DNA of 64,000 nt, taken from contig NZ_JAALJI010000021.1 in NCBI RefSeq assembly GCF_011064595.1, positions 62,001 to 126,000 on the forward strand, given 5' to 3'. Source of the stretch: Paludisphaera soli (GTDB lineage Bacteria; Planctomycetota; Planctomycetia; Isosphaerales; Isosphaeraceae). A program made the translations under genes and the position numbers. The notes beneath the pieces are model-generated. The model saw only the letters and a program-made list of their open reading frames with translations, ran no database searches and was not told the origin of the DNA. Positions 1 to 64,000 of the stretch are shown in pieces (positions within the stretch are counted from its first letter, which is position 1; every line of letters starts with the position of its first letter).

Positions 1-79
1 CTTCGGCCAGGCCGGCTTCCCGCAGGTCGGCGATCAACGCGAGGGCCCCGGCCCTGGCGATCTCGGCTCGCTTCCTCAT
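1..79 (-). CDS. hypothetical protein, N-terminal fragment
   Basis: The first 26 codons of a gene that runs off the left edge. The ATG at 79-77 has a good Shine-Dalgarno sequence (GGGAGG) about 8 bases upstream. The visible peptide begins MRKRAEIARAG and is rich in Ala, Arg and Leu, consistent with an amphipathic helix. Too little is present to name a family. It lies 112 bp downstream of the kinase gene on the same strand, so it could be the last gene of that transcription unit. Confidence 0.5.
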   Translation of the reverse strand, partial: MRKRAEIARAGALALIADLREAGLAE

Positions 80-191
80 CGGTCACGACCTCCCGAAGCC
101 CTGCGCGGCCGGCCCGTCGCGGCGGCGCGACCATCGGGGTCGAGTCTATCGGCCGGCCTCCGGATGCACAACGACCCTGCCGGGGTCGCGT

Positions 192-2660
192 TCAGCGGTC
201 GGGTTCGGCGGCGGCCAGGCGGACGTACTTCTCGCGGAGGCCGGCGAGGTGGCGGCGGCAGACCTCGTCGTCGGGGGCGAGATCGAAGGCGGCGGCGGCC
301 TCGGTCAAGGCGGCGCGGAGGGAACGCTCGACGGCCTCGCGGTCGTCCGCGGCCCAGCCGTCCTTCGCCTGCTGCTCCAGGGCCCGGCTCAGCATCATGC
401 GGGCCTCGACCGAGGCGGGGTCGCGGGCCGTCACGGCGCGGGCCAGCGCGTCCAGCCAGGCGGTCGTGCGGCGCGCCTCGTCGACCCGCCCGGCGCGGCG
501 GGCCTCGGCGGCCCAGGAGCAGCCGAGATGGGTGAGGCGATCGAGCACATCGTCCCGGAAGTCGCGGGGGAGTCGCCGCCCGGCGAACCGTCCGTCCAGC
601 TCGACCGTGAGCCGTCTCGCCGTCTCGTCCGGGGCGATGCGGAGGTCGGCGGCGGCCTCGGCCGACGAGCGGAGCTGGCAGGCCGTCAAATCGGCCAGGA
701 GGGTGTTCAAGGACTGCGGGACGCGCGCGCCTTCGGGGAGCCGGTCGTAGGCCAGCCAGGCGGCGTCGGTCGCCGCCGCGGTCGCCGACGACAGGCCGTG
801 GGTCTCGTCCTCCAGGACGGCGAGCGAGGCGAGCAGGCCCATAATCGGGTCGTCGGTCCGGTCGCGAAGCTCGCGGAACCGTTCGGCGTTCGCCCGCGAG
901 ATCCGCCTCGCCGCGTCGGGCTCGCCGTGTTCGCGCAGCCAGAGGGCGAGCTGGGCGCGCGAGCTGTGCAGGATCACGAACGAGTCGAGGGCCCGGAATT
1001 CGCCCGCGTGGGGCGCCAGGGCCCGGTCCACCCGGAGGAATTCGGCCTCCGCTTCGGCCGCGTCGGGCCCCTGAGCGAGGAACTGCCCGCGCCGGACGAC
1101 GACCTCGGCGAAGCGGATCGCGCGCTCGATCTTCGCGTCGGCCGGCGGCGCGTCGGCCCCGGGCGCCAGTAGGTCGGCGGCGTCGGCCAGGAGCCGGACG
1201 CTGTCGTCCCGAGCCCCCGCGCGGTCGCGGTGCTCGGCGAGCTTCATCTCCAGGCCGGCGACCGCGACGGCGTGGCGCGCGGCGATCTCGGGGTTGCGAC
1301 GGAGCTTGGCCGTGAGGGCGAGCACCGCCGCCGTCGCGTCGTCGGCGCGCTGGCTGGACGAGCGCTCGGGCGCGTCCACGGCCTGGCGGAGCAGGTCCAC
1401 CAGGTCGGCGACCGCCGCGTCGGCCGTCGCCTCGCCCTCCAGGGCCCGCGTCAACGCGGCCTCGGCGCGACCCCGCTGGTGTTCCGACCGCCGCCACAGG
1501 ACGGTCAGGCCGACGAGGGCGACGAGCACCGTGGCGGCGAGCGCGGCGGCCAGCGCCGCGAGCGCCGGCCGGCGTCGGCACCACCGCGCCAGCCGTCCGG
1601 CGGCCGAGACGGGGCGGGCGCGGATCGGGAAGCCGTCCAGCCAGCGCCGCAGGTCGTCGGCCAGGTCCGCGGCCGAGGCGTAGCGGCGCGCCGGGTCCTT
1701 CGCCAGGCAGGTCAGGGCGATCGTCTCCAGGTCGAGCGGGAGGCCCGGCGCGAGCGCCCGGGGCGGCGTGGGGCCGGCCGACCTCGGCACGCCCGGGTCC
1801 TCGATCGGCCGGCCGCCGCGGGACGGCGGCCGATTCGTCAGCAGCGCGTAGAGCGTCGCCCCCAGGGCGTACACGTCGGCGGCCGGCCCGAGGGCGCCGG
1901 GCCGGCCGGCCGCCTGCTCGGGCGCCATGAACGCGGGCGTCCCGCGCACGCCGAGCGCCTCCCAGCCGCCCGCCGCGTCGGCCTCGTCGCGGGCGACGCC
2001 GAAGTCGGAGAGCAGGGGGGTGAGCTCGGACCAGTCGGCGCCCGGCGGGCCGTCCAGCAGGATGTTGGCCGGCTTCAGGTCCAGGTGGAGCAGCCCCGCC
2101 CGATGGATCGCCTCGACGGCCCGGGCGACGGCCTCGATCAGCCTCGCGGCCTCGCGCGGCGGGATCCGGCCGGCACCCGCGCCCCGGCGCAGGCTGCCTC
2201 CGGGGATCAGGTCGAGGATCAGGTAGAGTCGGCCGTCGTGCTCGCCCGCCTCGTGCAGCCGGACGATGTTCGGGTGCCGCACCCGGGCGGCCGCGCGCGC
2301 CTCGCGGAGCCATCGGCCCCGCGCCCGGTCGTCGAGGGCCGGGCCCCCACCCAGGACCTTGACGGCGACCCGCCGGCCCAGCTTGGGCTGCAACGCCTCA
2401 TAGACCACGCCCGAGCCGCCCCGCCCCAGTTCCGCCCCCAGGACGCAGCCGGGGATCTCCGGCGGCGTCCCGGGCGGATCCTGGCGGGGGCCGTCGCCGG
2501 TCTCGGTGGAGTCGAACCGGGCCAGGCTTTCGAGCCGTTCGCGGCATGCGGGGCAGGCGGCGAGGTGCGATTCCAGCGAGCCGAAGGCGTCGGCGTCCAG
2601 CGAGTCGGCCCCCAGGCGGAGGAGGGACTCGGGCGGGGGGCAGATCCCGGCCGGCGTCAC
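192..2660 (-). CDS. zinc-finger Ser/Thr protein kinase, membrane-anchored
   Basis: A membrane-anchored Hanks-type kinase of 822 residues. Near the N-terminus is an anti-sigma-like zinc motif (H32-x3-C36-x2-C39). The kinase domain follows, with a glycine loop (GRGGSG, about 79), Lys101, the catalytic loop HLDLKPAN (192-199), DFG (219-221) and an APE motif. A single membrane segment lies at about 365-389. The rest, about 430 residues, is an Ala/Arg-rich helical region that looks like degenerate TPRs. The start is a GTG whose last two bases begin the TGA stop of the upstream sigma factor (GTGA overlap), so the two are probably translationally coupled. The catalytic residues look intact. The zinc motif suggests it could bind the partner sigma factor directly; that is inference. 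Confidence 0.9.
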   Translation of the reverse strand: MTPAGICPPPESLLRLGADSLDADAFGSLESHLAACPACRERLESLARFDSTETGDGPRQDPPGTPPEIPGCVLGAELGRGGSGVVYEALQPKLGRRVAVKVLGGGPALDDRARGRWLREARAAARVRHPNIVRLHEAGEHDGRLYLILDLIPGGSLRRGAGAGRIPPREAARLIEAVARAVEAIHRAGLLHLDLKPANILLDGPPGADWSELTPLLSDFGVARDEADAAGGWEALGVRGTPAFMAPEQAAGRPGALGPAADVYALGATLYALLTNRPPSRGGRPIEDPGVPRSAGPTPPRALAPGLPLDLETIALTCLAKDPARRYASAADLADDLRRWLDGFPIRARPVSAAGRLARWCRRRPALAALAAALAATVLVALVGLTVLWRRSEHQRGRAEAALTRALEGEATADAAVADLVDLLRQAVDAPERSSSQRADDATAAVLALTAKLRRNPEIAARHAVAVAGLEMKLAEHRDRAGARDDSVRLLADAADLLAPGADAPPADAKIERAIRFAEVVVRRGQFLAQGPDAAEAEAEFLRVDRALAPHAGEFRALDSFVILHSSRAQLALWLREHGEPDAARRISRANAERFRELRDRTDDPIMGLLASLAVLEDETHGLSSATAAATDAAWLAYDRLPEGARVPQSLNTLLADLTACQLRSSAEAAADLRIAPDETARRLTVELDGRFAGRRLPRDFRDDVLDRLTHLGCSWAAEARRAGRVDEARRTTAWLDALARAVTARDPASVEARMMLSRALEQQAKDGWAADDREAVERSLRAALTEAAAAFDLAPDDEVCRRHLAGLREKYVRLAAAEPDR

Positions 2661-3262
2661 GGCCGGACTCCGGCGTCGGCCCGCGCCGCCTCCTCGCGGA
2701 GCATCCGGCGGACCCGCTTCTGGGCGGCGAAGGCGGCGGCGTACGAGAGCCCGGCGGCCTCGGCCGCCTCGCGGACCGGGGCGTCCTCGACGGCGATGCT
2801 CCAGAAGACCTGCCAGGTCCGGGCGTCGACCCGGCGGCGGACGGCCTCCTGCACCCGCGCGGCCTCTCTCAGGAGGGCTGGGCGGCCGGGATCGTCCGGG
2901 CCTTCCGGCTCGTCGTCGATCGTCGCGGCGGCGAGGTCTCCGGCGGGCGGCCCGACGCGGGCCTCCTCGGCCCGCAGCCGTCGCCAGTGGTCCACGGCGC
3001 GGGAGCGGCAGAGCCGGCCCAGCCAGGCGCGGAACCGTCGGCCGGGGTCGTAGCGGTAGCCCCGCATCCGGCCAGCCAGCTCGATCCAGATCCGCTGGCA
3101 AAGCTCCTCGGTCGCGTCGGGGTCGAACCGGTAGCGTCGGACGTGCCGCCGGATCGCCCGGTCGTATCGGAGTACGAACGCCGACCAGGCGTCGTGGTCG
3201 GCCCAGTCGCCCAGGCGTTCGAGCAGGGCCCCGTCGGTGGTCTCGCCTTCGTGCAGGAGCAT
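2657..3262 (-). CDS. ECF RNA polymerase sigma factor
   Basis: A sigma-70 family factor of 201 residues. Region 2 is visible as DAWSAFVLRYDRAIRRHVRR followed by DATEELCQRIWIELA, and region 4 as a helix-turn-helix around VREAAEAAGLSYAAAFAAQK. The start at 3262 is preferred over an in-frame ATG at 3277 because GGGGAGG sits 8 bases before it. The stop overlaps the GTG start of the downstream kinase, the usual planctomycete arrangement of sigma factor plus kinase. A 181 bp divergent intergenic region separates it from a PEP-CTERM gene. Confidence 0.9.
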   Translation of the reverse strand: MLLHEGETTDGALLERLGDWADHDAWSAFVLRYDRAIRRHVRRYRFDPDATEELCQRIWIELAGRMRGYRYDPGRRFRAWLGRLCRSRAVDHWRRLRAEEARVGPPAGDLAAATIDDEPEGPDDPGRPALLREAARVQEAVRRRVDARTWQVFWSIAVEDAPVREAAEAAGLSYAAAFAAQKRVRRMLREEAARADAGVRP

Positions 3263-3443
3263 GCCGCGCCTCCCCAAAGGTGCCGTCCGGCCGATCCGAA
3301 TCGATCCGCGTCGGCGAGTTAATCCACTTCGTCATGATTGGTGGACGCCCGCGACCCGCCCATCCTAACCGGACCCGGGGCGGCGGGCGACGCCGTTGTT
3401 TTTTTCCCGCGGGCGATGCCGCCGGATCACCCAGGAGCCTCCC

Positions 3444-4250
3444 ATGCCCCGACCGAACGCCCTCAAATCCGCCGCCACGGCGGCCTTCTGCGGCCTGGCT
3501 TTCGCCACGTCCGCAGCCGCCGACATGATCGACTTCGAGACCCGCCCCGATGGATCCACGCCCGTGGACGACGCCCGGCTGGTCAGCCCGTACGCCATCG
3601 CGGGCGGGGGCTCGGTCCGCTTCTTCTTCGATGTGAACGGGAACGACCGGTTCGACCTGGGGGTGGACGCCTTGCCCCGGTTCGAGGCCAGGGGCGAGGA
3701 CGGGACCGACGGATTCGTCTCCAGCACGGCCCCCGGGCCGTTCGACCGGGCACGGGAGGGCTACGGCCTTCAGCTCGGCCGCTGGTTCCTACGCCAGCCC
3801 GACGGCATCGGCGTGCTGCCGGGGCCGTTCCTGATCGAGTACGACACGACGCAGGTCATCCGGGAGTTCTCCGGCGAGATCTGGGACATCGACGGCGGGG
3901 AGCAGTGGCGGGTCGACGTGTTGAACGGGACGGGATCGATCCTGACTACGCTGCTCTCGCCCCAGGGGGTCGGCCGTAACGACCCCGCCACCCTCGACAG
4001 CCTCCCCTGGAACTTCGGCTTCAAGGGCCTGCCGGACGGCGTGAAGTCGATCCGCCTGACCTTCGTGGGGACGAAGACGGACGGCATCGGCCTGGCGTTC
4101 AACAACTTCAGCCCGACGTTCGCCGTGCCGGGCTCGGTCGTCCCCGAGCCGTCGAGCCTGGCCCTGATGGCGATCGGCCTGGCCGCCGCGGCGGCGGGCC
4201 GTCGCCGGCGCATGGTCGCGGGCATGGGATTTGCGAAAACACCGCGTTAG
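3444..4250 (+). CDS. PEP-CTERM sorting domain protein
   Basis: An exported protein of 268 residues with an N-terminal signal peptide (LKSAATAAFCGLAFATSAAA). A C-terminal PEP-CTERM tail reads VPEPSSLALMAIGLAAAAAG followed by an Arg cluster. Such tails are recognised by exosortase/archaeosortase systems, which cleave near the PEP motif. No exosortase gene is in the window. The middle part is not assigned to a family; it contains acidic stretches and Gly-rich turns typical of a secreted beta-sandwich. The start was chosen for CAGGAG 8 bases upstream. After the tail, 13 residues (MVAGMGFAKTPR region) extend past the Arg cluster, slightly longer than usual. Confidence 0.8.
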   Translation: MPRPNALKSAATAAFCGLAFATSAAADMIDFETRPDGSTPVDDARLVSPYAIAGGGSVRFFFDVNGNDRFDLGVDALPRFEARGEDGTDGFVSSTAPGPFDRAREGYGLQLGRWFLRQPDGIGVLPGPFLIEYDTTQVIREFSGEIWDIDGGEQWRVDVLNGTGSILTTLLSPQGVGRNDPATLDSLPWNFGFKGLPDGVKSIRLTFVGTKTDGIGLAFNNFSPTFAVPGSVVPEPSSLALMAIGLAAAAAGRRRRMVAGMGFAKTPR

Positions 4251-4253
4251 AAT
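4248..4253 (+). promoter_or_regulatory. possible -10 box (TAGAAT) before the hybrid kinase
   Basis: A TAGAAT hexamer at the stop of the PEP-CTERM gene and about 100 bp before the hybrid kinase start. No convincing -35 element at 16-18 bp was found. The same hexamer precedes three other plus-strand genes in the window. Confidence 0.25.
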
Positions 4254-4353
4254 TCGATGAGGGCCTCGTCGATCCCTGCCCGCCGCGTGGCGTGCCTGCG
4301 GTCCCGGCCCGATGTCGCCGGCCTCCGGCGGCGAGCCGAGCCGAGGGGCGGGG

Positions 4354-7300
4354 ATGGGCGGGGAGTCGGAACGGAACAACCTGCTGGGGGTCGGCGCGCT
4401 GGCCCTCCTGGTCGTGGTCAACGGGACCGTCTCGTACCGCAAGGCCGAGACGGTCCGCTTCGCCGCCGCGCGGGCGACCCGGGCCGAGGAGGTCCTGGTC
4501 GCGCTGGCGGACCTGCGCGCCGACGCCCGCGACGAAGCCTGGCCCCGCGTCCGCGAGGGGGTCGCGCGGCTGGCGACCCTCGCGGCCGACGATCCCGTGC
4601 AGGCGGCGCGGGTCGCCGCGCTGGAGGCGGGGATCGTCGCGTCGAACGGGCGGGGCCTCCCCGCCGACGCGGCGCGGGCGATCGAGGACGACGCGAAGGC
4701 CCGGCTCGCACGCCGCCGCGGCCAGGTGGACAGTGCGTACGCCGACGCGATCCGCTTCGGCGCGGCCGCGGTCGTCTCCAGCCTGCTGGCGATCGCGGCG
4801 GCCGGCTGGCTGCTGATCCGGGGGGCCGCCGTCCGCCGCCGCACCGAGCGCGAGCGGGCCCGGCTGGCCGACATCGTGCAGTCGTCGGACGACGCGATCA
4901 TCGCCGAGTCGCTGGCCGGCGTGGTCGAGAGCTGGAACCCCGGCGCCGAGGCCCTCTTCGGCTACACGGCCGAGGAGATGATCGGCCGGCCCATCGACCC
5001 GATCATCCCGCCCGACCGCCGCGACGAGGAACGCCTCATCCTGGGACGCATCGCGCGCGGGGAGCGCCTGGAGCACTTCGATACGGCCCGACTGACCAAG
5101 GACGGCCGCCTCGTCGACGTCTCGGTCAGCGTCTCCCCGATCCGCCACGCCGACGGCCGGGTGGCGGCCGCGGCGAAGGTCGTCCGCGACGTCACCGGCC
5201 GCAGGGAGGTGGAGGCCCGGGCGCGCGAGGCCGCCGCGGCGAACGCCAAGTTCCGCACCCTGTTCGAGCAGGGCTTCCAGTTCGCGGGCGTCCTCTCCAC
5301 CGACGGCGTGCTGGTGGAGGCCAACCGCGCGTGCCTGGCGTTCTGCGGCTTCACGCGCGACGAGGTGCTGGGCCGGCCGTTCTGGGAGTGCGGCTGGTGG
5401 GACCGCTCGCCCGAGCTGGTGGAGATGGTCCGGGACGCCTGCGAGCGGGCGGCGGCGGGGGAGGCCTTCCGCGGCGAGAGCCCCTACTTCCTGGCCGACG
5501 GCTCGATGCGGCACGTCGACATGTCGATCGCCCCGGTGGTGGACGAGGAGGGCCGCGTCCTCTTCCTCTCGCCGACCGGCGTCGACGTCACCGACCGCCG
5601 CCGCGCCGAGGACGCCCTGCGCGAGAGCGAGGCGCAGCTGCGGGAGTTCGCCGACGCCGCCCCGGCCATGCTCTGGGCGACCGACGAGGCGGGCTGGTGC
5701 ACGTTCCTCTCCCGGGGCTGGTACGAGTTCACCGGCCAGGGCGAGGAGGAGGGCCTCGGGTTCGGCTGGCTGGCGGCCGTCCACCCGGAGGATCGGCCGA
5801 CCGCCGAGGCGGCGTTCCGGGACGCCCTCGCCCGCCGCGGGGCCTACTCGTTCGAGCATCGCCTGCGGCGCGCCGACGGGTCGTACGGCTGGGTCATCGA
5901 CGCCGGCCGGCCGCGGATCTCGGCCGAGGGCGCGTTCCAGGGCCACGTCGGCTCGGTCATCGAGATCAGCGACCGCAAGGCGGGCGAGGAGTCGCTCCGG
6001 CGCTCCGAGGAGCGCTACCGCACCCTGTTCACGTCGATCGACCAGGGGTTCTGCGTGGTCGAGGTGCTGTTCGAGGAGGGACGCGGGGTCGACTATCGGT
6101 TCGTCGAGGCGAACCCCGTGTTCGAATCCCAGACGGGACTGAAGGAGCCGGCGGGGCGGCGGGCGCTGGAGCTGGTCCCCGATCTGGAGCCCCACTGGGC
6201 CGAGGCCTACGGCCGGGTCGCCCGGACCGGGGAGCCCGTCCGGTTCCTCCAGGAGTCGCCCGCGTTGGGGCGCTGGTTCGACGTCTACGCGTTCCGGATC
6301 GGCGAGGCCGGCGGGGACCTCGTGGCCATCCTGTTCACCGACGTCTCGGAGCGGAAGCGGGACGAGGAAGAGCGGGAGCGGCTCCACCGCCACGTCGCGT
6401 ACGAGCGGGAGCGGCTGGCCGAGGCGTTCGAGCGGTCGCCGGCGTTCGTGGCCGTGCTCCGGGGGCCCGACCACGTCTACGAGCGGGCGAACCCGCGGTA
6501 CGTCCAGCTCGTCGGCCGTCGCGACCTGCTGGGCCGGCCGATCCGGGAGGTCGTGCCCGAGGTGGAGGACCAGGGCTACTTCGAGATCCTCGACCGGGTC
6601 TTCCGGACGGGGAGGCCGTATGTGGCCGTCGACCGCCCGGTGCGGCTCGCCCGGGGCCACGGGGGGGCGATGGAGGACCGCTGGCTGGACTTCGTCTTCC
6701 AGGCGCTCCACGACCCGGACGGCCGCATCTCCGGGATCCTCATCCACGGCATCGACCTGACCGATCGCAAGCGGGCCGAGGACCAGCTCCGCGAGAAGGA
6801 CCAGCGGCTCCAGCTCCTGCTGGACAACGCGGCCGACTACGCCGTGGTGATCACCGATCCGGAGGGGGTCGTCGTCGACTGGGCGGGGGGCGCCGAGGCG
6901 ATCACCGGCTTCGCCCCGCACGAGGTCCTGGGCCGGCCGATCGAGTTCCTGTTCACGCCCGAGGATCGCGCCTCCGGCGTCCCCGCGAGGGAGCGGGCGG
7001 CGGCGGCCCGCGAGGGCCGGGCCGAGGACCGGCGCTGGCACCTGCGCCGGGACGGCTCCGAGTTCTTCGGCGAGGGGGTGCAGGTCCCCCTGCGGGACGA
7101 GGCCGGGCTGCACGGCTTCGGCAAGGTCCTCCGCGACGCGACGGCGCGCAAGCGGGCCGAGGAATCGGTCCGGTTCCTGGCCGACGCCAGCGCCTCGCTC
7201 GCCGAGCTGGTGGACCACGAGAGCACCCTGCGCCGGATCGCCAACCTCGCCGTCGTCGGCTTCGCCGACTGGTGCGCCGTCGACGTCCTCGACCCCGCCG

Positions 7301-8859
7301 GGGCCCGCCGGCGGCTGGCGGTCGCCCGCGCGGACCGGTTGGAGGACCCGCCGGACCGGGGGGCCGACCCGACCGGCCGGGAGTCGGACGAGGTTGCCGG
7401 CGTGATCCCCCACGTCCTCCGCACCGGGGAGCCCGAGGTCGTCTTCGACCTCGCCGACCTGGACCCCGAGGCGGCCGCCCAGGGGCCCGCCCGGATCGCC
7501 CGGCTGCGGGGCCTGGGGGTCCGCTCCTACCTGTGCGTGCCGCTGCTGTCGCGCGGTCGGGTGGTCGGCGGGATCTCGTTCCTGAGCGCCTCCGGCCGCC
7601 GCCGGTTCGGCCCCGACGAGCTGCGGCTCGCCCAGGACCTGGCCGAGCGGGTGGCCGTGGCCGTCGAGAACGCCCAGCTCTACCGCGCCCTCCAGGAGAC
7701 CGACCGCCGCAAGGACGAGTTCCTGGCGACCCTGGCCCACGAGCTGCGCAACCCGCTGGCCCCGGTCCGCAACGGCATGCAGATCCTCCGCCTGGGCCCC
7801 GCCGCCGGCGAGGCCCGCGAGCGCACCCTGGGGATGATGGACCGCCAGCTCGCCCACCTCGTCCGCCTGGTGGACGACCTGATGGACGTCTCCCGCGTGA
7901 CCAGCGGCAAGGTGGTCCTGCGGCGCGAGCGCGTCGAGCTGCGCGAGATCGTCGAAGCGGCCGTCGAGACCAGCCGGCAGATGATCGACGGCGGCGGCCA
8001 CGAGCTGGTCGTCCGCGTTCCCGAGGGGCCGCTGCCGCTCGACGCCGACCGCACCCGGCTCGTCCAGGTGGTCTCCAACCTGCTCAACAACGCCGCCAAG
8101 TACACGCCGCAAGGGGGCCGGATCGAGGTGTCCGCGGCCCTCGAAGGGGCGGCCGTCGCGATCCGGGTCGCCGACGACGGCATCGGCGTCCCGGCCGAGA
8201 TGCTCCCCCGGATCTTCGACATGTTCACCCAGGTCGGCGCGTCGCTGGACCGGGCCCAGGGGGGCCTCGGCATCGGCCTGACGCTGGTCCGCCGCCTCGT
8301 CGAGCTGCACGGCGGCTCGGTCTCCGCCGAGAGCGCCGGGGCGGGGAAGGGGAGCGCCTTCCTCGTCCGCCTCCCCCTGGCCCTCGACCTCGGCCGCGAC
8401 CCGGATCGACGGGCCGTGGTCCGTGCCGCCGACCCGTCGGCCGAGGGCGACGCGGGTCCCGGGGCCGGGCGGGTGACGATCCTGGTCGTCGACGACAACC
8501 GCGACTCCGCCGAGAGCCTGGCCGCGCTCCTGACGATGAAGGGCCACGAGGTCCGCACGGCGCACGACGGCCCCGAGGCCCTGCGGGTCCTGGCGGACTT
8601 CCGCCCCCGCCTGGTGCTCCTGGACCTGGGGCTCCCCGGCATGAGCGGCTACGAGGTCGCCCGCCGCGTCCGCGAGAGCCCCGCCCTACGCGGCGTCGAG
8701 CTGGCCGCCCTCACCGGCTGGGGCCAGGACGAGGACCGCCGCCGCACCCGCGAGGCCGGCTTCAACCACCACCTCGTCAAGCCCGCCGACCCCGTCGCCG
8801 TCGAGGCCATCCTCGCCGGCCTCGAACCCCCCGCCCCCGATCGCGAAGGGCCGCGCTGA
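4354..8859 (+). CDS. multi-PAS/GAF hybrid sensor histidine kinase with receiver domain
   Basis: A very large hybrid histidine kinase of about 1501 residues. Visible order: membrane helix (LLGVGALALLVVVNG), a short helical extracytoplasmic segment, a second membrane helix (AVVSSLLAIAAAGWLLI), about six PAS/PAC modules, a GAF domain (ending VAVAVENAQLYRALQE), HisKA with H-box HELRNPLA, and HATPase_c with N-box NLLNNAAKY and G-boxes. A C-terminal receiver (ILVVDDNRDSA, phosphoacceptor in LLDLGLPGMSG, Lys in HLVKPAD) completes it. All catalytic motifs look intact. PAS-PAC linkers repeat as DVT.RR and R-A-E-D, the usual signs of module duplication. The start at 4354 is preferred because of GAGGGGCGGGG before it; ATG 4312 is possible. 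No response-regulator gene is adjacent, so output may pass through its own receiver or a distant partner. Confidence 0.92.
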   Translation: MGGESERNNLLGVGALALLVVVNGTVSYRKAETVRFAAARATRAEEVLVALADLRADARDEAWPRVREGVARLATLAADDPVQAARVAALEAGIVASNGRGLPADAARAIEDDAKARLARRRGQVDSAYADAIRFGAAAVVSSLLAIAAAGWLLIRGAAVRRRTERERARLADIVQSSDDAIIAESLAGVVESWNPGAEALFGYTAEEMIGRPIDPIIPPDRRDEERLILGRIARGERLEHFDTARLTKDGRLVDVSVSVSPIRHADGRVAAAAKVVRDVTGRREVEARAREAAAANAKFRTLFEQGFQFAGVLSTDGVLVEANRACLAFCGFTRDEVLGRPFWECGWWDRSPELVEMVRDACERAAAGEAFRGESPYFLADGSMRHVDMSIAPVVDEEGRVLFLSPTGVDVTDRRRAEDALRESEAQLREFADAAPAMLWATDEAGWCTFLSRGWYEFTGQGEEEGLGFGWLAAVHPEDRPTAEAAFRDALARRGAYSFEHRLRRADGSYGWVIDAGRPRISAEGAFQGHVGSVIEISDRKAGEESLRRSEERYRTLFTSIDQGFCVVEVLFEEGRGVDYRFVEANPVFESQTGLKEPAGRRALELVPDLEPHWAEAYGRVARTGEPVRFLQESPALGRWFDVYAFRIGEAGGDLVAILFTDVSERKRDEEERERLHRHVAYERERLAEAFERSPAFVAVLRGPDHVYERANPRYVQLVGRRDLLGRPIREVVPEVEDQGYFEILDRVFRTGRPYVAVDRPVRLARGHGGAMEDRWLDFVFQALHDPDGRISGILIHGIDLTDRKRAEDQLREKDQRLQLLLDNAADYAVVITDPEGVVVDWAGGAEAITGFAPHEVLGRPIEFLFTPEDRASGVPARERAAAAREGRAEDRRWHLRRDGSEFFGEGVQVPLRDEAGLHGFGKVLRDATARKRAEESVRFLADASASLAELVDHESTLRRIANLAVVGFADWCAVDVLDPAGARRRLAVARADRLEDPPDRGADPTGRESDEVAGVIPHVLRTGEPEVVFDLADLDPEAAAQGPARIARLRGLGVRSYLCVPLLSRGRVVGGISFLSASGRRRFGPDELRLAQDLAERVAVAVENAQLYRALQETDRRKDEFLATLAHELRNPLAPVRNGMQILRLGPAAGEARERTLGMMDRQLAHLVRLVDDLMDVSRVTSGKVVLRRERVELREIVEAAVETSRQMIDGGGHELVVRVPEGPLPLDADRTRLVQVVSNLLNNAAKYTPQGGRIEVSAALEGAAVAIRVADDGIGVPAEMLPRIFDMFTQVGASLDRAQGGLGIGLTLVRRLVELHGGSVSAESAGAGKGSAFLVRLPLALDLGRDPDRRAVVRAADPSAEGDAGPGAGRVTILVVDDNRDSAESLAALLTMKGHEVRTAHDGPEALRVLADFRPRLVLLDLGLPGMSGYEVARRVRESPALRGVELAALTGWGQDEDRRRTREAGFNHHLVKPADPVAVEAILAGLEPPAPDREGPR

Positions 8860-8883
8860 GGCGGGCGGGGGGCGGCCGCCTCA
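8857..8883. terminator. hairpin between convergent genes
   Basis: A perfect 8 bp inverted repeat, TGAGGCGG and CCGCCTCA, separated by 11 G/C-rich bases. It begins inside the stop codon of the hybrid kinase and ends one base before the stop of the convergent adaptor gene. There is no T-tract. It probably ends transcription from both sides. Confidence 0.4.
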
Positions 8884-10395
8884 TCAGAGCAGGTGCGGCG
8901 AAGCGGCGGCGAAGGCCTCGCGCTTCTCGCGCTCGGACATGAGCTTGACGGGGTCGAGGGAGACCACGTCGCCTTCCTGGAGGCCCTCGACGACCTCGAT
9001 CAGCTCGGCGTTGCTGGCGCCCAGGCGGACGGCCCGGCGCCGCATGCCGTCCGGGGTCGAGACGTAGACGAAGTTCTCGGGGCCGACCTGGAGGACGGCC
9101 TTCATCGGGACGGCCAGCAGGTCCTCGGCCTCGCTCACGAGGATCTCGACCTTCGCCATCATCCCCGGCCGGAGCTGGGTCATGGAACCGTCGATCGTGA
9201 CCTTCGCGGTGTAGAGCCGCACGTCGATCGCGTCGCGGCCCATCGGGTCGGCGAGCGGCTGGACGGCGGTCACGGAGCCCTTGAGGTTCAGGCCCGGGAA
9301 GGCGTCCACCCGGATCCGGGCGCGCTGACCCGGGCCGATCCGGCTGATCACCGACTCGTCGACCTTGGCGTCGACCCGCATCGACGCGACGTCCGGGATC
9401 CGGATCAGGACCTGGCCCTCCCGCGCGGTCGTCCCCTCCTGGATCATCGCCTGCTCGCTGCCGCGCCGGCCCATCGCGTCGTTGGCGTGGACGATCAGGC
9501 CGTCGGCCGGCGCGTACATCTTGCAGCGCTCGACCAGCCCCTCGTACTTCTTCTGCTTGGAACGCTCCAGCGCGAGCTTGGCCTGCTTGGTCATCTCGTC
9601 GCTCTTGGCCTTCTGGACGCTCGCCTGCAGCTCGATGATCTGCTTCCGCTTGGTGAACTCTTCCAGGACGTGGATCGTGGTCTTGGCGCGGTCGAGCGAG
9701 ATCTCGGTGTTGGCCTTGGCGTCCCGATCGGCCACGGTCTGCGACTTGGCCACGAACCCGCGGCGATACATCCGGGTGGACCACTCGTAACGCTCGTCGG
9801 CCTGCGAGAGGTTGGTCCGGGCCATGGTGAGCGTGATGTCGGCGTTCTGGCGGGTCTGGGGGTAGGTCCCCCCCTCGTATTCGCGGAGGGCGAACTCGGC
9901 GACCTCGCGGGTCTTGAGGGCGTTCTGGACGTCGGCCTCGGCCTGCTGGATCGTGATCAGCTCGTTCGTCAGCTTCTCGCGGAGGGCCGAGGAGTCCAGC
10001 TCGCAGACCAGGTCCCCCTTCTTGACCGTCGTGCCGTCGGGGATGATGTACAGGATCATCGTCTGGCCTTCGACCCGGTTGACGACCTCGCGGTTCAGGG
10101 CGCTCTCGATCGTCCCTCGGGCGTCGACCGTCACCGGCAGCCGCGTCCGCGCCGCGCGGAAGAGGGGAGTCCCGCCGCCGACCACCTTCGACGACCAGGG
10201 CTTCCCCGGCAGGAGCGCGTAGGCGACCCCCGCCGCGGCGACGACCGCCAGGATGATCAGGACGGTCGGCAACCGTCGCGGGGCGCGCGCGGTCGCCGGG
10301 GCCAGGGCCCCGCCGCCGTGGCCGTCTGCGGCGTGCGGCGCCGGTCCGTTCGCCGAAGGTCGAGCTTCCACGGTCGTTTGCGTCGCGACGGCCAT
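8884..10395 (-). CDS. HlyD/RND-type periplasmic adaptor (membrane fusion protein)
   Basis: An adaptor subunit of 503 residues. It has a cytoplasmic Ala/Pro-rich N-terminus and one membrane helix at about 43-61 (TVLIILAVVAAAGVAYALL). A biotinyl-lipoyl half follows (VEGQTMILYIIPDGTTVKKGD), then a long coiled-coil hairpin (about 125-275), the second lipoyl half (APADGLIVHAND), and beta-barrel and membrane-proximal domains. Such proteins link an inner-membrane pump to an outer-membrane channel. No ABC permease, RND pump or TolC-like gene is adjacent, so it is an orphan here. The ATG has GAGAGGGGG upstream. The charged Lys/Glu/Gln hairpin is longer than in short MacA-type adaptors. Confidence 0.88.
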   Translation of the reverse strand: MAVATQTTVEARPSANGPAPHAADGHGGGALAPATARAPRRLPTVLIILAVVAAAGVAYALLPGKPWSSKVVGGGTPLFRAARTRLPVTVDARGTIESALNREVVNRVEGQTMILYIIPDGTTVKKGDLVCELDSSALREKLTNELITIQQAEADVQNALKTREVAEFALREYEGGTYPQTRQNADITLTMARTNLSQADERYEWSTRMYRRGFVAKSQTVADRDAKANTEISLDRAKTTIHVLEEFTKRKQIIELQASVQKAKSDEMTKQAKLALERSKQKKYEGLVERCKMYAPADGLIVHANDAMGRRGSEQAMIQEGTTAREGQVLIRIPDVASMRVDAKVDESVISRIGPGQRARIRVDAFPGLNLKGSVTAVQPLADPMGRDAIDVRLYTAKVTIDGSMTQLRPGMMAKVEILVSEAEDLLAVPMKAVLQVGPENFVYVSTPDGMRRRAVRLGASNAELIEVVEGLQEGDVVSLDPVKLMSEREKREAFAAASPHLL

Positions 10396-10564
10396 GCGTC
10401 CCCCTCTCCGTTTCCCTCGTCGCCGCCGATCCTGGCGCGGCCGACGCCTCGCGCGCCCGTGGGATCAGGCCCGCGAACACTTTCGAGATGGTCCTCCTGA
10501 ATTCAGCGTCGCGCGAAGCCGATCGGGGCGGAGAATCCGGGGCGACGGTCGACTTTCCGGCCGG

Positions 10565-13500
10565 TCACTCCCCCGAGGACGCGGACAGGTCCTCCGGCGC
10601 GAAGCCCCGGCGCATCGTGTTCTCGGTGATGGAGCGGGTGAGGAGGAACTCCAGCAGGTACTCCGACCCGCCGGCCTTGGCGCCCACTCCCGAGAGCTTG
10701 AAGCCGCCGAACGGCTGGCGGTCCACCAACGCGCCGGTGATCGTCCGGTTGATGTACAGGTTGCCGACCCGGAACTCCCGTCGCACGCGCTCGATCGTCG
10801 CCGGGCTGCGGGAATAGAGCCCGCCGGTCAGGGCGTAGGACGTGCCTTCGGCGATCGCCAGGGCCTCGGACAGGTCGCTCGCCCTCATCACGGCCAGGAT
10901 CGGGCCGAAGATCTCCTCCTGCGCCGTGCGGGCGCAAGGCGCCACGTCGGCGACGATCAGCGGGCCGACGAACGTCCCCCGGTCGGCGATCGCCGCGACG
11001 TCCACGTCGAGGATCACGCGACCCTCCCCCTCGGCCGTCTCGCGGGCCTCCAGGATCCGTTTGCGGGCCTCGAAGTCGATGACCGGGCCGACGAACGTGT
11101 CGGGGTCGTCCGCCGGGCCGACCTGGAGCGCCTTGCCGGCCTCGGCCAGCCGGGCCACGAAGGCGTCGTAGGCCCCCTCCAGCACGATGACCCGCGAGCA
11201 GGCCGAGCACTTCTGGCCGGCGTAGCCGAACGCGCTTTGCAGCACGCCGACGACCGCCTCGTCGAGATCGGCGTCGTCGTCCACGATGACCGCGTTCTTC
11301 CCCCCCATCTCGGCGATCACCTTCTTGACGTGGTCCTGCCCCGGAGGCGTCTCGGCCGCCTGCCGGTTCAGGAGCAGGCCCACCTGCCGCGACCCGGTGA
11401 ACGAGACCACGTCCACCCGGCGGTCGTTCACCAGGGCCTGGCCGACCTCCTCCCCCTCGCCGGGGAGGAACTGCAGCGCGCCCGCCGGGGCGCCCGCCTG
11501 GTGGAGGATCGCGACCATCTTCGCGGCGATCACCGGCGACTGCTCGGCCGGCTTGAGGATCACGGCGTTCCCCGCGACCAGAGGCGCGACGGTCATGCCG
11601 CAGGGGATCGCCAGCGGGAAGTTCCACGGCGGGACGACCACGACCACCCCGCGCGGGAGGCGGTCGCAGACGTTGGTCTCGCCGGGGACGTCGCGGCGGC
11701 GGGGCTCGGCCAGGCGGATCATCTCGCGGGCGTAGAACTCGCAGAAGTCGATCGCCTCGGCGACGTCGGCGTCGGCCTCGCGCCAGGGCTTGCCGCACTC
11801 GAAGACCTCCCACGCCGCCAGCTCGAACTTCCGCGACCGCATGATCGCCGCGGCGCGGACCAGTACCTCCGCACGCTCCTCGACCGGGGTCGACGACCAC
11901 GAGGCGACCGCGGCGCGGGCGACGGCCAGCGCGCGGTCGGCGTGGCCGGCGTCGGCCGTGGCGACCCGCCCCACCACCCGCGAGGTCCGGCTGGGGTCCA
12001 GCGACTCGGCGAGCCGCTCGGGGGTCTCGACCGCCCGGCCGTCGACCATCAAGGGATAGGTCCGTCCCAGCTCGGCCTCGACCTGGCGGAGGGCCTCGGC
12101 CATCGCCTCGCGGTTCTCGGCCCTGGCGAAGTCGGTGACGGGCTCGTTGCGGAACGGCGGCAGCCCGGCGGGGGCCTGGGGCGGGGGCGTGGATCGTCGC
12201 GAGAGCGTCCGCATAGCTCCGGCCTCCTCGGGGTCGCGCAGGAGTTCGTCGGCCGCGGCGCCCGACGCGCCACTGGCCTTCAGGAAGGACTCGTTCGAGG
12301 TGTTCTCCAGCAGCCGGCGGACCAGGTACGCCATCCCCGGCAGCATCGCGCCGTAGGGGGTGTAGACCCGGACCCGATTGCCGCGCTCGACCAGGGCGTC
12401 GTTGATCGCGTCGCCCATGCCGTGGAGCGTCTGGAGTTCATACGCGTCGATCGGCAGGCCGATGACCTCGGCCGTGGCGATCGCGTGGGCGAGGCTCCGC
12501 AGGTTGTGGCTGGCGATCGCCGGCCGCAGGTTCGCCCGGCGCTCCATCAGGTAGCGGGTGCAGCGCTCGTAGTTCGCGTCGGTCCGCCGCTTCTCCAGGT
12601 AGACGGGCTCGGGCCAGCCGTGGCGGCGGGCGGTGAGGACCTCGTAGTCCCAGTACGCCCCCTTCACCAGGCGGACGGTGATCGGCGCCCCGCGACGCTC
12701 GACGAACGAGTCGAGCCGCCGCAGCTCGGCCTCGGCGTCGGGCTGGTACGCCTGCACGACGATGCCGACGTCGGGCCAGTCGCGGAACTCGGGCTCGGAA
12801 AGCACGGCCTCGAACAGGTCGTAGGTGAGCGTCCGGTAGTCGTACTGTTCCATGTCCACGTGGACGTAGGCCCCCAGCTCGCGCGCGGTGCGGAGGATCG
12901 GCCGCAGCCGCGCGGCGACGCGGTCGAGCGTGGCCTTCGGGCTGATGGGGTCGAACCAGGTCGTCAGGCTGGAGAGCTTGAGCGAAAGGTTGACGCGGGG
13001 GAGGGGGCCCTCGGCGTCGCGGTCGATCCGGGGGATCTCGGGACGCGCGGCGAGCGGGCCGGCGAGGCCCCGGATCAGGTCGAGGCAGGTCCGCTGGTAG
13101 GCGTCGGCCTCGCGCTCGCTGATCACGGCCTCGCCCAGCAGGTCGGCCGTGAACGCGACGCCCCGGGACCGGAGCTTGAGCACGGTCTGGAGGGCCTCGT
13201 CGGGCGTGGCGCCGGCGATGAACTTGCGGGCCATGACCTCCGCCGCGGCGGTCGCGGTGCGGGCGAGGATCGCCTCGCGGTCGGAGCCCGGCGGGGCCAG
13301 GGCGACCGAGGTCCGCAGCCACCACGGCACGCGGCCGCCGGCCTCGCCCAGATATTCCGCCAGGTGACGCCGCACGGCCGACGGCCCTTTCAGGGCGGGC
13401 AACACGTCGATGAACCGGAAGAGCTGGACGCGGACCTCGGGGTCGTCCAGCGTCGCCCCCATGAAGCGGTCCTCCCACCAGGCCCGCCGCCACGGCCGCG

Positions 13501-13627
13501 ACGCCCGCGCGACCCGATCGAACAGCTCGCGCCCGACCTCGCGCGTCCGCCGCTCGATCGCCTCCCGGTCGGCCGGCCCGATCGCCCCGGGCCGCCCGCT
13601 CGTCATCGCCGCCGAGGTCGTCGCCAT
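10565..13627 (-). CDS. putA: bifunctional proline dehydrogenase / L-glutamate gamma-semialdehyde dehydrogenase
   Basis: Oxidises proline to glutamate in two steps: an FAD proline dehydrogenase, then an NAD-dependent P5C dehydrogenase. At 1020 residues it matches short (type A) PutA and lacks the ribbon-helix-helix repressor domain of enteric PutA. The PRODH barrel carries KLSSL, DMEQYDYR, RLVKGAYWDYE, SHNLRS and YELQTLHGMGD. The aldehyde dehydrogenase half carries PPWNFPLAIP, VSFTGSR, EMGGKNAVIV and the catalytic Cys region GYAGQKCSACSR. The start has AAGGCGGGG upstream. It appears to be a single-gene unit; the adaptor gene lies 169 bp downstream. All key motifs are present. Confidence 0.96.
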   Translation of the reverse strand: MATTSAAMTSGRPGAIGPADREAIERRTREVGRELFDRVARASRPWRRAWWEDRFMGATLDDPEVRVQLFRFIDVLPALKGPSAVRRHLAEYLGEAGGRVPWWLRTSVALAPPGSDREAILARTATAAAEVMARKFIAGATPDEALQTVLKLRSRGVAFTADLLGEAVISEREADAYQRTCLDLIRGLAGPLAARPEIPRIDRDAEGPLPRVNLSLKLSSLTTWFDPISPKATLDRVAARLRPILRTARELGAYVHVDMEQYDYRTLTYDLFEAVLSEPEFRDWPDVGIVVQAYQPDAEAELRRLDSFVERRGAPITVRLVKGAYWDYEVLTARRHGWPEPVYLEKRRTDANYERCTRYLMERRANLRPAIASHNLRSLAHAIATAEVIGLPIDAYELQTLHGMGDAINDALVERGNRVRVYTPYGAMLPGMAYLVRRLLENTSNESFLKASGASGAAADELLRDPEEAGAMRTLSRRSTPPPQAPAGLPPFRNEPVTDFARAENREAMAEALRQVEAELGRTYPLMVDGRAVETPERLAESLDPSRTSRVVGRVATADAGHADRALAVARAAVASWSSTPVEERAEVLVRAAAIMRSRKFELAAWEVFECGKPWREADADVAEAIDFCEFYAREMIRLAEPRRRDVPGETNVCDRLPRGVVVVVPPWNFPLAIPCGMTVAPLVAGNAVILKPAEQSPVIAAKMVAILHQAGAPAGALQFLPGEGEEVGQALVNDRRVDVVSFTGSRQVGLLLNRQAAETPPGQDHVKKVIAEMGGKNAVIVDDDADLDEAVVGVLQSAFGYAGQKCSACSRVIVLEGAYDAFVARLAEAGKALQVGPADDPDTFVGPVIDFEARKRILEARETAEGEGRVILDVDVAAIADRGTFVGPLIVADVAPCARTAQEEIFGPILAVMRASDLSEALAIAEGTSYALTGGLYSRSPATIERVRREFRVGNLYINRTITGALVDRQPFGGFKLSGVGAKAGGSEYLLEFLLTRSITENTMRRGFAPEDLSASSGE

Positions 13628-13830
13628 GATCCCCGCCTTTCGCCGCCAGTCGCCGCGTGTCGCTCCCCGATCGATTCTACGGGCGCCGACAACCGGCGGT
13701 GCGATCGGCCGACGAAAGACGGGCCGCCGGCCTCGCGAGCGATCGCGACGTGACGGCCCGCCTCGCGGATGTTACATTCCGGGCGTGCCGGGCGGCGGCG
13801 CCCCCCTCGTCTCGATCCGGGAGGTCTCGC

Positions 13831-14841
13831 GTGGCGTCGTCCGAATCCCTGGAACGCTTCCAACGGAGGCTCGCCGCGTCGGGCGTCCCGCTGGCCGAAC
13901 TGACGCCGGAGGTGGGGCTCGGCCTGCTGGTCCGACAGTTCCTGGACGAGCCGGACGGGAAGCTGATGGGCGGCCGTTTCGGGGACGTGAGCTGCTATGA
14001 AGAGGAGGAGACGCTGGGCTTCCGTTTCTCCTTCCGCGACTACCGCGAGGATTTCGACCCCGGCTTCGATCTGATGTTCCGGTATGGATCGCCGGCCGAG
14101 TTCGGGCCCTTGTGCGACAACTGGGGAGAGTTCTGGCAGCTCGGAGCGGACGATGTCGACCGCTTCCGCGCGGCCGTCGAGGGTTCGGCGGCCTTTCGGG
14201 CGCTGGGTCGCTCGCCCGCGGCCGGCGTCGCGATCCAGGACTCCGACGAGGCGGCCTTCGCCTTGTTCGACTGCTGGGGCGTCCGCGATCCCTCGCGACC
14301 CGTCGTCCACATGACGGAGGAGGAATGGCTGCGATCCGACGACGTCGGCCTGATGTTGCGCTGGTTCCGGCAGGAATGGCGAGGGGATGAGGCCGAGCTG
14401 GATCGGCTCGTGCAACGCTACCTGCTGGCCTGCTGCCGACGGATCTGGCCGCTGCTCCCTCACGAGGGCAGTCGTCAGGGAGTCGAGGCCCTGGACAGGT
14501 TCGTCCAGGGCCGGGCGACCGATAGGGACTACTCGGCGAGCTATTTCGCCGAGGGGGCCGCGTTTTACTTCGAATACAATCCCGGTTCCGAGAAGGTCGT
14601 CGGCTGGTGCGACCGCGTGACGCGCCTCTCTCCCCGCGAACTGGACGCGATGATCCAGTCCCCTCGCCCCGGCGACGACCTCTCTCCCCGCGGCCTGATG
14701 ATGCACGCGGCGTACCTGGTGGATTCCGCCCTCTGCTACCCCGGGCTCCGGCCGAAGGAGTCCATCGAGCGATACCGGATCTTCCTCCCGGCCCCGCTCT
14801 TGCGGGCGACCCTCGGCAATCCCTTTCGCGTCGAGGGCTGA
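13831..14841 (+). CDS. hypothetical protein with planctomycete MTEEEWL / CCRRIW module
   Basis: A protein of 336 residues of unknown function. The C-terminal half contains MTEEEWL, LACCRRIWPLL, then an acidic helix with AVEALDRF-type spacing, and ends LRATLGNPFRVEG. I recall this set as typical of a family greatly expanded in Gemmata and relatives; no biochemical role is known to me. The N-terminal half (about 1-140) is not recognised; it holds acidic, aromatic-rich segments (YEEEETLGFRFSFRDYREDF). The start is a GTG at 13831 with GGGAGG 7 bases upstream. The open frame extends upstream to 13657, but that part has no ribosome-binding site and looks non-coding. Confidence 0.7.
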   Translation: MASSESLERFQRRLAASGVPLAELTPEVGLGLLVRQFLDEPDGKLMGGRFGDVSCYEEEETLGFRFSFRDYREDFDPGFDLMFRYGSPAEFGPLCDNWGEFWQLGADDVDRFRAAVEGSAAFRALGRSPAAGVAIQDSDEAAFALFDCWGVRDPSRPVVHMTEEEWLRSDDVGLMLRWFRQEWRGDEAELDRLVQRYLLACCRRIWPLLPHEGSRQGVEALDRFVQGRATDRDYSASYFAEGAAFYFEYNPGSEKVVGWCDRVTRLSPRELDAMIQSPRPGDDLSPRGLMMHAAYLVDSALCYPGLRPKESIERYRIFLPAPLLRATLGNPFRVEG

Positions 14842-14871
14842 AGTGAAGCCGGTGAGATCGAGGGCCCCGGC

Positions 14872-16470
14872 TCACTCCTTCGGCTTCGCCTGGCCGAGGG
14901 GCGGCAGCATCTCCTCGGGCCGGATGGGGCGGACCTCGTCGAACTTGCGGAGGTCGTCGAGACCGCGGCGGGCGGCGGCGGCGAAGTCGGCGTCGGAGAC
15001 GGACTCGGGCAGGAAATGGGACATGGGGCGGAGGCCGGATCCGTCGTCCTTCGCGTCGGCGGCGATCCCGAGCAGGGTGTAGCCTGCGTCGCCTCCCCCC
15101 ATCCGCATCAGGTCGCGCCGGGCCCGGGCGGCGACGGCCTCGATCGTGGTCGGCGGATTGTCGGCGGGGATGGGGACCTCGGCCCAGGTGGAGACCTCGC
15201 GGGGATGACCCTTCGGGTCGCGGAGGGCGGGGTCGCGGAAGGTCGCCTTCAGCGGGACGCGGGCCTTGCCGGGCACGGCGTCCAGCCGGCCGGGCTCGTC
15301 GCCGATCACCTGGTCGGTCTCCGGCAAGTACTCGCGCCGGCCGTCCTTGACCATGTACAGCCGCCGGGGGACGACCAGCCACCAGCCGTACTCGACGCCG
15401 TCGCGCTCGGCCGTCGCCAGGCCGATCAGGTCGTAGCGGCCGCCGTACATCCGGTTGCCCACGTTCTGCGTGGCCACCTCGACGATCACCGTCTCCGGGT
15501 TGAGGGGCCGTCGCCGGGGGGGATGCTTCGCGAGGAAATCGGGGGTCCCGCGCACCGAGGAGACGACGGAGAACCCCTCGCGATCCTCCAGCGGCCGGAC
15601 GTCGTGGACGGCCAGGATCAGCCCCCCCAGCTCGACGCGGTGCAGCGCCCGGTCGAGCGGGTGGAGGCCGTGGAAGGCCTCGTCGAGATCGACGACCTTC
15701 GCCCCTTCGGGGGGCTGGAACGCCAGTTTCTCCGGCGGGATCGGCGCGTCGTACTCGATGCGAACCTCGCGGGCTCGACGCCAGGTCCCGTCGGCCTGGC
15801 GCTCCTCGAAGGCGATCTCGCGGATGCGCTCCTCGGCGTCGGCCAGCACCAGGGTTCGTGGCGCGGGGCGGCCCGGGGTCTGCTCCGGCGGGGCGGAGAA
15901 GGTGAAGCCCAGGGCGGGACGGCCGTCGACCTCCCGGTCCAGCTCGGGCGACCGCTCGCGACGCCAGCCGTCGGGGCTCTCCTGGAGGGCGAGCATTTGC
16001 GGGAGCTGGATCGCGAAGAAGCCGGGGCCGCGGCGGCGGGTCGCCACCGGCTCGGCCGCGACGGTCGGCCAGGACCACTGGGAAGCGCCGTTCTCCACGA
16101 TCGTCCGGTCGGGCGTCTCCATGCGGACCCCGACGCCCTTGACGTACCAGGCGTCGGCCCGATGCTCGCGCCCTTGCTCGTCGCGAGCGGTCATGACCAG
16201 ATGGGCCGAGCCCGCCCGCTCCAGACCCTTCTGGACGGCGGCCAAAAGCGTCGTCGGCCGGGCGGCGAGGAACAGCCAGGCGAGCGCGAAGGCCCCCGCC
16301 AGCCCCAGGCCCGAGGCCGCGAGGCCGGCGAGCCTCCGGCCTCGTCGCCGGGCGCGTCGAGGCTCGTCCGCGGCGATCCGGGCCATCACGTCGTCCACCA
16401 TCGAGCCGGTCGGCCAGGCCTCGCGCAGCCGGGCCAGCCGGTCTTCCACGTCGCGTCCGTCGTTCGTCAT
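14872..16470 (-). CDS. membrane-anchored partner of ECF sigma factor (possible anti-sigma/LolA-like)
   Basis: A protein of 532 residues with a short cytoplasmic N-terminus (about 1-46, highly charged). One membrane helix lies at about 47-70 (LAASGLGLAGAFALAWLFLA), followed by a large extracytoplasmic part. The segment after the helix (LLAAVQKGLERAGSAHLVMT, then a YVKG..VRMETPD strand pattern) resembles lipoprotein-carrier-like (LolA/DUF) folds seen downstream of planctomycete sigma factors. The start ATG overlaps the sigma stop as ATGA, indicating translational coupling. The topology fits a membrane-bound sensor or anti-sigma factor, but no zinc-finger anti-sigma motif is visible. That role is inferred from context. 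Confidence 0.75.
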   Translation of the reverse strand: MTNDGRDVEDRLARLREAWPTGSMVDDVMARIAADEPRRARRRGRRLAGLAASGLGLAGAFALAWLFLAARPTTLLAAVQKGLERAGSAHLVMTARDEQGREHRADAWYVKGVGVRMETPDRTIVENGASQWSWPTVAAEPVATRRRGPGFFAIQLPQMLALQESPDGWRRERSPELDREVDGRPALGFTFSAPPEQTPGRPAPRTLVLADAEERIREIAFEERQADGTWRRAREVRIEYDAPIPPEKLAFQPPEGAKVVDLDEAFHGLHPLDRALHRVELGGLILAVHDVRPLEDREGFSVVSSVRGTPDFLAKHPPRRRPLNPETVIVEVATQNVGNRMYGGRYDLIGLATAERDGVEYGWWLVVPRRLYMVKDGRREYLPETDQVIGDEPGRLDAVPGKARVPLKATFRDPALRDPKGHPREVSTWAEVPIPADNPPTTIEAVAARARRDLMRMGGGDAGYTLLGIAADAKDDGSGLRPMSHFLPESVSDADFAAAARRGLDDLRKFDEVRPIRPEEMLPPLGQAKPKE

Positions 16471-17000
16471 CCGAGCACCCCCCTGGTCTTGAGCCTCAGC
16501 CGTTCGATCGCGCGGGAAAGCTGCTTGGTGACCGTGCCGACGGGGCGGCCGAGCACGCGGGCCACGTCGGCCACGGGGAGGCCGTCGAGGTAGTGCATCG
16601 CGACGACGACCCGCTCGTGCTCCGGCAGCCGGGCGACCGCCGCCAGCAGGGCCTCGGCGTCGGCCGGTAGCCGCGCCCCCGACTGGGCCGCGAGGTCGGC
16701 CGCGCCGGGCTCGTCGAGCGAGCGGGCCGGCTCGCGCGCCCGGCCCCGCGCCGTGCGGACCGCCTCGCGGCGGGCGATGCGCAGGAGCCAGGCGCCGAAC
16801 CGCTCGGGCCGCCGCAGGTCGGCGAGCCGGTGGTAGGCCGTCAGGAACGCCTCCTGCGCCGCGTCGGCCGCCGCGTGGTCGTCCCGCAGGACGCGCCAGG
16901 CCGTGGCCCACGCCGCCCGTTCGTGCCGGGCCACGAGAGTCGCGAACGCACCCCGGTCCCCTCGAAGCACCTCGCGCACGATCGCGTCGTCCGGCGGCAT
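16467..17000 (-). CDS. ECF RNA polymerase sigma factor
   Basis: A compact ECF sigma factor of 177 residues. Region 2 shows DRGAFATLVARHERAAWATA and DAAQEAFLTAYHRLADLRRP. Region 4 shows LPEHERVVVAMHYLDGLPVA then DVARVLGRPVGTVTKQLSRA. The start has GGGGAGG 8 bases upstream. The stop overlaps the start of the membrane partner downstream (ATGA). It most resembles SigW/RpoE-like factors. Confidence 0.92.
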   Translation of the reverse strand: MPPDDAIVREVLRGDRGAFATLVARHERAAWATAWRVLRDDHAAADAAQEAFLTAYHRLADLRRPERFGAWLLRIARREAVRTARGRAREPARSLDEPGAADLAAQSGARLPADAEALLAAVARLPEHERVVVAMHYLDGLPVADVARVLGRPVGTVTKQLSRAIERLRLKTRGVLG

Positions 17001-17106
17001 GGGCGTCCTCCCCTCGACCTGGTCACCACCAGATAGAGGCGAACGGCCGCCGGGATGCGACCGAAATGTGGGAATCCCCGCGGCGCCGCCGGCCCGGGAG
17101 GCCGCG

Positions 17107-18444
17107 TCAGGACGGGAAGCAGCGGCCGAAGGCGAGGAGCAGGCGGGGGTCGCCTTTCAGGCGGATCTTCCGGCGGAGCAGGGCCCAAAACAAGCTTCGC
17201 TCCTTGCGGACGAAGCCCACCCAGGTGGGCGCATCGCCCGAGACGACGAGGTCGGGCTCGCCGACCAGGCCGGCCTCGACGCGGATCGTCCGGTCGCGGA
17301 TGACGACGGTCGCTTCCGTCGCCCCTTCCCCCGCGAGGGCGAAGTGGTAGGTCGCGTCCAGCCCCTCGGACCGGCCGCGCTGGAAGGCGACCGGGAGGAC
17401 CCGGAAGAGCTGGGCGGCCGACCGGGCGCGGGCCCCGTTGTGGACCCGCCGCCTCGGCTTGTGCGGGAACCGCCTCGCCGCGTACGCCTCGGCGTCCGAG
17501 CCGGGGACGACGTAGAGGGTCTCGGCCTTGTCTCGCAAGGGGTCGACGACGGTGTTCAGGAACCCCTTGCGGTCGTCCAGGAACGGCCCGATGACGTCCT
17601 CGCCGGCGGGGCAGACGGCCATGCAATACGCGGCCTTGTAGTTGGCGCCGAAGCTGAGGCTCTGCCACATCGAGACCGTCTCGACCTCCCCCACGCGGCG
17701 GCGGTAGTCGGCCGCGTCCTTGCTCTCGACGACCTGCTCCACCCAGTCGGTGAAGCCGCCGTTGAACTCCCGGTAGTTGTGGTTGTGGCAGGCCGAGAAG
17801 TCGAACGCCCCGTCCGCGGCGATCGCGCCGACGGGGCAGGCCGCCACGCAGAGCTTGCAACCCAGGCAGGGATTGTAGTCGATCGGCCGCGTCTGCGACC
17901 CCTCGGCGATCTCGGCGTCGATCAGGACCGTCGCCAGGAGGATGAAGTTGCCGAACTTCGGGTGGATGACGTTGCGGTGGATCCCCATCCGCCCCATCCC
18001 CGCCGCCTCGGCGACCGGCTTGTGCGAGACCAGCCAGATCTTGCCGGGATACCCGTCCATCTCCATCGGGAACCCGACCGACGGGTTGACCGCGCGGACG
18101 CCTCGGGCCTCCAGCGCCGCGACCACGCGACGGGCGACCGCGTCGGTCTCCTCGTTGGTCCGGTGGAACTCCAGGTTGGCGGTCGACCGTGCGGCGCTGC
18201 GGATCGGCTCGCGGTTCATCCGGCAGACGAGGCTGACCAGGGTCCTCGTCCACGGATAGGCCCGCAGCACGTCGTCGCGCTGCGGGTCCAGCTCGGGCCT
18301 GCCGATCGCCACCGCCCCCGCGTCGTCGGCCCCGGCTTCGAGGCAGATCCGACGCAGCTCCCCCGCGTCGAGCGCGAGCGTGGGGGCCGCCGCCGCCCGC
18401 TCGCGATGGCGGATCACCGTCGGGTGCTCGTCCAGTCCGGACAT
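17107..18444 (-). CDS. double 4Fe-4S protein fused to SCP2 sterol-carrier-like domain
   Basis: A soluble protein of 445 residues. A ferredoxin-like segment holds C193-x2-C196-x2-C199-x3-C203-P, with a second Cys group at about C219, C274 and C278, enough for two iron-sulfur clusters. The N-terminal 180 residues resemble the QueG/reductive-dehalogenase-like fold region but lack an obvious cobalamin motif. The C-terminal part (about 345-445) has the strand pattern of SCP2 sterol-transfer domains (ATYHFALAGEG, VVIRDRTIRVEAG, DLVVSGDAPTWVGFV). The pairing suggests electron transfer to a bound hydrophobic substrate; that is inference. The start ATG has AGAGG upstream. A MarR gene lies immediately upstream on the same strand and a palindrome sits just before this gene. 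Confidence 0.8.
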   Translation of the reverse strand: MSGLDEHPTVIRHRERAAAAPTLALDAGELRRICLEAGADDAGAVAIGRPELDPQRDDVLRAYPWTRTLVSLVCRMNREPIRSAARSTANLEFHRTNEETDAVARRVVAALEARGVRAVNPSVGFPMEMDGYPGKIWLVSHKPVAEAAGMGRMGIHRNVIHPKFGNFILLATVLIDAEIAEGSQTRPIDYNPCLGCKLCVAACPVGAIAADGAFDFSACHNHNYREFNGGFTDWVEQVVESKDAADYRRRVGEVETVSMWQSLSFGANYKAAYCMAVCPAGEDVIGPFLDDRKGFLNTVVDPLRDKAETLYVVPGSDAEAYAARRFPHKPRRRVHNGARARSAAQLFRVLPVAFQRGRSEGLDATYHFALAGEGATEATVVIRDRTIRVEAGLVGEPDLVVSGDAPTWVGFVRKERSLFWALLRRKIRLKGDPRLLLAFGRCFPS

Positions 18445-18458
18445 CGTCGGCCTCTTTC

Positions 18459-18470
18459 TTGTATCTACAA
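18459..18470. promoter_or_regulatory. probable MarR operator before the ferredoxin-SCP2 gene
   Basis: TTGTATCTACAA is a perfect inverted repeat with 5 bp arms (TTGTA/TACAA) around two bases, 15 bp upstream of the ferredoxin-SCP2 ATG. On the minus strand it reads AAGTTGTAGATACAAG. The same AAGTTGTA half-site occurs upstream of the neighbouring MarR gene. Its size and symmetry fit MarR-family operators. Confidence 0.5.
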
Positions 18471-18515
18471 CTTGGCGTCCGCGAATTCGGGCCGGGACGC
18501 CCCGGCCCGCGTCGG

Positions 18516-18971
18516 TCAATCGGGGCCGCCCAGGCGGAGCCGGTCGGCGATGCGCCGGAGGGCGTCGACGTCGGCCTCGCCGACAAGGCGGCGGGCCTCG
18601 GCCTGGACCTCGTGCCAGGCGGGCTCCATCTGGTCGAGCAGTTCCAGGCCCCGGGGGGTGATCCTCAGCACCTGGTTCCGGCCCCCGGCCGGCGGGTCGG
18701 ATTCCAGCCAGCCTCGGCCTTTCATCAGCTCCACGTCGCGGCTGAGCGTGGACTTCTCCAGCCGGAGGGCCCGGCAGACGTCGGCCGGGCGGGCCGACCC
18801 GCCGTGCGCCACCGCCACCAGGATGTTCACCTGGCTCACCCGCATCCCGAACGGCCGAAGCGCCCGGTCGTACAGGCCCGTCACCACCCGATTGATCAGC
18901 CGCACACGGACCGAGAGGCACTCGCGCGCCATCCGCTCGACCATCGGAGTTCTGGAAAGGGGTTTCGACAT
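18516..18971 (-). CDS. MarR family transcriptional regulator
   Basis: A winged helix-turn-helix regulator of 151 residues. The recognition region reads SARPADVCRALRLEKSTLSR, and the wing is LESDPPAGGRNQVLRITPRG. The flanking helices for dimerisation are at the two ends. MarR proteins usually repress their own and adjacent genes and release DNA on binding small phenolics or after oxidation; no cysteine is in an OhrR-like position (only Cys18 and Cys66 regions). The start lacks a good Shine-Dalgarno sequence and lies five bases from an operator-like sequence, so the mRNA may be nearly leaderless. It sits 71 bp from the ferredoxin-SCP2 gene, which it probably controls. Confidence 0.88.
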   Translation of the reverse strand: MSKPLSRTPMVERMARECLSVRVRLINRVVTGLYDRALRPFGMRVSQVNILVAVAHGGSARPADVCRALRLEKSTLSRDVELMKGRGWLESDPPAGGRNQVLRITPRGLELLDQMEPAWHEVQAEARRLVGEADVDALRRIADRLRLGGPD

Positions 18972-18975
18972 GATT

Positions 18976-18996
18976 AAGTTGTATATGCGACATATG
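18976..18996. promoter_or_regulatory. probable autoregulatory operator of the MarR gene
   Basis: An AT-rich island in GC-rich surroundings. It holds AAGTTGTA, a half-site shared with the operator at 18459-18470, and an overlapping inverted repeat ATATG-CGA-CATAT (18983-18995). It lies directly upstream of the MarR start. Confidence 0.4.
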
Positions 18997-19031
18997 GCCG
19001 GGTCAAGTCCGTCCCGGGGTGCCGGGCCCGG

Positions 19032-20045
19032 TCAGGCCAGCAGCGCCCTCACCTCCTCGACGAGCTTGCGGGGGATGAGGACCCCTTCGGCCAGGCTGCG
19101 TTTCCGGGCCTCGTAGCGGCGGAGGGAGGGGAGGCGGGCGCCCTGGGAGACGACCCCTTCGAAGATCGCCTCGGCGCGAGCGAGGTGGGCGGGGGCGGCC
19201 TCGCCGAGCATCCGCGACGGGTCGATCGCCAGCAGCAGCTCGCCGCCGCGCGGGGCGCCCTTGGCGCCGGCGTCGAGGGCGATCGAGTCGACGCTGGTCA
19301 GGTCGCCGACGAGCGGCCCGGCGATCAGCTCGACCATCAGGGACAGCGCCGAGCCCTTGTGGCCGCCGAAGGGGAGCATCGCGCCGGCCATGATGGCGTC
19401 GGCGTCGGTCGTGGGGTTCCCCGAGGGGTCGACGCCCCATCCCGGCGGCGTGGGCTTCCCCTCGCGGCGGTGCAGCTCGATCTCGCCCCGGGCCGAGGCG
19501 CTCGTGGCGAAGTCGAAGACGAACGGGTCGCCCCCCGGCCGGGGCCAGCCGAAGGCGATCGGGTTCGTCCCCAGCAACGGCCGCGAGCCCCCCGCCGGCG
19601 CGACCCAGGCGTGGCTGGGCGTGAACGCGAAGCCGACCAGGCCCGCCCGCGCGATCGCCTCGACCTCCGGGAAGAGCGCCGCGAAGTGCCCGCAGTCGTT
19701 CACCGCCATCGCCGCCAGGCCGACCGCCCTCGCCTTCTCCACCAGCACCGGCAGCCCCCGCCGGAACGCGAGCGGCGCGAAGGCCCCCCCCGCGTCGACC
19801 CGCACGATCCCCGGCGCGACGTCGCGCACCACGGGCTCGGCGTCCAACGAGACCTTCCCCGCCCGGATCGAGTTCAGGCACATCAGCAGCCGGAAGATCC
19901 CGTGCGACCCGCCGCCGTCCCGCTCGCCGGCGACCATCACGTCCGCGCAGGCCGCGACGTGCGGCTCCGACAGGCCGTGCCGCCGGAGCACCGCTTCCAC
20001 CAGCCCTCGGACCTCGTCCAGCGAGAGCCTGACTCGATCGTCCAT
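19032..20045 (-). CDS. Ldh family (malate/L-sulfolactate-type) NAD(P) oxidoreductase
   Basis: A protein of 337 residues of the type-2 malate/L-lactate dehydrogenase family (YbiC/AllD/Delta1-piperideine-2-carboxylate reductase fold). Family marks include GGSHGIFRLL with the catalytic His near residue 49, then VNDCGHFAALF, a PAGGSRPLLGTNPIAFGWP block and GHKGSALSLMVELIAG near the C-terminus. These enzymes reduce 2-oxo or cyclic imino acids with NAD(P)H; the exact substrate cannot be read from the sequence. The start has GAAGGGG upstream. It is divergent from the methyltransferase gene. Confidence 0.85.
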   Translation of the reverse strand: MDDRVRLSLDEVRGLVEAVLRRHGLSEPHVAACADVMVAGERDGGGSHGIFRLLMCLNSIRAGKVSLDAEPVVRDVAPGIVRVDAGGAFAPLAFRRGLPVLVEKARAVGLAAMAVNDCGHFAALFPEVEAIARAGLVGFAFTPSHAWVAPAGGSRPLLGTNPIAFGWPRPGGDPFVFDFATSASARGEIELHRREGKPTPPGWGVDPSGNPTTDADAIMAGAMLPFGGHKGSALSLMVELIAGPLVGDLTSVDSIALDAGAKGAPRGGELLLAIDPSRMLGEAAPAHLARAEAIFEGVVSQGARLPSLRRYEARKRSLAEGVLIPRKLVEEVRALLA

Positions 20046-20078
20046 CGCATCCCCTTCGCCCGTCGGCCCGCCTGCTGC

Positions 20079-20084
20079 TAGAAT
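20079..20084 (+). promoter_or_regulatory. possible -10 box (TAGAAT) before the methyltransferase
   Basis: TAGAAT lies 68 bp before the methyltransferase ATG. A weak TTCGCC hexamer stands 18 bp upstream of it. Confidence 0.3.
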
Positions 20085-20151
20085 CGAACGCCCCATGATA
20101 CCGACGCCGACCGTCGGGGGGAGGGCTTCACGAAGGGGAGGGGACCGACCG

Positions 20152-21003
20152 ATGGGCGATGACCTGGCCTCCGGCTTCCGGGACGTGGACCGGGCGGCCG
20201 ACTTCGCGACCTTCGCGGACTGCCTGACCCTGGTCGATTCGATCCCCTTCTTCGCCGCGTGCAAGCGAGACAGCTACGGCCTGCTCGGAGCGGGGCCGGG
20301 GCGTCGGATCCTCGACGTCGGCTGCGGTCTGGGCGACGACGCCTCGGCGTTGGCGAGGCTCGCCGCCCCGGGCGGGTCGGCCGTCGGGGTCGACTCCAGC
20401 CGGGCGATGATCGAGGCGGCTCGGGCGCGGCATGGCGAGGTCGAGGGCCTGACGTTCGAGGTCGCCGACGCCGCCGCGCTGCCGTTCGACGACGCGAGCT
20501 TCGACGCCTGCCGGATCGACCGCGTGCTGCAGCACGTCGCCGATCCCGGCCCGGTCGTCCGCGAGATGGCCCGCGTCCTGCGCCCCGGCGGCGTGTTGGT
20601 CGCCTACGACAACGACTGGGAGACCCTGACGGTCGACGCGCCAGATCGCGCGACGACGCGGACCGTGCTGAACGCCTGGTGCGACCGCTTCCCCTCGGGC
20701 TGGATCGGCCGGCGGATGGTCCCGCTGTTCCTGGACGCCGGGCTGGCCGACGTGGAAGCCGAGCCGAGGACGCTCGTGCTCCGCGACCTGGAGCCGGCCG
20801 ACCGGCTCTACCGCTTTTTCGCGACCGTGGACATGCTGGTGGAGTCCGGCACCCTCGGCCGCGAGGACGCGGAGCGCTGGTCCGAGAGCCTGCGCGCCGC
20901 CGACCGCGCGGGCCGCTTCTTCTGCTCCTACACCGGGTTCCTTGTCCGAGGGACGCGGCCTGGAGAAGCCCCGGCCGGTGCGGCTGGGGAGGTCGCGCGA
21001 TGA
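20152..21003 (+). CDS. class I SAM-dependent methyltransferase
   Basis: A soluble Rossmann-fold methyltransferase of 283 residues. Motif I is ILDVGCGLGDDA (about 49-60). The acidic end of strand 2 is in VGVDSSRAMI, motif II/III in VADAAALPFDDASFDAC, and the post-motif helix in MARVLRPGGVLVAYDNDW. It resembles UbiE/Methyltransf_11 enzymes acting on small molecules, but the acceptor is unknown. The ATG has GGGGAGGGG upstream. The stop overlaps the start of the next gene as ATGA, so the pair forms an operon. Confidence 0.88.
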   Translation: MGDDLASGFRDVDRAADFATFADCLTLVDSIPFFAACKRDSYGLLGAGPGRRILDVGCGLGDDASALARLAAPGGSAVGVDSSRAMIEAARARHGEVEGLTFEVADAAALPFDDASFDACRIDRVLQHVADPGPVVREMARVLRPGGVLVAYDNDWETLTVDAPDRATTRTVLNAWCDRFPSGWIGRRMVPLFLDAGLADVEAEPRTLVLRDLEPADRLYRFFATVDMLVESGTLGREDAERWSESLRAADRAGRFFCSYTGFLVRGTRPGEAPAGAAGEVAR

Positions 21004-21617
21004 GGCTGGCCGTCGGGCCGCCGACGGAGTTCTTCGCCCTGACCTGGATCTATCGGGCCTCGGCGATCGTGACCGGGGGCCTCGCGGCCTTCGCGGCGAC
21101 CCTGGGCCCGCTCTTCCTCCTCGGGCTGATGAAGAACGCCCGGGACGAGCCGGCGTCGGGGGCTGGGGTGGCGCTCTCGATCATGGCCGTGCCGCTCGCC
21201 CTGGCCTTCGCGCTGGCGACGGCCAACCTCCGGGCCAGGCGGAAGCCGCTCCTGACGATCCGTCGCGAGGGGGTCGAGGTGGTCCGCATCGGCGAGACCG
21301 CGCTGGACCGCGTGCCGTTCGTCCCCGGCCTGGTGCGGCTTACCTGGCTGATCGTCACGGGGCAGGGGTTCCGCCGCCGCGTGGTCCGCATCGCCTGGCG
21401 GGATCTCCGCAAGGTCTTCGTCTCCGGCCCGCCGATGGCCCGCGTGCTGAACCTCGGGGTCCGATGGGGGTCGGAACACGAGCCCGGGTTCGCCATCCAG
21501 CAGGTCGAGCTGAGGCGTCCGCTCGACGAGGTCGCCGACGCGATCCGGTCGTACTCGGGCGACGCCGAGGCCCGCGCCCGCTTGAAGGGCTGGGGGGAGG
21601 ACGGGCTGTTCCTGTAA
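21000..21617 (+). CDS. small membrane protein of unknown function
   Basis: A protein of 205 residues with two predicted membrane helices (about 20-43, AIVTGGLAAFAATLGPLFLL, and about 56-76, VALSIMAVPLALAFALATA). A cytoplasmic C-terminal domain of about 120 residues is strand-rich with many Arg residues, similar in outline to PH-like domains that follow two helices. No family is recognised. It overlaps the methyltransferase stop by ATGA and has GGGGAGG before the start, so it is probably made together with it. Confidence 0.75.
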   Translation: MRLAVGPPTEFFALTWIYRASAIVTGGLAAFAATLGPLFLLGLMKNARDEPASGAGVALSIMAVPLALAFALATANLRARRKPLLTIRREGVEVVRIGETALDRVPFVPGLVRLTWLIVTGQGFRRRVVRIAWRDLRKVFVSGPPMARVLNLGVRWGSEHEPGFAIQQVELRRPLDEVADAIRSYSGDAEARARLKGWGEDGLFL

Positions 21618-21639
21618 TGTGGAAGCTCCCCCTGCGTCC

Positions 21640-22896
21640 TCACCAGAACTTCCACCAGGGCTTCCCGGCCTCTCGGCCGCGGTCGATCCACTCCTGCAGG
21701 ACCTTGTGCGCGGCGGCGACGGTCTCGTCGCTCGCGCCGCGGTCGGGGACGATGCACGGGCAGAACTTCAGCCGGGCGAGGTTCAGCTTGGCGCCGGCGG
21801 CCTCGATGGCCTTCACGATCCCGTTCGACTCGGCGTGGTAGAGGCAGAGCGAGCGGAACTCCTCGTCCGGCATCGTCTCGCGAAGTTCGGCGGCGAGGGC
21901 CCGGGCGCGGGAGTAGGCGGGGATCGACATCAGGGGGACGTCGGCCTCGACCCGGCCGTCGCGACGCGCGCGGATGACCGTGGAGGAGTACCGAATCCCG
22001 GCCGGTTCGAAGAAGAGGCGGCCGAAGGCCATGGTGGCGATCGACTCGCACTCGTGGACGAGGTCGGGGTCGAATCCTCGTGCGATCATATCTTCCATCA
22101 GGGAGTCGGCGGTCTCGTGCTTCGCGAAGTCCTCGGCGAACCGGCGGATGGTCCGCTCCAGCTCGGCCCGGCGGGCGATCTCGGGCGAATCGGGCGGGAA
22201 CTCGAAGACCGCGAACCGCGTCGCGTATCCGAACTCCGGGGCGCCCCCTCCGGCCGGCCAGTCGGGGTCCTTGTGGGAGACGTCGTGGCCGTCGATCTCC
22301 AACACGCGGAGCCAGCCCTCCTTCCCCCGGGCGATGACCGAAGCCTTCGCCAGGTGGACCCGACGCGGGGCGGCGGACTCGGCGGCGAAGCGGAACCAGG
22401 GCCTGGTCTCGTCGAGTTCCGCCCGGAAAGGCTCGTCGTCGAACGCCCGCGAGATCATCGGCCCGACGAACGCCCGCAGGCCGGGCAGGCCGTAGTCCCC
22501 CTCGACCTCGCCCGCCGAGGGGTCGCCGCCGGGGACGCCGGCCCGACAGGTCATGCAGATGGGCCGGTCGTCGAGGAACGACCGGATCGGCCCGGCGACG
22601 GCCGTCATCCAGATCGCGGCGGCCTGCTTCAAGGCTCCTTCGCGGTCGTCGCCCATCCCGAACAGGCAGGCGTCAAGGACCTCGTCGTCGTATTCGTGCA
22701 AGGTCGCGAAGACGTGGGCGTGGACCATCCCCTCGCGCGCCGCGGGGCTCGCGTCCCTCAGCTCGGCGCGGAGGGTGGCGCGGCCGTCGAAGACCTGGAG
22801 CGCGTCGTCCTCCAGGAGCGTCCAGCCGCCGAGGTCGCCGCCGTGCTCGACGAGGCAGGTCTCGATCAGTTCCAGCAGCCGCGCGGCGTCGGACAT
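21640..22896 (-). CDS. hypothetical protein (possibly DUF6348-like)
   Basis: A soluble protein of 418 residues with no signal peptide or membrane segment. The segment HAHVFATLHEYDDEVLDACL followed by FGMGDD.EGALKQAAAIWMT resembles my recollection of DUF6348, though this protein is longer than that family. A C-x2-C pair sits in ICMTCRAG and another Cys pair in KFCPCIVPD. It ends with an aromatic tail, KPWWKFW. No strong ribosome-binding site precedes the ATG. It is convergent with the membrane-protein gene, 22 bp away. Confidence 0.6.
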   Translation of the reverse strand: MSDAARLLELIETCLVEHGGDLGGWTLLEDDALQVFDGRATLRAELRDASPAAREGMVHAHVFATLHEYDDEVLDACLFGMGDDREGALKQAAAIWMTAVAGPIRSFLDDRPICMTCRAGVPGGDPSAGEVEGDYGLPGLRAFVGPMISRAFDDEPFRAELDETRPWFRFAAESAAPRRVHLAKASVIARGKEGWLRVLEIDGHDVSHKDPDWPAGGGAPEFGYATRFAVFEFPPDSPEIARRAELERTIRRFAEDFAKHETADSLMEDMIARGFDPDLVHECESIATMAFGRLFFEPAGIRYSSTVIRARRDGRVEADVPLMSIPAYSRARALAAELRETMPDEEFRSLCLYHAESNGIVKAIEAAGAKLNLARLKFCPCIVPDRGASDETVAAAHKVLQEWIDRGREAGKPWWKFW

Positions 22897-23008
22897 CGGA
22901 TTCGGCCCGGGGGGCGAACGAAGGGGCGTCGGCCCGCCCCCGACGGCGGGGCCGCGTCGCGGCCCATCGTACCACGAATCGACCCGGCGCGGCCCGGCGA
23001 GGGGGCGA

Positions 23009-23914
23009 TCAGAGGCCCTTGCCGAAGATCCGCTTGGCGGCGTCCTTCACCTCCTCGGGGTCGAGGGCCGAGGGGGCGGCGAGCTGGGGCTCGGCGGGGA
23101 AGACGGGGATGTCGGCGATGGTCGGGATCGGGTCGTTGGTGACCACCAGGTCGGGGGCCTTGTCCGGGTGGGCGCCCTTCCAGATCTCGCCGACCTGGGA
23201 GATGTCCTCCTTGCTGAAGCTGTACATCGTGTTGTAGAGGCCCTGCTCGACGTACTTGCGGGCCTCGGGGAACTTGTCGGTGCTCAGCTCGGGGATCGGG
23301 AAGAGCTTGGAGACCTCGACGCCGCCGGAGAGGGTCTCCAGGGCCTTGGCGTAGGCGATGACGTGGGTGCTGCCGCGCACCAGGAGGAACGCGGTCAGCT
23401 CGCGGACGGTCGGGTCGCTGGTCGTCTCGTAGACCTTGAGCTTGGTCGCCCGGGCGTTCAGCTCCAGGAAGAAGTTGTGCACCAGGTCCAGCTTCAGGCT
23501 GCCGCTGGAGTGGACGTAGCTGCCGTTCCAGTAGTTGCCCATCGAGTCGATCGGCAGGGCGGTCTGGCCGGCGTTGAAGAAGTTGTACATGTTGTGGAAC
23601 TTGGGGACGTCCGCCAGCGGCGCGGCGGCGGGGTCGTGGCCCCGCGTGGTGGTCCCGCTGAGCAGCATGTTGATGGCGCTGGCGACCAGCTCGACGTGGC
23701 CCCACTCCTCGGCGGCGATGTTGCCGATGAGCTTGTAGTAGGGGTTGTAGTTCTCGCGGTCGCGGAAGTTGATGGTCTGGAAGAAGTAATTCATGAGGGT
23801 GGACATCTCGCCCGCCTTGCCCCCCATCAGCTCCTGGACGGCCGCCGCGGCCTCGGCGGAGGGGTGCCTGGGGACGGGGAGCGCGGTCAGCAGCTTGTCG
23901 ACTCGGAAGATCAT
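23009..23914 (-). CDS. manganese catalase
   Basis: A dimanganese (non-haem) catalase of 301 residues that disproportionates hydrogen peroxide. The N-terminus MIFRVDKLL and the ferritin-like four-helix bundle match the family. Likely metal ligands are the Glu in GKAGEMSTLMNYFFQ, Glu and His in IAAEEWGHVELV, Glu in PTVRELTAFLLV and His in GSTHVIAYAKA. The C-terminal 40 residues are a short Pro/Ala-rich extension. The start at 23914 is fixed by AGGAG 8 bases upstream; the frame is open further upstream without a site. It stands alone. Confidence 0.93.
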   Translation of the reverse strand: MIFRVDKLLTALPVPRHPSAEAAAAVQELMGGKAGEMSTLMNYFFQTINFRDRENYNPYYKLIGNIAAEEWGHVELVASAINMLLSGTTTRGHDPAAAPLADVPKFHNMYNFFNAGQTALPIDSMGNYWNGSYVHSSGSLKLDLVHNFFLELNARATKLKVYETTSDPTVRELTAFLLVRGSTHVIAYAKALETLSGGVEVSKLFPIPELSTDKFPEARKYVEQGLYNTMYSFSKEDISQVGEIWKGAHPDKAPDLVVTNDPIPTIADIPVFPAEPQLAAPSALDPEEVKDAAKRIFGKGL

Positions 23915-24087
23915 GGTGCGTCTCCTGGAGAGGTCGAGATGGTCGAGTCGCCGCTTCCTCGATGGGGATGCGACGGCGGGGAGTGGGCTTCTGATCCGAG
24001 GCAACATCCATTCCGCCGCGTCGCGATTCTCGGCCCTTCAAGGGTCTCATCCTCGCGGCCCATCCTGTTCATCGGGCCCCTCCCGCG

Positions 24088-24093
24088 TAGAAT
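24088..24093 (+). promoter_or_regulatory. possible -10 box (TAGAAT) before ribBA
   Basis: TAGAAT 72 bp upstream of the ribBA start. A TGTTCA hexamer ends 16 bp before it. The 251 bp leader shows none of the conserved blocks of an FMN riboswitch. Confidence 0.35.
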
Positions 24094-24165
24094 GGAGCGA
24101 GGCGCGGGGCGGTCGGGGGTTTTCCCCGACGACGATCGGGCCGGCGCGGCAGGGGGCCGAAAAGG

Positions 24166-25467
24166 ATGGATGGGTCGATGGGGCACGAGTATTCGAAGAT
24201 CGAGGATGCGATCCAGGCGCTCCAGGACGGGCGGGTGATCGTGGTGGTGGACGACGAGGACCGGGAGGACGAGGGGGACTTCGTCGTCGCGGCCGAGAAG
24301 GCCACGCCCGAGGTGATCGAGTTCATGATCACCCACGGCCGGGGCCTGGTCTGCATGCCGATCCTCCCCGAGGCGGCCGACCGCCTGCGGCTCTTCCCGA
24401 TGGTCGACCACAACACCTCGGCCCACGAGACCCCCTACACCGTCCCCGTCGACCACGTCTCGTGCCGAACCGGCATCAGCGCGGCCGAGCGGGCGCGCAC
24501 GGTCGCCGCGCTCCTGGACCCCGCCACCAAGCCCGGCGACCTCCTGCGCCCCGGCCACCTGTTTCCCCTGGTCGCCAAGGAGGGGGGCGTGCTCCGCCGG
24601 GCGGGCCACACCGAGGCGGCCGTCGACCTGATGAAGCTCGCGGGCCTGGCCCCGGCCGGCGTCATCTGCGAGATCACCGACGGCGTGGGCATGGCCCGGG
24701 GCGAGCGGCTCCAGGCCGTGGCCCGCGAGCACGGCCTGCCGATCATCTCGATCGAGGCCCTGATCCGCTACCGCCGGATGCGCGAGAAGCTGGTCAACCG
24801 CGTGGCCGAGTGCGACCTCCCCTCGCGCTACGGCAACGGCCGGATCCTGGGCTACCGCGTGCAGCACGAGCCCGGCAACGAGCCGGTCGCGTTCGTCATG
24901 GGCGACCTCCAGTCGGTCGAGGCCCCGCTCGTCCGGCTGCACTCGTCCTGCTTCACCGGCGACCTGCTGGACTCGCTCCGCTGCGACTGCGGCGACCAGC
25001 TCCACATGGCGCTGGAGATGATCGGCGACGAGGGGGTCGGCGCCTTGATCTACCTGCCGCAGGAAGGGCGGGGCATCGGCCTGATCGAGAAGATCCGGGC
25101 CTACAACCTCCAGGACGAGGGGATGGACACCGTCCAGGCGAACCTCGCCCTGGGCCACCGGGCCGACATGCGCGACTACGGGATCGGCCTGCAGATCCTC
25201 AAGGACCTGGGCCTGACCAAGATCCGCCTGCTGACGAACAACCCCAAGAAGACGAATGCGTTCGTCTACTACGGCTACGACCTGAAGGTCGTCGGCCAGG
25301 TGCCGATCATCGCCCCCCACGCCGTCGAGCGCGAGCGCTACCTCGACGCCAAGCGCGACAAGATGGGCCACATCCTCCCCCCTCGCCCCTGCTGCTCCAG
25401 CAAGGCCGACGAAGCCTGCCTCGAAGCCCCCGCCGCCGAGACCAGCAACGGCGTCGTCGGCGCCTGA
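24166..25467 (+). CDS. ribBA: bifunctional 3,4-dihydroxy-2-butanone-4-phosphate synthase / GTP cyclohydrolase II
   Basis: Catalyses both entry steps of riboflavin synthesis. It has 433 residues. The RibB half (about 10-210) carries the acidic loop DDEDREDEGDFV, RTGISAAERA and RPGHLFPL with AGHTEAAVDL. The RibA half has the zinc site in SSCFTGDLLDSLRCDCGDQL (three Cys), EGRGIGLIEKI, and the NNPKK signature LLTNNPKKT. All catalytic motifs look intact. There is a Cys-Cys pair in the C-terminal tail. The start could be ATG 24166 or ATG 24178. It is a single gene with no other rib genes nearby. Confidence 0.96.
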   Translation: MDGSMGHEYSKIEDAIQALQDGRVIVVVDDEDREDEGDFVVAAEKATPEVIEFMITHGRGLVCMPILPEAADRLRLFPMVDHNTSAHETPYTVPVDHVSCRTGISAAERARTVAALLDPATKPGDLLRPGHLFPLVAKEGGVLRRAGHTEAAVDLMKLAGLAPAGVICEITDGVGMARGERLQAVAREHGLPIISIEALIRYRRMREKLVNRVAECDLPSRYGNGRILGYRVQHEPGNEPVAFVMGDLQSVEAPLVRLHSSCFTGDLLDSLRCDCGDQLHMALEMIGDEGVGALIYLPQEGRGIGLIEKIRAYNLQDEGMDTVQANLALGHRADMRDYGIGLQILKDLGLTKIRLLTNNPKKTNAFVYYGYDLKVVGQVPIIAPHAVERERYLDAKRDKMGHILPPRPCCSSKADEACLEAPAAETSNGVVGA

Positions 25468-25487
25468 GCGGCGACGACTGTCCTCTC

Positions 25488-25545
25488 CTTCCCCCCTGGT
25501 GGGGGAAGGACCGCGAAGCGGTCGATGAGGGGGACCATCAAAGCG
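25488..25545 (+). repeat. dispersed structured repeat, variant A
   Basis: Two adjacent hairpins. The first is CTTCCCCC-CTGGT-GGGGGAAG and the second is ACCGC-GAA-GCGGT. They are followed by GATGAGGGGGACCATCA. It begins 20 bp after the ribBA stop and may end its transcript. The same unit recurs at 27710 (partial) and 51256 (inverted). Confidence 0.75.
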
Positions 25546-25575
25546 GACGTAGCAACAAGCCACGGCTTTTCGAGG

Positions 25576-25622
25576 CCCCCCTCATCCGGCCTCCGGCCAC
25601 CTTCTCCCACGAGGGGAGAAGG
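25576..25622 (-). repeat. dispersed structured repeat, variant B, inverted
   Basis: The inverted copy begins CCCCCCTCATCCGG, then a small CCGGCCTCCGG-type hairpin, then the CTTCTCCC-ACG-AGGGGAGAAG stem. With the previous copy it forms a tail-to-tail pair of the kind seen in REP/REPIN elements. Confidence 0.7.
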
Positions 25623-25665
25623 ACGATTCGCGAAGGGCCCGGCTGAGGGCGTCGCAGGCCGGGCT

Positions 25666-26093
25666 TCACCGCCGAAGCTTGAGCACCAGTCCCGTGACCA
25701 GCAGCAACGCCCCCAGGCCCAGCGAGGCGTTCACGGCCAGCGGAGACCAGCCGACGGGCCGCTCGGCGACACCGACCGACTCCGCGACGACGGGGCCCTT
25801 GGGCACCTCGTCGGCCGCCTTGCCAGGGGGGGCACCTTGCCGGTGATCGTATGATTGACCACGACGTCCGGCGAAATCTCGGTTTGGAAGGTCTCCATGC
25901 CGATCTTCGCGTTGAAGGTCAGACGTTTGACTTCCGAATGCCGAGTGATCCTGGGGGCGCCGTCGCAACTTAAACTGGCCGACTTCCACTTCACGACGAA
26001 TGGGTGCCCCTGCACCACGTCCACCTGCTGGGCCTCCCAAGTCCACAACTTGTGAGCGGTAGCCGGATCGGGCCCGTCGTCCGTCCCGCTCAC
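25666..26093 (-). pseudogene. frameshifted small membrane-anchored protein
   Basis: Two frames together look like one gene. The N-terminal part (from GTG 26093) reads about 88 residues with a strand-like pattern (VDVVQGHPFVVKWKSASLSC, NAKIGMETFQTEISPDVVVN). At a run of seven C (minus strand; 25826-25832) the frame must change. The other frame continues with KAADEVPKGPVVAESVG and ends in a clean membrane helix, LGLGALLLVTGLVLKLRR, at 25666. One extra or missing base in the C-run would restore a protein of about 140 residues with a C-terminal anchor. It could be a sequencing error, a recent mutation or slippage. No family is recognised; the GTG start is uncertain. Confidence 0.6.
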
Positions 26094-26274
26094 GACGCCC
26101 CCGCGCCGCCTTCCCCCGCCGGCGGAAGGACTTGGGAGAGATCGGCCCGTCTCGACGCGACGCTCGGCGGGCGGCTACGATGGGGGGGCGACGTCTGGAT
26201 CGGGAGTGTGGGCGGGCCCTTCGGCGGGCGCGGCCGTCGATCCGGGCATTCTCGGCACTTGTGAAGGACGGCTC

Positions 26275-27699
26275 ATGCGTTTTTCGATCCCCTCCCGCCC
26301 GGCGTCCTTCCGGTTCGCCGGGGCGTTGGGGCTGCTGCTGGCCTCGGGCCCGACCGCGGCGATCGCCCAGGATCCCAAGCCGCCGGCGACCCGGCCCGAC
26401 GACAAGCCCGACGACCCGAAGGCGGTCGCGCTCCTGGGCGAGGTCGCCAAGGCGTACCAGGCCCTCGCGTCGTACAGCGACCAGGGCGAGTTCGTGGTGG
26501 CGATGAGCGTGGGGGGCAAGGTCCAGAAGCAGAACACGCCGGTCAAGCTGGCGTTCGCCCGGCCCAACAAGCTGAACCTGCAGGCCGGGCCCGTCCGCGT
26601 CGTCAGCGACGGCGAGACGATGACCACGGTGGTCGAGCCGCTCAAGAAATACATCGCGGCCCCCGCCCCCAAGGAACTCTCGATCGACGCCTTCCGCGAG
26701 GGCCCGATCGGCGCGGCCTTGTTCGGCGGGCCGTCGGGCGTGCCCATGTACATCCTCGTGAACATGCTCACGGCTCCCGATCCGGCGAAGGCCGTCGAGC
26801 AGCTCGGCGGCTCGCTCCAGCTGGTCGAGGGCGACGGCGGCGTGCAGGCCATCCTGATCGACCAGCAGCAGGGCCCGGACCTGAAGATGACGGTCGACCC
26901 CAAGACCAAGCTGCTGTCGGGCGTGGACCTGGTGATCGACCCCAAGGTCCTGGAGCAGAGCGCGCAGCAGGGGAACCCGGTGAAGGTCGAGAAGCTCGGC
27001 TGGACCGCCGGCGCGGTGGCGACCGAGGCCGCCGCCGACGCCTTCGCCTTCAAGGCCCCCGAGGGCTTCTCCAAGGTCGAGTCGTTCCAGGAGCCGGGCG
27101 GCGGTGAGGGCGAGCGCCCCAAGTTCGCCGTCGACGACAAGGTCGGCCAGCCGGCTCCCGATTTCGCCCTGACGCTGCTCGACGGGCCCGACAAGACGAA
27201 GACGGTCACCAAGGCCGACCTCGCCGGCAAGGTCGTCGTCATCGACTTCTGGGCCACCTGGTGCGGCCCCTGCCTGGCCGAGCTGCCCGAGATCCAGAAG
27301 CTGGTCGACGAGCTGGGCAAGGACAAGAAGGACGTGCTCGTCGTGGCCCTGAGCCAGGACAAGGAGCCGACCGAGCTGGCCGAGGTCCGCAAGCTCGTCG
27401 AGAAGACCCTGGCCGAGAAGAAGATCGACATCCTCGGCAAGCCCGCCGCCGCCGTGGGCCTGGACCCCAGCGGCTCGATCGGCGAGCTGTTCGCCGTCGA
27501 GGGCCTGCCGACCCTCGTCGTCCTCGACGCCAAGGGGGTCGTCCAGTCCGCCCACGTCGGCTTCAGCCCCGACATCCGCGAGACCCTCGCGGCCGAGATC
27601 GACGCCCTCCTCGCCGGCAAGCCCCTGCCCAAGAAGGAGAAGGACGAGGCCGAGAAGAAGGAAGCCGCCGAGAAGGCCGAGCCTTCGAAGAAGGACTGA
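26275..27699 (+). CDS. exported thioredoxin-like protein with DUF2092-type N-terminal domain
   Basis: A protein of 474 residues with a signal peptide ending near ASGPTAAIAQ. The first domain (about 45-285) resembles LolA/DUF2092 proteins, with the pattern YQALASYSDQGEF and RPNKLNLQAGP. The second (about 295-440) is a TlpA/ResA-like thioredoxin fold with active site W329-C-G-P-C333 in VIDFWATWCGPCL. The C-terminus is a Lys/Glu/Ala-rich tail. It probably works outside the cytoplasm in thiol-disulfide exchange; what the first domain binds is unknown. The start was chosen for AAGGA before ATG 26275. It is divergent from the frameshifted anchor protein. Confidence 0.88.
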   Translation: MRFSIPSRPASFRFAGALGLLLASGPTAAIAQDPKPPATRPDDKPDDPKAVALLGEVAKAYQALASYSDQGEFVVAMSVGGKVQKQNTPVKLAFARPNKLNLQAGPVRVVSDGETMTTVVEPLKKYIAAPAPKELSIDAFREGPIGAALFGGPSGVPMYILVNMLTAPDPAKAVEQLGGSLQLVEGDGGVQAILIDQQQGPDLKMTVDPKTKLLSGVDLVIDPKVLEQSAQQGNPVKVEKLGWTAGAVATEAAADAFAFKAPEGFSKVESFQEPGGGEGERPKFAVDDKVGQPAPDFALTLLDGPDKTKTVTKADLAGKVVVIDFWATWCGPCLAELPEIQKLVDELGKDKKDVLVVALSQDKEPTELAEVRKLVEKTLAEKKIDILGKPAAAVGLDPSGSIGELFAVEGLPTLVVLDAKGVVQSAHVGFSPDIRETLAAEIDALLAGKPLPKKEKDEAEKKEAAEKAEPSKKD

Positions 27700-27709
27700 C
27701 CTCCGCTCT

Positions 27710-27739
27710 GCGGTCGATGAGGGGATCATCGAGGCGGAT
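27710..27739 (+). repeat. partial dispersed repeat, variant A
   Basis: The 3' part of variant A (GCGGTCGATGAGGGGATCATC) lies 10 bp after the thioredoxin-like gene. Confidence 0.5.
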
Positions 27740-27767
27740 TACACGAAGGATCGTCGGTCGGCAACGG

Positions 27768-27822
27768 TCTTCCCCCCTGGCGGGGGAAGACAGACCGCGA
27801 CGCGGTCAGATGAGGGGGGGAC
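27768..27822 (+). repeat. dispersed structured repeat, variant A
   Basis: The hairpin TCTTCCCCC-CTGGC-GGGGGAAGA, a second hairpin ACCGC-GAC-GCGGT, then AGATGAGGGGGGGAC. Variant A contains ACCGC/GCGGT where variant B contains GGCCC/GGGCC. Confidence 0.7.
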
Positions 27823-27907
27823 GCTCGCGGGGAGCGTGGCATTTCGCAACCCCGCCCGCATGGCCGACGGCCTCGGAAGACCTTGCTGGACCTCCGCACG
27901 GCTTTCG

Positions 27908-27965
27908 TGCTCGTCTTCCCCCTCATCCGGCCCTGCGGGCCACCTTCCCCCGCTAGGGGGGAAGG
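27908..27965 (-). repeat. dispersed structured repeat, variant B, inverted
   Basis: An inverted copy with TGCTCGTCTTCCCCCTCATC, the GGCCC-TGC-GGGCC hairpin and the CCTTCCCCC-GCTAG-GGGGGAAGG stem. The 321 bp between the thioredoxin-like and dehydrogenase genes (27700-28020) is mostly made of these three copies; I see no gene in it. Confidence 0.7.
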
Positions 27966-28020
27966 ATTTGGAGAGCACCCCCATCCCGCCCGCGGCCTCG
28001 ACGCATCAGGTGGTTCTCGC

Positions 28021-28944
28021 ATGAAGATCAGCGTCGTCGGCATGGGTCGCGTGGGCGGGGCGACGGCGTTCGCGCTGGTGGCCCGGGGGATCCCGCACGA
28101 GCTGGTGCTGGTGGGGCGGACGAAGGAGCGCGCGGTCGGCGACGCGTTCGACCTGCTGCACGCCTCGGCCCTGGTGCGGCCGATGCGGGTCTGGTCCGGC
28201 GACGCGGCCGACACGGCGGGGAGCGACCTGGTGATCCTGACCGCGAGCGCGGCGGCCGACGACCCGGCGAAGGGCCGGGGCGCCAACGCGCAGGCGAACG
28301 CCCGGATGCTCCGCGAGATCGTTCCGCCGCTGGCCGAGGCCTCGCCGTCGGCCGTCTTCGTCGTCGTGACCAATCCGGTCGACGTATGCACTTATGTGGC
28401 TTTGAAGGCCTCGGGCCTGCCGCCGGGCCGGGTGATCGGCACGGGGACCCTGATCGACACGATGCGGTTCCGCGCCTTGCTCAGCCGCGAGACGGGCATC
28501 AGCCCGCAGGACGTCCGGGCGTACGTCCTGGGCGAGCACGGCGAGACCCAGTTCCCCGCCCTCTCCGTCGCCAGCGCCGGGGGCGTGCGGTTCGAGCCCC
28601 GGGATTCGACCGTCCGGGCCTTCGCCGAGGAGGCCCGCCGGGGGGGCCACGAGGTCGCCCGCTCCAAGGGCTTCACCAACTTCGCCGTCGCCCTGGCCGC
28701 CGCCTCCATCTGCGAGGCCGTCGCCGACGACGCCCGCACCGTCCTCCCCGTCAGCACGCTCGTCGACGGGTATAAAGGGGTCGCCGACGTCTGCCTCAGC
28801 CTCCCCTGCGTGATCGGCCGCCGCGGCGTCGAACGCGTGCTGGCCATCGACCTCGACGACGACGAGACCGCCCTCTTGCACCAGAGCGCCGCCGCCATCC
28901 GCGGGATGATCGACCGCGTTGCATCCGATCGACATGCCCCCTGA
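28021..28944 (+). CDS. lactate/malate dehydrogenase family protein
   Basis: An NAD-dependent 2-hydroxyacid dehydrogenase of 307 residues. The Rossmann motif is VVGMGRVGGATA. NPVDVCTY matches the family. The Asp-Arg pair is in GTLIDTMRFR and the catalytic His in LGEHGETQFP. These fit L-lactate dehydrogenase better than malate dehydrogenase. The mobile substrate loop (SAAADDPAKGRG) lacks the usual QKPGE or RKPGM signature, so the substrate is uncertain. The start has AGGTGG upstream. It is 53 bp before the DUF1016 gene but no functional link is evident. Confidence 0.85.
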   Translation: MKISVVGMGRVGGATAFALVARGIPHELVLVGRTKERAVGDAFDLLHASALVRPMRVWSGDAADTAGSDLVILTASAAADDPAKGRGANAQANARMLREIVPPLAEASPSAVFVVVTNPVDVCTYVALKASGLPPGRVIGTGTLIDTMRFRALLSRETGISPQDVRAYVLGEHGETQFPALSVASAGGVRFEPRDSTVRAFAEEARRGGHEVARSKGFTNFAVALAAASICEAVADDARTVLPVSTLVDGYKGVADVCLSLPCVIGRRGVERVLAIDLDDDETALLHQSAAAIRGMIDRVASDRHAP

Positions 28945-28997
28945 AGGCCTTGCGCCCGGGCCCGCCGTCCGGTAGCCTCTCCCCCGGAGGTCTCCGC

Positions 28998-30062
28998 ATG
29001 GCACGCAAGCGAGCGATCGAGTCCGACGCATCCCAGGAGCCCAAGCCCGACGGCCCGCCCGAGGGCTACGAGGCGTTCCTGGTCGACCTGAAGGGGCTCA
29101 TCAAGACGGCCCAGCTCCGGGCCGCGCTGGCGGTGAACCGCGAGCTGGTGCTGCTCTACTGGCGGATCGGCCGCGAGGTGCTGGCCCGCCAGCGCGACCA
29201 GGGCTGGGGGGCGAAGGTCGTCGACCGCCTCGCCGCCGACCTGCACCACGCCTTCCCCGAGATGTCGGGCCTCTCCCCGCGCAACCTCAAGTACATGCGG
29301 GCCTTCGCCGCCGCTTGGCCTGACGAGCCAATTGTGCAGCAGCTTGCTGCACAAATTCCCTGGTTCCACAACTGCGTCCTGATGGACAAGGTCAAGGACC
29401 CCGAGGAACGCGTCTGGTACGTCGGGAAGACGCTGGAGCACGGCTGGAGTCGGAGCATCCTGGTCCTCCAGGTGGAGAGCGGGCTGTACCGGCGGCAAGG
29501 TAAGGCCGTGACGAACTTCCAGGCCACGCTCCCCCCCGCGCAGTCCGACCTGGCCCAGCAGATCTTGAAGGACCCGTATAACTTCGACTTCCTGACCCTC
29601 GGCGACGACGCCCGGGAGCGCGAGATCGAGCGCGGGCTGCTGGAGCACATCCGGGCGTTCCTGCTGGAGCTGGGCGTCGGGTTCGCGTTCGTGGGGAGCC
29701 AGTACCGGCTGGAGGTCGGCGGCGAGGACTTCCACCTGGACCTGCTCTTCTACCACCTGAAACTCCGGGCGTACGTCGTCGTCGAGCTGAAGACGACCGA
29801 GTTCCGCCCGGAGTACGCCGGGAAGATGAACTTCTACCTGTCGGTCGTGGACGACCTGCTCCGGCACCCCCAGGACGAGCCGAGCATCGGCCTGATCCTG
29901 TGCAAGGACAAGACCACCAACACGGTCATGGCCGAGTACGCCCTCCGCGACGTGGGCAAGCCCATCGGCGTCAGCGGCTTCCGCATCGCCGAGTCCTTGC
30001 CGGAATCGTTCCAGGGGACGCTGCCGACCATCGCCGACCTTGAGGCCGAGTTGGGCGATTGA
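28998..30062 (+). CDS. DUF1016 / YhcG family PD-(D/E)XK nuclease
   Basis: A protein of 354 residues. The N-terminal DUF1016 domain (about 30-170) shows LVLLYWRIGREV, GLSPRNLKYMRAFA and AQIPWFHNCVLMDKV. The C-terminal nuclease (about 200-345) has the PD-(D/E)XK core, an Asp in GEDFHLDLLFYH and an ELK in VVVELKTTEF. Relatives are widespread, often in mobile or defence-associated settings, with unclear substrates. No partner gene is here. GGAGG precedes the ATG. Within the gene, 29332-29354 is a perfect 10 bp inverted repeat. Confidence 0.9.
   Translation: MARKRAIESDASQEPKPDGPPEGYEAFLVDLKGLIKTAQLRAALAVNRELVLLYWRIGREVLARQRDQGWGAKVVDRLAADLHHAFPEMSGLSPRNLKYMRAFAAAWPDEPIVQQLAAQIPWFHNCVLMDKVKDPEERVWYVGKTLEHGWSRSILVLQVESGLYRRQGKAVTNFQATLPPAQSDLAQQILKDPYNFDFLTLGDDAREREIERGLLEHIRAFLLELGVGFAFVGSQYRLEVGGEDFHLDLLFYHLKLRAYVVVELKTTEFRPEYAGKMNFYLSVVDDLLRHPQDEPSIGLILCKDKTTNTVMAEYALRDVGKPIGVSGFRIAESLPESFQGTLPTIADLEAELGD
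29332..29354. repeat. perfect hairpin inside the DUF1016 gene
   Basis: TTGTGCAGCA-GCT-TGCTGCACAA, ten paired bases with a three-base loop. It is noticeably more AT-rich than the flanking codons. It encodes IVQQLAAQIPW, a segment well conserved in the family. Confidence 0.6.
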
Positions 30063-30079
30063 AGCTCCGGCCGACCCCC

Positions 30080-31165
30080 TCATCGCTTCGGCTCCAGGTT
30101 CGTCAGGTCGCGGACCTGGATGAGGCGGGCCTTCAGGTCGGGGTTGTAGCGGGACTGGCCGCGGATGCCGACGCGGCGGGCGGTGAGGGGGGCGGGATCG
30201 ACGCCGACGGGGACGTCGAGGTAGGCGACGACGGTCCCCTCGCGGCCGATCAGGGCGAACAGCTTGCGGCCGTCGAGCATCCGCGACGAGGGCTGGATGA
30301 AGCCCACCGCGTCGTACGCCCGGCTCCGCTCGCGCTCGACGTCGGCCAGCCGGCGTTCGAGCCGGGCGAAGTCCTCGTCCAGGTCGCGGGATCGCGAGGC
30401 CGCCTCGACGAAGCTCCGCGCGGCCTTCGCGGCCTTCTCGTACTGGGCCACCTGGGCCAGCCGGGCCTCGACCGCTCGCCGCCTCTCCGGGTCGCCGGCC
30501 TGATCGGCGAGGGACTGGTACGCCTCGCGGATCGCGTCCAGCCGCCACTTCTCGACGGGCTGGCCGGTCGTCTCCGCCAGCAGCATGCCGTCGACCCGAC
30601 GCAGCTCGGCGTCGTCGCCGGGGGCGAGCGCGACCCGCTGGACCTCGGGCGTCGTCGGGGAAGGGGGGGGGGCCGCGTCCCAGGCGACCCCGTCGGCCGC
30701 GACGAAGAACGCCAGCTCCGACGGCGGCGCGATCGCCCGCCAGCGTCGGGGGGAACGGCTGCCGACCTCGGCCGCCGGCCGGTCCACCAGCCGCACCCGA
30801 TCGCCCGGCTCCAGCTTCCCGCAAGGCGGACCCGGCAGCTTCGCCCGCGCATTGCCCGAGCGGACCACGGTCGACGCCCGGACCTTCGCGGCGAGAGGCG
30901 CGCCGTCCTCGGCCTCGTCCAGCTCGAGGGCCGACTCCTCGACCCAGCAGAAGGCCGAGGCCGGCGGATCGATCGCCAGCCAGCCCGGCTTCGGGGCCCC
31001 CGCCGGCCGGACCCGCACCGAGTCGCCCCGCTCCACGGTCGCCACGACGTACCCCGAATCCCGGGCCGCGTCCAGGACCTCCAGCCGATCCGTCACCCGT
31101 CCCTCGACCGTCCCCGCCTGGGCCGAAACCCCCGCCGCCAGGACCAGGAGATGCACGAGAATCAT
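30080..31165 (-). CDS. exported hypothetical protein with SH3-like repeats
   Basis: A protein of 361 residues with a signal peptide (ILVHLLVLAAGVSAQAG). The N-terminal part holds two similar strand-rich units with G-DSVRVRP and GDRVRLVDRP cores and following tryptophans, the pattern of bacterial SH3 domains. The middle (about 195-280) is a charged helical or coiled-coil region rich in Arg, Glu and Ala. The C-terminus (AVGFIQPSSRMLDGRKLFAL and after) is strand-rich. It probably works in the cell envelope; function is unknown. ATG 31165 is preceded by an excellent site, GGAGGTGA. Confidence 0.7.
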   Translation of the reverse strand: MILVHLLVLAAGVSAQAGTVEGRVTDRLEVLDAARDSGYVVATVERGDSVRVRPAGAPKPGWLAIDPPASAFCWVEESALELDEAEDGAPLAAKVRASTVVRSGNARAKLPGPPCGKLEPGDRVRLVDRPAAEVGSRSPRRWRAIAPPSELAFFVAADGVAWDAAPPPSPTTPEVQRVALAPGDDAELRRVDGMLLAETTGQPVEKWRLDAIREAYQSLADQAGDPERRRAVEARLAQVAQYEKAAKAARSFVEAASRSRDLDEDFARLERRLADVERERSRAYDAVGFIQPSSRMLDGRKLFALIGREGTVVAYLDVPVGVDPAPLTARRVGIRGQSRYNPDLKARLIQVRDLTNLEPKR

Positions 31166-31191
31166 CGGAATCACCTCCCAGCCATGTCTTT

Positions 31192-31260
31192 CCTTCCCCC
31201 CTGAGGGAAGGTGGCCCGAAGGGCCGGATGAGGGGGAAGACCAGCACGGAAGCCGTCGGA
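31192..31260 (+). repeat. dispersed structured repeat, variant B
   Basis: The stem CCTTCCCCC-CTGA-GGGAAGG, the hairpin GGCCC-GAA-GGGCC, then GGATGAGGGGGAAGACC and an AGCACGG..GCCGTCGGA tail. It lies 27 bp upstream of the exported hypothetical gene. Confidence 0.75.
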
Positions 31261-31274
31261 GATCGGCTTCGACG

Positions 31275-31792
31275 AATTGGCTTCGTTCGCCCAGGCCGGA
31301 AACGAAGCCATTCGGCGCAACCTGTTGTTCGATTGTTTGTTAAGAGAGGTTTTCGGCTCGCGGAATTGGCTTCGTTCGACGCCGAATCGTCACCTTTTTT
31401 GCGTCCCCATCCCCCAGGCCCTTCGTCGTCCGCGTCGGCCGGGAGGCATCCGTCGCGTTGGCCCTGGATCAATCGAGCCGACTCCCCCTCCTCCTCATCG
31501 CCCCACCGCCTCGTCCTGTTCGCCGGCCGTCCCCACCCTCGGCGATTGGCTTCGTTCGCGCCGGCCGGGAAACGAAGCCATCGGCCATAACGCTCCTGGG
31601 CGTATTGGCTTAAGTGTGGGAATCGGCCCCGCGGATTGGCTTCGTTCGTCCACTTTCTTCGACACTCCTCACTCGGCACCAATGGCACGCGATCTTTGAG
31701 AGGGCCGAACTCGTGGCACCCAGGTCCGAACCTGCCGACGGCCCCGAGCCGTTGGCGTTGAGTGGGGAGTCTCCGGAAATTGGCTTCGTTCG
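31275..31792 (+). repeat. cluster of five ATTGGCTTCGTTCG repeats
   Basis: The 14-mer ATTGGCTTCGTTCG occurs with first bases at 31276, 31365, 31545, 31635 and 31779. Copies 1 and 3 extend into a hairpin: GGCTTCGTT is followed about 13 bases later by its complement AACGAAGCC (31301 and 31571). Copies 4 and 5 instead share CTTTCTTCGA just downstream. The whole 837 bp between 31166 and 32002 has no gene I can support; besides these repeats it holds only one dispersed repeat. Confidence 0.8.
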
Positions 31793-32002
31793 TTCCCTTT
31801 CTTCGATCTTCGGCAAGGCCGTCACTGCGATCCGGGGCGGCCGTCGGCGTCCCGCGGGCGGGAGCCATCAAGAAACAATGCACGCGGGTGGGCGGATAGA
31901 AGTGCGAAATCGCGGAGAAATGCCGAAAGGCTCGCCCGGACGCCCTGAGTCGCGATGCGATGCGCTCCAACCTCGGCTTCGTATCCCAGGCGGGCGAAAC
32001 GG

Positions 32003-33688
32003 TCAACGCGGATCTTCGATCTTTCGGGGGTGCAGGGCGACGTCGGGGATGGTCAGGGATTCGAAGGGTACTTCCTGAAGCCGGAACTCTCGGACCCGAT
32101 CGGGAACGACGGCGAATTCCGCCGTCGTCAGCTCGGCGTTCAGATTGTGCACGACCCGGGGGGCGTCGTCGGTATGCTCGCGGCCGTCGCGGTCGACGGC
32201 GATGATCCGGAAGGGGCGGCCGTCGTCGAGATAGAACCCGCGAACCACCGAGAGGGACGTGCCCCGGCTCGTCGCGACGGCGCCGCCGGAGAGGGTCTCG
32301 ACGACGGAACTGTTCCAGGTCCGGCACTGGAAGGAGCCGGCCCCCATCCCCAGGGTGTGGAAGGTCTGCCAGGGGAGCGAGGCCGCCTCGATCTGGAGGC
32401 TGGTCGTGGCGAGGCTTTTGGGGAACTGCCAGAAGCCGCTCCGCAGGGCGGGGGCCGGTTCGCCTTCTCGCGTGGCCGCGTCGATCGTCGAGAAGCCGGC
32501 GGACGGGGCGAAATCGGTCTTGAGAAGGCGGTTCCCCGGCCTGGAGGTGATTCGCATGACGACCTGACGCGCGGTGAACTGGCCGCCGGGGTTCATGAGC
32601 GGATCCTGGGCGTCGAGCCGCGTGATGGCGTCGCACGGGGCCGGCTTCAGGGGCGAACCATCGGGCCGCCACCAGGAGGTCGGCGAAGCCGGGTAGGTGG
32701 AGAGGCCGAGAATCTCGACCACCGTGCCGTCCGCGAGCCGCCGGGACCATCGTGGGTCGGGCTCGGCGCCGGCCCGCGCGGCCTCCGGAGCCTGGGCTCG
32801 CGAGACGGCCGGCGGATCGTCCGACGGGGCCCGCGTCCGGAACGGGGCACCCAGCGTCGCCGCGCCGAAAACTCCCAGGAGCACGAGAGCGAAAGGCTTG
32901 AGCTTGTTCCACAACATCGCTGTCATCGCTCCTTCGGCGAGGCGGGCGACGGCCGCCGGGACCAATCCCGAAGCGGCCGTCGCGACGCGGGAAGTGGAGG
33001 AGAGCACGGCCTGCGAGACGCCGGCGCGGCACTCGCGGGACAGCTCGGCCATGACGATCCCCGCCAAAGGCGCGAGCCCCCGGCGGGCGAGCCGGCCCTT
33101 GAGGCGTTGGCGGCCTCGGGCGAGTCGGCTCTTGAGGGTCGCGGTCGGCCAGCCCAGCGAATGCGCCGCCTGTTCGTAGGTCAGGCCCTCGTAATCGCAC
33201 AGCTCGATGGGGCGTCGGTACTTCGCGGGGAGGCGGTCCAGCTCGGCCGACACGGCGGCGCACGCCTCGCGACGTTCGGCGGCGATCGCGGGATCGTCGG
33301 CATCGCTCGGCTCGCCGATCGGGGGCGGGAGGTTCCGGGCCTGCCGCCGGATTCGGGCCGCCACCCGGCGGGCGACGCCGTAGAGCCAAGGCCCGAGCGA
33401 GCCGCGGGCGTCCGCCCGGACCGACGCGGCCTTGCGGACGAGCACGAGGAACGTCGCCTGGAATGCGTCCTCGGCGTCGGCCCGATCCGGCAGGCCGCGA
33501 CGGCAGACGCCCCACACCAGCGCCGCGTGCCGGTCCACCAGCGCCGCGAAGGCCGCCTCGGCGCCCGCGTCGGACGGCCCTTCGGCCGACCGGAAGCGTT
33601 CCAGCAACTGGTGGTCGGTCGCCCCCGTGGCGGTCCCGTGGGCCAGAAGGCTTCGCAACTCCGCCGAGGGTGTTTTCGCTCGCGTCAT
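32003..33688 (-). CDS. sigma-70 family factor with membrane-anchored C-terminal domain (copy 1)
   Basis: A protein of 561 residues. The N-terminal 200 residues form an ECF sigma factor. Region 2 is DAEDAFQATFLVLVRKAASV with FAALVDRHAALVWGVCRRGL before it. Region 4 is YRRPIELCDYEGLTYEQAAH followed by LGWPTATLKSRLARGRQRLK. A helical linker follows, then one membrane segment (about 252-275, LKPFALVLLGVFGAATLGAP) and an outside domain of about 285 residues of unknown fold. The layout implies a membrane-tethered sigma factor. It is a close paralog of the next gene, including nearly identical DNA in region 4 and the linker. Confidence 0.88.
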   Translation of the reverse strand: MTRAKTPSAELRSLLAHGTATGATDHQLLERFRSAEGPSDAGAEAAFAALVDRHAALVWGVCRRGLPDRADAEDAFQATFLVLVRKAASVRADARGSLGPWLYGVARRVAARIRRQARNLPPPIGEPSDADDPAIAAERREACAAVSAELDRLPAKYRRPIELCDYEGLTYEQAAHSLGWPTATLKSRLARGRQRLKGRLARRGLAPLAGIVMAELSRECRAGVSQAVLSSTSRVATAASGLVPAAVARLAEGAMTAMLWNKLKPFALVLLGVFGAATLGAPFRTRAPSDDPPAVSRAQAPEAARAGAEPDPRWSRRLADGTVVEILGLSTYPASPTSWWRPDGSPLKPAPCDAITRLDAQDPLMNPGGQFTARQVVMRITSRPGNRLLKTDFAPSAGFSTIDAATREGEPAPALRSGFWQFPKSLATTSLQIEAASLPWQTFHTLGMGAGSFQCRTWNSSVVETLSGGAVATSRGTSLSVVRGFYLDDGRPFRIIAVDRDGREHTDDAPRVVHNLNAELTTAEFAVVPDRVREFRLQEVPFESLTIPDVALHPRKIEDPR

Positions 33689-33826
33689 GGATCCGTCCGT
33701 CGTGGCCCCAGTCGAATCGCCTTCCCACCCCTATCATGCCGTGATGCGCGCGATCGGCCCCGACTTTCCCGGGGATCGCCGGGAAAGTCGGGGCGCGGGG
33801 CGTGGCCGGACCGCCGGGCGGCCCGC

Positions 33827-35491
33827 TCAGCGGGGCGCGGGGCCGATCGGGCTGGTCGCGACGTCGGGCATCAGGATCTCGTCGCAGGGGCGCGTCTGGA
33901 CGCGGAATTCGCGGATGGCCTCCGGGGGGAGGGCGAATTTGGCGATGAGTTGCTGGAAGCCGCCCGCCGAGGAGGAGCCGACGCGGCTGGGCGATTGTTC
34001 CTTGCCGCTCGCGTCGACGGCCAGGACTCGGAGCGATTCGCTGCCCCCGACGTCGTGGGCCAGGCAGAGAGTCGACCCACCCCCCCCGTCGGCGATCGCG
34101 CCGCTGGATATGAGGCTCCGCCCCTTGCCGCCGCCGGTCGAGCTGGCCTGAGTGTCCAGAGTCTTCACCGTCTCCCAGGCGTCGCACGAGACACGGAACC
34201 GGACCGTCAGGCTGGTCGTCGATCGGGGGAACGTCGCCAGGATCGCGTGCGAAGTGGTCGATGGATCCTCGTCGGAGGTCGGCAGATTCTTGTAACCGAT
34301 CGTGTCCGCCCCGTCGATGAGCGCGAGGACTTGGCCCCCATCGGGCCGACCGGCGACTCGGTAGACGATCGCCAGCCGGGTCGATCGGTCGGAGACGACG
34401 GCCGACTCCGTTACCGAGGTCAGGAAGTTTGGTTGAAAATCAGGGCTCTTCATCGATCGGCCGTCGGGCCGCCACCAGGTCTTCGGACTATCGGGGATCG
34501 GCGAGACCGCCATGATTTCCAGCCGCATCCCATTCGGCAGTTGACGGGCCCAACGCGTGTCGGGTTTGTCGGCCGTCCGCTCCTGGCCAGGAGCGGAACC
34601 GGTGACGGGAGGGGGCGGCTTGTCCGCTTGGCGAGGCAAGGTCCACGCCACGGCCAGGCTCGACGTGCCGACACCGCATAGGACGAGAATGGCGAGGGGC
34701 TTGAGCTTGTTCCACATCATGGCCTGGGTCGCTCCTTCGGCGAGGCGGGCGACGGCCGCCGGGACCAGTCCCGAAGCGATCGTCGCGACGCGGGAAGTGG
34801 AGGAGAGCACGGCCTGCGAGACGCCGGCGCGGCACTCGCGGGCGAGTTCGGCGGCGACGGCTCCCGCCAAAGGCGCGAGGCCGCGGCGGGCGAGCCGGCC
34901 CTTGAGGCGTTGGCGGCCTCGGGCGAGTCGGCTCTTGATCGTCGCGGTCGGCCAGCCCAGGGAGAGCGCCGCCTGCTCGTAGGTCAGGCCCTCGTAATCG
35001 CACAACTCGATCGGGCGTCGGTACTTCGCGGGGAGGCGGTCCAGCTCGGCCGACACGGCGGCGCACGCCTCGCGACGCTGGGCGGCGATCGCGGGATCGT
35101 CGCCGGTCGCCGGCTCGACGACGACCGTGGGCCGTCGCGCGGCGGCTCGCCGCTGGCGGGCGGCGACCTTGCGGGCGACGCCGTAAAGCCAGCGGCCGAT
35201 GGAGCCTCGGTCGTCGACCCGGACCGAGCTTGCCTTGCGGACGAGGACCAGGAACGTCGCCTGGAACGCGTCCTCGGCGTCGGCCCGGTCGAGGAGCCCG
35301 CGACGGCAGACCCCCCAGACCATGGCCGCGTGGCGATCCACCAGCGCGGCGAAGGCGGCCTCGGCGGCCGGGTCGCCGGCCCCGGATCGCGACCGAAACC
35401 GTTGCAGCAACTGGTCGTCGGTCGATCCCGTCGCGGTCCCGCCGGCGAACAGGGCCCGCAGGCCCCCCGGCGCGGGGGTGGATCGGATCAT
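33827..35491 (-). CDS. sigma-70 family factor with membrane-anchored C-terminal domain (copy 2)
   Basis: A protein of 554 residues, paralogous to the downstream gene. Region 2 reads DAEDAFQATFLVLVRKASSV and region 4 reads YRRPIELCDYEGLTYEQAAL then LGWPTATIKSRLARGRQRLK. The membrane segment is at about 255-280 (LAILVLCGVGTSSLAVAWTL). The C-terminal domain (about 290-554) is less like its paralog, but keeps a WWRPDG motif and a similar ending (AIREFRVQ against VREFRLQE), so the two domains are homologous and diverging. ATG 35491 is preferred for a GGAGG upstream; ATG 35569 is in frame without a site. The two genes are 138 bp apart. Confidence 0.88.
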   Translation of the reverse strand: MIRSTPAPGGLRALFAGGTATGSTDDQLLQRFRSRSGAGDPAAEAAFAALVDRHAAMVWGVCRRGLLDRADAEDAFQATFLVLVRKASSVRVDDRGSIGRWLYGVARKVAARQRRAAARRPTVVVEPATGDDPAIAAQRREACAAVSAELDRLPAKYRRPIELCDYEGLTYEQAALSLGWPTATIKSRLARGRQRLKGRLARRGLAPLAGAVAAELARECRAGVSQAVLSSTSRVATIASGLVPAAVARLAEGATQAMMWNKLKPLAILVLCGVGTSSLAVAWTLPRQADKPPPPVTGSAPGQERTADKPDTRWARQLPNGMRLEIMAVSPIPDSPKTWWRPDGRSMKSPDFQPNFLTSVTESAVVSDRSTRLAIVYRVAGRPDGGQVLALIDGADTIGYKNLPTSDEDPSTTSHAILATFPRSTTSLTVRFRVSCDAWETVKTLDTQASSTGGGKGRSLISSGAIADGGGGSTLCLAHDVGGSESLRVLAVDASGKEQSPSRVGSSSAGGFQQLIAKFALPPEAIREFRVQTRPCDEILMPDVATSPIGPAPR

Positions 35492-36088
35492 CGTTTCGCC
35501 CGCCTCCGCCTCGAAGTCCCGAAACCCTCGCCCCTGACATGCGGGGAGTCGCCCGATCGGCCCCATCATTTTCCGAAAAGGATCTTCGATTCGCGCCCGT
35601 CAGGTCGAAAATCCGGGGGCCGAGCCGACGTGGTTCGGGCGGGATGTCGTGGAGCGCGAGGGTGGGCCCGTCCCTCCACCCCGATGTTCGTCGAAGAGCC
35701 GGGCGTGGTGGCCAGAGCCGCGGCGAGCCGGGGACGGACCCGCATGAGAGACTCGGCCGGTGCACGGCGTTCCACGACCTGGCGCGGCCGCAGCAGGCGC
35801 CACGCCGCAGGGCTCGCCCGAGTGTTCAAGGGGGGGACGATCTGGGCAACGCCCGCGTCGGAGGGGGCGGCTTGCCGACCGTCAGGGGAGAAATGGTAGG
35901 GGGCACCCCTCCGGGCGGCTCCGTCCCCCTCTTTGCTGCGGTCCCGGACTTGGAGGAGCATCCGCATCGTCCAGCGTCAGCCGTCCTCATGATCGGCGGG
36001 CGGAGGGGGATGTCAACACCGGGCGCGAAGAGCCGGATCCGAGATCGACGGCCGATAGCCGCCTTTCACGCGAAGGGAGATGATCACG
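35492..36088. other. 597 bp intergenic region, no gene supported
   Basis: Lies between the divergent sigma-factor gene and the dihydrofolate-reductase-like gene. A 133-codon minus-strand frame at 35566-35967 has no ribosome-binding site or domain and is judged non-coding. No hairpin terminator or clear promoter pair was found. Confidence 0.5.
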
Positions 36089-36655
36089 ATGGGCAAGCTG
36101 ATCCTGTGGAACCTGGTCACCCTCGACGGCTTCTTCGACGGGCCGAAGGCCTGGGACCTCGACTGGCACGGCGAGGTCTGGGGCGAGGAGTTGGAGCGAT
36201 TCTCGGTCGAGCAGCTCCGGTCGGCCGCCGGGCTGATCTTCGGCCGGGTCACCTATGAGGGGATGGCGGCCTACTGGCGGACCGCGGAAGTGAAAGCGGG
36301 GCCGGAAGGGGAGGTGGCCGGGCTGATGAATTCTCTGCCCAAGTCCGTCGCCTCGCGGACCCTGGCGACGGTGGACTGGGCGAACGCGAGCCTCCTCCCC
36401 GGCGACGCCGCGACGGCCGTCCGCGACCTCAAGGGCCGAAGCGACGGCGACCTGTTCGTCTTCGGCAGCGCCGATCTCGCGGCGACCTTGATCCGCGAGG
36501 GGCTGTTCGACGAGTACCGGCTGCTGATCGTCCCCGTCGTCCTGGGCGAGGGGCGTCCCTTGTTCGCGGGGGGGCCGGGCCGCCGGAAGCTGCGGCTGCT
36601 CGAAACCCGGCCGATGGGGGCGGGGGGCGTGTTCGTCCGGTATGCGTCGGCCTGA
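36089..36655 (+). CDS. dihydrofolate reductase-fold (RibD C-terminal) family protein
   Basis: A soluble protein of 188 residues. Family marks are the N-terminal strand KLILWNLVTLDGFFDGP, GLIFGRVTYEGMAAYW, the Gly-rich FVFGSADLAATLIREGLFDE and a C-terminal LIVPVVLGEGRPLF. Members bind NADPH and reduce pterin- or pyrimidine-like compounds; the substrate here is unknown. The start at 36089 is preferred because GGGAG is properly spaced there; ATG 36080 directly abuts it. Confidence 0.88.
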   Translation: MGKLILWNLVTLDGFFDGPKAWDLDWHGEVWGEELERFSVEQLRSAAGLIFGRVTYEGMAAYWRTAEVKAGPEGEVAGLMNSLPKSVASRTLATVDWANASLLPGDAATAVRDLKGRSDGDLFVFGSADLAATLIREGLFDEYRLLIVPVVLGEGRPLFAGGPGRRKLRLLETRPMGAGGVFVRYASA

Positions 36656-36701
36656 GTGGTGGGGTCCTGTGGATTTTGGCGGCGGCGGGCCGCGGCCGCT
36701 C

Positions 36702-36731
36702 TTGATCTCGGGGCGTGCCGTAGGCTATGCT
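36702..36731 (+). promoter_or_regulatory. probable sigma-70 promoter of rplU
   Basis: TTGATC (36702-36707), an 18 bp spacer, then TATGCT (36726-36731). This leaves a leader of about 150 bases with an unusual purine run of repeated GTGAAG/AGAGAAG at about 36782-36808, before the rplU ribosome-binding site. Confidence 0.45.
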
Positions 36732-36889
36732 TGCGTTTTCTTCTCGCGCGGAGGGGATTCCGCGCGGTGAAGGCGAATCACCGTGAAGTGAAGAGAAGAG
36801 TGAAGACGTGACGTCGGGGGGCGGGCGATCCCGAACATCCCGCCGTGTCGAGCGCGGGCCGTCGTCCGCCCAGGAGCTTCGGAAAGACC

Positions 36890-37204
36890 ATGTACGCTGT
36901 TTTTGAAGACGGTTCCCACCAGTATCGCGTTTCCGAAGGCGACTTCATCCAGGTCGACCGCCGTCAGGGCAAGGCCGGCGACGAGCTGATCTTCGGCAAG
37001 GTCCTCCTGATCGCGGGCGAAGGCGAGCCGACCATCGGCGCCCCCGTCATCGACGGCGCCAAGGTCACGGCCAAGATCGTCGACCAGTTCCGCGCCAAGA
37101 AGATCATCATCCAGAAGTTCCGCCGTCGCAAGAACATGCGTCGCCGTCGCGGCCACCGCCAGCCCTACACGACCGTCCAGATCCTGGCCGTCGCCGGGGC
37201 CTGA
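36890..37204 (+). CDS. rplU: 50S ribosomal protein L21
   Basis: A ribosomal protein of 104 residues, the usual bacterial length. The N-terminus MYAVFEDGSHQYRVSEGD and the basic C-terminus KFRRRKNMRRRRGHRQPYT are diagnostic. The upstream in-frame extension to 36845 lacks a site; GGAAAG lies close to the chosen ATG and GGAG further upstream. In most bacteria rpmA (L27) follows directly, but here a strong terminator follows and the next gene is on the other strand. Confidence 0.96.
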   Translation: MYAVFEDGSHQYRVSEGDFIQVDRRQGKAGDELIFGKVLLIAGEGEPTIGAPVIDGAKVTAKIVDQFRAKKIIIQKFRRRKNMRRRRGHRQPYTTVQILAVAGA

Positions 37205-37253
37205 ACGAGCGTCCGCCGACGCGACCTGATCGCCGACCGACCCCCGAACATCC

Positions 37254-37296
37254 AACGCCCGCGCCCGGCCAACCCGCCGAGCCCGGGCGTTTTTGT
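37254..37296 (+). terminator. rho-independent terminator of rplU
   Basis: AACGCCCG (37254-37261) pairs with CGGGCGTT (37284-37291), with an internal CCGG-rich region, and is followed by a T-run (TTTTTG). It lies 50 bp after the rplU stop. Confidence 0.8.
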
Positions 37297-37476
37297 TGCG
37301 ACGAATGGCACCCGAATCCGGCCCTCTCGAACGGCCCCGTGTCGAGTGAGGAGCGTCGACGGTTCGCTTCTCCTCAGGATGGCGGCTTCTCCCGACAAGA
37401 AGTCGACCTGCGCCGGGCCTCGCGGCGGAGGGGGCCTGACCGCCAGCCGCTGCGGCCCCACCGGGGGCGAGGGGAT

Positions 37477-38994
37477 TCACCCTGCGGCCCCGGCCTCGAA
37501 GACGCGGACGTCGCCGACGGACAGCACCTCGCGCACGGCGTCGGGGCGTTCGGCGGTGAATCGCTCCAGCGGCGAGGCGACGGCGCGGGCGTAGGGCTGG
37601 GCGTCGATGAGGATGTAGGCGACGCCGTGGCGGCGGATCGTCGCGACGACGGCGTCGGGGTCGGCGTCGCGGTCGCCGGGTCGTTCGGACGAGGCGACCT
37701 CCAGCGCGTGGCGGCCGGTGCGCAGGAAGACCTCGCCGGGGTGCCGGGTCAGGACGGGCCCGGGGCGATCGGCCTCGTCGCGGAGCCAGGCGCAAGCGGC
37801 GGCGAACGCCGGGTCGCGCTCGGCCCGAAGGCGGCGATCGGCGGTGGCCGCCGAGTACGCCGTGTACGGGATCGCCGCGAGCAGCAGCAGCCGGGCCGCG
37901 AGCGTCCGAACGCGTCGCAGACGCAGACGCCGAAGGCCCCACGCCAGCCCCTCGACGGCCCCGACCAGCAAGGCCGGGATCAGGGGGATCAGGAACCGCC
38001 CCGCCTCGGTGTACGGCCAGACCAGGAGCAGGCCGAGCGTGACCAGGCCGACCAGCCCCGCGAGCCTCCGGCGCGGGTTCGCCAGCGCGACGAGCCAGCC
38101 GCCGACGACGATCGCCGAGGCGACCGCCGCCCAAGCCAGGGCCGCCGCGCGGATCGGACCGGGCCGGCCGAAGACCGTGGCGACCTCCACCAAAGGCGCC
38201 GTCAGGGCGTCGGGGATCCGCCCGGCGTAGAAGCCGGCCTGCTCGACGACCGTCGCGATCGGCCCCCGTCCCGCCGGGAACAGGAGCGACGCCTGCGTCC
38301 GCCCCGCCCCCTCGCGCCCGACCGCCGCCGTCCAGGCGACCCACGGGGCGACGAACAGGCCGGCCGCGACGAGCGAGGCGAGCATCGCCCGACGCCGGCC
38401 GCGAAGGATCAGGTCGAGGGCCGCCGCCCCGGCGATCCCCACGCCGACGTGCCGCGTCAAAACCGCCGCGCCCAGGATCGCGCCCAGCAGCAGGCCGCGG
38501 GCGACCTCCCGACGCGGGCCCTTGATCGAAGCCGAGACGAGCAGGGCCAGGCCGCCGAGAAGCTCGTAGAGGGGCTCGGACTGGACGCCCGAGCCGGTGC
38601 GCGACCAGGCCCAGTTGACCCCCAGGGCCAGTCCCATCGCGAGGGCGACGCGACGGCCGAACATCGTCCGGAACCAGGCCCAGGCGGCGAGCGTCGCGCC
38701 GACGGTGCAGGCGATCGAGGCCGCGTGGGCCGCGCGGTCGGAGACGCCAGTCGCCTTCCAGACGACGGCGAGGAACGCGGGATAGCCCGGGGGGAAATGG
38801 GCGTGCCGGGGGGCCTCGGGGTGGTCGATCGCCCGATAGCCCCGGCCTTCGAGGAGCGAGGTCGCCAGCACGGCGTAGCCGGCGCCGTCGCGTCGCGGCG
38901 GGGCGTCCAGGTCGGCCTGCGCGAGCGCGGCGGACGCCGCGGCCAGGGCGATGAGCACGCCGTCGATCCCGCCTCGCCTCGCCTTCCGCCGCAT
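37477..38994 (-). CDS. GT-C type glycosyltransferase-like integral membrane protein
   Basis: A polytopic inner-membrane protein of 505 residues with about 10-12 hydrophobic segments. An early luminal loop (QADLDAPPRRDGAGYAVLAT, then GYRAIDHPEAPRHAHFPPGY) and PGYPAFLAVVW follow the pattern of ArnT/PMT-like enzymes, which use polyprenyl-phosphate sugars. A soluble C-terminal domain of about 110 residues ends it. The sugar and acceptor are unknown. ATG 38994 has GGGAGG upstream; the frame is open further upstream without a site. It appears monocistronic. Confidence 0.75.
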   Translation of the reverse strand: MRRKARRGGIDGVLIALAAASAALAQADLDAPPRRDGAGYAVLATSLLEGRGYRAIDHPEAPRHAHFPPGYPAFLAVVWKATGVSDRAAHAASIACTVGATLAAWAWFRTMFGRRVALAMGLALGVNWAWSRTGSGVQSEPLYELLGGLALLVSASIKGPRREVARGLLLGAILGAAVLTRHVGVGIAGAAALDLILRGRRRAMLASLVAAGLFVAPWVAWTAAVGREGAGRTQASLLFPAGRGPIATVVEQAGFYAGRIPDALTAPLVEVATVFGRPGPIRAAALAWAAVASAIVVGGWLVALANPRRRLAGLVGLVTLGLLLVWPYTEAGRFLIPLIPALLVGAVEGLAWGLRRLRLRRVRTLAARLLLLAAIPYTAYSAATADRRLRAERDPAFAAACAWLRDEADRPGPVLTRHPGEVFLRTGRHALEVASSERPGDRDADPDAVVATIRRHGVAYILIDAQPYARAVASPLERFTAERPDAVREVLSVGDVRVFEAGAAG

Positions 38995-39302
38995 CGCCGC
39001 CTCCCCCCCGAGAACCCCGGCCCCGATTGGACCAGCCGGCGGCGGGCGGGGCAAGGGGCGGGCGCGGCCGGCCGCGAGGGCGCGGGCCGCCCCGCCTTCG
39101 GCGTCGTCCACGTCCGAAGGGTCGCAGAACCTGGGAGGCGAGGCGTGGTCCCTCGCCCGCGCGGCGATCCGAAGGCCGATTTTCATCATGGATCGAAGAC
39201 CGGTCCCGTTAGAATCTTGCAGCGATGCGGCTCCCGGCGTCGTGGCGATCTCCTTCGGATCCGCCCCCGGGGCGCATCCCACTCCTCGGATCGAGGCTCG
39301 TC
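38995..39302. other. 308 bp divergent intergenic region
   Basis: Contains the leader of the membrane protein and of the SDR gene. A TAGAAT hexamer is at 39210-39215. No other element is seen. Confidence 0.4.
39210..39215 (+). promoter_or_regulatory. possible -10 box (TAGAAT) before the SDR gene
   Basis: The hexamer lies 10 bp before the in-frame ATG at 39225 and 88 bp before the preferred TTG at 39303. If used, transcripts starting near 39222 would be nearly leaderless for the ATG. Confidence 0.3.
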
Positions 39303-40022
39303 TTGAGCGCAGACACGAAGGTCGTCGTCATCACCGGCGCGTCCCAGGGCATCGGTGAAGGGCTGGTCGGCGGATATCTGGCGAGGGGCTATCGCGTCGT
39401 CGCCAACTCCCGATCCATCACGGCGGACGCCTACGGCGGCGAGGTCCTGGCCGTCGCCGGCGACATCGCCGATCCGGCGGTCGCCGCCCGGGTGGTCGGG
39501 GACGCGGTCGCGCGGTTCGGCCGCGTCGACACGCTGGTCAACAACGCCGGGATCTTCCTCTCCAGGCCGTTCACCGAATACACCGAGGCCGACTTCATCC
39601 GCAAGGTCTCGGTGAACCTGGCCGGGTTCTTCTACGTCTCGCAGGCGGCCGTCCGGCAGATGCTCGCGCAGGGCGGCGGCGGCCACATCGTGAACATGAC
39701 GACGACGCTCGTCGGCCAGCCCGTGAGGGGGGTGCCGTCCGCGCTGGCGTCGCTCACCAAGGGCGGGCTGGACGCGGTCACGCGGTCGCTGGCGATCGAG
39801 TACGCCGACCGGGGCATCCGGGTCAATGCGGTGGCCCCGGGCAACGTGAAGACGCCGATGCACGCCCACGACCCGCTCGACGCCCTCGCCGCGATGCACC
39901 CGCTGGGGCGGATGGGCGAGGTCCGGGAGATCGTCGACGCCGTCCTGTACCTGGAATCGGCCGCGTTCGTGACCGGCGAGACCCTGCACGTCGACGGCGG
40001 CGCGCACGCCGGGCATTGGTGA
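39303..40022 (+). CDS. SDR-family oxidoreductase lacking the catalytic tyrosine
   Basis: A classical-length short-chain dehydrogenase of 239 residues. NAD(P)-binding motifs are intact: VVITGASQGIGEG and the NNAG motif in LVNNAGIFLSR. In the active site the usual Tyr-x3-Lys is ASLTK (in PSALASLTKGGLDAV), so Lys remains but Tyr is Ala. The catalytic Ser position is Thr (NMTTTLV). The rest (IRVNAVAPGNVKTPM) is normal. It may be an atypical SDR subfamily or have a non-catalytic role. The TTG start is chosen for GAGG before it; ATG 39225 is possible. Confidence 0.82.
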   Translation: MSADTKVVVITGASQGIGEGLVGGYLARGYRVVANSRSITADAYGGEVLAVAGDIADPAVAARVVGDAVARFGRVDTLVNNAGIFLSRPFTEYTEADFIRKVSVNLAGFFYVSQAAVRQMLAQGGGGHIVNMTTTLVGQPVRGVPSALASLTKGGLDAVTRSLAIEYADRGIRVNAVAPGNVKTPMHAHDPLDALAAMHPLGRMGEVREIVDAVLYLESAAFVTGETLHVDGGAHAGHW

Positions 40023-40091
40023 CCGAGGACGATCGCATCAGGGCCGCGCAACCCGCCTTCCCGACCCCAAGCCCGAAAGTCTGGTGACTCG

Positions 40092-40850
40092 ATGACGATC
40101 CCTCGCTCGCTCCGATGGTCGCTGCTCGCCTCGATTCTCGTCGCGCCTCGCGGCCCGGCCCTCGCGCAGGAGGAGCCGCGGTTCAAGGCCGTCGCGTTCG
40201 ACTACTTCGTGATCTTCGACGCGAACTCCGTCGTCCCGACCGTCGAGGCGGCGTTCCCGGGCAAGGGCGCCGAATTCACCAGGGCCTGGCGGGCCAAGCA
40301 GTTCGAATACGGCTTCCTGCGATCCATCACCGATCGTCACGCCGACTTCTTCCGGGTCACGGAGGACGCCCTGGCCTACACCGCCGAGGCGATGAAGGTC
40401 GAGCTGACCCTCGAGAAGCGGCGGAGCCTCCTCGACGCCTACCTGAACCTGAAGCCCTGGCCGGACGCGGTGGACGCCCTGCGCAAGCTGAGGGCCTCGG
40501 GCGTCCGGATCATCACCATCGCCAACTTCAGCCCCAAGATGCTGGAGGCCAACGCCGAGCACGCCGGGATCGCCGACCTGTTCGACGAACTCCTGAGCAC
40601 CCAGGCCAACGGCACGTACAAGCCGGACCCCCGCGCCTACGCGCTGGGGATGGAGCACCTGAAGCTCAAGAAAGAGGAGATCGTGTTCGCCGCGTTCGGC
40701 GGCTGGGACGCCTACGGCGCGAAGAGCTTCGGCTACACGACGTACTGGGTGAACCGATTCGGCCTGCCGAACGAGCGGCTCGGGGTCGAGCCGGACGGCA
40801 CGTCGGATAACCTGGAGGGCCTGCTGGAGCTGGTCCTCGGCAAGCCCTGA
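40092..40850 (+). CDS. exported haloacid dehalogenase-like (HAD) protein
   Basis: A protein of 252 residues, of the type II haloacid dehalogenase group. The nucleophile is in KAVAFDYFVIFD. The Arg cluster is in RAWRAKQFEYGFLR, the third motif in IANFSPKMLEANA, Lys in GTYKPDPRAYA and the acid motif in GGWDAYGAKSFGY. Unlike cytoplasmic relatives it begins with a signal peptide (SLLASILVAPRGPALAQEE), so it should act outside the cytoplasm. Substrate specificity cannot be read. The ankyrin gene starts 24 bp downstream, which may make the two one unit. Confidence 0.85.
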   Translation: MTIPRSLRWSLLASILVAPRGPALAQEEPRFKAVAFDYFVIFDANSVVPTVEAAFPGKGAEFTRAWRAKQFEYGFLRSITDRHADFFRVTEDALAYTAEAMKVELTLEKRRSLLDAYLNLKPWPDAVDALRKLRASGVRIITIANFSPKMLEANAEHAGIADLFDELLSTQANGTYKPDPRAYALGMEHLKLKKEEIVFAAFGGWDAYGAKSFGYTTYWVNRFGLPNERLGVEPDGTSDNLEGLLELVLGKP

Positions 40851-40873
40851 GCGAATCCCTCGGGAGTCGTCCC

Positions 40874-41275
40874 ATGTTCAGCGGCCTGACGAAGCTCGCC
40901 GAAGAGGGCGACGTGGAAGGCGTCCGGACGATGCTCGACGCGGGGACGCCCGTCGATTTCATCGACAACGGCCGATTCAACGCGACGCCGCTCGAGGTCG
41001 CCGCCCGCGCCGGGCGACTCGAGGTCGTGAGGTTGCTCCTGGGGCGCGGGGCCGACGTCAACCACGTCGACCACGACGGATTCTCGCCCGTCACCTCCGC
41101 CGCACGCGCCGGCGAATGGGCCGTGGTCGCGATGCTGGCGGAACACGGCGGCGACTTCCGGCAGCCCGACGGCCACGGCAAGTCGGGGTCCGACTACCTG
41201 CGGCGTTGCCGCGGCAAGCGGAATCGGGCCGCCGTCGAGGCCGCGCTCGCACGACGCGGGGCATCGGAAGGCTGA
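40874..41275 (+). CDS. ankyrin-repeat protein
   Basis: A protein of 133 residues with three to four ankyrin repeats: GDVEGVRTMLDAGTPVDFID, ATPLEVAARAGRLEVVRLLL with GRGADVNHVDHDG, then SPVTSAARAGEWAVVAMLAE. It has no signal peptide, so it is a cytoplasmic protein-binding module. GGGAG precedes the ATG. The partner is unknown. Confidence 0.85.
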   Translation: MFSGLTKLAEEGDVEGVRTMLDAGTPVDFIDNGRFNATPLEVAARAGRLEVVRLLLGRGADVNHVDHDGFSPVTSAARAGEWAVVAMLAEHGGDFRQPDGHGKSGSDYLRRCRGKRNRAAVEAALARRGASEG

Positions 41276-41361
41276 TACGGTTTCCGATGCGAGTCCCGCC
41301 CTTCCCGATGAGACGCCGACCGTTCTCGACGCCGAGAGAGGAAGGCCGATCGGGGAACGTC

Positions 41362-41565
41362 ATGGACGTCTGGCGCCAACCCGATTCCGGCGAGCTGGCC
41401 TGGATCGCCGACCAGGACCGTTGGTTCGCCGAGCACCGACTCCCTTCCGGCACTCGGGAGGTGGAGCCCGACCTGTTCGAAGGCCGCGAGCTGCACGTCT
41501 ACGCCGACCCCGACCTCCGGTTGCGGGACGTCGGCTACTACCGGCCGGGGCCTCCCGCCGGATAG
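41362..41565 (+). CDS. small hypothetical protein
   Basis: A protein of 67 residues, acidic and aromatic (MDVWRQPDSGELAWIADQDR, EGRELHVYADPDLRLRD). It has no signal or membrane segment. ATG 41362 follows GGGGA by 6 bases. The frame is open upstream, but that part is Arg/Pro-rich and has no site. No family is recognised. Confidence 0.5.
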   Translation: MDVWRQPDSGELAWIADQDRWFAEHRLPSGTREVEPDLFEGRELHVYADPDLRLRDVGYYRPGPPAG

Positions 41566-41592
41566 CGGCGAGTCGAAGGCGGGCGGAACGCA

Positions 41593-41616
41593 CACGCCCC
41601 GGGATGCCGGGGCGTG
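41593..41616. terminator. hairpin between convergent genes
   Basis: A perfect 10 bp stem, CACGCCCCGG / CCGGGGCGTG, with loop GATG, between the small hypothetical gene and the convergent sigma factor. No T-tract is present on either strand. Confidence 0.5.
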
Positions 41617-41646
41617 GATGCGAGGGGGCGAAGGATCGGCGCGTCG

Positions 41647-42555
41647 TCAGGACGCGGAGGCCAGCGAGAGCCGGGGCTGGAAGGCCGCGGGGCGGCGGCG
41701 GCGCGGGGCGGCCTTGGGGGCGGCGTTCGGGAGCGCGGGGGCGTCGAGCTTGCGGACGGCGCGGATCTCGATCTTGCGGACCCACTCGCGGGTCACGCCC
41801 AGCCGCTCGCCGATCTCCTTGAGGGTCAGCGGGACGACGCCGTGCAGGCCGTAGCGGAAGGTCAGGACCATCCGCTCGCGCTCGTCGAGGACCTGGAGGC
41901 GGCGGAGCAGGTCGTCGCGGTCGTCGCCGGCCTCCAGCTCGGCGGTCGGGCCCTCGTCGGGGTCGACGGAGTCGTCGGGCGACCAGTAGTCGTCCTCGTC
42001 GGCCACGCCGCTCTCCAGCTTGACCTGGTTGGCCCGCTTGGCCTTGGCGACCAGCGACTTCTGCATCTCGGAGAGGCCCAGGTGGGAGGCGATCTCGTCG
42101 AATCCGGGGGCCCGGCCCAGCTCGCGGGTGAGCTGCCGCTCGGCCCGCCGCCACTTGGTCAGGAGGCCGACCATGTGGGCCGGGATCCGGATGGTGGTGG
42201 TGGTGTTGATCAGGGCGTGGCGGATGGCCTGCTTGATCCAGTAGCCGGCGTAGGTGCTGAAGCGGGTGCCGAACTTGGGGTCGTACTCCTCCGCGGCGCG
42301 GATGAGGCCGACGTTGCCCTCGCCGATCAGGTCGTCGAGCGACATGCCCCGGCCCTGGTAGTCGCGGGCGATCCGGACGACCAGCCGGAGGTTGGCCGAG
42401 ATCATCCGGGTGCGGGCGTCCTTGTCGCCCCGGGCGATGCCCATGGCCAGCTGACGCTCGTCGGCGGCCGTCAGCAGGGAGACCTCGTTGATGTCGTGCA
42501 GGTAGGTCTGAAGATCGTGCGAAACGCCGCAGTCCATCCCCTGGGTGCGAGACAT
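41647..42555 (-). CDS. RNA polymerase sigma-70 factor, RpoD/group-2 type
   Basis: A sigma factor of 302 residues without region 1.1. Region 1.2 is DLQTYLHDINEVSLLTAADE. Region 2 includes NLRLVVRIARDYQGRGMSLD then DLIGEGNVGLIRAAEEYDPK and FSTYAGYWIKQAIRHAL. Region 3 follows (LTKWRRAERQLTREL). Region 4 ends LTLKEIGERLGVTREWVRKI. It lacks the large insert of primary sigma factors, so it is probably an alternative group-2 factor used under particular conditions. ATG 42555 has GGGAG upstream. The C-terminus has a short Arg/Pro/Ala-rich tail. Confidence 0.92.
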   Translation of the reverse strand: MSRTQGMDCGVSHDLQTYLHDINEVSLLTAADERQLAMGIARGDKDARTRMISANLRLVVRIARDYQGRGMSLDDLIGEGNVGLIRAAEEYDPKFGTRFSTYAGYWIKQAIRHALINTTTTIRIPAHMVGLLTKWRRAERQLTRELGRAPGFDEIASHLGLSEMQKSLVAKAKRANQVKLESGVADEDDYWSPDDSVDPDEGPTAELEAGDDRDDLLRRLQVLDERERMVLTFRYGLHGVVPLTLKEIGERLGVTREWVRKIEIRAVRKLDAPALPNAAPKAAPRRRRPAAFQPRLSLASAS

Positions 42556-43139
42556 GAGCGTACTCCCGGCCTTGGTCGCCGTTTCGTGGTGCAATCTTGA
42601 GGTCGGCCCGTGCAGTCGTCGGCGGGCGCTCCTTCGGGAGGGGGGGCTGGGATGGGGAGGCTCCGAGAAAGCAACCTTGCGTCTTCCTCGCGTCCGTCGC
42701 CTCCAGCCCTGGAAGGAGCAACAACCCCTCAGTTGCAACCGCCGGAAAAAACCGGACATGCCCCCGCGAATTTTTTAAGCGCGTCTCCCGGGCCGGCGGA
42801 TTACCCGCGCGCGTACGTCGGGAGGTGGGGGCCGGGCAACCGCGTCTCCCGGGGGCCAAGCCGGCGCAACCCGGAGATCCCGGGCAGGTGGAGGGGTCGC
42901 GGAAAATCGCGGGGTATGGGCTGGAAAACCGGAGCTGTAGGTGGTTTAATTAACCGTCAGCATGGCGATGTCTGCCTGCATGCGATCATTGACCCCCCGC
43001 GGCGGGATGCGCGAGGCCTCGCGGCGAGGCGGCTCCCGATACCGCGGCGATTCCTGGAGGTAGCGGCCCGAGGGCGCGGCGTCGAGCCTCGTCGCGGAGC
43101 CGGCCGGCGCGTTCCACTCGACTCGACGGGGGACGACCA
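42556..43139. other. 584 bp divergent regulatory region, no gene
   Basis: Lies between the group-2 and ECF sigma genes. It has unusually AT-rich patches in GC-rich DNA: CCGG-AAAAAA-CCGG at about 42738-42751, AATTTTTTAAG at about 42769-42779, and GGTTTAATTAACC at 42943-42955, a near-palindrome about 185 bp before the ECF start. These are likely promoter or operator sequence. A 211-codon frame (42610-43245) has no site or domain and is judged non-coding. Confidence 0.45.
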
Positions 43140-43808
43140 GTGCTCAAGCCTAGGGATGACGGCTCGGCGGGCGAGCGGCGTGGCGAGATCGCGATCGACT
43201 CGGACGACGAGGGGCTGGACCTCTCGCGCGACGTGGCCGAGCTGATCGCCCGCGCCCGGGCGGGGGACGACGACGCGATCCGCACCTTCGTGGGGCGGTT
43301 CGAGCGCGAGGTCCGGCTGATGGTCCGCGACCGCCTGCCGCGCCGCCTGCGCAACCAGTTCGACTCGATGGACTTCGTCCAGGCGGTCTGGCAGAGCTTC
43401 TTCGCCGACCTGCGCGGGGGCTCGCGGGAGTTCGAGAACGCCAAGCACCTGCGCGGCTTCCTCGCCGGGGTGGCCCGCAACAAGGTGTTCGAACAGGACC
43501 GGCGGCTGACTCGGACCGCGAAGTACGCCGTGGCTCGCGAGGAGCAGCTGTACGTCCGCCGGGGCGACCGCGAGGTCGCGCTGGACGTCCCCGCGAACGA
43601 CCCGTCGCCCAGCATGAACCTGCAGGCGAGCGAGCGGCTGGCCCTGCTGACGGCCGGCCGCCCGCCGCTCGAGGCGAAGGTGCTCACGCTCCGCCACGAG
43701 GGCCGCACGATCGACGAGATCGCCGCGATGCTGGGGATCCACGAGAAGACCGTGCGGCGGTTCATCGAGGCGGCGCGCCAGCGGATGGAGGCCCGGGGAT
43801 GGGCGTGA
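43140..43808 (+). CDS. ECF RNA polymerase sigma factor
   Basis: A factor of 222 residues. Region 2 is GDDDAIRTFVGRFEREVRLM then FDSMDFVQAVWQSFFADLRG, the DSMDxVQ form seen in planctomycete ECF groups that pair with kinases. Region 4 is LEAKVLTLRHEGRTIDEIAA then MLGIHEKTVRRFIEAARQRM. The start is a GTG at 43140 with GGGGGA upstream; this is not certain. Its last 10 bases overlap the start of the kinase gene, so the two are translationally linked. Confidence 0.9.
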   Translation: MLKPRDDGSAGERRGEIAIDSDDEGLDLSRDVAELIARARAGDDDAIRTFVGRFEREVRLMVRDRLPRRLRNQFDSMDFVQAVWQSFFADLRGGSREFENAKHLRGFLAGVARNKVFEQDRRLTRTAKYAVAREEQLYVRRGDREVALDVPANDPSPSMNLQASERLALLTAGRPPLEAKVLTLRHEGRTIDEIAAMLGIHEKTVRRFIEAARQRMEARGWA

Positions 43809-46800
43809 CGTCGGACGGGCTCTCCTCGATGCTCCTGCCGACGCGCGGCCCGGCCGCGCCGCCCGACGCCCCCTCCCGAGACTTCCGCGAGGCCCTCGCC
43901 GACCTGGCCGAACGCTGGGAGCGGGGCGACGAGACGCCCGCCGAGGCCTACCTGGACGACGGCCGGCCCTGGTCGGCCGACCAGGCCGTCGAGCTGATCT
44001 ACCGCGAGTACCGCCTGGCCCGCGCCGCCGGGCTCGCCCCCGCCAAGGCCGACTACCTGGCGCGGTTCCCCCGGCACCGCCGGGCGCTGGAGCGGCTGCT
44101 CGACCTCGACGGCGCCTGCCCCGACTCGCTCCTGGGCCGGCTCGGCGGCCCGGGGGACGAGCCGGACGACGACCCGCTCCCCCGCGTCGGCGACGAGATC
44201 GGCCCCTACGTCCTGGACCGCGAGCTGGGCCGGGGGGGCTTCGCCCGGGTCTTCCTCGCCCGCCAGGCCGACCTGGAGGACCGCCCGGTCGTCATCAAGG
44301 TCACCACCCGGCCCACCCGCGAGCCCTGGCTGCTGGCCCGCGCGCAGCACCCGAACATCGTCGAGATCCTCACCCACGCCGAGGTCGACGACGGGGCCTT
44401 GCAGCTCATCGCCATGCCCTTCCTGGGCGGCGCGGCGCTCTCGACCCTCCTGGCGCGGCGGCGGGAGCGGGCGATCGGCGCGGGGGCCGGCCCGGCCCCG
44501 GACCCGCGCGGCCGGGGATACCTGGACGACCTGGACGCCGTCTCGGCCCGCGAGCATGCGGCGAGCGGGGCCCCCAGCCCGGCCCGCGCGATCCTCCGGG
44601 CGATGACCGACGCCCACGCGCTCGCCTGGTCGGTCGCGAGGCTGGCCGAGGCCCTCGACCACGCCCGGCGCCGGGGCGTGGCGCACGGCGACGTCAAGCC
44701 GTCGAACGTCCTGATCACGGCCGGAGGCACGCCGATGCTGCTGGACTTCAACCTCGCCCAGGACTGGTCGAAGGTCGAGCCCGGCGCGGCGGCGGTCGAC
44801 GCCGGCGGCACGCTCGCCTACATGGCGCCCGAGCGGCTGGCCGCGCTGGCGACCGCCGACGACGGCCGCCCCGCCCCGCCGGACGACGACCGGGCGCACC
44901 GGGCCGACGTCTACTCGCTGGCCCTGGTGCTGCTGGAGGCCCTCACCGGCTGGTCCCCCTCCGCCGACGTCGTCGAGCCCCGCCGGCCCGGCCGCGCCGG
45001 GTTCCGCGAGGCCGCACGCCTCTGCGCCGCCACCCGCGAACGCGCCGCCTGGGTCGTCCGCCGGGCCGAGGCCGCCGCCGGCCGCCGCCTCCCGGCCGGG
45101 CTCCGCGCCATCCTGATCCACGGCCTCCAGGCCGACCCCGGGGCCCGGCACGGCCGGGGCCTGGAGCTGGCCGAGGACCTGGACCGCTGGCGGGCCGACC
45201 GCCCGCTGGCGTTCGCCCCCGAGCCCTCGCGGCTTCACGCGGCCGCCAAGTGGGCCCGCCGCCGCCGACGGCCGCTGATCGGCCTGGCCTCGGCGCTGGC
45301 CCTCGCCGGGTCGGCCTCGCTCGGGGTCGCCCTCTACATCGGCCAGGGCCGCGACCACGAGGCCCGGGGCCGGAGCCAGGCGTTGCAGGCGCTCGCGAAC
45401 TTCTACGACGAGCCGTCCACCAACATCTTCGGCCTCCAACGCCAGGGCCAAAGGGGGCCGCGGCGGCGCAACGCCGCGGAGACCACCTCCATCGCCCTGG
45501 GTGCCCTGGACCGCTATCAGGTCCAGGGCGAGGGCGACTGGCGGCTCCAGGCCCCGTTCCGACTGCTCCCCCAGGCCGACCGCGAGGACCTGGAGCTGTA
45601 CCTGCTGGAGCAGGCCCTGCGCTACGGCCGAGTCCTGGCCCTCCGTCCCGACGTCCCCGACGACTGGCGCCGCGCCCGCGAGGCGGTCGACCGCGCCTGC
45701 GGGCCCGTCCACCCCGCCGCGCTCCGGAGCCTCCGCGAGCGGCTCACCGCACAGATCGGCGACGGCGACCCCGGCCCGGCCGCGCCTCCCGGCCCGCCCC
45801 CCCGCGCGATCGACGCCTATCTCGACGGCGTCGCCGCCGAGATCGACGGCGAGGAGCGCCCGGAGGCCGCCGACGCCGCCGCCCGGCGCGCCGCCGACCG
45901 CTACCAGGAGCTGGCGGCCCTGCGGCCCTCCTCGTTTTGGTGTCACTACCGCGCGGCCGTCGTCGCCTTCTCCCTCTCGCGCTGGGACGAGGTGCAGGCC
46001 AACCTCTTGAAGTGCACGTCGCTCAGGCCCGGCAACAGCCTGCTCCGCCTGTTCCTGGCGGGGAACCTCGACAAGCTGGGCCGGGACGACGAGGCCCTGG
46101 AGGAATGCAACCTGGCGATCGCGGCGGCCCCCGACCGGGCCGAGTTCGTCCAGACCCGCGCGTTCATCCGCGCCGACGGCCCGAGCCTCGACGGCCTCGA
46201 ACAGGACCTGCGCCGCTACGAAGTGCTCCGGAGCGTGCTGCCGAGGCGTTTCCTCCAGGGCCTGCTCGGGCCCGCCGACGATCTCGCCGGGACCGGCGCC
46301 AACCTCCCCATGACCCCCCCGACGCCTGGGGCCGCCCCCTCGGCCTCCGACGAGGTCGGTGAGGTCGGTCGAGGCGAGTTGGACGCCCGCGCGGTCCTCG
46401 CCTCGCGGATCCGCGAGGCCGGCTCCGACCCCGACGGCCCGGCCCGCGTCCAGCTCCCGCTCGACCCCCGCCGGCTGGCGCTCGCCGCCTTCGAGGTCGA
46501 GAAGATCCTGGCCCTCGACCCCGGGAACCTCGTGGCCCAGGTCGACCGGATGTGCCTGGCGATCAGCCGCGGACGCCCCCTGGAGGCCCAGCGGCACCTC
46601 GACCTCTTGATCGCCGACCCCCGGCTGCTCGACTACGCCCGGTTCGCCCCCGAGCGGCTCGACGCCCTGCACTACGCCTGCATCCTCTTCGCCGCCCACG
46701 ACCAGTTCGCCGAGGCCCACGCCCTGGCGTTCAAGATCCTGGACCTGGCCAAGGCCGGCGGCGGCTCGCGGGGGCGAGCGTACTACACCTTGGCCGTCGT

Positions 46801-47011
46801 CGAGTCCGTCGGCGCGGCTTCCAACCGCAAGTGGCTCCGCCCCGCCGGCGAACACCTCCGGCACGCGATCACCGCCCACCCCAAGTACGAGCGATGGTTC
46901 CGGCGCGACCCGGCGTTCGACCCGGTTCGGATCCAGATCCAGGCGGCCCTCGACGCCCGCCGCGTCGCCCCGGCGGCCGGGCCCGCCGCCCTATTCGCCG
47001 ACCGCCCCTGA
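43799..47011 (+). CDS. Ser/Thr protein kinase with TPR domain, DFN variant
   Basis: A protein of 1070 residues. The kinase domain (about 136-475) has a Gly loop (GRGGFA, about 144), Lys167 and catalytic loop HGDVKPSN (296-303). Its metal motif is DFN (316-318), not DFG, followed by YMAPE. The N-lobe between Lys167 and the next helix is very short. A membrane helix is at about 492-515 (LIGLASALALAGSASLGVAL). The outer half is an Ala-rich tandem-helix region, probably TPRs, with several FxxHYRAAVVAF and L.LFLAGNLDKLGRDDEALEE units. Catalytic Asp is present, so activity is possible. It overlaps the sigma factor by 10 bp. A long insert (about 220-275) separates the N- and C-lobes. Confidence 0.88.
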   Translation: MGVTSDGLSSMLLPTRGPAAPPDAPSRDFREALADLAERWERGDETPAEAYLDDGRPWSADQAVELIYREYRLARAAGLAPAKADYLARFPRHRRALERLLDLDGACPDSLLGRLGGPGDEPDDDPLPRVGDEIGPYVLDRELGRGGFARVFLARQADLEDRPVVIKVTTRPTREPWLLARAQHPNIVEILTHAEVDDGALQLIAMPFLGGAALSTLLARRRERAIGAGAGPAPDPRGRGYLDDLDAVSAREHAASGAPSPARAILRAMTDAHALAWSVARLAEALDHARRRGVAHGDVKPSNVLITAGGTPMLLDFNLAQDWSKVEPGAAAVDAGGTLAYMAPERLAALATADDGRPAPPDDDRAHRADVYSLALVLLEALTGWSPSADVVEPRRPGRAGFREAARLCAATRERAAWVVRRAEAAAGRRLPAGLRAILIHGLQADPGARHGRGLELAEDLDRWRADRPLAFAPEPSRLHAAAKWARRRRRPLIGLASALALAGSASLGVALYIGQGRDHEARGRSQALQALANFYDEPSTNIFGLQRQGQRGPRRRNAAETTSIALGALDRYQVQGEGDWRLQAPFRLLPQADREDLELYLLEQALRYGRVLALRPDVPDDWRRAREAVDRACGPVHPAALRSLRERLTAQIGDGDPGPAAPPGPPPRAIDAYLDGVAAEIDGEERPEAADAAARRAADRYQELAALRPSSFWCHYRAAVVAFSLSRWDEVQANLLKCTSLRPGNSLLRLFLAGNLDKLGRDDEALEECNLAIAAAPDRAEFVQTRAFIRADGPSLDGLEQDLRRYEVLRSVLPRRFLQGLLGPADDLAGTGANLPMTPPTPGAAPSASDEVGEVGRGELDARAVLASRIREAGSDPDGPARVQLPLDPRRLALAAFEVEKILALDPGNLVAQVDRMCLAISRGRPLEAQRHLDLLIADPRLLDYARFAPERLDALHYACILFAAHDQFAEAHALAFKILDLAKAGGGSRGRAYYTLAVVESVGAASNRKWLRPAGEHLRHAITAHPKYERWFRRDPAFDPVRIQIQAALDARRVAPAAGPAALFADRP

Positions 47012-47743
47012 CGGCCCGGCCTTCGCCTTCTTCCAGGCCGAGACCCCGCACGACGAGCAGCCCCCGCCCGAGGCCGTCGAGCAGCCGCCGCCCGGCTTGG
47101 GGAGCGTCTCGGCCGCGTCGGCCCGCGTCTGGAGCTTGGCGGCCTTGCGCGAGCAGCCCCCGCCGCCGCAGTCGCAGTCCCCGCAGCGGCCCGCGGCGGC
47201 CGGCTCGGCCTCGGGCTCGGTCGCCGTCGCGCCCGCGGCCGAGCCGTCGGTCAGGTCCTCGATGAAGACGTCGAAGTCGCACGACATGCGGTATCGGGCC
47301 CGGATCGGCGCCGGGTCCAGGTCGTCGAACGTCAGGACGTGGAGGACCGTCGAGAAGTCCAGCAGGGGCTCGACGTCGACCAGCTCCAGCGGCCATCCCG
47401 CCTCGTCGGCGATCCGGCGGCACAGGTCGAACCGCCGCTCCCGGAGCCGCTCCGCCTCATGGGCGCGGGCCTGGTCGTCGGCGTCGGCGCGACGGAGCAC
47501 ACGGAAGGCACCGACCGAGTCCTCGCCGGCTCGGCCCCGCCCCGGCGACTCACCCGCCAGGACCTCGCCCAGCTCGACGCCCCGGCTCGACCGGACCACC
47601 ACCGATTCCCCGCGCGCGGGGAGCGGCGTCGGCCCATCGTCGGCCGCGAACCAGCCGACCCGCCCGGCCAGGCCGTAGCGGACCAGGCACTCGGCCCCGG
47701 AGTCCTCCCCGATTCCCGCAACGGCCTCGGTTCCCGCGTCCAT
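46991..47743 (-). CDS. PSP1-domain protein with Cys-rich C-terminal tail
   Basis: A protein of 250 residues. The core (about 20-160) matches PSP1/YaaT-like proteins, with RGESVVVRSSRGVELGEVLA and the conserved helix HEAERLRERRFDLCRRIADE. YaaT-type proteins affect RNase Y complexes, sporulation or DNA replication in Firmicutes. The last 70 residues are special: GRCGDCDCGGGGCSRKAAK and later GGGCSTASGGGCSSCG, about nine cysteines in Gly-rich spacing, suggesting metal or iron-sulfur binding. Its last 21 bases overlap the end of the convergent kinase gene. The start has GGAAGGG. A P-type metal ATPase is divergent. Confidence 0.85.
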   Translation of the reverse strand: MDAGTEAVAGIGEDSGAECLVRYGLAGRVGWFAADDGPTPLPARGESVVVRSSRGVELGEVLAGESPGRGRAGEDSVGAFRVLRRADADDQARAHEAERLRERRFDLCRRIADEAGWPLELVDVEPLLDFSTVLHVLTFDDLDPAPIRARYRMSCDFDVFIEDLTDGSAAGATATEPEAEPAAAGRCGDCDCGGGGCSRKAAKLQTRADAAETLPKPGGGCSTASGGGCSSCGVSAWKKAKAGPSGAVGE

Positions 47744-47778
47744 GTGTCGGCCCTTCCCGGTCACGCCGCCCGTTCCCC

Positions 47779-47806
47779 TTACCGGTTTGGGATTATACCG
47801 TATCAT
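47779..47806 (+). promoter_or_regulatory. possible promoter of the metal ATPase
   Basis: TTACCG (47779-47784), a 16 bp spacer, then TATCAT (47801-47806). An additional TATACC lies just upstream. This is the only AT-rich segment in the 132 bp between the divergent PSP1 and ATPase genes. Confidence 0.35.
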
Positions 47807-47875
47807 GGGGGATATCGCCGCATCCGGCCGGGTCGGGGGCGGTCTTCGGTCGATGGGGACGACGAGGTGGGGCCG

Positions 47876-50050
47876 ATGAGTCGATCGCGGTGCACGTTCC
47901 AGGTCCGGGGTCTGGACTGCGAGCATGAGGTCGGGCAGCTCCGCGCCGCCCTGAAGGGCGAGGCGGGCGTCGAGGGCCTGGGCTTCGACCTGATCAACGG
48001 CCTGATGACCGTGGATTACGACGACGCCCAGGTCGAGCCCCGGCGGCTGGCCGCCCGCGTGGCCGAGCGAAGCGGCCTGGCCACCACGATGGTCGGCGAG
48101 CCGGAGGCCCAGGCGGCCGCCTCGTGGTGGTCCCGGCGCGGTCTCCTGGCGTCGACCGCGGCGTCGGGCGTCGCGCTGGGCGTGGGGCTCGTCCTGCACC
48201 ATTTTGGGACGAGGATGGGCCTCTCACCGTCGACGGCCGGCCCGGCCTCGGCGGGCTTCCTCGCCCTGGCGATCGCCGCCGGCGGCGTCTGGCTGTTCCC
48301 CCGCGCCTTGCATTCCTTGAAGCAGCTCCGGCTGGACATCGACGCGCTGATGACCCTGGCGATCGCCGGGGCCGTGGCGCTGGGCCAGTGGGACGAGGCG
48401 GCGACCGTCGCCTTCCTGTTCGGCGTCTCGGAGTCGCTCGAAGCCCTCAGCGTGGCCCGCGCCCGGCGGGCGATCCGGCGGCTTCTGGAGGTCGCCCCGG
48501 CCACGGCCGAGCGGATCGTCGACGGCGGCGTGGAATCGGTCCCGGTCGACCGGCTCGCGAAGGGGGACCTCGTCCTCGTCCGCGCCGGCGACCAGATCCC
48601 GATCGACGGGACGATCCTCAAGGGCCGCTCGGGGGTCGACCAGAAGGCGATCACCGGCGAGTCGACGCCCGTCGATCGCGGCCCCGGCGACCCGGTCTAC
48701 GCCGGCACGGTCGTCGGCGACGGGACGCTGGAGGTCGAGGCTTCCGGCCCGATCGGCGACGCCCTGGTCTCGCGGATCGTCGAGCAGGTCCGCGCCGCGC
48801 AGGCCGGGCGGGCGCCGGTGGAGCGGCGGATCTCGCAGTTCGCCCGCTGGTACACGCCGCTGGTGGTCGTCGTGGCGCTGCTCACGGCGCTCCTGCCGCC
48901 GGCCTACTCCTGGGCGACGGGGGGGCCGGTGTGGGGCGTCTTCCTCGCCTGGTTCGCCAAGGCGCTGGTGGTCCTGGTGATCGCCTGCCCGTGCGCCCTG
49001 GTGATCGCGACCCCGGTGGCGGTGGTCAGCGGCCTGGCGGCCGCGGCGCGTCGCGGGGTGCTCATCAAGGGGGGCGAGTTCCTGGAGGCCGTGGGGCGGC
49101 TCCGGGCGATCGCGTTCGACAAAACCGGGACCCTGACGCTGGGGCGGCCCGACGTGGTCGAGGTCGTCGCCTCGGGCGAGGGGGACCGCTCGCACGTCCT
49201 GCGGATCGCCGCGGCGCTGGGGGACCGGGGCGGGCACGTTTTGGGCAAGGCGATCGCGCGGCACGCCCGCGACCTGCGGATCGACGTCCCCGCCGCCGAC
49301 GACTACACGGCGATCCCCGGCAAGGGCGCCCTGGGGCGGATCGACGCCGAGGAGTACCACCTGGGGAGCCACCGCTACATCGACGAGGCGGGCCTCTGCC
49401 GCCCCGACTTCCACGACGAGATGGGCCGGGCCGAGGGGGACGTGGGCACCGAGGTCGCCGTGACCGCCGCGTCCGGCCCCCTGGGCTGGATCCGCCTGGC
49501 CGACCGCCCCCGCCCCGAGGCGGCCGCCGTCGTGGCGGAGCTGCACGACCTGGGCCTGCGCACCGTCATGCTGACCGGCGACAACCCCCGCGCCGCCGCC
49601 GCCATGGCCCGCGAGCTGGGCGTGGGCGACCAGCGCTCCGAGCTGCTGCCGGCCGACAAGGTGGCGGCGATCGGCGAGTACACCCGGGCCCACGGCCCGA
49701 CCGGCATGGTCGGCGACGGCGTCAACGACGCCCCGGCCCTGGCCGCCGCCCGCGTCAGCATCGCCATGGGGGGCGTCTCCAGCGGCGCCGCCCTGGAGAC
49801 GGCCGACGTCGTCCTCATGGCCGACGACCTCCGCCAGCTCCCCTGGCTCGTCCGCCACGGCCGGGCCACCCTGCGGATGATCCACCAGAACATCGCCCTG
49901 GCGATCGGCGTCAAGGCCGTCGTCCTGGTCCTCGCCCTGTTCGGGATCGCCAACATGTGGATGGCCATCCTCGCCGACGTCGGCACCACCCTCCTCGTCG
50001 TCGCCAACGCCCTCCGCCTCCTCCGCGCCGGCGACCCGACGACGGCCTGA
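47876..50050 (+). CDS. heavy-metal translocating P1B-type ATPase (Zn/Cd/Co-like)
   Basis: A pump of 724 residues. An HMA-like N-terminal domain (about 6-70) has GLDCEHEV, with Glu where the second metal Cys would be. Two membrane helices precede the A-domain TGES (260-263). The CPC metal site is at 371-373 (ACPCALVIATP) and the phosphorylation loop at DKTGTLT (415-421). A GDGVNDAPAL hinge follows. The CPC and missing second Cys fit a Zn/Cd/Pb/Co exporter (P1B-2 or -4) better than a copper pump. GAGGTGGGG precedes the start. The divergent Cys-rich PSP1 gene suggests a metal-related role for the pair. Confidence 0.93.
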   Translation: MSRSRCTFQVRGLDCEHEVGQLRAALKGEAGVEGLGFDLINGLMTVDYDDAQVEPRRLAARVAERSGLATTMVGEPEAQAAASWWSRRGLLASTAASGVALGVGLVLHHFGTRMGLSPSTAGPASAGFLALAIAAGGVWLFPRALHSLKQLRLDIDALMTLAIAGAVALGQWDEAATVAFLFGVSESLEALSVARARRAIRRLLEVAPATAERIVDGGVESVPVDRLAKGDLVLVRAGDQIPIDGTILKGRSGVDQKAITGESTPVDRGPGDPVYAGTVVGDGTLEVEASGPIGDALVSRIVEQVRAAQAGRAPVERRISQFARWYTPLVVVVALLTALLPPAYSWATGGPVWGVFLAWFAKALVVLVIACPCALVIATPVAVVSGLAAAARRGVLIKGGEFLEAVGRLRAIAFDKTGTLTLGRPDVVEVVASGEGDRSHVLRIAAALGDRGGHVLGKAIARHARDLRIDVPAADDYTAIPGKGALGRIDAEEYHLGSHRYIDEAGLCRPDFHDEMGRAEGDVGTEVAVTAASGPLGWIRLADRPRPEAAAVVAELHDLGLRTVMLTGDNPRAAAAMARELGVGDQRSELLPADKVAAIGEYTRAHGPTGMVGDGVNDAPALAAARVSIAMGGVSSGAALETADVVLMADDLRQLPWLVRHGRATLRMIHQNIALAIGVKAVVLVLALFGIANMWMAILADVGTTLLVVANALRLLRAGDPTTA

Positions 50051-50230
50051 GGCCTCGTTGCATCCAAAAAAATTCGCTTTGTTTCACGAAGGATCAAGAC
50101 GGTCCTTGAAGCGGCCCCCGCGCACGGCTAGCATCGTTCGGCCTCTGCTCGCCTGTTCGACCGGATTCGCGGTGCCTCGGGCGTCGCCGACGGGCGACGA
50201 TCGCGACGTGATCCAAAACGGAGATTTCCG

Positions 50231-50911
50231 ATGCGCCGACGTTTCCTCCTGTGCACGGCCGCGTTCCTTTCCCTCCCCGCGCTCGTCCACGCCGAAATGA
50301 CGACGTTCACCCGGAGAGTCGTCGCCGACTTCGAGTTCTCCCTGGTGGCCGGCACCCCCTTCAACCCCGGGCCGGTCGACTCGCCGTTCATCCCCTTCCA
50401 GGCGGTCGGCGACCTGACGTTCCGGCTCGACCCCTCGCTGAACGACGCGTCGCAGCCGACCACGGTCCCGTTCCTGGACGCGACCGGCGTCCTGCAAGGG
50501 ACCAAGCCGCTCGACTTCGGGCCGTTCACGATCAGCCCGAACGTCGCGTTCCTCGGCGGCGAGCTGACGAACATCGTCCGGGACGGATCGGGCGAGGTGA
50601 TCTCGGCCGACGTGCGGGACCTCCTGATGGAGTGGGAGTTGGTCGGCCCCGGTTTCGGCCGACTCTACGGCCGGGTCGGCCTCGACTTCGACGCCGACGG
50701 CGTCTCGATCCCGTTCGCCTACGGGACGGTGCTCTACGGCCCGACCCCCTTCGACGTCTACTCCGACGACGGCGACGGCGACACCAGCAACGACGTCCGC
50801 GTCGCCGTCGGCCGCAACCGGACGCTTCGCGTCGTCCCCGAGCCCACCTCCGCAGCCCTCCTCGCCCTCGGCGGGGCCGGATTGCTCGCCTTCGCCCGCC
50901 GCCGGGCCTGA
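50231..50911 (+). CDS. PEP-CTERM sorting domain protein
   Basis: An exported protein of 226 residues with a signal peptide (LLCTAAFLSLPALVHA). The C-terminal tail is VPEPTSAALLALGGAGLLAF followed by ARRRA. The middle region is strand-rich with repeated Pro-Phe-Asp turns and a D-rich segment (YSDDGDGDTSNDVRV), possibly calcium binding. The start has CGGAGA upstream. It is a second exosortase-type substrate with no exosortase nearby. Confidence 0.82.
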   Translation: MRRRFLLCTAAFLSLPALVHAEMTTFTRRVVADFEFSLVAGTPFNPGPVDSPFIPFQAVGDLTFRLDPSLNDASQPTTVPFLDATGVLQGTKPLDFGPFTISPNVAFLGGELTNIVRDGSGEVISADVRDLLMEWELVGPGFGRLYGRVGLDFDADGVSIPFAYGTVLYGPTPFDVYSDDGDGDTSNDVRVAVGRNRTLRVVPEPTSAALLALGGAGLLAFARRRA

Positions 50912-50922
50912 TCCCTCCAACC

Positions 50923-51100
50923 CCTTCCCCCCTCGCGGGGGAAGGTGGCCCGAAGGGCCGGATGAGGGGGAAGACGAGCACGGATGCCGTCGGAGCCTCA
51001 GCCGGGCCGGCCTTCGTTGGAGCCGGACGGCCTCGCCCCCGACGCCCCCCCGGCGGGCGGGCCGCCCGCCCCACGGGTCGAGCGAGCGGGCCCTCGCATC
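50923..51100 (+). repeat. long dispersed structured repeat, about 180 bp
   Basis: The first 90 bp (50923-51012) is CCTTCCCCC-CTCGC-GGGGGAAGG, GGCCC-GAA-GGGCC, GATGAGGGGGAAGACGAGC and a GGATGCCGTCGGAGCCTCAG segment. The second part holds a third hairpin, CGGGCGG-GCCGCCCG-type, and CCCACGGGTCGAGCGAGC. A similar full-length copy lies inverted at 57908-58088. The 433 bp from 50912 to 51344 consists of this, a second 90 bp copy and one variant A copy, with no gene. Confidence 0.8.
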
Positions 51101-51124
51101 AAGAGTCGTCTGCCTATCCAACGC

Positions 51125-51214
51125 CCTTCCCCCCTCGCGGGGGAAGGTGGCCCGAAGGGCCGGATGAGGGGGAAGACGAGCACGGATGCCCTCGGAGCCT
51201 CAGCCGGGCCGGCC
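51125..51214 (+). repeat. dispersed repeat, direct copy
   Basis: 90 bp that differ from 50923-51012 by about one base (GCCCTCGG for GCCGTCGG). It is 202 bp downstream in the same orientation, so the two are very recent copies or kept identical by conversion. Confidence 0.85.
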
Positions 51215-51255
51215 ATCCGGGCGGTTGACCGGAGCCGTCGGCCGTTCGGTTCGTC

Positions 51256-51313
51256 CCCCTTGATGGTCCCCCTCATCGACCGCTTCGCGGTCCTTCCCCC
51301 ACCGAGGGCGAAG
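51256..51313 (-). repeat. dispersed repeat, variant A, inverted
   Basis: Inverted copy with GATGGTCCCCCTCATCGACC, hairpin ACCGC-TTC-GCGGT and a degenerate CCTTCCCCC-ACCGA-GGGCGAAGG stem. It lies 32 bp after the stop of the epimerase-like gene and could act in its termination. Confidence 0.7.
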
Positions 51314-51344
51314 GGAAATCATCCCCCCCCACGGAGCCCTCCTC

Positions 51345-52511
51345 TCAGCCCGCGAAGGGCTCGGAGGACTTCGGGTGGACGACGGGTTCGCCCTGGGCCT
51401 GGATGCGGGCGATCTCGGCCTCCAGGGCGGCGACGGCGGCGCGGCCGGCGAGGACTTCCAGCGTGGTCTCGGCGACGTGGCGTCCGTCGACGGGGATCGT
51501 GACGACGCGGCCGCGCTCCTTCTCGAACGGGCGCGGGTTGGGGTAGTTCGTCCCCGGCTCCAACCCAGTGACGTAGCCGTCGCGGAGGCCGCCGGTGTTC
51601 TTCCAGAGGCTGAAGCAGGGCAGGCCGTCGACGCCGTACCTCAGGGCCACGGCCTTGTCCCCCGCGCGGTTGCGGAGCATCGCGGCCGTCTTCCCCCCTT
51701 CGGCGTGCAGCTCGCAGAAGTAGACCTGCTCGACGAAGCCCGGCTCGGGGGGGCCGTAGGCGTCGTAGGCCGCCAGGCCCTCGACCGCCCTCGGGTTGCG
51801 CGGGACGACCGTCTTCAAGGGGGCGGCGAACCGCGAGCCCTCCTCCAGATGCGGCGGGCCGAAGTTCCAGTGATAGAGGATTTGCATGTCGACCGGTTGA
51901 TCCTTCACGTTCGCGAACTCGTCGCGGACGGTCACGGCGTTCGAGCCCGGCGTCGTCGTGTAGGTGGTCGTCAGCTCGACGCCGCCGCCGAACAGGAAAG
52001 ACTCGGCCACCCGGCCCTCGATCGTGATCGCATGGGGCGGCTCCAGGTCGACGTGAACCGCGACGTACCACGCCGGGATGTTGCCGATCCGGCCGTGCAG
52101 CGGGTGGGTCGCGTCGCCCTCGCGGAACGGGGCGCCGTTGTTCATCAGCCCGCAGCGGACCATCAGCTCGTCGAAGCCCTCCAGCCAGCCGATCCCGCCC
52201 AGGTCGTGCGGCTGGACGTACGCCGGATGAATCGGGCCGTCCTTCGTCGGCGAGTCCCAGCCCACCCGGTCGCCCCCCAGCGACGCCCGCCAGAGCCCCA
52301 TCCCCCGCGTCGGGACGACCTCGAACGCGATCCCCCCCGTCTCCACCCGGATCAGGTCCACGCCGTCGCGACGCCCGCCGCGCAGCCGGCGCTTCGAGAC
52401 CATGCAGCCCCGCAACGCCTCCGGCTCCAGGCTCGCGCCGTCGACCGCGAAGTCCTCGACCCACACGTCATGCATCGCATCCGTCAGCACGAAGGTCCGT
52501 CGCTCGCCCAT
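51345..52511 (-). CDS. DUF4432 aldose-1-epimerase-like protein
   Basis: A soluble protein of 388 residues with a galactose-mutarotase-like beta-sandwich pattern. Features are VVPTRGMGLWRASLGG, HPLHGRIGNIPAWY with a conserved His, NFGPPHLEEGSRF and a PNPRPFEKERG end. DUF4432 proteins are annotated as aldose-1-epimerase related, with undefined sugars. The start at 52511 has GGTGGGG close by; ATG 52529 is an alternative. It is monocistronic; the next gene is divergent 230 bp away. Confidence 0.8.
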   Translation of the reverse strand: MGERRTFVLTDAMHDVWVEDFAVDGASLEPEALRGCMVSKRRLRGGRRDGVDLIRVETGGIAFEVVPTRGMGLWRASLGGDRVGWDSPTKDGPIHPAYVQPHDLGGIGWLEGFDELMVRCGLMNNGAPFREGDATHPLHGRIGNIPAWYVAVHVDLEPPHAITIEGRVAESFLFGGGVELTTTYTTTPGSNAVTVRDEFANVKDQPVDMQILYHWNFGPPHLEEGSRFAAPLKTVVPRNPRAVEGLAAYDAYGPPEPGFVEQVYFCELHAEGGKTAAMLRNRAGDKAVALRYGVDGLPCFSLWKNTGGLRDGYVTGLEPGTNYPNPRPFEKERGRVVTIPVDGRHVAETTLEVLAGRAAVAALEAEIARIQAQGEPVVHPKSSEPFAG

Positions 52512-52741
52512 CGCCCCACCGCCTCGCATCTCGCCCCGTCGGACCCGGGAAGTCGCCGGGAGACGGAGTTTCGCATCATTATCTGATCGTTCGGCGCACG
52601 CTTCGCTACTAGGTTCCACCGAATGTCAAGCGTAATCCGCGAGGGGGCCCGACGCCAGACGCCGACGCACCTCGCCGCACACGCCTTCCGCCCGACTATC
52701 CCACCGCGGCCCCCGCGTCGCGGTCAATCGGAGAGAACACC

Positions 52742-53242
52742 ATGAATCGCACCCGGACCAACGATCGCGACCGGCGCCCGAACCTGGAAAACCTGGAAAC
52801 CCGGGACGTCCCGGCCGTCTTCAACCCCCTGTCCGCCTGGGCCGGCATCCTTCGCGGCGTGCCCGCCACCGTCGGCGACGCGACCGTCACCCCGAACACC
52901 AACACCGGGCCGCTGACTCCGAACTTCCCGGGCGGGACCACCGACCCGACCACCCCGGGCCTGCCGAACCCCGGCAACCCGCTCTTCCCCGGCCGGACCA
53001 CGTTCCTCCGCTCGGGCCCGATCAACGTCGGCGGCGGGACCATCAACACGGGCGGCGGCGTGATCACCACGCCTCCGGTCAGCGTGCCCGGCACCAGCTT
53101 CAACTTCAACAGTTCGTTCCTCCGCACGGGGAACCCCGGCCTCGGGATCACGACCCCCGGCGTGGCCGTCCCCTCCGTGGACATCGGCGTCAGCCCTGGC
53201 GACATCACCACCCCGGGCATCACGAGTCCCGGTTCCCTTTGA
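52742..53242 (+). CDS. Gly/Pro/Thr-rich exported protein with LExLExR N-terminus
   Basis: A protein of 166 residues. The N-terminus has basic residues then PNLENLETRDVPAVF. This resembles the LEPR-xLL-type export signal of planctomycete surface proteins (L-E-x-L-E-x-R), without a classical hydrophobic signal peptide. The rest is low-complexity Gly, Thr, Pro, Asn and Val, with GTxNxGG turns and repeats such as TTPGV and PGNP. It may be a small surface or matrix protein. GGAGAG precedes the ATG. It lies 38 bp upstream of a strong terminator. Confidence 0.65.
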   Translation: MNRTRTNDRDRRPNLENLETRDVPAVFNPLSAWAGILRGVPATVGDATVTPNTNTGPLTPNFPGGTTDPTTPGLPNPGNPLFPGRTTFLRSGPINVGGGTINTGGGVITTPPVSVPGTSFNFNSSFLRTGNPGLGITTPGVAVPSVDIGVSPGDITTPGITSPGSL

Positions 53243-53280
53243 TCCGGGCCGACCGTACCCTGGAACCAAGCTCGACCGAC

Positions 53281-53315
53281 CCGCCGGCGCGCCTCGCGCC
53301 GGCGGTTTCGCTTTT
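53281..53315 (+). terminator. strong rho-independent terminator just before the next gene
   Basis: A perfect 11 bp stem, CCGCCGGCGCG / CGCGCCGGCGG, with loop CCT, followed by TTTCGCTTTT. The ribosome-binding site of the next gene (CAGGGA) begins two bases later and its ATG is at 53330, so there is no room for a normal promoter between them. Confidence 0.85.
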
Positions 53316-53329
53316 CCAGGGACCTGATC

Positions 53330-53662
53330 ATGACGACCCCGCTCGACCCGAATCCCCTGCCGGACCACGTCTCTCGGGCGCTGGACGCCGCCTACCGGCA
53401 CCACGCCGGGACGTCGACCACGCCGCCGCCGGCCTCCGTGATCGTCGCCGACGGCGCGGTCGCGGCCACCATCAGCGGCCACGGCCGGGGGGAGTTCCCC
53501 GCCTTCCTCGACGCCCTCCGCGACCTCGACGTGCGGGTCGTCTCCTCCCACGAGGTCACCTGGGCCGTCTCCGCCATGATCCCGCTCGATCGGCTCCCCG
53601 AGGTCGCGTCGCTCCCGCAGGTGCGCAGCATCGTTCCCCGGATGGCGCCGCGGACCTCCTGA
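53330..53662 (+). CDS. small protein resembling a subtilase I9 prodomain
   Basis: A protein of 110 residues. After a 35-residue polar lead, the pattern of strands and helix resembles peptidase inhibitor I9 prodomains: SVIVADGAVAATISG, EFPAFLDALRDLDVRVVSS, VTWAVSAMIPLDRLPEVA and a final LPQVRSIVPR. Such domains fold or inhibit subtilases; here no subtilase is attached or nearby. The assignment is a pattern match of moderate strength. AGGGA precedes the ATG. It starts 15 bp after a terminator T-tract. Confidence 0.6.
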   Translation: MTTPLDPNPLPDHVSRALDAAYRHHAGTSTTPPPASVIVADGAVAATISGHGRGEFPAFLDALRDLDVRVVSSHEVTWAVSAMIPLDRLPEVASLPQVRSIVPRMAPRTS

Positions 53663-53803
53663 AGTCGGCTCGGATTCCGGCGCGATGGCTGGTGGCCCCT
53701 GGACCTTCGCCCGGTTGGGGACTATGACTGACATGATGGGCGATCGCCGCTCGGCGGCGGCCCGGGTCGTCCTCCTCCACACGTCCGCAGCGAGAGACCA
53801 TCC

Positions 53804-54877
53804 ATGACCACTCCCCTCACCAGGCCGTTCGCGGCGCTCGCGGGCCTCGCGGTCGTCTGTCTCGCCTCGGTCGCCTACTCGCAGGTCCCCGCGCCGGCGA
53901 CGCCCCCGCCCGCCCAGGCCCCGGTGCCCGCGCCGGCCCAGGCCCCCGCGCCCCCGCAGTCGCCGACGACGGTCACGACCGTCGAGACCGAGTTCCAGCC
54001 CACCACGCCGGAGGAGAAGGCCGTCACGGCCCGCGTGGTCGAGTTCGCCAAGGCCTACGAGACCGGCGACGCCAAGGCCCTGAGCGCCCTCTACACCGAC
54101 GACGCCGTGATCGTCGACCCCGACGGCTTCGAGACGAAGGGGAAAGAGGCGATCGCAGCGATGTATGAGGAGGCGTTCGCGGGCTCCGGCGGGCTGAAGC
54201 TGGAAGCGCACATCGATGCCATCCGCTTCCTCACCCCGGACGTCGCCCGCGTCGAGGGCCGCTCGCGGCTCGCCGGGCCCGCCGGCGACGCCGCCGACTA
54301 CGGCCGATACAGCGGGCTCCTCGTCCGGAAGGGGGACGCCTGGATCATGGCCGAGCTGCGCGAGTATCCCGCCGTCGCCGAGGACGTGGAGCCCTACGAG
54401 CGCCTCAAGGACCTGGAATGGATGGTCGGCGAGTGGGTCAACGAGGGCGCCCACGACAAGGTCTCCGCCGAGATCAAGTGGGCGGAGAACCGCAGCTACC
54501 TGATCCGCAACTACTCGGTCGAGCTGGACGGCGAGAAGAAGTCGTCCGGCACCATGTTCATCGGCTGGGACCCCCAGACCGGGCAGATCAAGTCCTGGCT
54601 GTTCGACTCCGAGGGGGGCCGCGGCGAGGGCGTCTGGCTCCGCACGTCCGACAACGAATGGGTCGTCAAGGCCCAGGGCGTCCTGCGCAACGGCCTTCCC
54701 ACCTCGGCCACCCAGATCCACACGATCCTCAACAAGGACTCGGTGAAGACCGACTCCATCGACCGCATTCTCGGCGGCCAGTTCGCCGACGACGTGCTCG
54801 ACATCGTCATGGTCCGCAAGGCCCCCGCCCCGGCCGCGGCCCCGGCGACCGGCGGCGACGCGACCAAGGCCAAGTGA
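53804..54877 (+). CDS. exported NTF2/SnoaL-like protein
   Basis: A protein of 357 residues with a signal peptide (AALAGLAVVCLASVAYSQ) and a Pro/Ala/Gln-rich linker. An NTF2-like domain of the SgcJ/EcaC type (about 65-190) carries VVEFAKAYETGDAKALSALY and TDDAVIVDPDGFETKGKEAI. The second half (about 190-340) has a DUF1579-like pattern: LEWMVGEWVNEG, SYLIRNYSVEL, FIGWDPQTGQIKSWLFDSEG. Both parts usually bind small ligands; function is unknown. GAGAG precedes the start. The C-terminal tail is Ala/Pro/Lys rich. Confidence 0.8.
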   Translation: MTTPLTRPFAALAGLAVVCLASVAYSQVPAPATPPPAQAPVPAPAQAPAPPQSPTTVTTVETEFQPTTPEEKAVTARVVEFAKAYETGDAKALSALYTDDAVIVDPDGFETKGKEAIAAMYEEAFAGSGGLKLEAHIDAIRFLTPDVARVEGRSRLAGPAGDAADYGRYSGLLVRKGDAWIMAELREYPAVAEDVEPYERLKDLEWMVGEWVNEGAHDKVSAEIKWAENRSYLIRNYSVELDGEKKSSGTMFIGWDPQTGQIKSWLFDSEGGRGEGVWLRTSDNEWVVKAQGVLRNGLPTSATQIHTILNKDSVKTDSIDRILGGQFADDVLDIVMVRKAPAPAAAPATGGDATKAK

Positions 54878-54902
54878 AGTGAAGTGACCCGAGCGCCCCG
54901 AG

Positions 54903-54922
54903 GCGCGGCCCGACGGCCGCGC
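54903..54922 (+). terminator. hairpin after the NTF2-like gene
   Basis: A perfect 8 bp stem GCGCGGCC / GGCCGCGC with loop CGAC, 26 bp after the stop codon. There is no T-tract. A short GTGAAGTGAAGTGA repeat precedes it across the stop. Confidence 0.4.
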
Positions 54923-54990
54923 GATCCCCCCTTCGTCGGAACGACCGCAAGGATCGCGGCCAATCCCCCCGTGCTGCGCGAGGCCCGGTC

Positions 54991-57828
54991 ATGTTCAGGC
55001 ATCGTCTGATCTCCTCGGTCGCCTGTCTCCTCGTCGTGCTCGTCGCCGACGTCGCCCTCGCCCAGCGCGGCGGCATGCGCGGCGGAGGCGGACGCCCCGG
55101 CGGCGGGGCCCGTCCGGGGGGCGGCGGGGGCGGCATGGCCCGGCCCGGCGGCATGGCCCGGCCGGGGGGGGGCGGCGGCATGCCGCGGCCCGGCGGCATG
55201 ACCCGACCGGCTACGCCCATGAACCGCCCCTCAACGCCCATGAACCGCCCCGGCGGCATGGCCCGCCCCGGCGGCATGACGCGGCCCGGCGGCGGGATGC
55301 CCGGCGGCATGGCCCGCCCCAACATGCCGAACCGACCCGGCGGCGGAGGACCGGTCGCGCGCCCCGGCGGCATCGGCGGACAGCCCGGCCGCCCCGGCGG
55401 CATGCGCCCCCCTGGCGGCATCGGCGGACAGCCCGGCAGGCCCGGCGGCCCAGGCGGCATCGGCGGCCTGCCGAACCGCCCCGGCGGGGGACAGCCCGGC
55501 GGCATGCGCCCGCCCGGAGGCATCGGCGGACAGCCCGGCAGGCCCGGCGGCATGCGACCGCCCGGCGGCATCGGCGGACAGCCCGGTCGGCCCGGCGTGA
55601 TCGACGGACAGCCCGGCAGGCCCGGCGGGATCGGCGGGCTGCCCGGTCGCCCAGGAGGGATAGGCGGACAACCCGGAGGCGGCGGGCTGCCCGGTCGCCC
55701 CGGCGGCATGCGGCCACCCGGAGGGATCGGCGGACAACCCGGCGGCGGGCTGCCCGGTCGCCCCGGCGGCGGCCTGCCCGGTCGCCCCGGCGGCGGCCAG
55801 CCCGGCGGCATCGGTGGCCTACCCGGCAGGCCCGGAGGCCCCGGCGGCATGCGCCCGCCCGGAGGCGGGGGCCCGACCACGCGGCCCGGCGGGGGACTCC
55901 CCGGCCGTCCCGGCGGCATCGGCGGCCTGCCGGGTCGGCCCGGCGGCCCCGGCGGAGATCGACCCGGCGGCGGGCTTCCCGGCAGGCCCGGCGGCGGCGG
56001 ATTGCCCGGCCGTCCCGGGGGAGGCCTCCCCGGCAGACCCGGCGGCGGCTTCCCGGATCGTCCCGGCGGCATCGGCGGACTGCCTGGTCGGCCCGGAGGC
56101 CCCGGCGACCGACCCGGCGGCGGATTCCCCAACAGGCCGGGGGGCGGCTTCCCCAATCGCCCCGGCGACGGTCGGCCCGGCGGCGGCGGCGGCGGCCGTC
56201 CCAACTGGGGCGACATCGGCCGACCCGGCGGAAGGCCCGACTGGGGGAACGTCAACCGACCCGGCGGACGGCCGGACTGGGGCAACATCAACCGACCCGG
56301 CGGAAGGCCCGACTGGGGCAGCATCTCGCGCCCGGGCAGGCCCGGCGGCGGGCGGCCGGGCTGGGGCGACAACCTCGGCGGCTGGAACCGCCCGGGTTGG
56401 GGCAACTCGAACAACATCAATAACATTAATAATATCAACAACATTAACAACACGAACATCGTCAACAACTCCAACTGGTGGGGAGGCGGAGGCGGCGGAG
56501 GTTGGGGCGGCGGCGGCTGGGGCGGCGGCGGCTGGGGCGGCGGCGGCTGGGGAGGCGGCGGCTGGAACAACGGCTGGGGAGGCGGTGGCTGGAACAACGG
56601 CTGGGGAGGCGGCGGTTGGGGCCCCGGCGCGTGGGGGGGCAACTGGTATCGCGGCGGTTGGGGGGGCAACGGCTTCTGGACCGGCTTCGGCGCGGGCGCG
56701 TTGACCACTTTCGGCCTGGGCAGCCTGAACAGCTGGTATCAGCCGGCCGTGGTGGGCGTGCCGATGGTCTCCACGATGGGCGTCTACGACTACTTCCCGA
56801 CCTGGAGCGTGGGCGTGTACGACTCGTGGGGCCTGGGCACGGTCGCCACGAGCAGCATCTACAGCGACTATTCGAACCCGTACTACGCGTCGGTCGTCGC
56901 GGCCCAGCCCGTGCAGGTGCAGCAGGCCGCGCCGGTTTACGACTACTCGCAGCCGATCAACGTGGCGGCCGCGGCCCCGGACCCGGCCGTGGCGGCGACC
57001 AGCGAGCAGGTCTTCGCCGCCGCCCGCGAGGCGTTCAAGTCGGGCGACTACAACCAGGCCCTGACGCTCGTCGACCAGGTGCTGACGAAGACGCCCGACG
57101 CGCCGGTGATCCACGAGTTCCGCGCCCTGGTCCTGTTCGCGCAGGGCGAGTACGACCGGGCGGCGGCCGTGCTCTACGCCGTGCTCTCGGCCGGGCCCGG
57201 CTGGAACTGGGAGACGCTCGTCGGCCTCTATTCGGACGTGGGGATCTACACGAGCCAGATCCGGACGCTGGAAGCCGCGGTCAAGTCGCGGCCCGACGAC
57301 TCCTCGCCCCGCTTCCTGCTGGCGTACCACTACATGGTCCAGGGCCACAAGGAGCCCGCCGCCGCGCAGTTCGAGGAGGTCGTCCGCCGGACGCCGAGCG
57401 ACGAGCTGTCGGCCGCGTTCGTCCGCGCCCTCAAGAAGGTCGCCGAGCAGCCCGCGGCCCCCGCCGCGCCCCCGGACGCCGACCCCGCCGCCAACGCGGC
57501 CCAGCCGGGCGCCGACGCCGATGCGGAATCCCAGCCCCCACCCCCCCCACCAGCCAACCTGCTGGGGACGTGGAAGGCCAGCCCCTCGGCCGACCTGACG
57601 ATCACCATGACCCTGGAGCAGGACGGCGTCTTCACCTGGGAGGTCGACTCCAAGGGCCAGAAGGAGACCCTCACCGGCATGGCCGGCTACCAGGACGAGA
57701 CCCTCGGCCTCTTCCAGCAGGAGGGCCCGCCCCTCGCCGGCAAGATCGCCCAGACCGGCCCGAACGCCTTCACCTTCAGCCCCGCCGGCGCCGGCGGGAA
57801 GGGGCCGGCCCTGACCTTCAGCCGCTGA
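54991..57828 (+). CDS. exported Gly/Arg/Pro repeat protein with Asn-rich, Trp/Gly-rich and TPR segments
   Basis: A protein of 945 residues. A signal peptide (LLVVLVADVALAQ) is followed by a 440-residue low-complexity region built on GRPGG and GGIGGxPGRPGG units. Next come an Asn/Ile run of (NNI)n type (about 473-493), a Trp/Gly region of GGGGWGG units (about 495-567), a Tyr-rich segment, a TPR domain (about 670-800; EAFKSGDYNQALTLVDQVL, FAQGEYDRAAAVLYAVLS) and a C-terminal lipocalin-like module (LLGTWKASPSADLTITMTL). The repeat region and the TPRs suggest an envelope scaffold. No family name is assigned. GAGG precedes the ATG. The low-complexity DNA has no stop codons in the sense frame, and the antisense frame is also open. 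Confidence 0.8.
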   Translation: MFRHRLISSVACLLVVLVADVALAQRGGMRGGGGRPGGGARPGGGGGGMARPGGMARPGGGGGMPRPGGMTRPATPMNRPSTPMNRPGGMARPGGMTRPGGGMPGGMARPNMPNRPGGGGPVARPGGIGGQPGRPGGMRPPGGIGGQPGRPGGPGGIGGLPNRPGGGQPGGMRPPGGIGGQPGRPGGMRPPGGIGGQPGRPGVIDGQPGRPGGIGGLPGRPGGIGGQPGGGGLPGRPGGMRPPGGIGGQPGGGLPGRPGGGLPGRPGGGQPGGIGGLPGRPGGPGGMRPPGGGGPTTRPGGGLPGRPGGIGGLPGRPGGPGGDRPGGGLPGRPGGGGLPGRPGGGLPGRPGGGFPDRPGGIGGLPGRPGGPGDRPGGGFPNRPGGGFPNRPGDGRPGGGGGGRPNWGDIGRPGGRPDWGNVNRPGGRPDWGNINRPGGRPDWGSISRPGRPGGGRPGWGDNLGGWNRPGWGNSNNINNINNINNINNTNIVNNSNWWGGGGGGGWGGGGWGGGGWGGGGWGGGGWNNGWGGGGWNNGWGGGGWGPGAWGGNWYRGGWGGNGFWTGFGAGALTTFGLGSLNSWYQPAVVGVPMVSTMGVYDYFPTWSVGVYDSWGLGTVATSSIYSDYSNPYYASVVAAQPVQVQQAAPVYDYSQPINVAAAAPDPAVAATSEQVFAAAREAFKSGDYNQALTLVDQVLTKTPDAPVIHEFRALVLFAQGEYDRAAAVLYAVLSAGPGWNWETLVGLYSDVGIYTSQIRTLEAAVKSRPDDSSPRFLLAYHYMVQGHKEPAAAQFEEVVRRTPSDELSAAFVRALKKVAEQPAAPAAPPDADPAANAAQPGADADAESQPPPPPPANLLGTWKASPSADLTITMTLEQDGVFTWEVDSKGQKETLTGMAGYQDETLGLFQQEGPPLAGKIAQTGPNAFTFSPAGAGGKGPALTFSR

Positions 57829-57860
57829 CCCGAAATCGAGCCGCCGGCTGATGTCAACAT

Positions 57861-57887
57861 CCCCTTCCCCCCTCGCAGGGGAGGGGT
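57861..57887 (+). repeat. partial dispersed repeat
   Basis: CCCCTTCCCCC-CTCGC-AGGGGAGGGG only, the first hairpin of the repeat, 33 bp after the previous stop. Confidence 0.5.
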
Positions 57888-57907
57888 TTGGAGATGTCGT
57901 CGGACTT

Positions 57908-58088
57908 TCATGCGGAGGCCTGCTCGCTCGACCCGTGGGGCGGGCGGCCCGCCCGCCGGAGGGGGCGTCGGGGGGCGGGGCCGTCTGGCTTACACCAAGG
58001 CCGGCCCGCCTGGAACTCCGTCGGCTGTCGTGCTCGTCTTCCCCCTCATCCGGCCCTTCGGCCCACCTTCCCCCGCCAGGGGGGAAGG
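57908..58088 (-). repeat. long dispersed structured repeat, about 180 bp, inverted
   Basis: Inverted homolog of 50923-51100 with the GCTCGCTCGACCCGTGGGGC start, the CGGGCGGCCCGCCCG hairpin, a more diverged middle and the conserved TGCTCGTCTTCCCCCTCATC end with the CCTTCCCCC stem. Middle-region differences (GGCTTACACCAAGG against GGCTCCAACGAAGG) show it is an older copy. Confidence 0.78.
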
Positions 58089-58110
58089 ACTTTGAGATTC
58101 GCATATCTTC

Positions 58111-58163
58111 CCTTCCCCCCTGGCGGGGGAAGGTGGCCGAAGGCCGGGTGAGGGGGACCATCC
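58111..58163 (+). repeat. dispersed structured repeat, A/B hybrid
   Basis: CCTTCCCCC-CTGGC-GGGGGAAGG, then a shortened GGCC-GAA-GGCC hairpin and GGGTGAGGGGGACCATCC. It is 34 bp from the esterase stop. The 369 bp 57829-58197 is filled by three such repeats; no gene was seen. Confidence 0.75.
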
Positions 58164-58197
58164 AGGCGGACGGCGCGGGCGGTCCCGGGTTTCCGGG

Positions 58198-59100
58198 TCA
58201 GGGCTTCGGTTCGAGGAGCTTGCTCGTGCGCAGCCATTCCTCGCAGCGCCGGGGCCAGGTGGAGCAGGGGTGCTCGCTCGGGCGAAGGCCGAAGCCGTGG
58301 CCGCCGGTGGCGTAGATGTGCAGCTCGGCGGGGACGCCGGCCTTCTTCAGGGCCGAGTACATGTTCACGCTGTTGATCGGGCTGACGTTGTCGTCGCCGG
58401 CGTGGGCCAGGAACATCGGCGGGGTCTCGGCGGTGACGTGGGCGACCGGGTTGTCGGCCTCGTCGAGCCGCTCCATGCCGCCGGGGTAGATCAGGACGGC
58501 GAAGTCGGGGCGGGGGCTGAGCTTGTCGATCTCGTCCTTCTGGGGGTAGACCGGCTCGTCGAACCGCGTGGAGGCCGCGGCCGACAGGTGGCCGCCGGCC
58601 GAGAACCCCAGCACGCCGATCCGGTTCGGGTCCAGCTTCCACTCGGCCGCCTTGCTCCGCACGATCTTCACCGCGCGCTGGACGTCCATCAGCGGCTGGA
58701 TCGGCTTCTCGCCGTCGGGCGTCCCCTCGCGGCGCGGGACGCGGTACTTCAGGACGATCCCGGTGACGCCGATCGTGTTCAGCCAGGCGGCGACCTCGTC
58801 CCCCTCCAGGTCCATCGCCAGGATGTGGTAGCCGCCCCCCGGGCAGATCACCACCGACGCCCCCGTGTCCTTGTCGGGCGCGGGGCGGTAGACCGTCAGC
58901 GTGGGGTGCGAGACGTTCGCCAGCCGCTTGATCGGCGTGACGTCCAGGTACTTCTCCGGCCCGATCGAGCCCACCTCGCCGGGCGCGGGGCCGGGCCAGA
59001 CGTCCAGCACCAGCGGACCTCGGGGCTCCTCGGCGGGCGAAGTCGGGGCGACGAGTCCGAACAGGGCGACGAGTCCGATTCCGAGCGTTCCGCGGCGCAT
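58198..59100 (-). CDS. exported alpha/beta hydrolase (acetyl-esterase type)
   Basis: A secreted esterase-like protein of 300 residues with a signal peptide (LGIGLVALFGLVAPTSPA). The oxyanion region is VVICPGGGYHILAMD, the nucleophile elbow GFSAGGHLSAA, the Asp in LAHAGDDNVSPINS, and the His in ATGGHGFGLRPSEHP. These match BD-FAE and acetylxylan-esterase-like hydrolases, often used in sugar deacetylation by planctomycetes. The substrate is inferred. The start has CAGGAG upstream. A divergent small membrane-protein gene lies 199 bp away. Confidence 0.88.
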   Translation of the reverse strand: MRRGTLGIGLVALFGLVAPTSPAEEPRGPLVLDVWPGPAPGEVGSIGPEKYLDVTPIKRLANVSHPTLTVYRPAPDKDTGASVVICPGGGYHILAMDLEGDEVAAWLNTIGVTGIVLKYRVPRREGTPDGEKPIQPLMDVQRAVKIVRSKAAEWKLDPNRIGVLGFSAGGHLSAAASTRFDEPVYPQKDEIDKLSPRPDFAVLIYPGGMERLDEADNPVAHVTAETPPMFLAHAGDDNVSPINSVNMYSALKKAGVPAELHIYATGGHGFGLRPSEHPCSTWPRRCEEWLRTSKLLEPKP

Positions 59101-59299
59101 GGCGTTCGACTCCTGGAAATCCGAGTGGAGAGGCCCGGCCCCGGAGACCGATGCCGAATCGTGGATGCGAACTCGCCTTGCGGCGTTCGCGTCCTTCGTT
59201 TTTAATCGCGGCCCTCATCCCGACGCAAGCGGGACGCGCCCTCGCGGGCCCGGTCCCGTTCCGATCCGATCCCGATCCTGCCAGAAGGGACTCTGCGCC

Positions 59300-59560
59300 A
59301 TGGCCCCCCTGCTCGCGTACTTCGGCCCGGAGACCGTCCTGCCGGCCACCTCGATCCTGGCGACGATCCTCGGCGTGGCGCTGATGCTCGGCAAGAACTC
59401 GATCCGCTGGTGCGTGGGCCTCGTCAAGACCGCCCTCGACGCCTGCCTCGGCCGCAAGCCGGCCGCCCCCGCGAAGCCGAACGCGACCTCCGCCGCACCC
59501 GCTCCCCATTTCGCCGACTCCGGCAAGCCGCGCGTCCGCGACGAAGCCTCCAACCGCTGA
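59300..59560 (+). CDS. small single-pass membrane protein
   Basis: A protein of 86 residues. One membrane helix (about 3-31; AYFGPETVLPATSILATILG and after) is followed by an amphipathic stretch (NSIRWCVGLVKTALDACLG) and a Lys/Ala/Pro-rich tail. I recall similar short AYFGPET proteins in planctomycetes, with no assigned function. GAAGGGA precedes the ATG. It is read 20 bp before the convergent beta-helix-like gene. The open frame upstream to 58901 is non-coding. Confidence 0.6.
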   Translation: MAPLLAYFGPETVLPATSILATILGVALMLGKNSIRWCVGLVKTALDACLGRKPAAPAKPNATSAAPAPHFADSGKPRVRDEASNR

Positions 59561-59579
59561 ACGAGCCCCCCTTCGCCCC

Positions 59580-60740
59580 TCACGGCGCGGCCGGCGGCGC
59601 GATCGCGGCGAAGAGGTCGACGGGCCAGGCGCCGACGCGCTCGAAGCCTTCGGGCGTCGGCTGCTTGAATTGCAAATACGCGGTGTTGCGGCCGGTCGCG
59701 GCCCAGGTGACGGCCTTTGCGTCGTCGCCGGGGGTGAAGACGCTGTAGCCGGCCAGGCGGCAGTCCACCAGCTCGACGTGCAGCGACCCGCCGGGGGCGT
59801 GGCCCTGGGTGCAGATCAGGCCGGTGGACTTGCCCCCCATCTCGGGCTGGGTGAAGCTCAGGGCGATCAGCCGACAGCGCGTGAGCTTCACGCGGGTGCG
59901 ACGGCCTGCGTAGGAGAGGGCGATCGCGTTGTCCGGGTGGACGAACGTGCAATCCTCGAAGACCGCGTGGGGATGCTCCGGCATGGCGTCCTCCGAGCCC
60001 CCCACCAGCACGGCGGCCGTGTCGCCGACCCAGTCGAGCGCGAGGAAGTAGCAACGGCGGAAGGCGCTGGGCTCGCCGGGGCGGACCCTGGGGTACACGA
60101 CGCCGCCGCCGAAGGCGCGGCCGATCCCCACGCAGTCCTCGACGACCACGGTGAAACCCTCGCCGCTCCTGTTCGTCAGGTCCCAGAACAGGCCGGCGTC
60201 GGATCCCGAGGCGTAAAGTCGGTGAAGGGACCAGCGGTCCCAGACGATGCTGGAGAAGGTCTCGCGGTTGTTGCCGGTGGGCCAGTGCTTGTCGGACGCG
60301 CGGATGGTGCTCCACCAGTCCCAGCTCTTGAAGCCGAGGGCCGGGTCGCCCGAGTCGATCGTCGCCCAGCCCTTCGCGCCCGAGCCGAGCGCGCCGTCGA
60401 AGTCGCAGACGAGCGCGTTGTAGGCGCCCTCGGCCCCCTTGCGCGAGGGGGCCAGGTTGGCCTCGGCGTAGACGTCGGGCCGGACGACCACGCGGTGGCC
60501 GCCCTGGTCGTCGGGGACGGCGTCGAGCCCGGCCTGGATCGTGCGGAAGGCGGTCGCCCAGGTCTTGCCGTCGCTGCCGTCGCCGAGCTTCGAAACGTGG
60601 ATCGTCGCCCCGACGCGCCCGGAGTAGCCGGCGGCCGAGGGGTCGGGCGAGCCGGCCCGCGCGGGCGCGACGAGGGCGGAGGACGCGAAGGCGAACGCGA
60701 CGGCCAGGCAGGTCCTCGCGAGGGTCGGGCGGGGGGGCAT
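59580..60740 (-). CDS. exported right-handed beta-helix-like protein
   Basis: A protein of 386 residues with a signal peptide (CLAVAFAFASSALVAPARAG). After that, GATIHVSKLGDGSDGKTWAT and TAFRTIQAGLDAVPDDQGGH match the start of pectate-lyase-like and DUF1565-type beta-helix proteins. Repeated short strands follow (VVVEDCVGIGRAF, AVFEDCTFVHPDNAIALSY, VKLTRCRLIALSF, VELVDCRLAGYSV). The family includes polysaccharide lyases and carbohydrate-binding proteins, but catalytic residues are not identifiable. AAAGG is a weak site. A sensor kinase ends 18 bp upstream of it on the same strand; the two may be one unit. Confidence 0.75.
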   Translation of the reverse strand: MPPRPTLARTCLAVAFAFASSALVAPARAGSPDPSAAGYSGRVGATIHVSKLGDGSDGKTWATAFRTIQAGLDAVPDDQGGHRVVVRPDVYAEANLAPSRKGAEGAYNALVCDFDGALGSGAKGWATIDSGDPALGFKSWDWWSTIRASDKHWPTGNNRETFSSIVWDRWSLHRLYASGSDAGLFWDLTNRSGEGFTVVVEDCVGIGRAFGGGVVYPRVRPGEPSAFRRCYFLALDWVGDTAAVLVGGSEDAMPEHPHAVFEDCTFVHPDNAIALSYAGRRTRVKLTRCRLIALSFTQPEMGGKSTGLICTQGHAPGGSLHVELVDCRLAGYSVFTPGDDAKAVTWAATGRNTAYLQFKQPTPEGFERVGAWPVDLFAAIAPPAAP

Positions 60741-60758
60741 GGGGGGCCTTTCGGGTTC

Positions 60759-64000
<3,242 letters not shown>

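Follow-up and report, generated by a model that had tools for sequence, protein, structure and literature searches.

An intergenic repeat array with a promoter-like module in Paludisphaera soli, one locus of a possibly transcribed element of several Isosphaeraceae genera

Array locus and unit anatomy

The window analyzed here is a stretch of 64,000 nucleotides from Paludisphaera soli, whose genome (~8 Mb; G000) was compared with those of five congeners (G001 to G005) and of further relatives, among them G059 from another genus. An array of short repeats occupies the region between two minus-strand genes called with a home-made codon model: 30080–31174, whose product has no Pfam match, and 32003–33688, which encodes a sigma-70-like protein according to Pfam. 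An earlier note on this DNA had likewise described the region as gene-free. Two very long open reading frames of the window, 28392–34187 (−) and 30059–31204 (+), overlap the array or the called genes and are probably spurious; GC-rich DNA here readily gives false gene calls over arrays. The sigma-70-like gene belongs to two adjacent paralogues with long C-terminal extensions (32003–35569), the first of which has at least 32 matches in G000 and at least 35 in several congeners. Immediately past the stop codon of the sigma-like gene, ~30 bp (window ~31975–32002; loci L072, L073, and L075; CCGTTTCGCCCGCCTGGGATAC...) appeared by eye to be conserved in G000, G001, and G002, and less so in G004.

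Five exact copies of a 14-mer lie on the same strand of this region, as the earlier note had reported; they start at 31276, 31365, 31545, 31635, and 31779, and the spacings given in the note (89, 180, 90, and 144 bp) follow from these coordinates. Its span of 31275–31792 delimits the right region, with the start placed one base early. When up to three mismatches were allowed, the window contained 10 matches, compared to 3.57 ± 1.87 in 100 shuffles (largest value 9). The 14-mer is not the element itself, as had been supposed, but rather an arm of a larger composite, to which a core, a second module, and a motif resembling a promoter also belong, together with a boxA in relatives.

A unit comprises arm A (ATTGGSTTCGTTCG), an AT-rich core in which AA and TT stand 21 bp apart, and arm B at 82 or 90 bp past arm A; its middle arm is the same word inverted. 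Unit 1 of the window begins with an exact arm A (31276–31289, +), followed by a middle arm identified as an inverted-repeat match (31301–31311, −) and a core placed by the geometry of the unit alignments (31316–31341), where the AA of CGCAA stands 21 bp before the TT of TTAAG; an exact arm B lies at 31365–31378 (+), 89 bp after arm A. The same order is found in unit 2, with an exact arm A (31545–31558, +), an inverted-repeat match as the middle arm (31571–31581, −), and a core (31586–31611, placed by the same alignments) in which the AA of CATAA stands 21 bp before the TT of TTAAG. Its arm B (31635–31662, +) is an exact match that continues into a CTTTCTTCGA tail, and a solitary arm B with exact match and tail is present at 31779–31806 (+). 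These two arms, the fourth and fifth copies, have in common a 28-nt stretch that is 93% identical and contains CTTTCTTCGA, which bears out the shared extension described earlier. Between them, after the tail of the first, lies a short and decayed copy (31665–31769) of another repeat, palindromic and MITE-like, which is here termed P and has ends CTCCTCACTCAACACC; the ends of this copy match at C112:93665 (+) and C112:93754 (−), with two mismatches each. The spacings of 89 and 90 bp are therefore within-unit distances and 180 bp leads from unit to unit, while 144 bp results from the insertion of P. Beyond the last arm is module C (31850–31913, +), a weak member of its class (matrix score 11.9), inside which a −10-like CATTGT (31875–31880, −) constitutes a putative promoter directed leftward through the array.

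This anatomy recurs throughout G000. From 60 merged stretches (359 kb), with motifs less than 160 bp from a stretch end excluded, we drew 63 full 90-class units, in which arm A was required to lie 87–93 bp before arm B with at most six mismatches in all. The spacing was 90 bp in 36 units, 89 in 13, 91 in 9, and another value in 5. Since these units were preselected on spacing, the unbiased evidence comes from all same-strand arm pairs; these were commonest at 90 (36) and 89 (13), followed by 82 (10) and 91 (9), which confirms the phase of about 90 bp raised in the earlier note. The distances from arm A to AA (44 bp) and from AA to TT (21 bp) are the same in G000, G002, G003, and G005, and several of 20 stretches from G059 show by eye an arm A, CGYAAG, an AT-rich core, and a ATTGGCTTTG-like arm B. 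Species differ in the details of arm B: T has a frequency of 0.97 at position 10 in G000, compared to 0.49 for T and 0.45 for A in G003, and the tail is TTT-like in G000 and AAA-like in G003. The core spacers of the 63 units are mostly unrelated to one another, with a mean identity of 0.525 compared to 0.506 in the outside flank and a maximum of 0.72 compared to 0.71. Coding DNA was rejected as an explanation, given that none of the 63 units falls inside a called gene, in keeping with the intergenic clustering considered earlier, and that an A–B spacing of 82 or 90 bp breaks any single reading frame.

Repeat P (~105 or 190 bp; G000, G002, and G005) is a MITE-like palindrome that adjoins array units in several regions. 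Words resembling its ends occur in 16 of the 60 motif regions of G000; the left end lies 27–31 bp after the motif start in 8 of those 16 regions, and in three regions, the window included, 20 bp separate the right end from the motif that follows. With up to two mismatches, P ends were counted 32 times in G000, 35 in G002, 24 in G005, 10 in G004, and 3–4 in the other two congeners. The longest blastn match among the 60 regions (C1:363760 with C116:73195; 354 bp at 81% identity) runs across P and adjoining unit sequence and indicates that not all copies are old. Other matches measured 150–290 bp at 66–85% identity and many of them involved P, which is the cause of many of the longer matches between regions. 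Movement or exchange of part of the mosaic is evident from P and from some of the shared stretches. On the whole, the arrays are very probably an old and conserved composite element.

Distribution, inheritance and chromosomal spacing

The 14-mer, with at most one mismatch, occurs 253 times in G000, compared to once for the reversed word, a frequency that is not random. Its congeners contain 215 (G002), 260 (G003), 74 (G005), 31 (G001), and 14 (G004) copies, and among 53 other relatives the count was 78 in G023 and at most 17 in all others. A search for TTGGSTTCGNTCG across 45 genomes of the family gave 31–326 matches within the genus, 161 in G023, 96 in G062, 60 each in G059 and G060, and 17–35 in several more family genomes, with 0–9 for a control word. 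The suggestion of a lineage-specific, interspersed, non-coding element is thereby upheld: among the genera searched, abundance is clearly above background only in some Isosphaeraceae. An 18-mer scan of named genomes yielded at least 42 matching stretches, mostly single matches in unrelated taxa.

With respect to neighboring genes, 22 of the 63 G000 units are in the tandem context +E+ and 20 in −E−, 13 lie between convergent and 7 between divergent genes, and 1 is at a contig end. By region, 12 of 59 with the motif are convergent, 7 divergent, and 40 tandem, compared to 13, 35, and 93 of 141 without it (Fisher p = 0.037 and 0.056), contig-end regions being omitted (1 of 60 with and 29 of 170 without the motif). 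A contiguous 1.2-Mb stretch of G003 holds 15 arrays, of which 6 are divergent, 4 convergent, and 5 tandem; as this mix differs from that of G000, no cross-species rule follows. Full units within one intergenic region of G000 all point the same way. Counting single motif hits, inverted middle arms included, orientation was the same in 52 G000 regions and mixed in 6; neighboring B-type hits in G002 had the same orientation in 19 cases and opposite orientation in none, and 2 of the 15 G003 arrays were mixed. Called genes in the contiguous G003 stretch contain 5 of 77 array arms and 15 of 22 lone arms. Replication-strand polarity was considered and rejected on the basis of orientation runs in G002 (z = −1.85) and of the G003 listing, judged by eye; GC skew was flat across 20 G003 samples.

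The locus of the window has been inherited in place. Its flanking genes lie side by side in the fetched loci of G001 (73.8 and 51.6% identity), G002 (74.0 and 65.8%), and G004 (58.4 and 44.1%), and by eye all three carry same-orientation arms in between: G001 and G004 have a core-like stretch flanked by two diverged arms, and the printed part of G002 has one arm. The gene pair is absent from the fetched loci of G003 and G005. Six further regions are common to G000 and G003, with the same orientation in all six; both flanking genes matched in two of them and one in four. These came from a comparison of the flanks of 90 G003 loci with sampled G000 stretches, in which 14 loci matched, six of them being the shared regions. 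Three G003 matches (L116, L139, and L215) were to one paralogous gene family, in two (L213 and L224) the array is on another side and in opposite orientation in G000, and in three (L159, L160, and L165) the matched G000 place has no array. Because 76 of the 90 loci lacked a flank match in the sampled G000 stretches, most positions are not demonstrably shared. At another region, beside one conserved gene, a unit is present in G000, G002, G003, and G005; G001 has only a core-like relic there (by eye) and G004 has another gene.

Array loci recur roughly every 90–110 kb. Clusters of exact matches are evenly spaced in two genomes, as measured against a null of uniform placement, as distinct from placement in long intergenic regions. 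In G000, 35 within-contig gaps averaged 85 kb with a CV of 0.48 (null 0.90; 0 of 20,000), and a single gap was shorter than 25 kb, compared to 25% expected; these values derive from 100 listed places, leaving out C176 and C187 (one further gap of ~115 kb). The 58 clusters of G002 (77 of 80 places, main contig) averaged 113 kb with a CV of 0.55 (null 0.95; 0 of 20,000). Evenness was weak in G003, where 58 clusters, their starts transcribed by hand from 100 of 117 places, gave a CV of 0.73 (p = 0.013). Within the contiguous 1.2 Mb of that genome, a weight matrix located 14 arrays of at least two arms (mean 88 kb; CV 0.64; p = 0.074), and evenness was lost once lone arms (22, of which 15 fall within genes) were counted as well (37 clusters; CV 0.96; p = 0.55). 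Control families were unevenly spaced, with CVs of 1.24 for P repeats in G002 and 1.11 for sigma paralogues in G003 (19 listed of 35 places). The even spacing suggests a chromosome-wide role.

Module C, boxA and tests of RNA structure

Module C was found beyond the last arm by an EM motif search with a likelihood gain of 187, compared to 49–59 in four shuffled runs, which were lighter in having fewer seeds and rounds. The refined matrix, trained on the same 60 motif regions that it scored, exceeded 10 in 48 of them in array orientation, in 1 of 60 when reversed, and in 4 of 170 motif-free regions; in 37 of these 48, the last arm was followed at 72–117 bp by the core of the module. When the G000 matrix was applied to 40 loci of G003, 9 scored above 8 and none did so reversed or upstream, and many other G003 loci have, by eye, a similar but different word. 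The two most conserved bases of the module, relative to a GC-rich background that favors A and T, are the A and T of the minus-strand −10-like hexamer. Judging by its sequence, module C resembles a promoter directed back across the array; the arrays showed no clear −35.

Both rRNA leaders of G003 contain the boxA word GCTCTTTGACAAT 336 bp before the 16S gene. With up to three mismatches, boxA was present ahead of 31 of 40 G003 arrays that had been chosen for exact motif copies, or 32 of 40 when the search window was extended by 14 bp on the arm side and lengthened by 30 bp on the other; controls gave 0 of 40 for the reversed word, 1 of 40 on the other strand, and 1 of 40 at the far end. In the unselected 1.2-Mb stretch, boxA was found at 6 of 15 arrays and its reverse at none. 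At up to two mismatches it was found at 4 of 15, with the word occurring 17 times and the reverse 9 times in the 1.2 Mb. TANNTT lies 18–52 nt before boxA in 19 of 32 G003 arrays, compared to 4 with the window reversed, and 38 G003 leaders aligned on the best TACATT-like hexamer, which was itself selected, revealed GTCGTA.ATTCA-like flanks 26–47 nt before boxA.

Outside G003, boxA stands beside motif loci in G005 (14 of 27; reversed and other-strand controls 2 and 1), G062 (11 of 15; 0 and 0), G023 (4 of 8; 0 and 1), and G025 (1 of 1), the repeats that bear the motif in the last three genomes being built differently. It is scarce in G000 (6 of 60; 1 and 1), G002 (1 of 24; 0 and 0), and G059 (2 of 20; 0 and 1), and G000 loci anchored on module C have it in 7 of 46 cases (control 0). 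The leader in the window lacks boxA, with the best match having five mismatches and lying upstream of the −10.

Several related sequences were encountered alongside these searches. A G003 boxA with at most one mismatch lies outside arrays and 16S leaders at G003:C1:35940 (L371), and others at the same threshold are found near rRNA operons at 123964 and 214897. Seven loci of G062 (L347, L348, L349, L354, L355, L360, and L363; motif at 1501) belong to a dispersed repeat of ~350 nt. A long fold is predicted for this repeat, which also has a boxA-like word and a GC-rich hairpin followed by a T-run. Changes on both sides occurred in 7 of its 72 pairs, the covariation term was only −0.02, and the four of these loci that were scanned gave no Rfam match; this repeat is a candidate multi-copy structured RNA. 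Locus L089 (G025:C1:3704500-3707500) contains at ~892–1570 a tandem 24-bp unit with TTGGGTTCGTTCG (25 matches with at most one mismatch), directly followed by a boxA-like ATTGTCAAAGATC.

The inverted repeat behind the hairpin of the earlier note is present: two of the copies have a perfect 10-bp inverted AACGAAGCCA 13–14 bp downstream, but it amounts to an extra inverted copy of the arm that is absent from G003 units and shows no covariation. Single unit copies fold well when predicted alone. A hairpin of arm A and middle arm was nonetheless rejected, as the bases at its C/G position are independent (21 C-C, 21 C-G, 9 G-C, 7 G-G, and 5 other; n = 63). Pairing of arm A with its own middle arm was not or barely higher than with swapped ones (6.62 vs. 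6.28 in G000, 6.70 vs. 6.72 in G002, and 5.72 vs. 5.77 in G005), and the inverted middle arm was at shuffled level in G003 units. An RNA helix formed by the core was also rejected, with own complementarity below swapped in G000 and G003 and at 3.77 compared to 3.71 in G002 (p = 0.41). Excess structure was not seen in 39 units (160 nt around the last arm; z = −0.19, compared to −0.66 for control intergenic DNA), and no consensus RNA fold was found for module C. Rfam covariance models gave no match at gathering score in the 20 loci scanned, out of several hundred, and two weak, sub-threshold matches in the window stretch. The pairing tests argue against an RNA hairpin.

Interpretation and comparison with known systems

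We propose that the window contains one locus of intergenic, non-coding, promoter-led repeat arrays that occur in several Isosphaeraceae genera, are transcribed, and perhaps organize the chromosome, a reading to which we assign a probability of roughly one half (about 0.48). On the minus strand, such a locus would consist of the promoter-like module C, boxA in some species, and then units in the order arm B, AT-rich core, and arm A. RNA polymerase would transcribe the array as an untranslated RNA, with Nus-factor antitermination possibly used as on rRNA and CRISPR arrays; a protein would recognize arms and core, either on DNA or on unfolded RNA, and the arrays may help to organize the chromosome. 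The promoter-like module and the boxA of relatives suggest that an RNA is made across the array and stays untranslated, and on this sequence evidence transcription appears somewhat more probable than its opposite. It is from the even spread, together with the independence from gene direction in G000, that we infer a chromosome-organizing role, which we regard as rather unlikely when taken as a separate claim. The most specific version, in which one locus per ~90 kb would make an untranslated, Nus-antiterminated, unfolded array RNA and DNA and RNA would together recruit a protein that partitions the nucleoid into even domains, is unlikely.

The strongest alternative, which we consider rather unlikely, is that the arrays act solely as DNA, providing clustered sites to which a nucleoid-associated or boundary protein binds, with module C and boxA being incidental or relics. 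The fixed spacing of arms and core around unrelated spacers is what such sites would display, and the same applies to the missing covariation between arm A and middle arm or between core halves, the lack of excess RNA structure, the 22 to 20 split of G000 tandem cases with no gene-direction preference, the even chromosomal spacing, and the general absence of boxA from G000, G002, and G059. However, boxA is found where expected and on the expected strand in G003 and G005, it stands beside the related repeats of G062, G023, and G025, and in 48 of 60 regions the orientation of module C with respect to the array is maintained.

Quite unlikely is a second alternative, that the arrays are mobile elements or their fossils, whether a MITE or mosaic family or ends of the Tn7 or Mu type, now largely immobile. 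Multi-site transposon ends resemble repeated direct arms in an end-like module, and target immunity of the Tn7 type would give even spacing. Consistent with this are the direct arms and the spacing of the arrays, the related motifs that G062, G023, and G025 carry in dispersed or tandem repeats, the MITE-like P attached to array units, the 354-bp stretch common to two regions, and the many G003 loci whose flanks found no match in the sampled G000 stretches. Against it stand the ceiling of 0.72 on core-spacer identity for every pair among the 63 units, the positions common to diverged species, and the 215 motif copies of G002, a genome with no Y1 transposase match. A maintained element accounts better than recent mobile repeats for the conserved geometry, unrelated core spacers, gene-independent orientation in G000, and inheritance in place.

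A role as leaders or regulators of neighboring genes is very improbable. The putative transcript of the window does head toward the gene that follows on its strand (31174 to 30080), and in the contiguous G003 stretch the transcribed array strand runs along the flanking genes in 5 of 5 tandem cases, but the near-equal tandem split in G000 and the 13 of 63 units located between convergent genes are at odds with it. Uptake sequences have species dialects, and the arrays similarly combine a short conserved word and unrelated flanks with species dialects of arm B and tail, yet words kept by biased DNA uptake are scarcely credible here given the strict multi-site geometry, the core, module C, and a total of only a few hundred copies.

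If the proposed arrays are transcribed, boxA antitermination would serve chromosome-wide non-coding arrays in addition to rRNA and CRISPR. The planctomycete nucleoid is condensed, and the arrays, if their even spacing is functional, would offer a sequence handle on its organization. Should both the RNA and the domain-partitioning reading be true, they would form a class of chromosome-organizing RNA loci without a described equivalent. Knowledge of the element also provides a way to recognize spurious open reading frames over arrays.

Among known systems, no apparent description of the element was seen in the open-access literature, as judged mostly by titles and abstract starts, and it matches no repeat family or RNA found described in that literature and in the Rfam searched. 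The TAACTGA repeats of Beggiatoaceae (169 sets of short direct repeats in one draft genome, intergenic according to the title) resemble the arrays as sets of short intergenic direct repeats; they differ in their word and in lying directly upstream of start codons, and the accessible part of the paper mentions neither core nor boxA (PMC4679880). As regards MITEs, no inverted ends were noticed on the units and there were no near-identical copies, whereas the neighboring repeat P, unlike the units, has inverted ends of the MITE type. The Y1 (RAYT-type) transposase PF01797 has no match in G002 and 1–5 in the other five of six genus genomes, and neither tag of the GTAG/CGTC-tagged REPs, as given in the accessible text (PMC3733652), is present in the arm consensus, a comparison at consensus level.

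REP/BIME elements are, according to the accessible part of the source, short intergenic motifs in composite mosaics with more than 100 copies per genome, to which several proteins bind (PMC2817692); to that extent, the arrays are alike in motif length, intergenic position, mosaic build, and copy number. The REP/BIME unit is a short imperfect palindrome, whereas arms A and B are direct repeats of a single non-palindromic word; REP/BIME elements alternate, whereas full array units point one way; and the arrays differ further in having a promoter-like module, with boxA in some species. The same boxA word links the arrays of G003 to rRNA operon leaders, although the G003 rRNA promoters show by eye a likely −35 TTGACC that was not seen at the arrays. 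BoxA is also reported upstream of natural CRISPR arrays (Stringer et al., cited in the accessible part of PMC7862264), and, as far as that source describes them, the likeness extends to the succession of promoter, boxA, and repeat array. The arrays differ from CRISPR in lacking unique equal-length spacers, in having two classes of A–B spacing and degenerate arms, and in their 14-bp repeat and location at tens of loci per chromosome. For an RNA derived from repeats and acting on nucleoid condensation, E. coli offers a precedent: REP325 encodes the nucleoid-associated RNA naRNA4, and according to the accessible part of that report its loss decondenses the nucleoid (PMC6907758).
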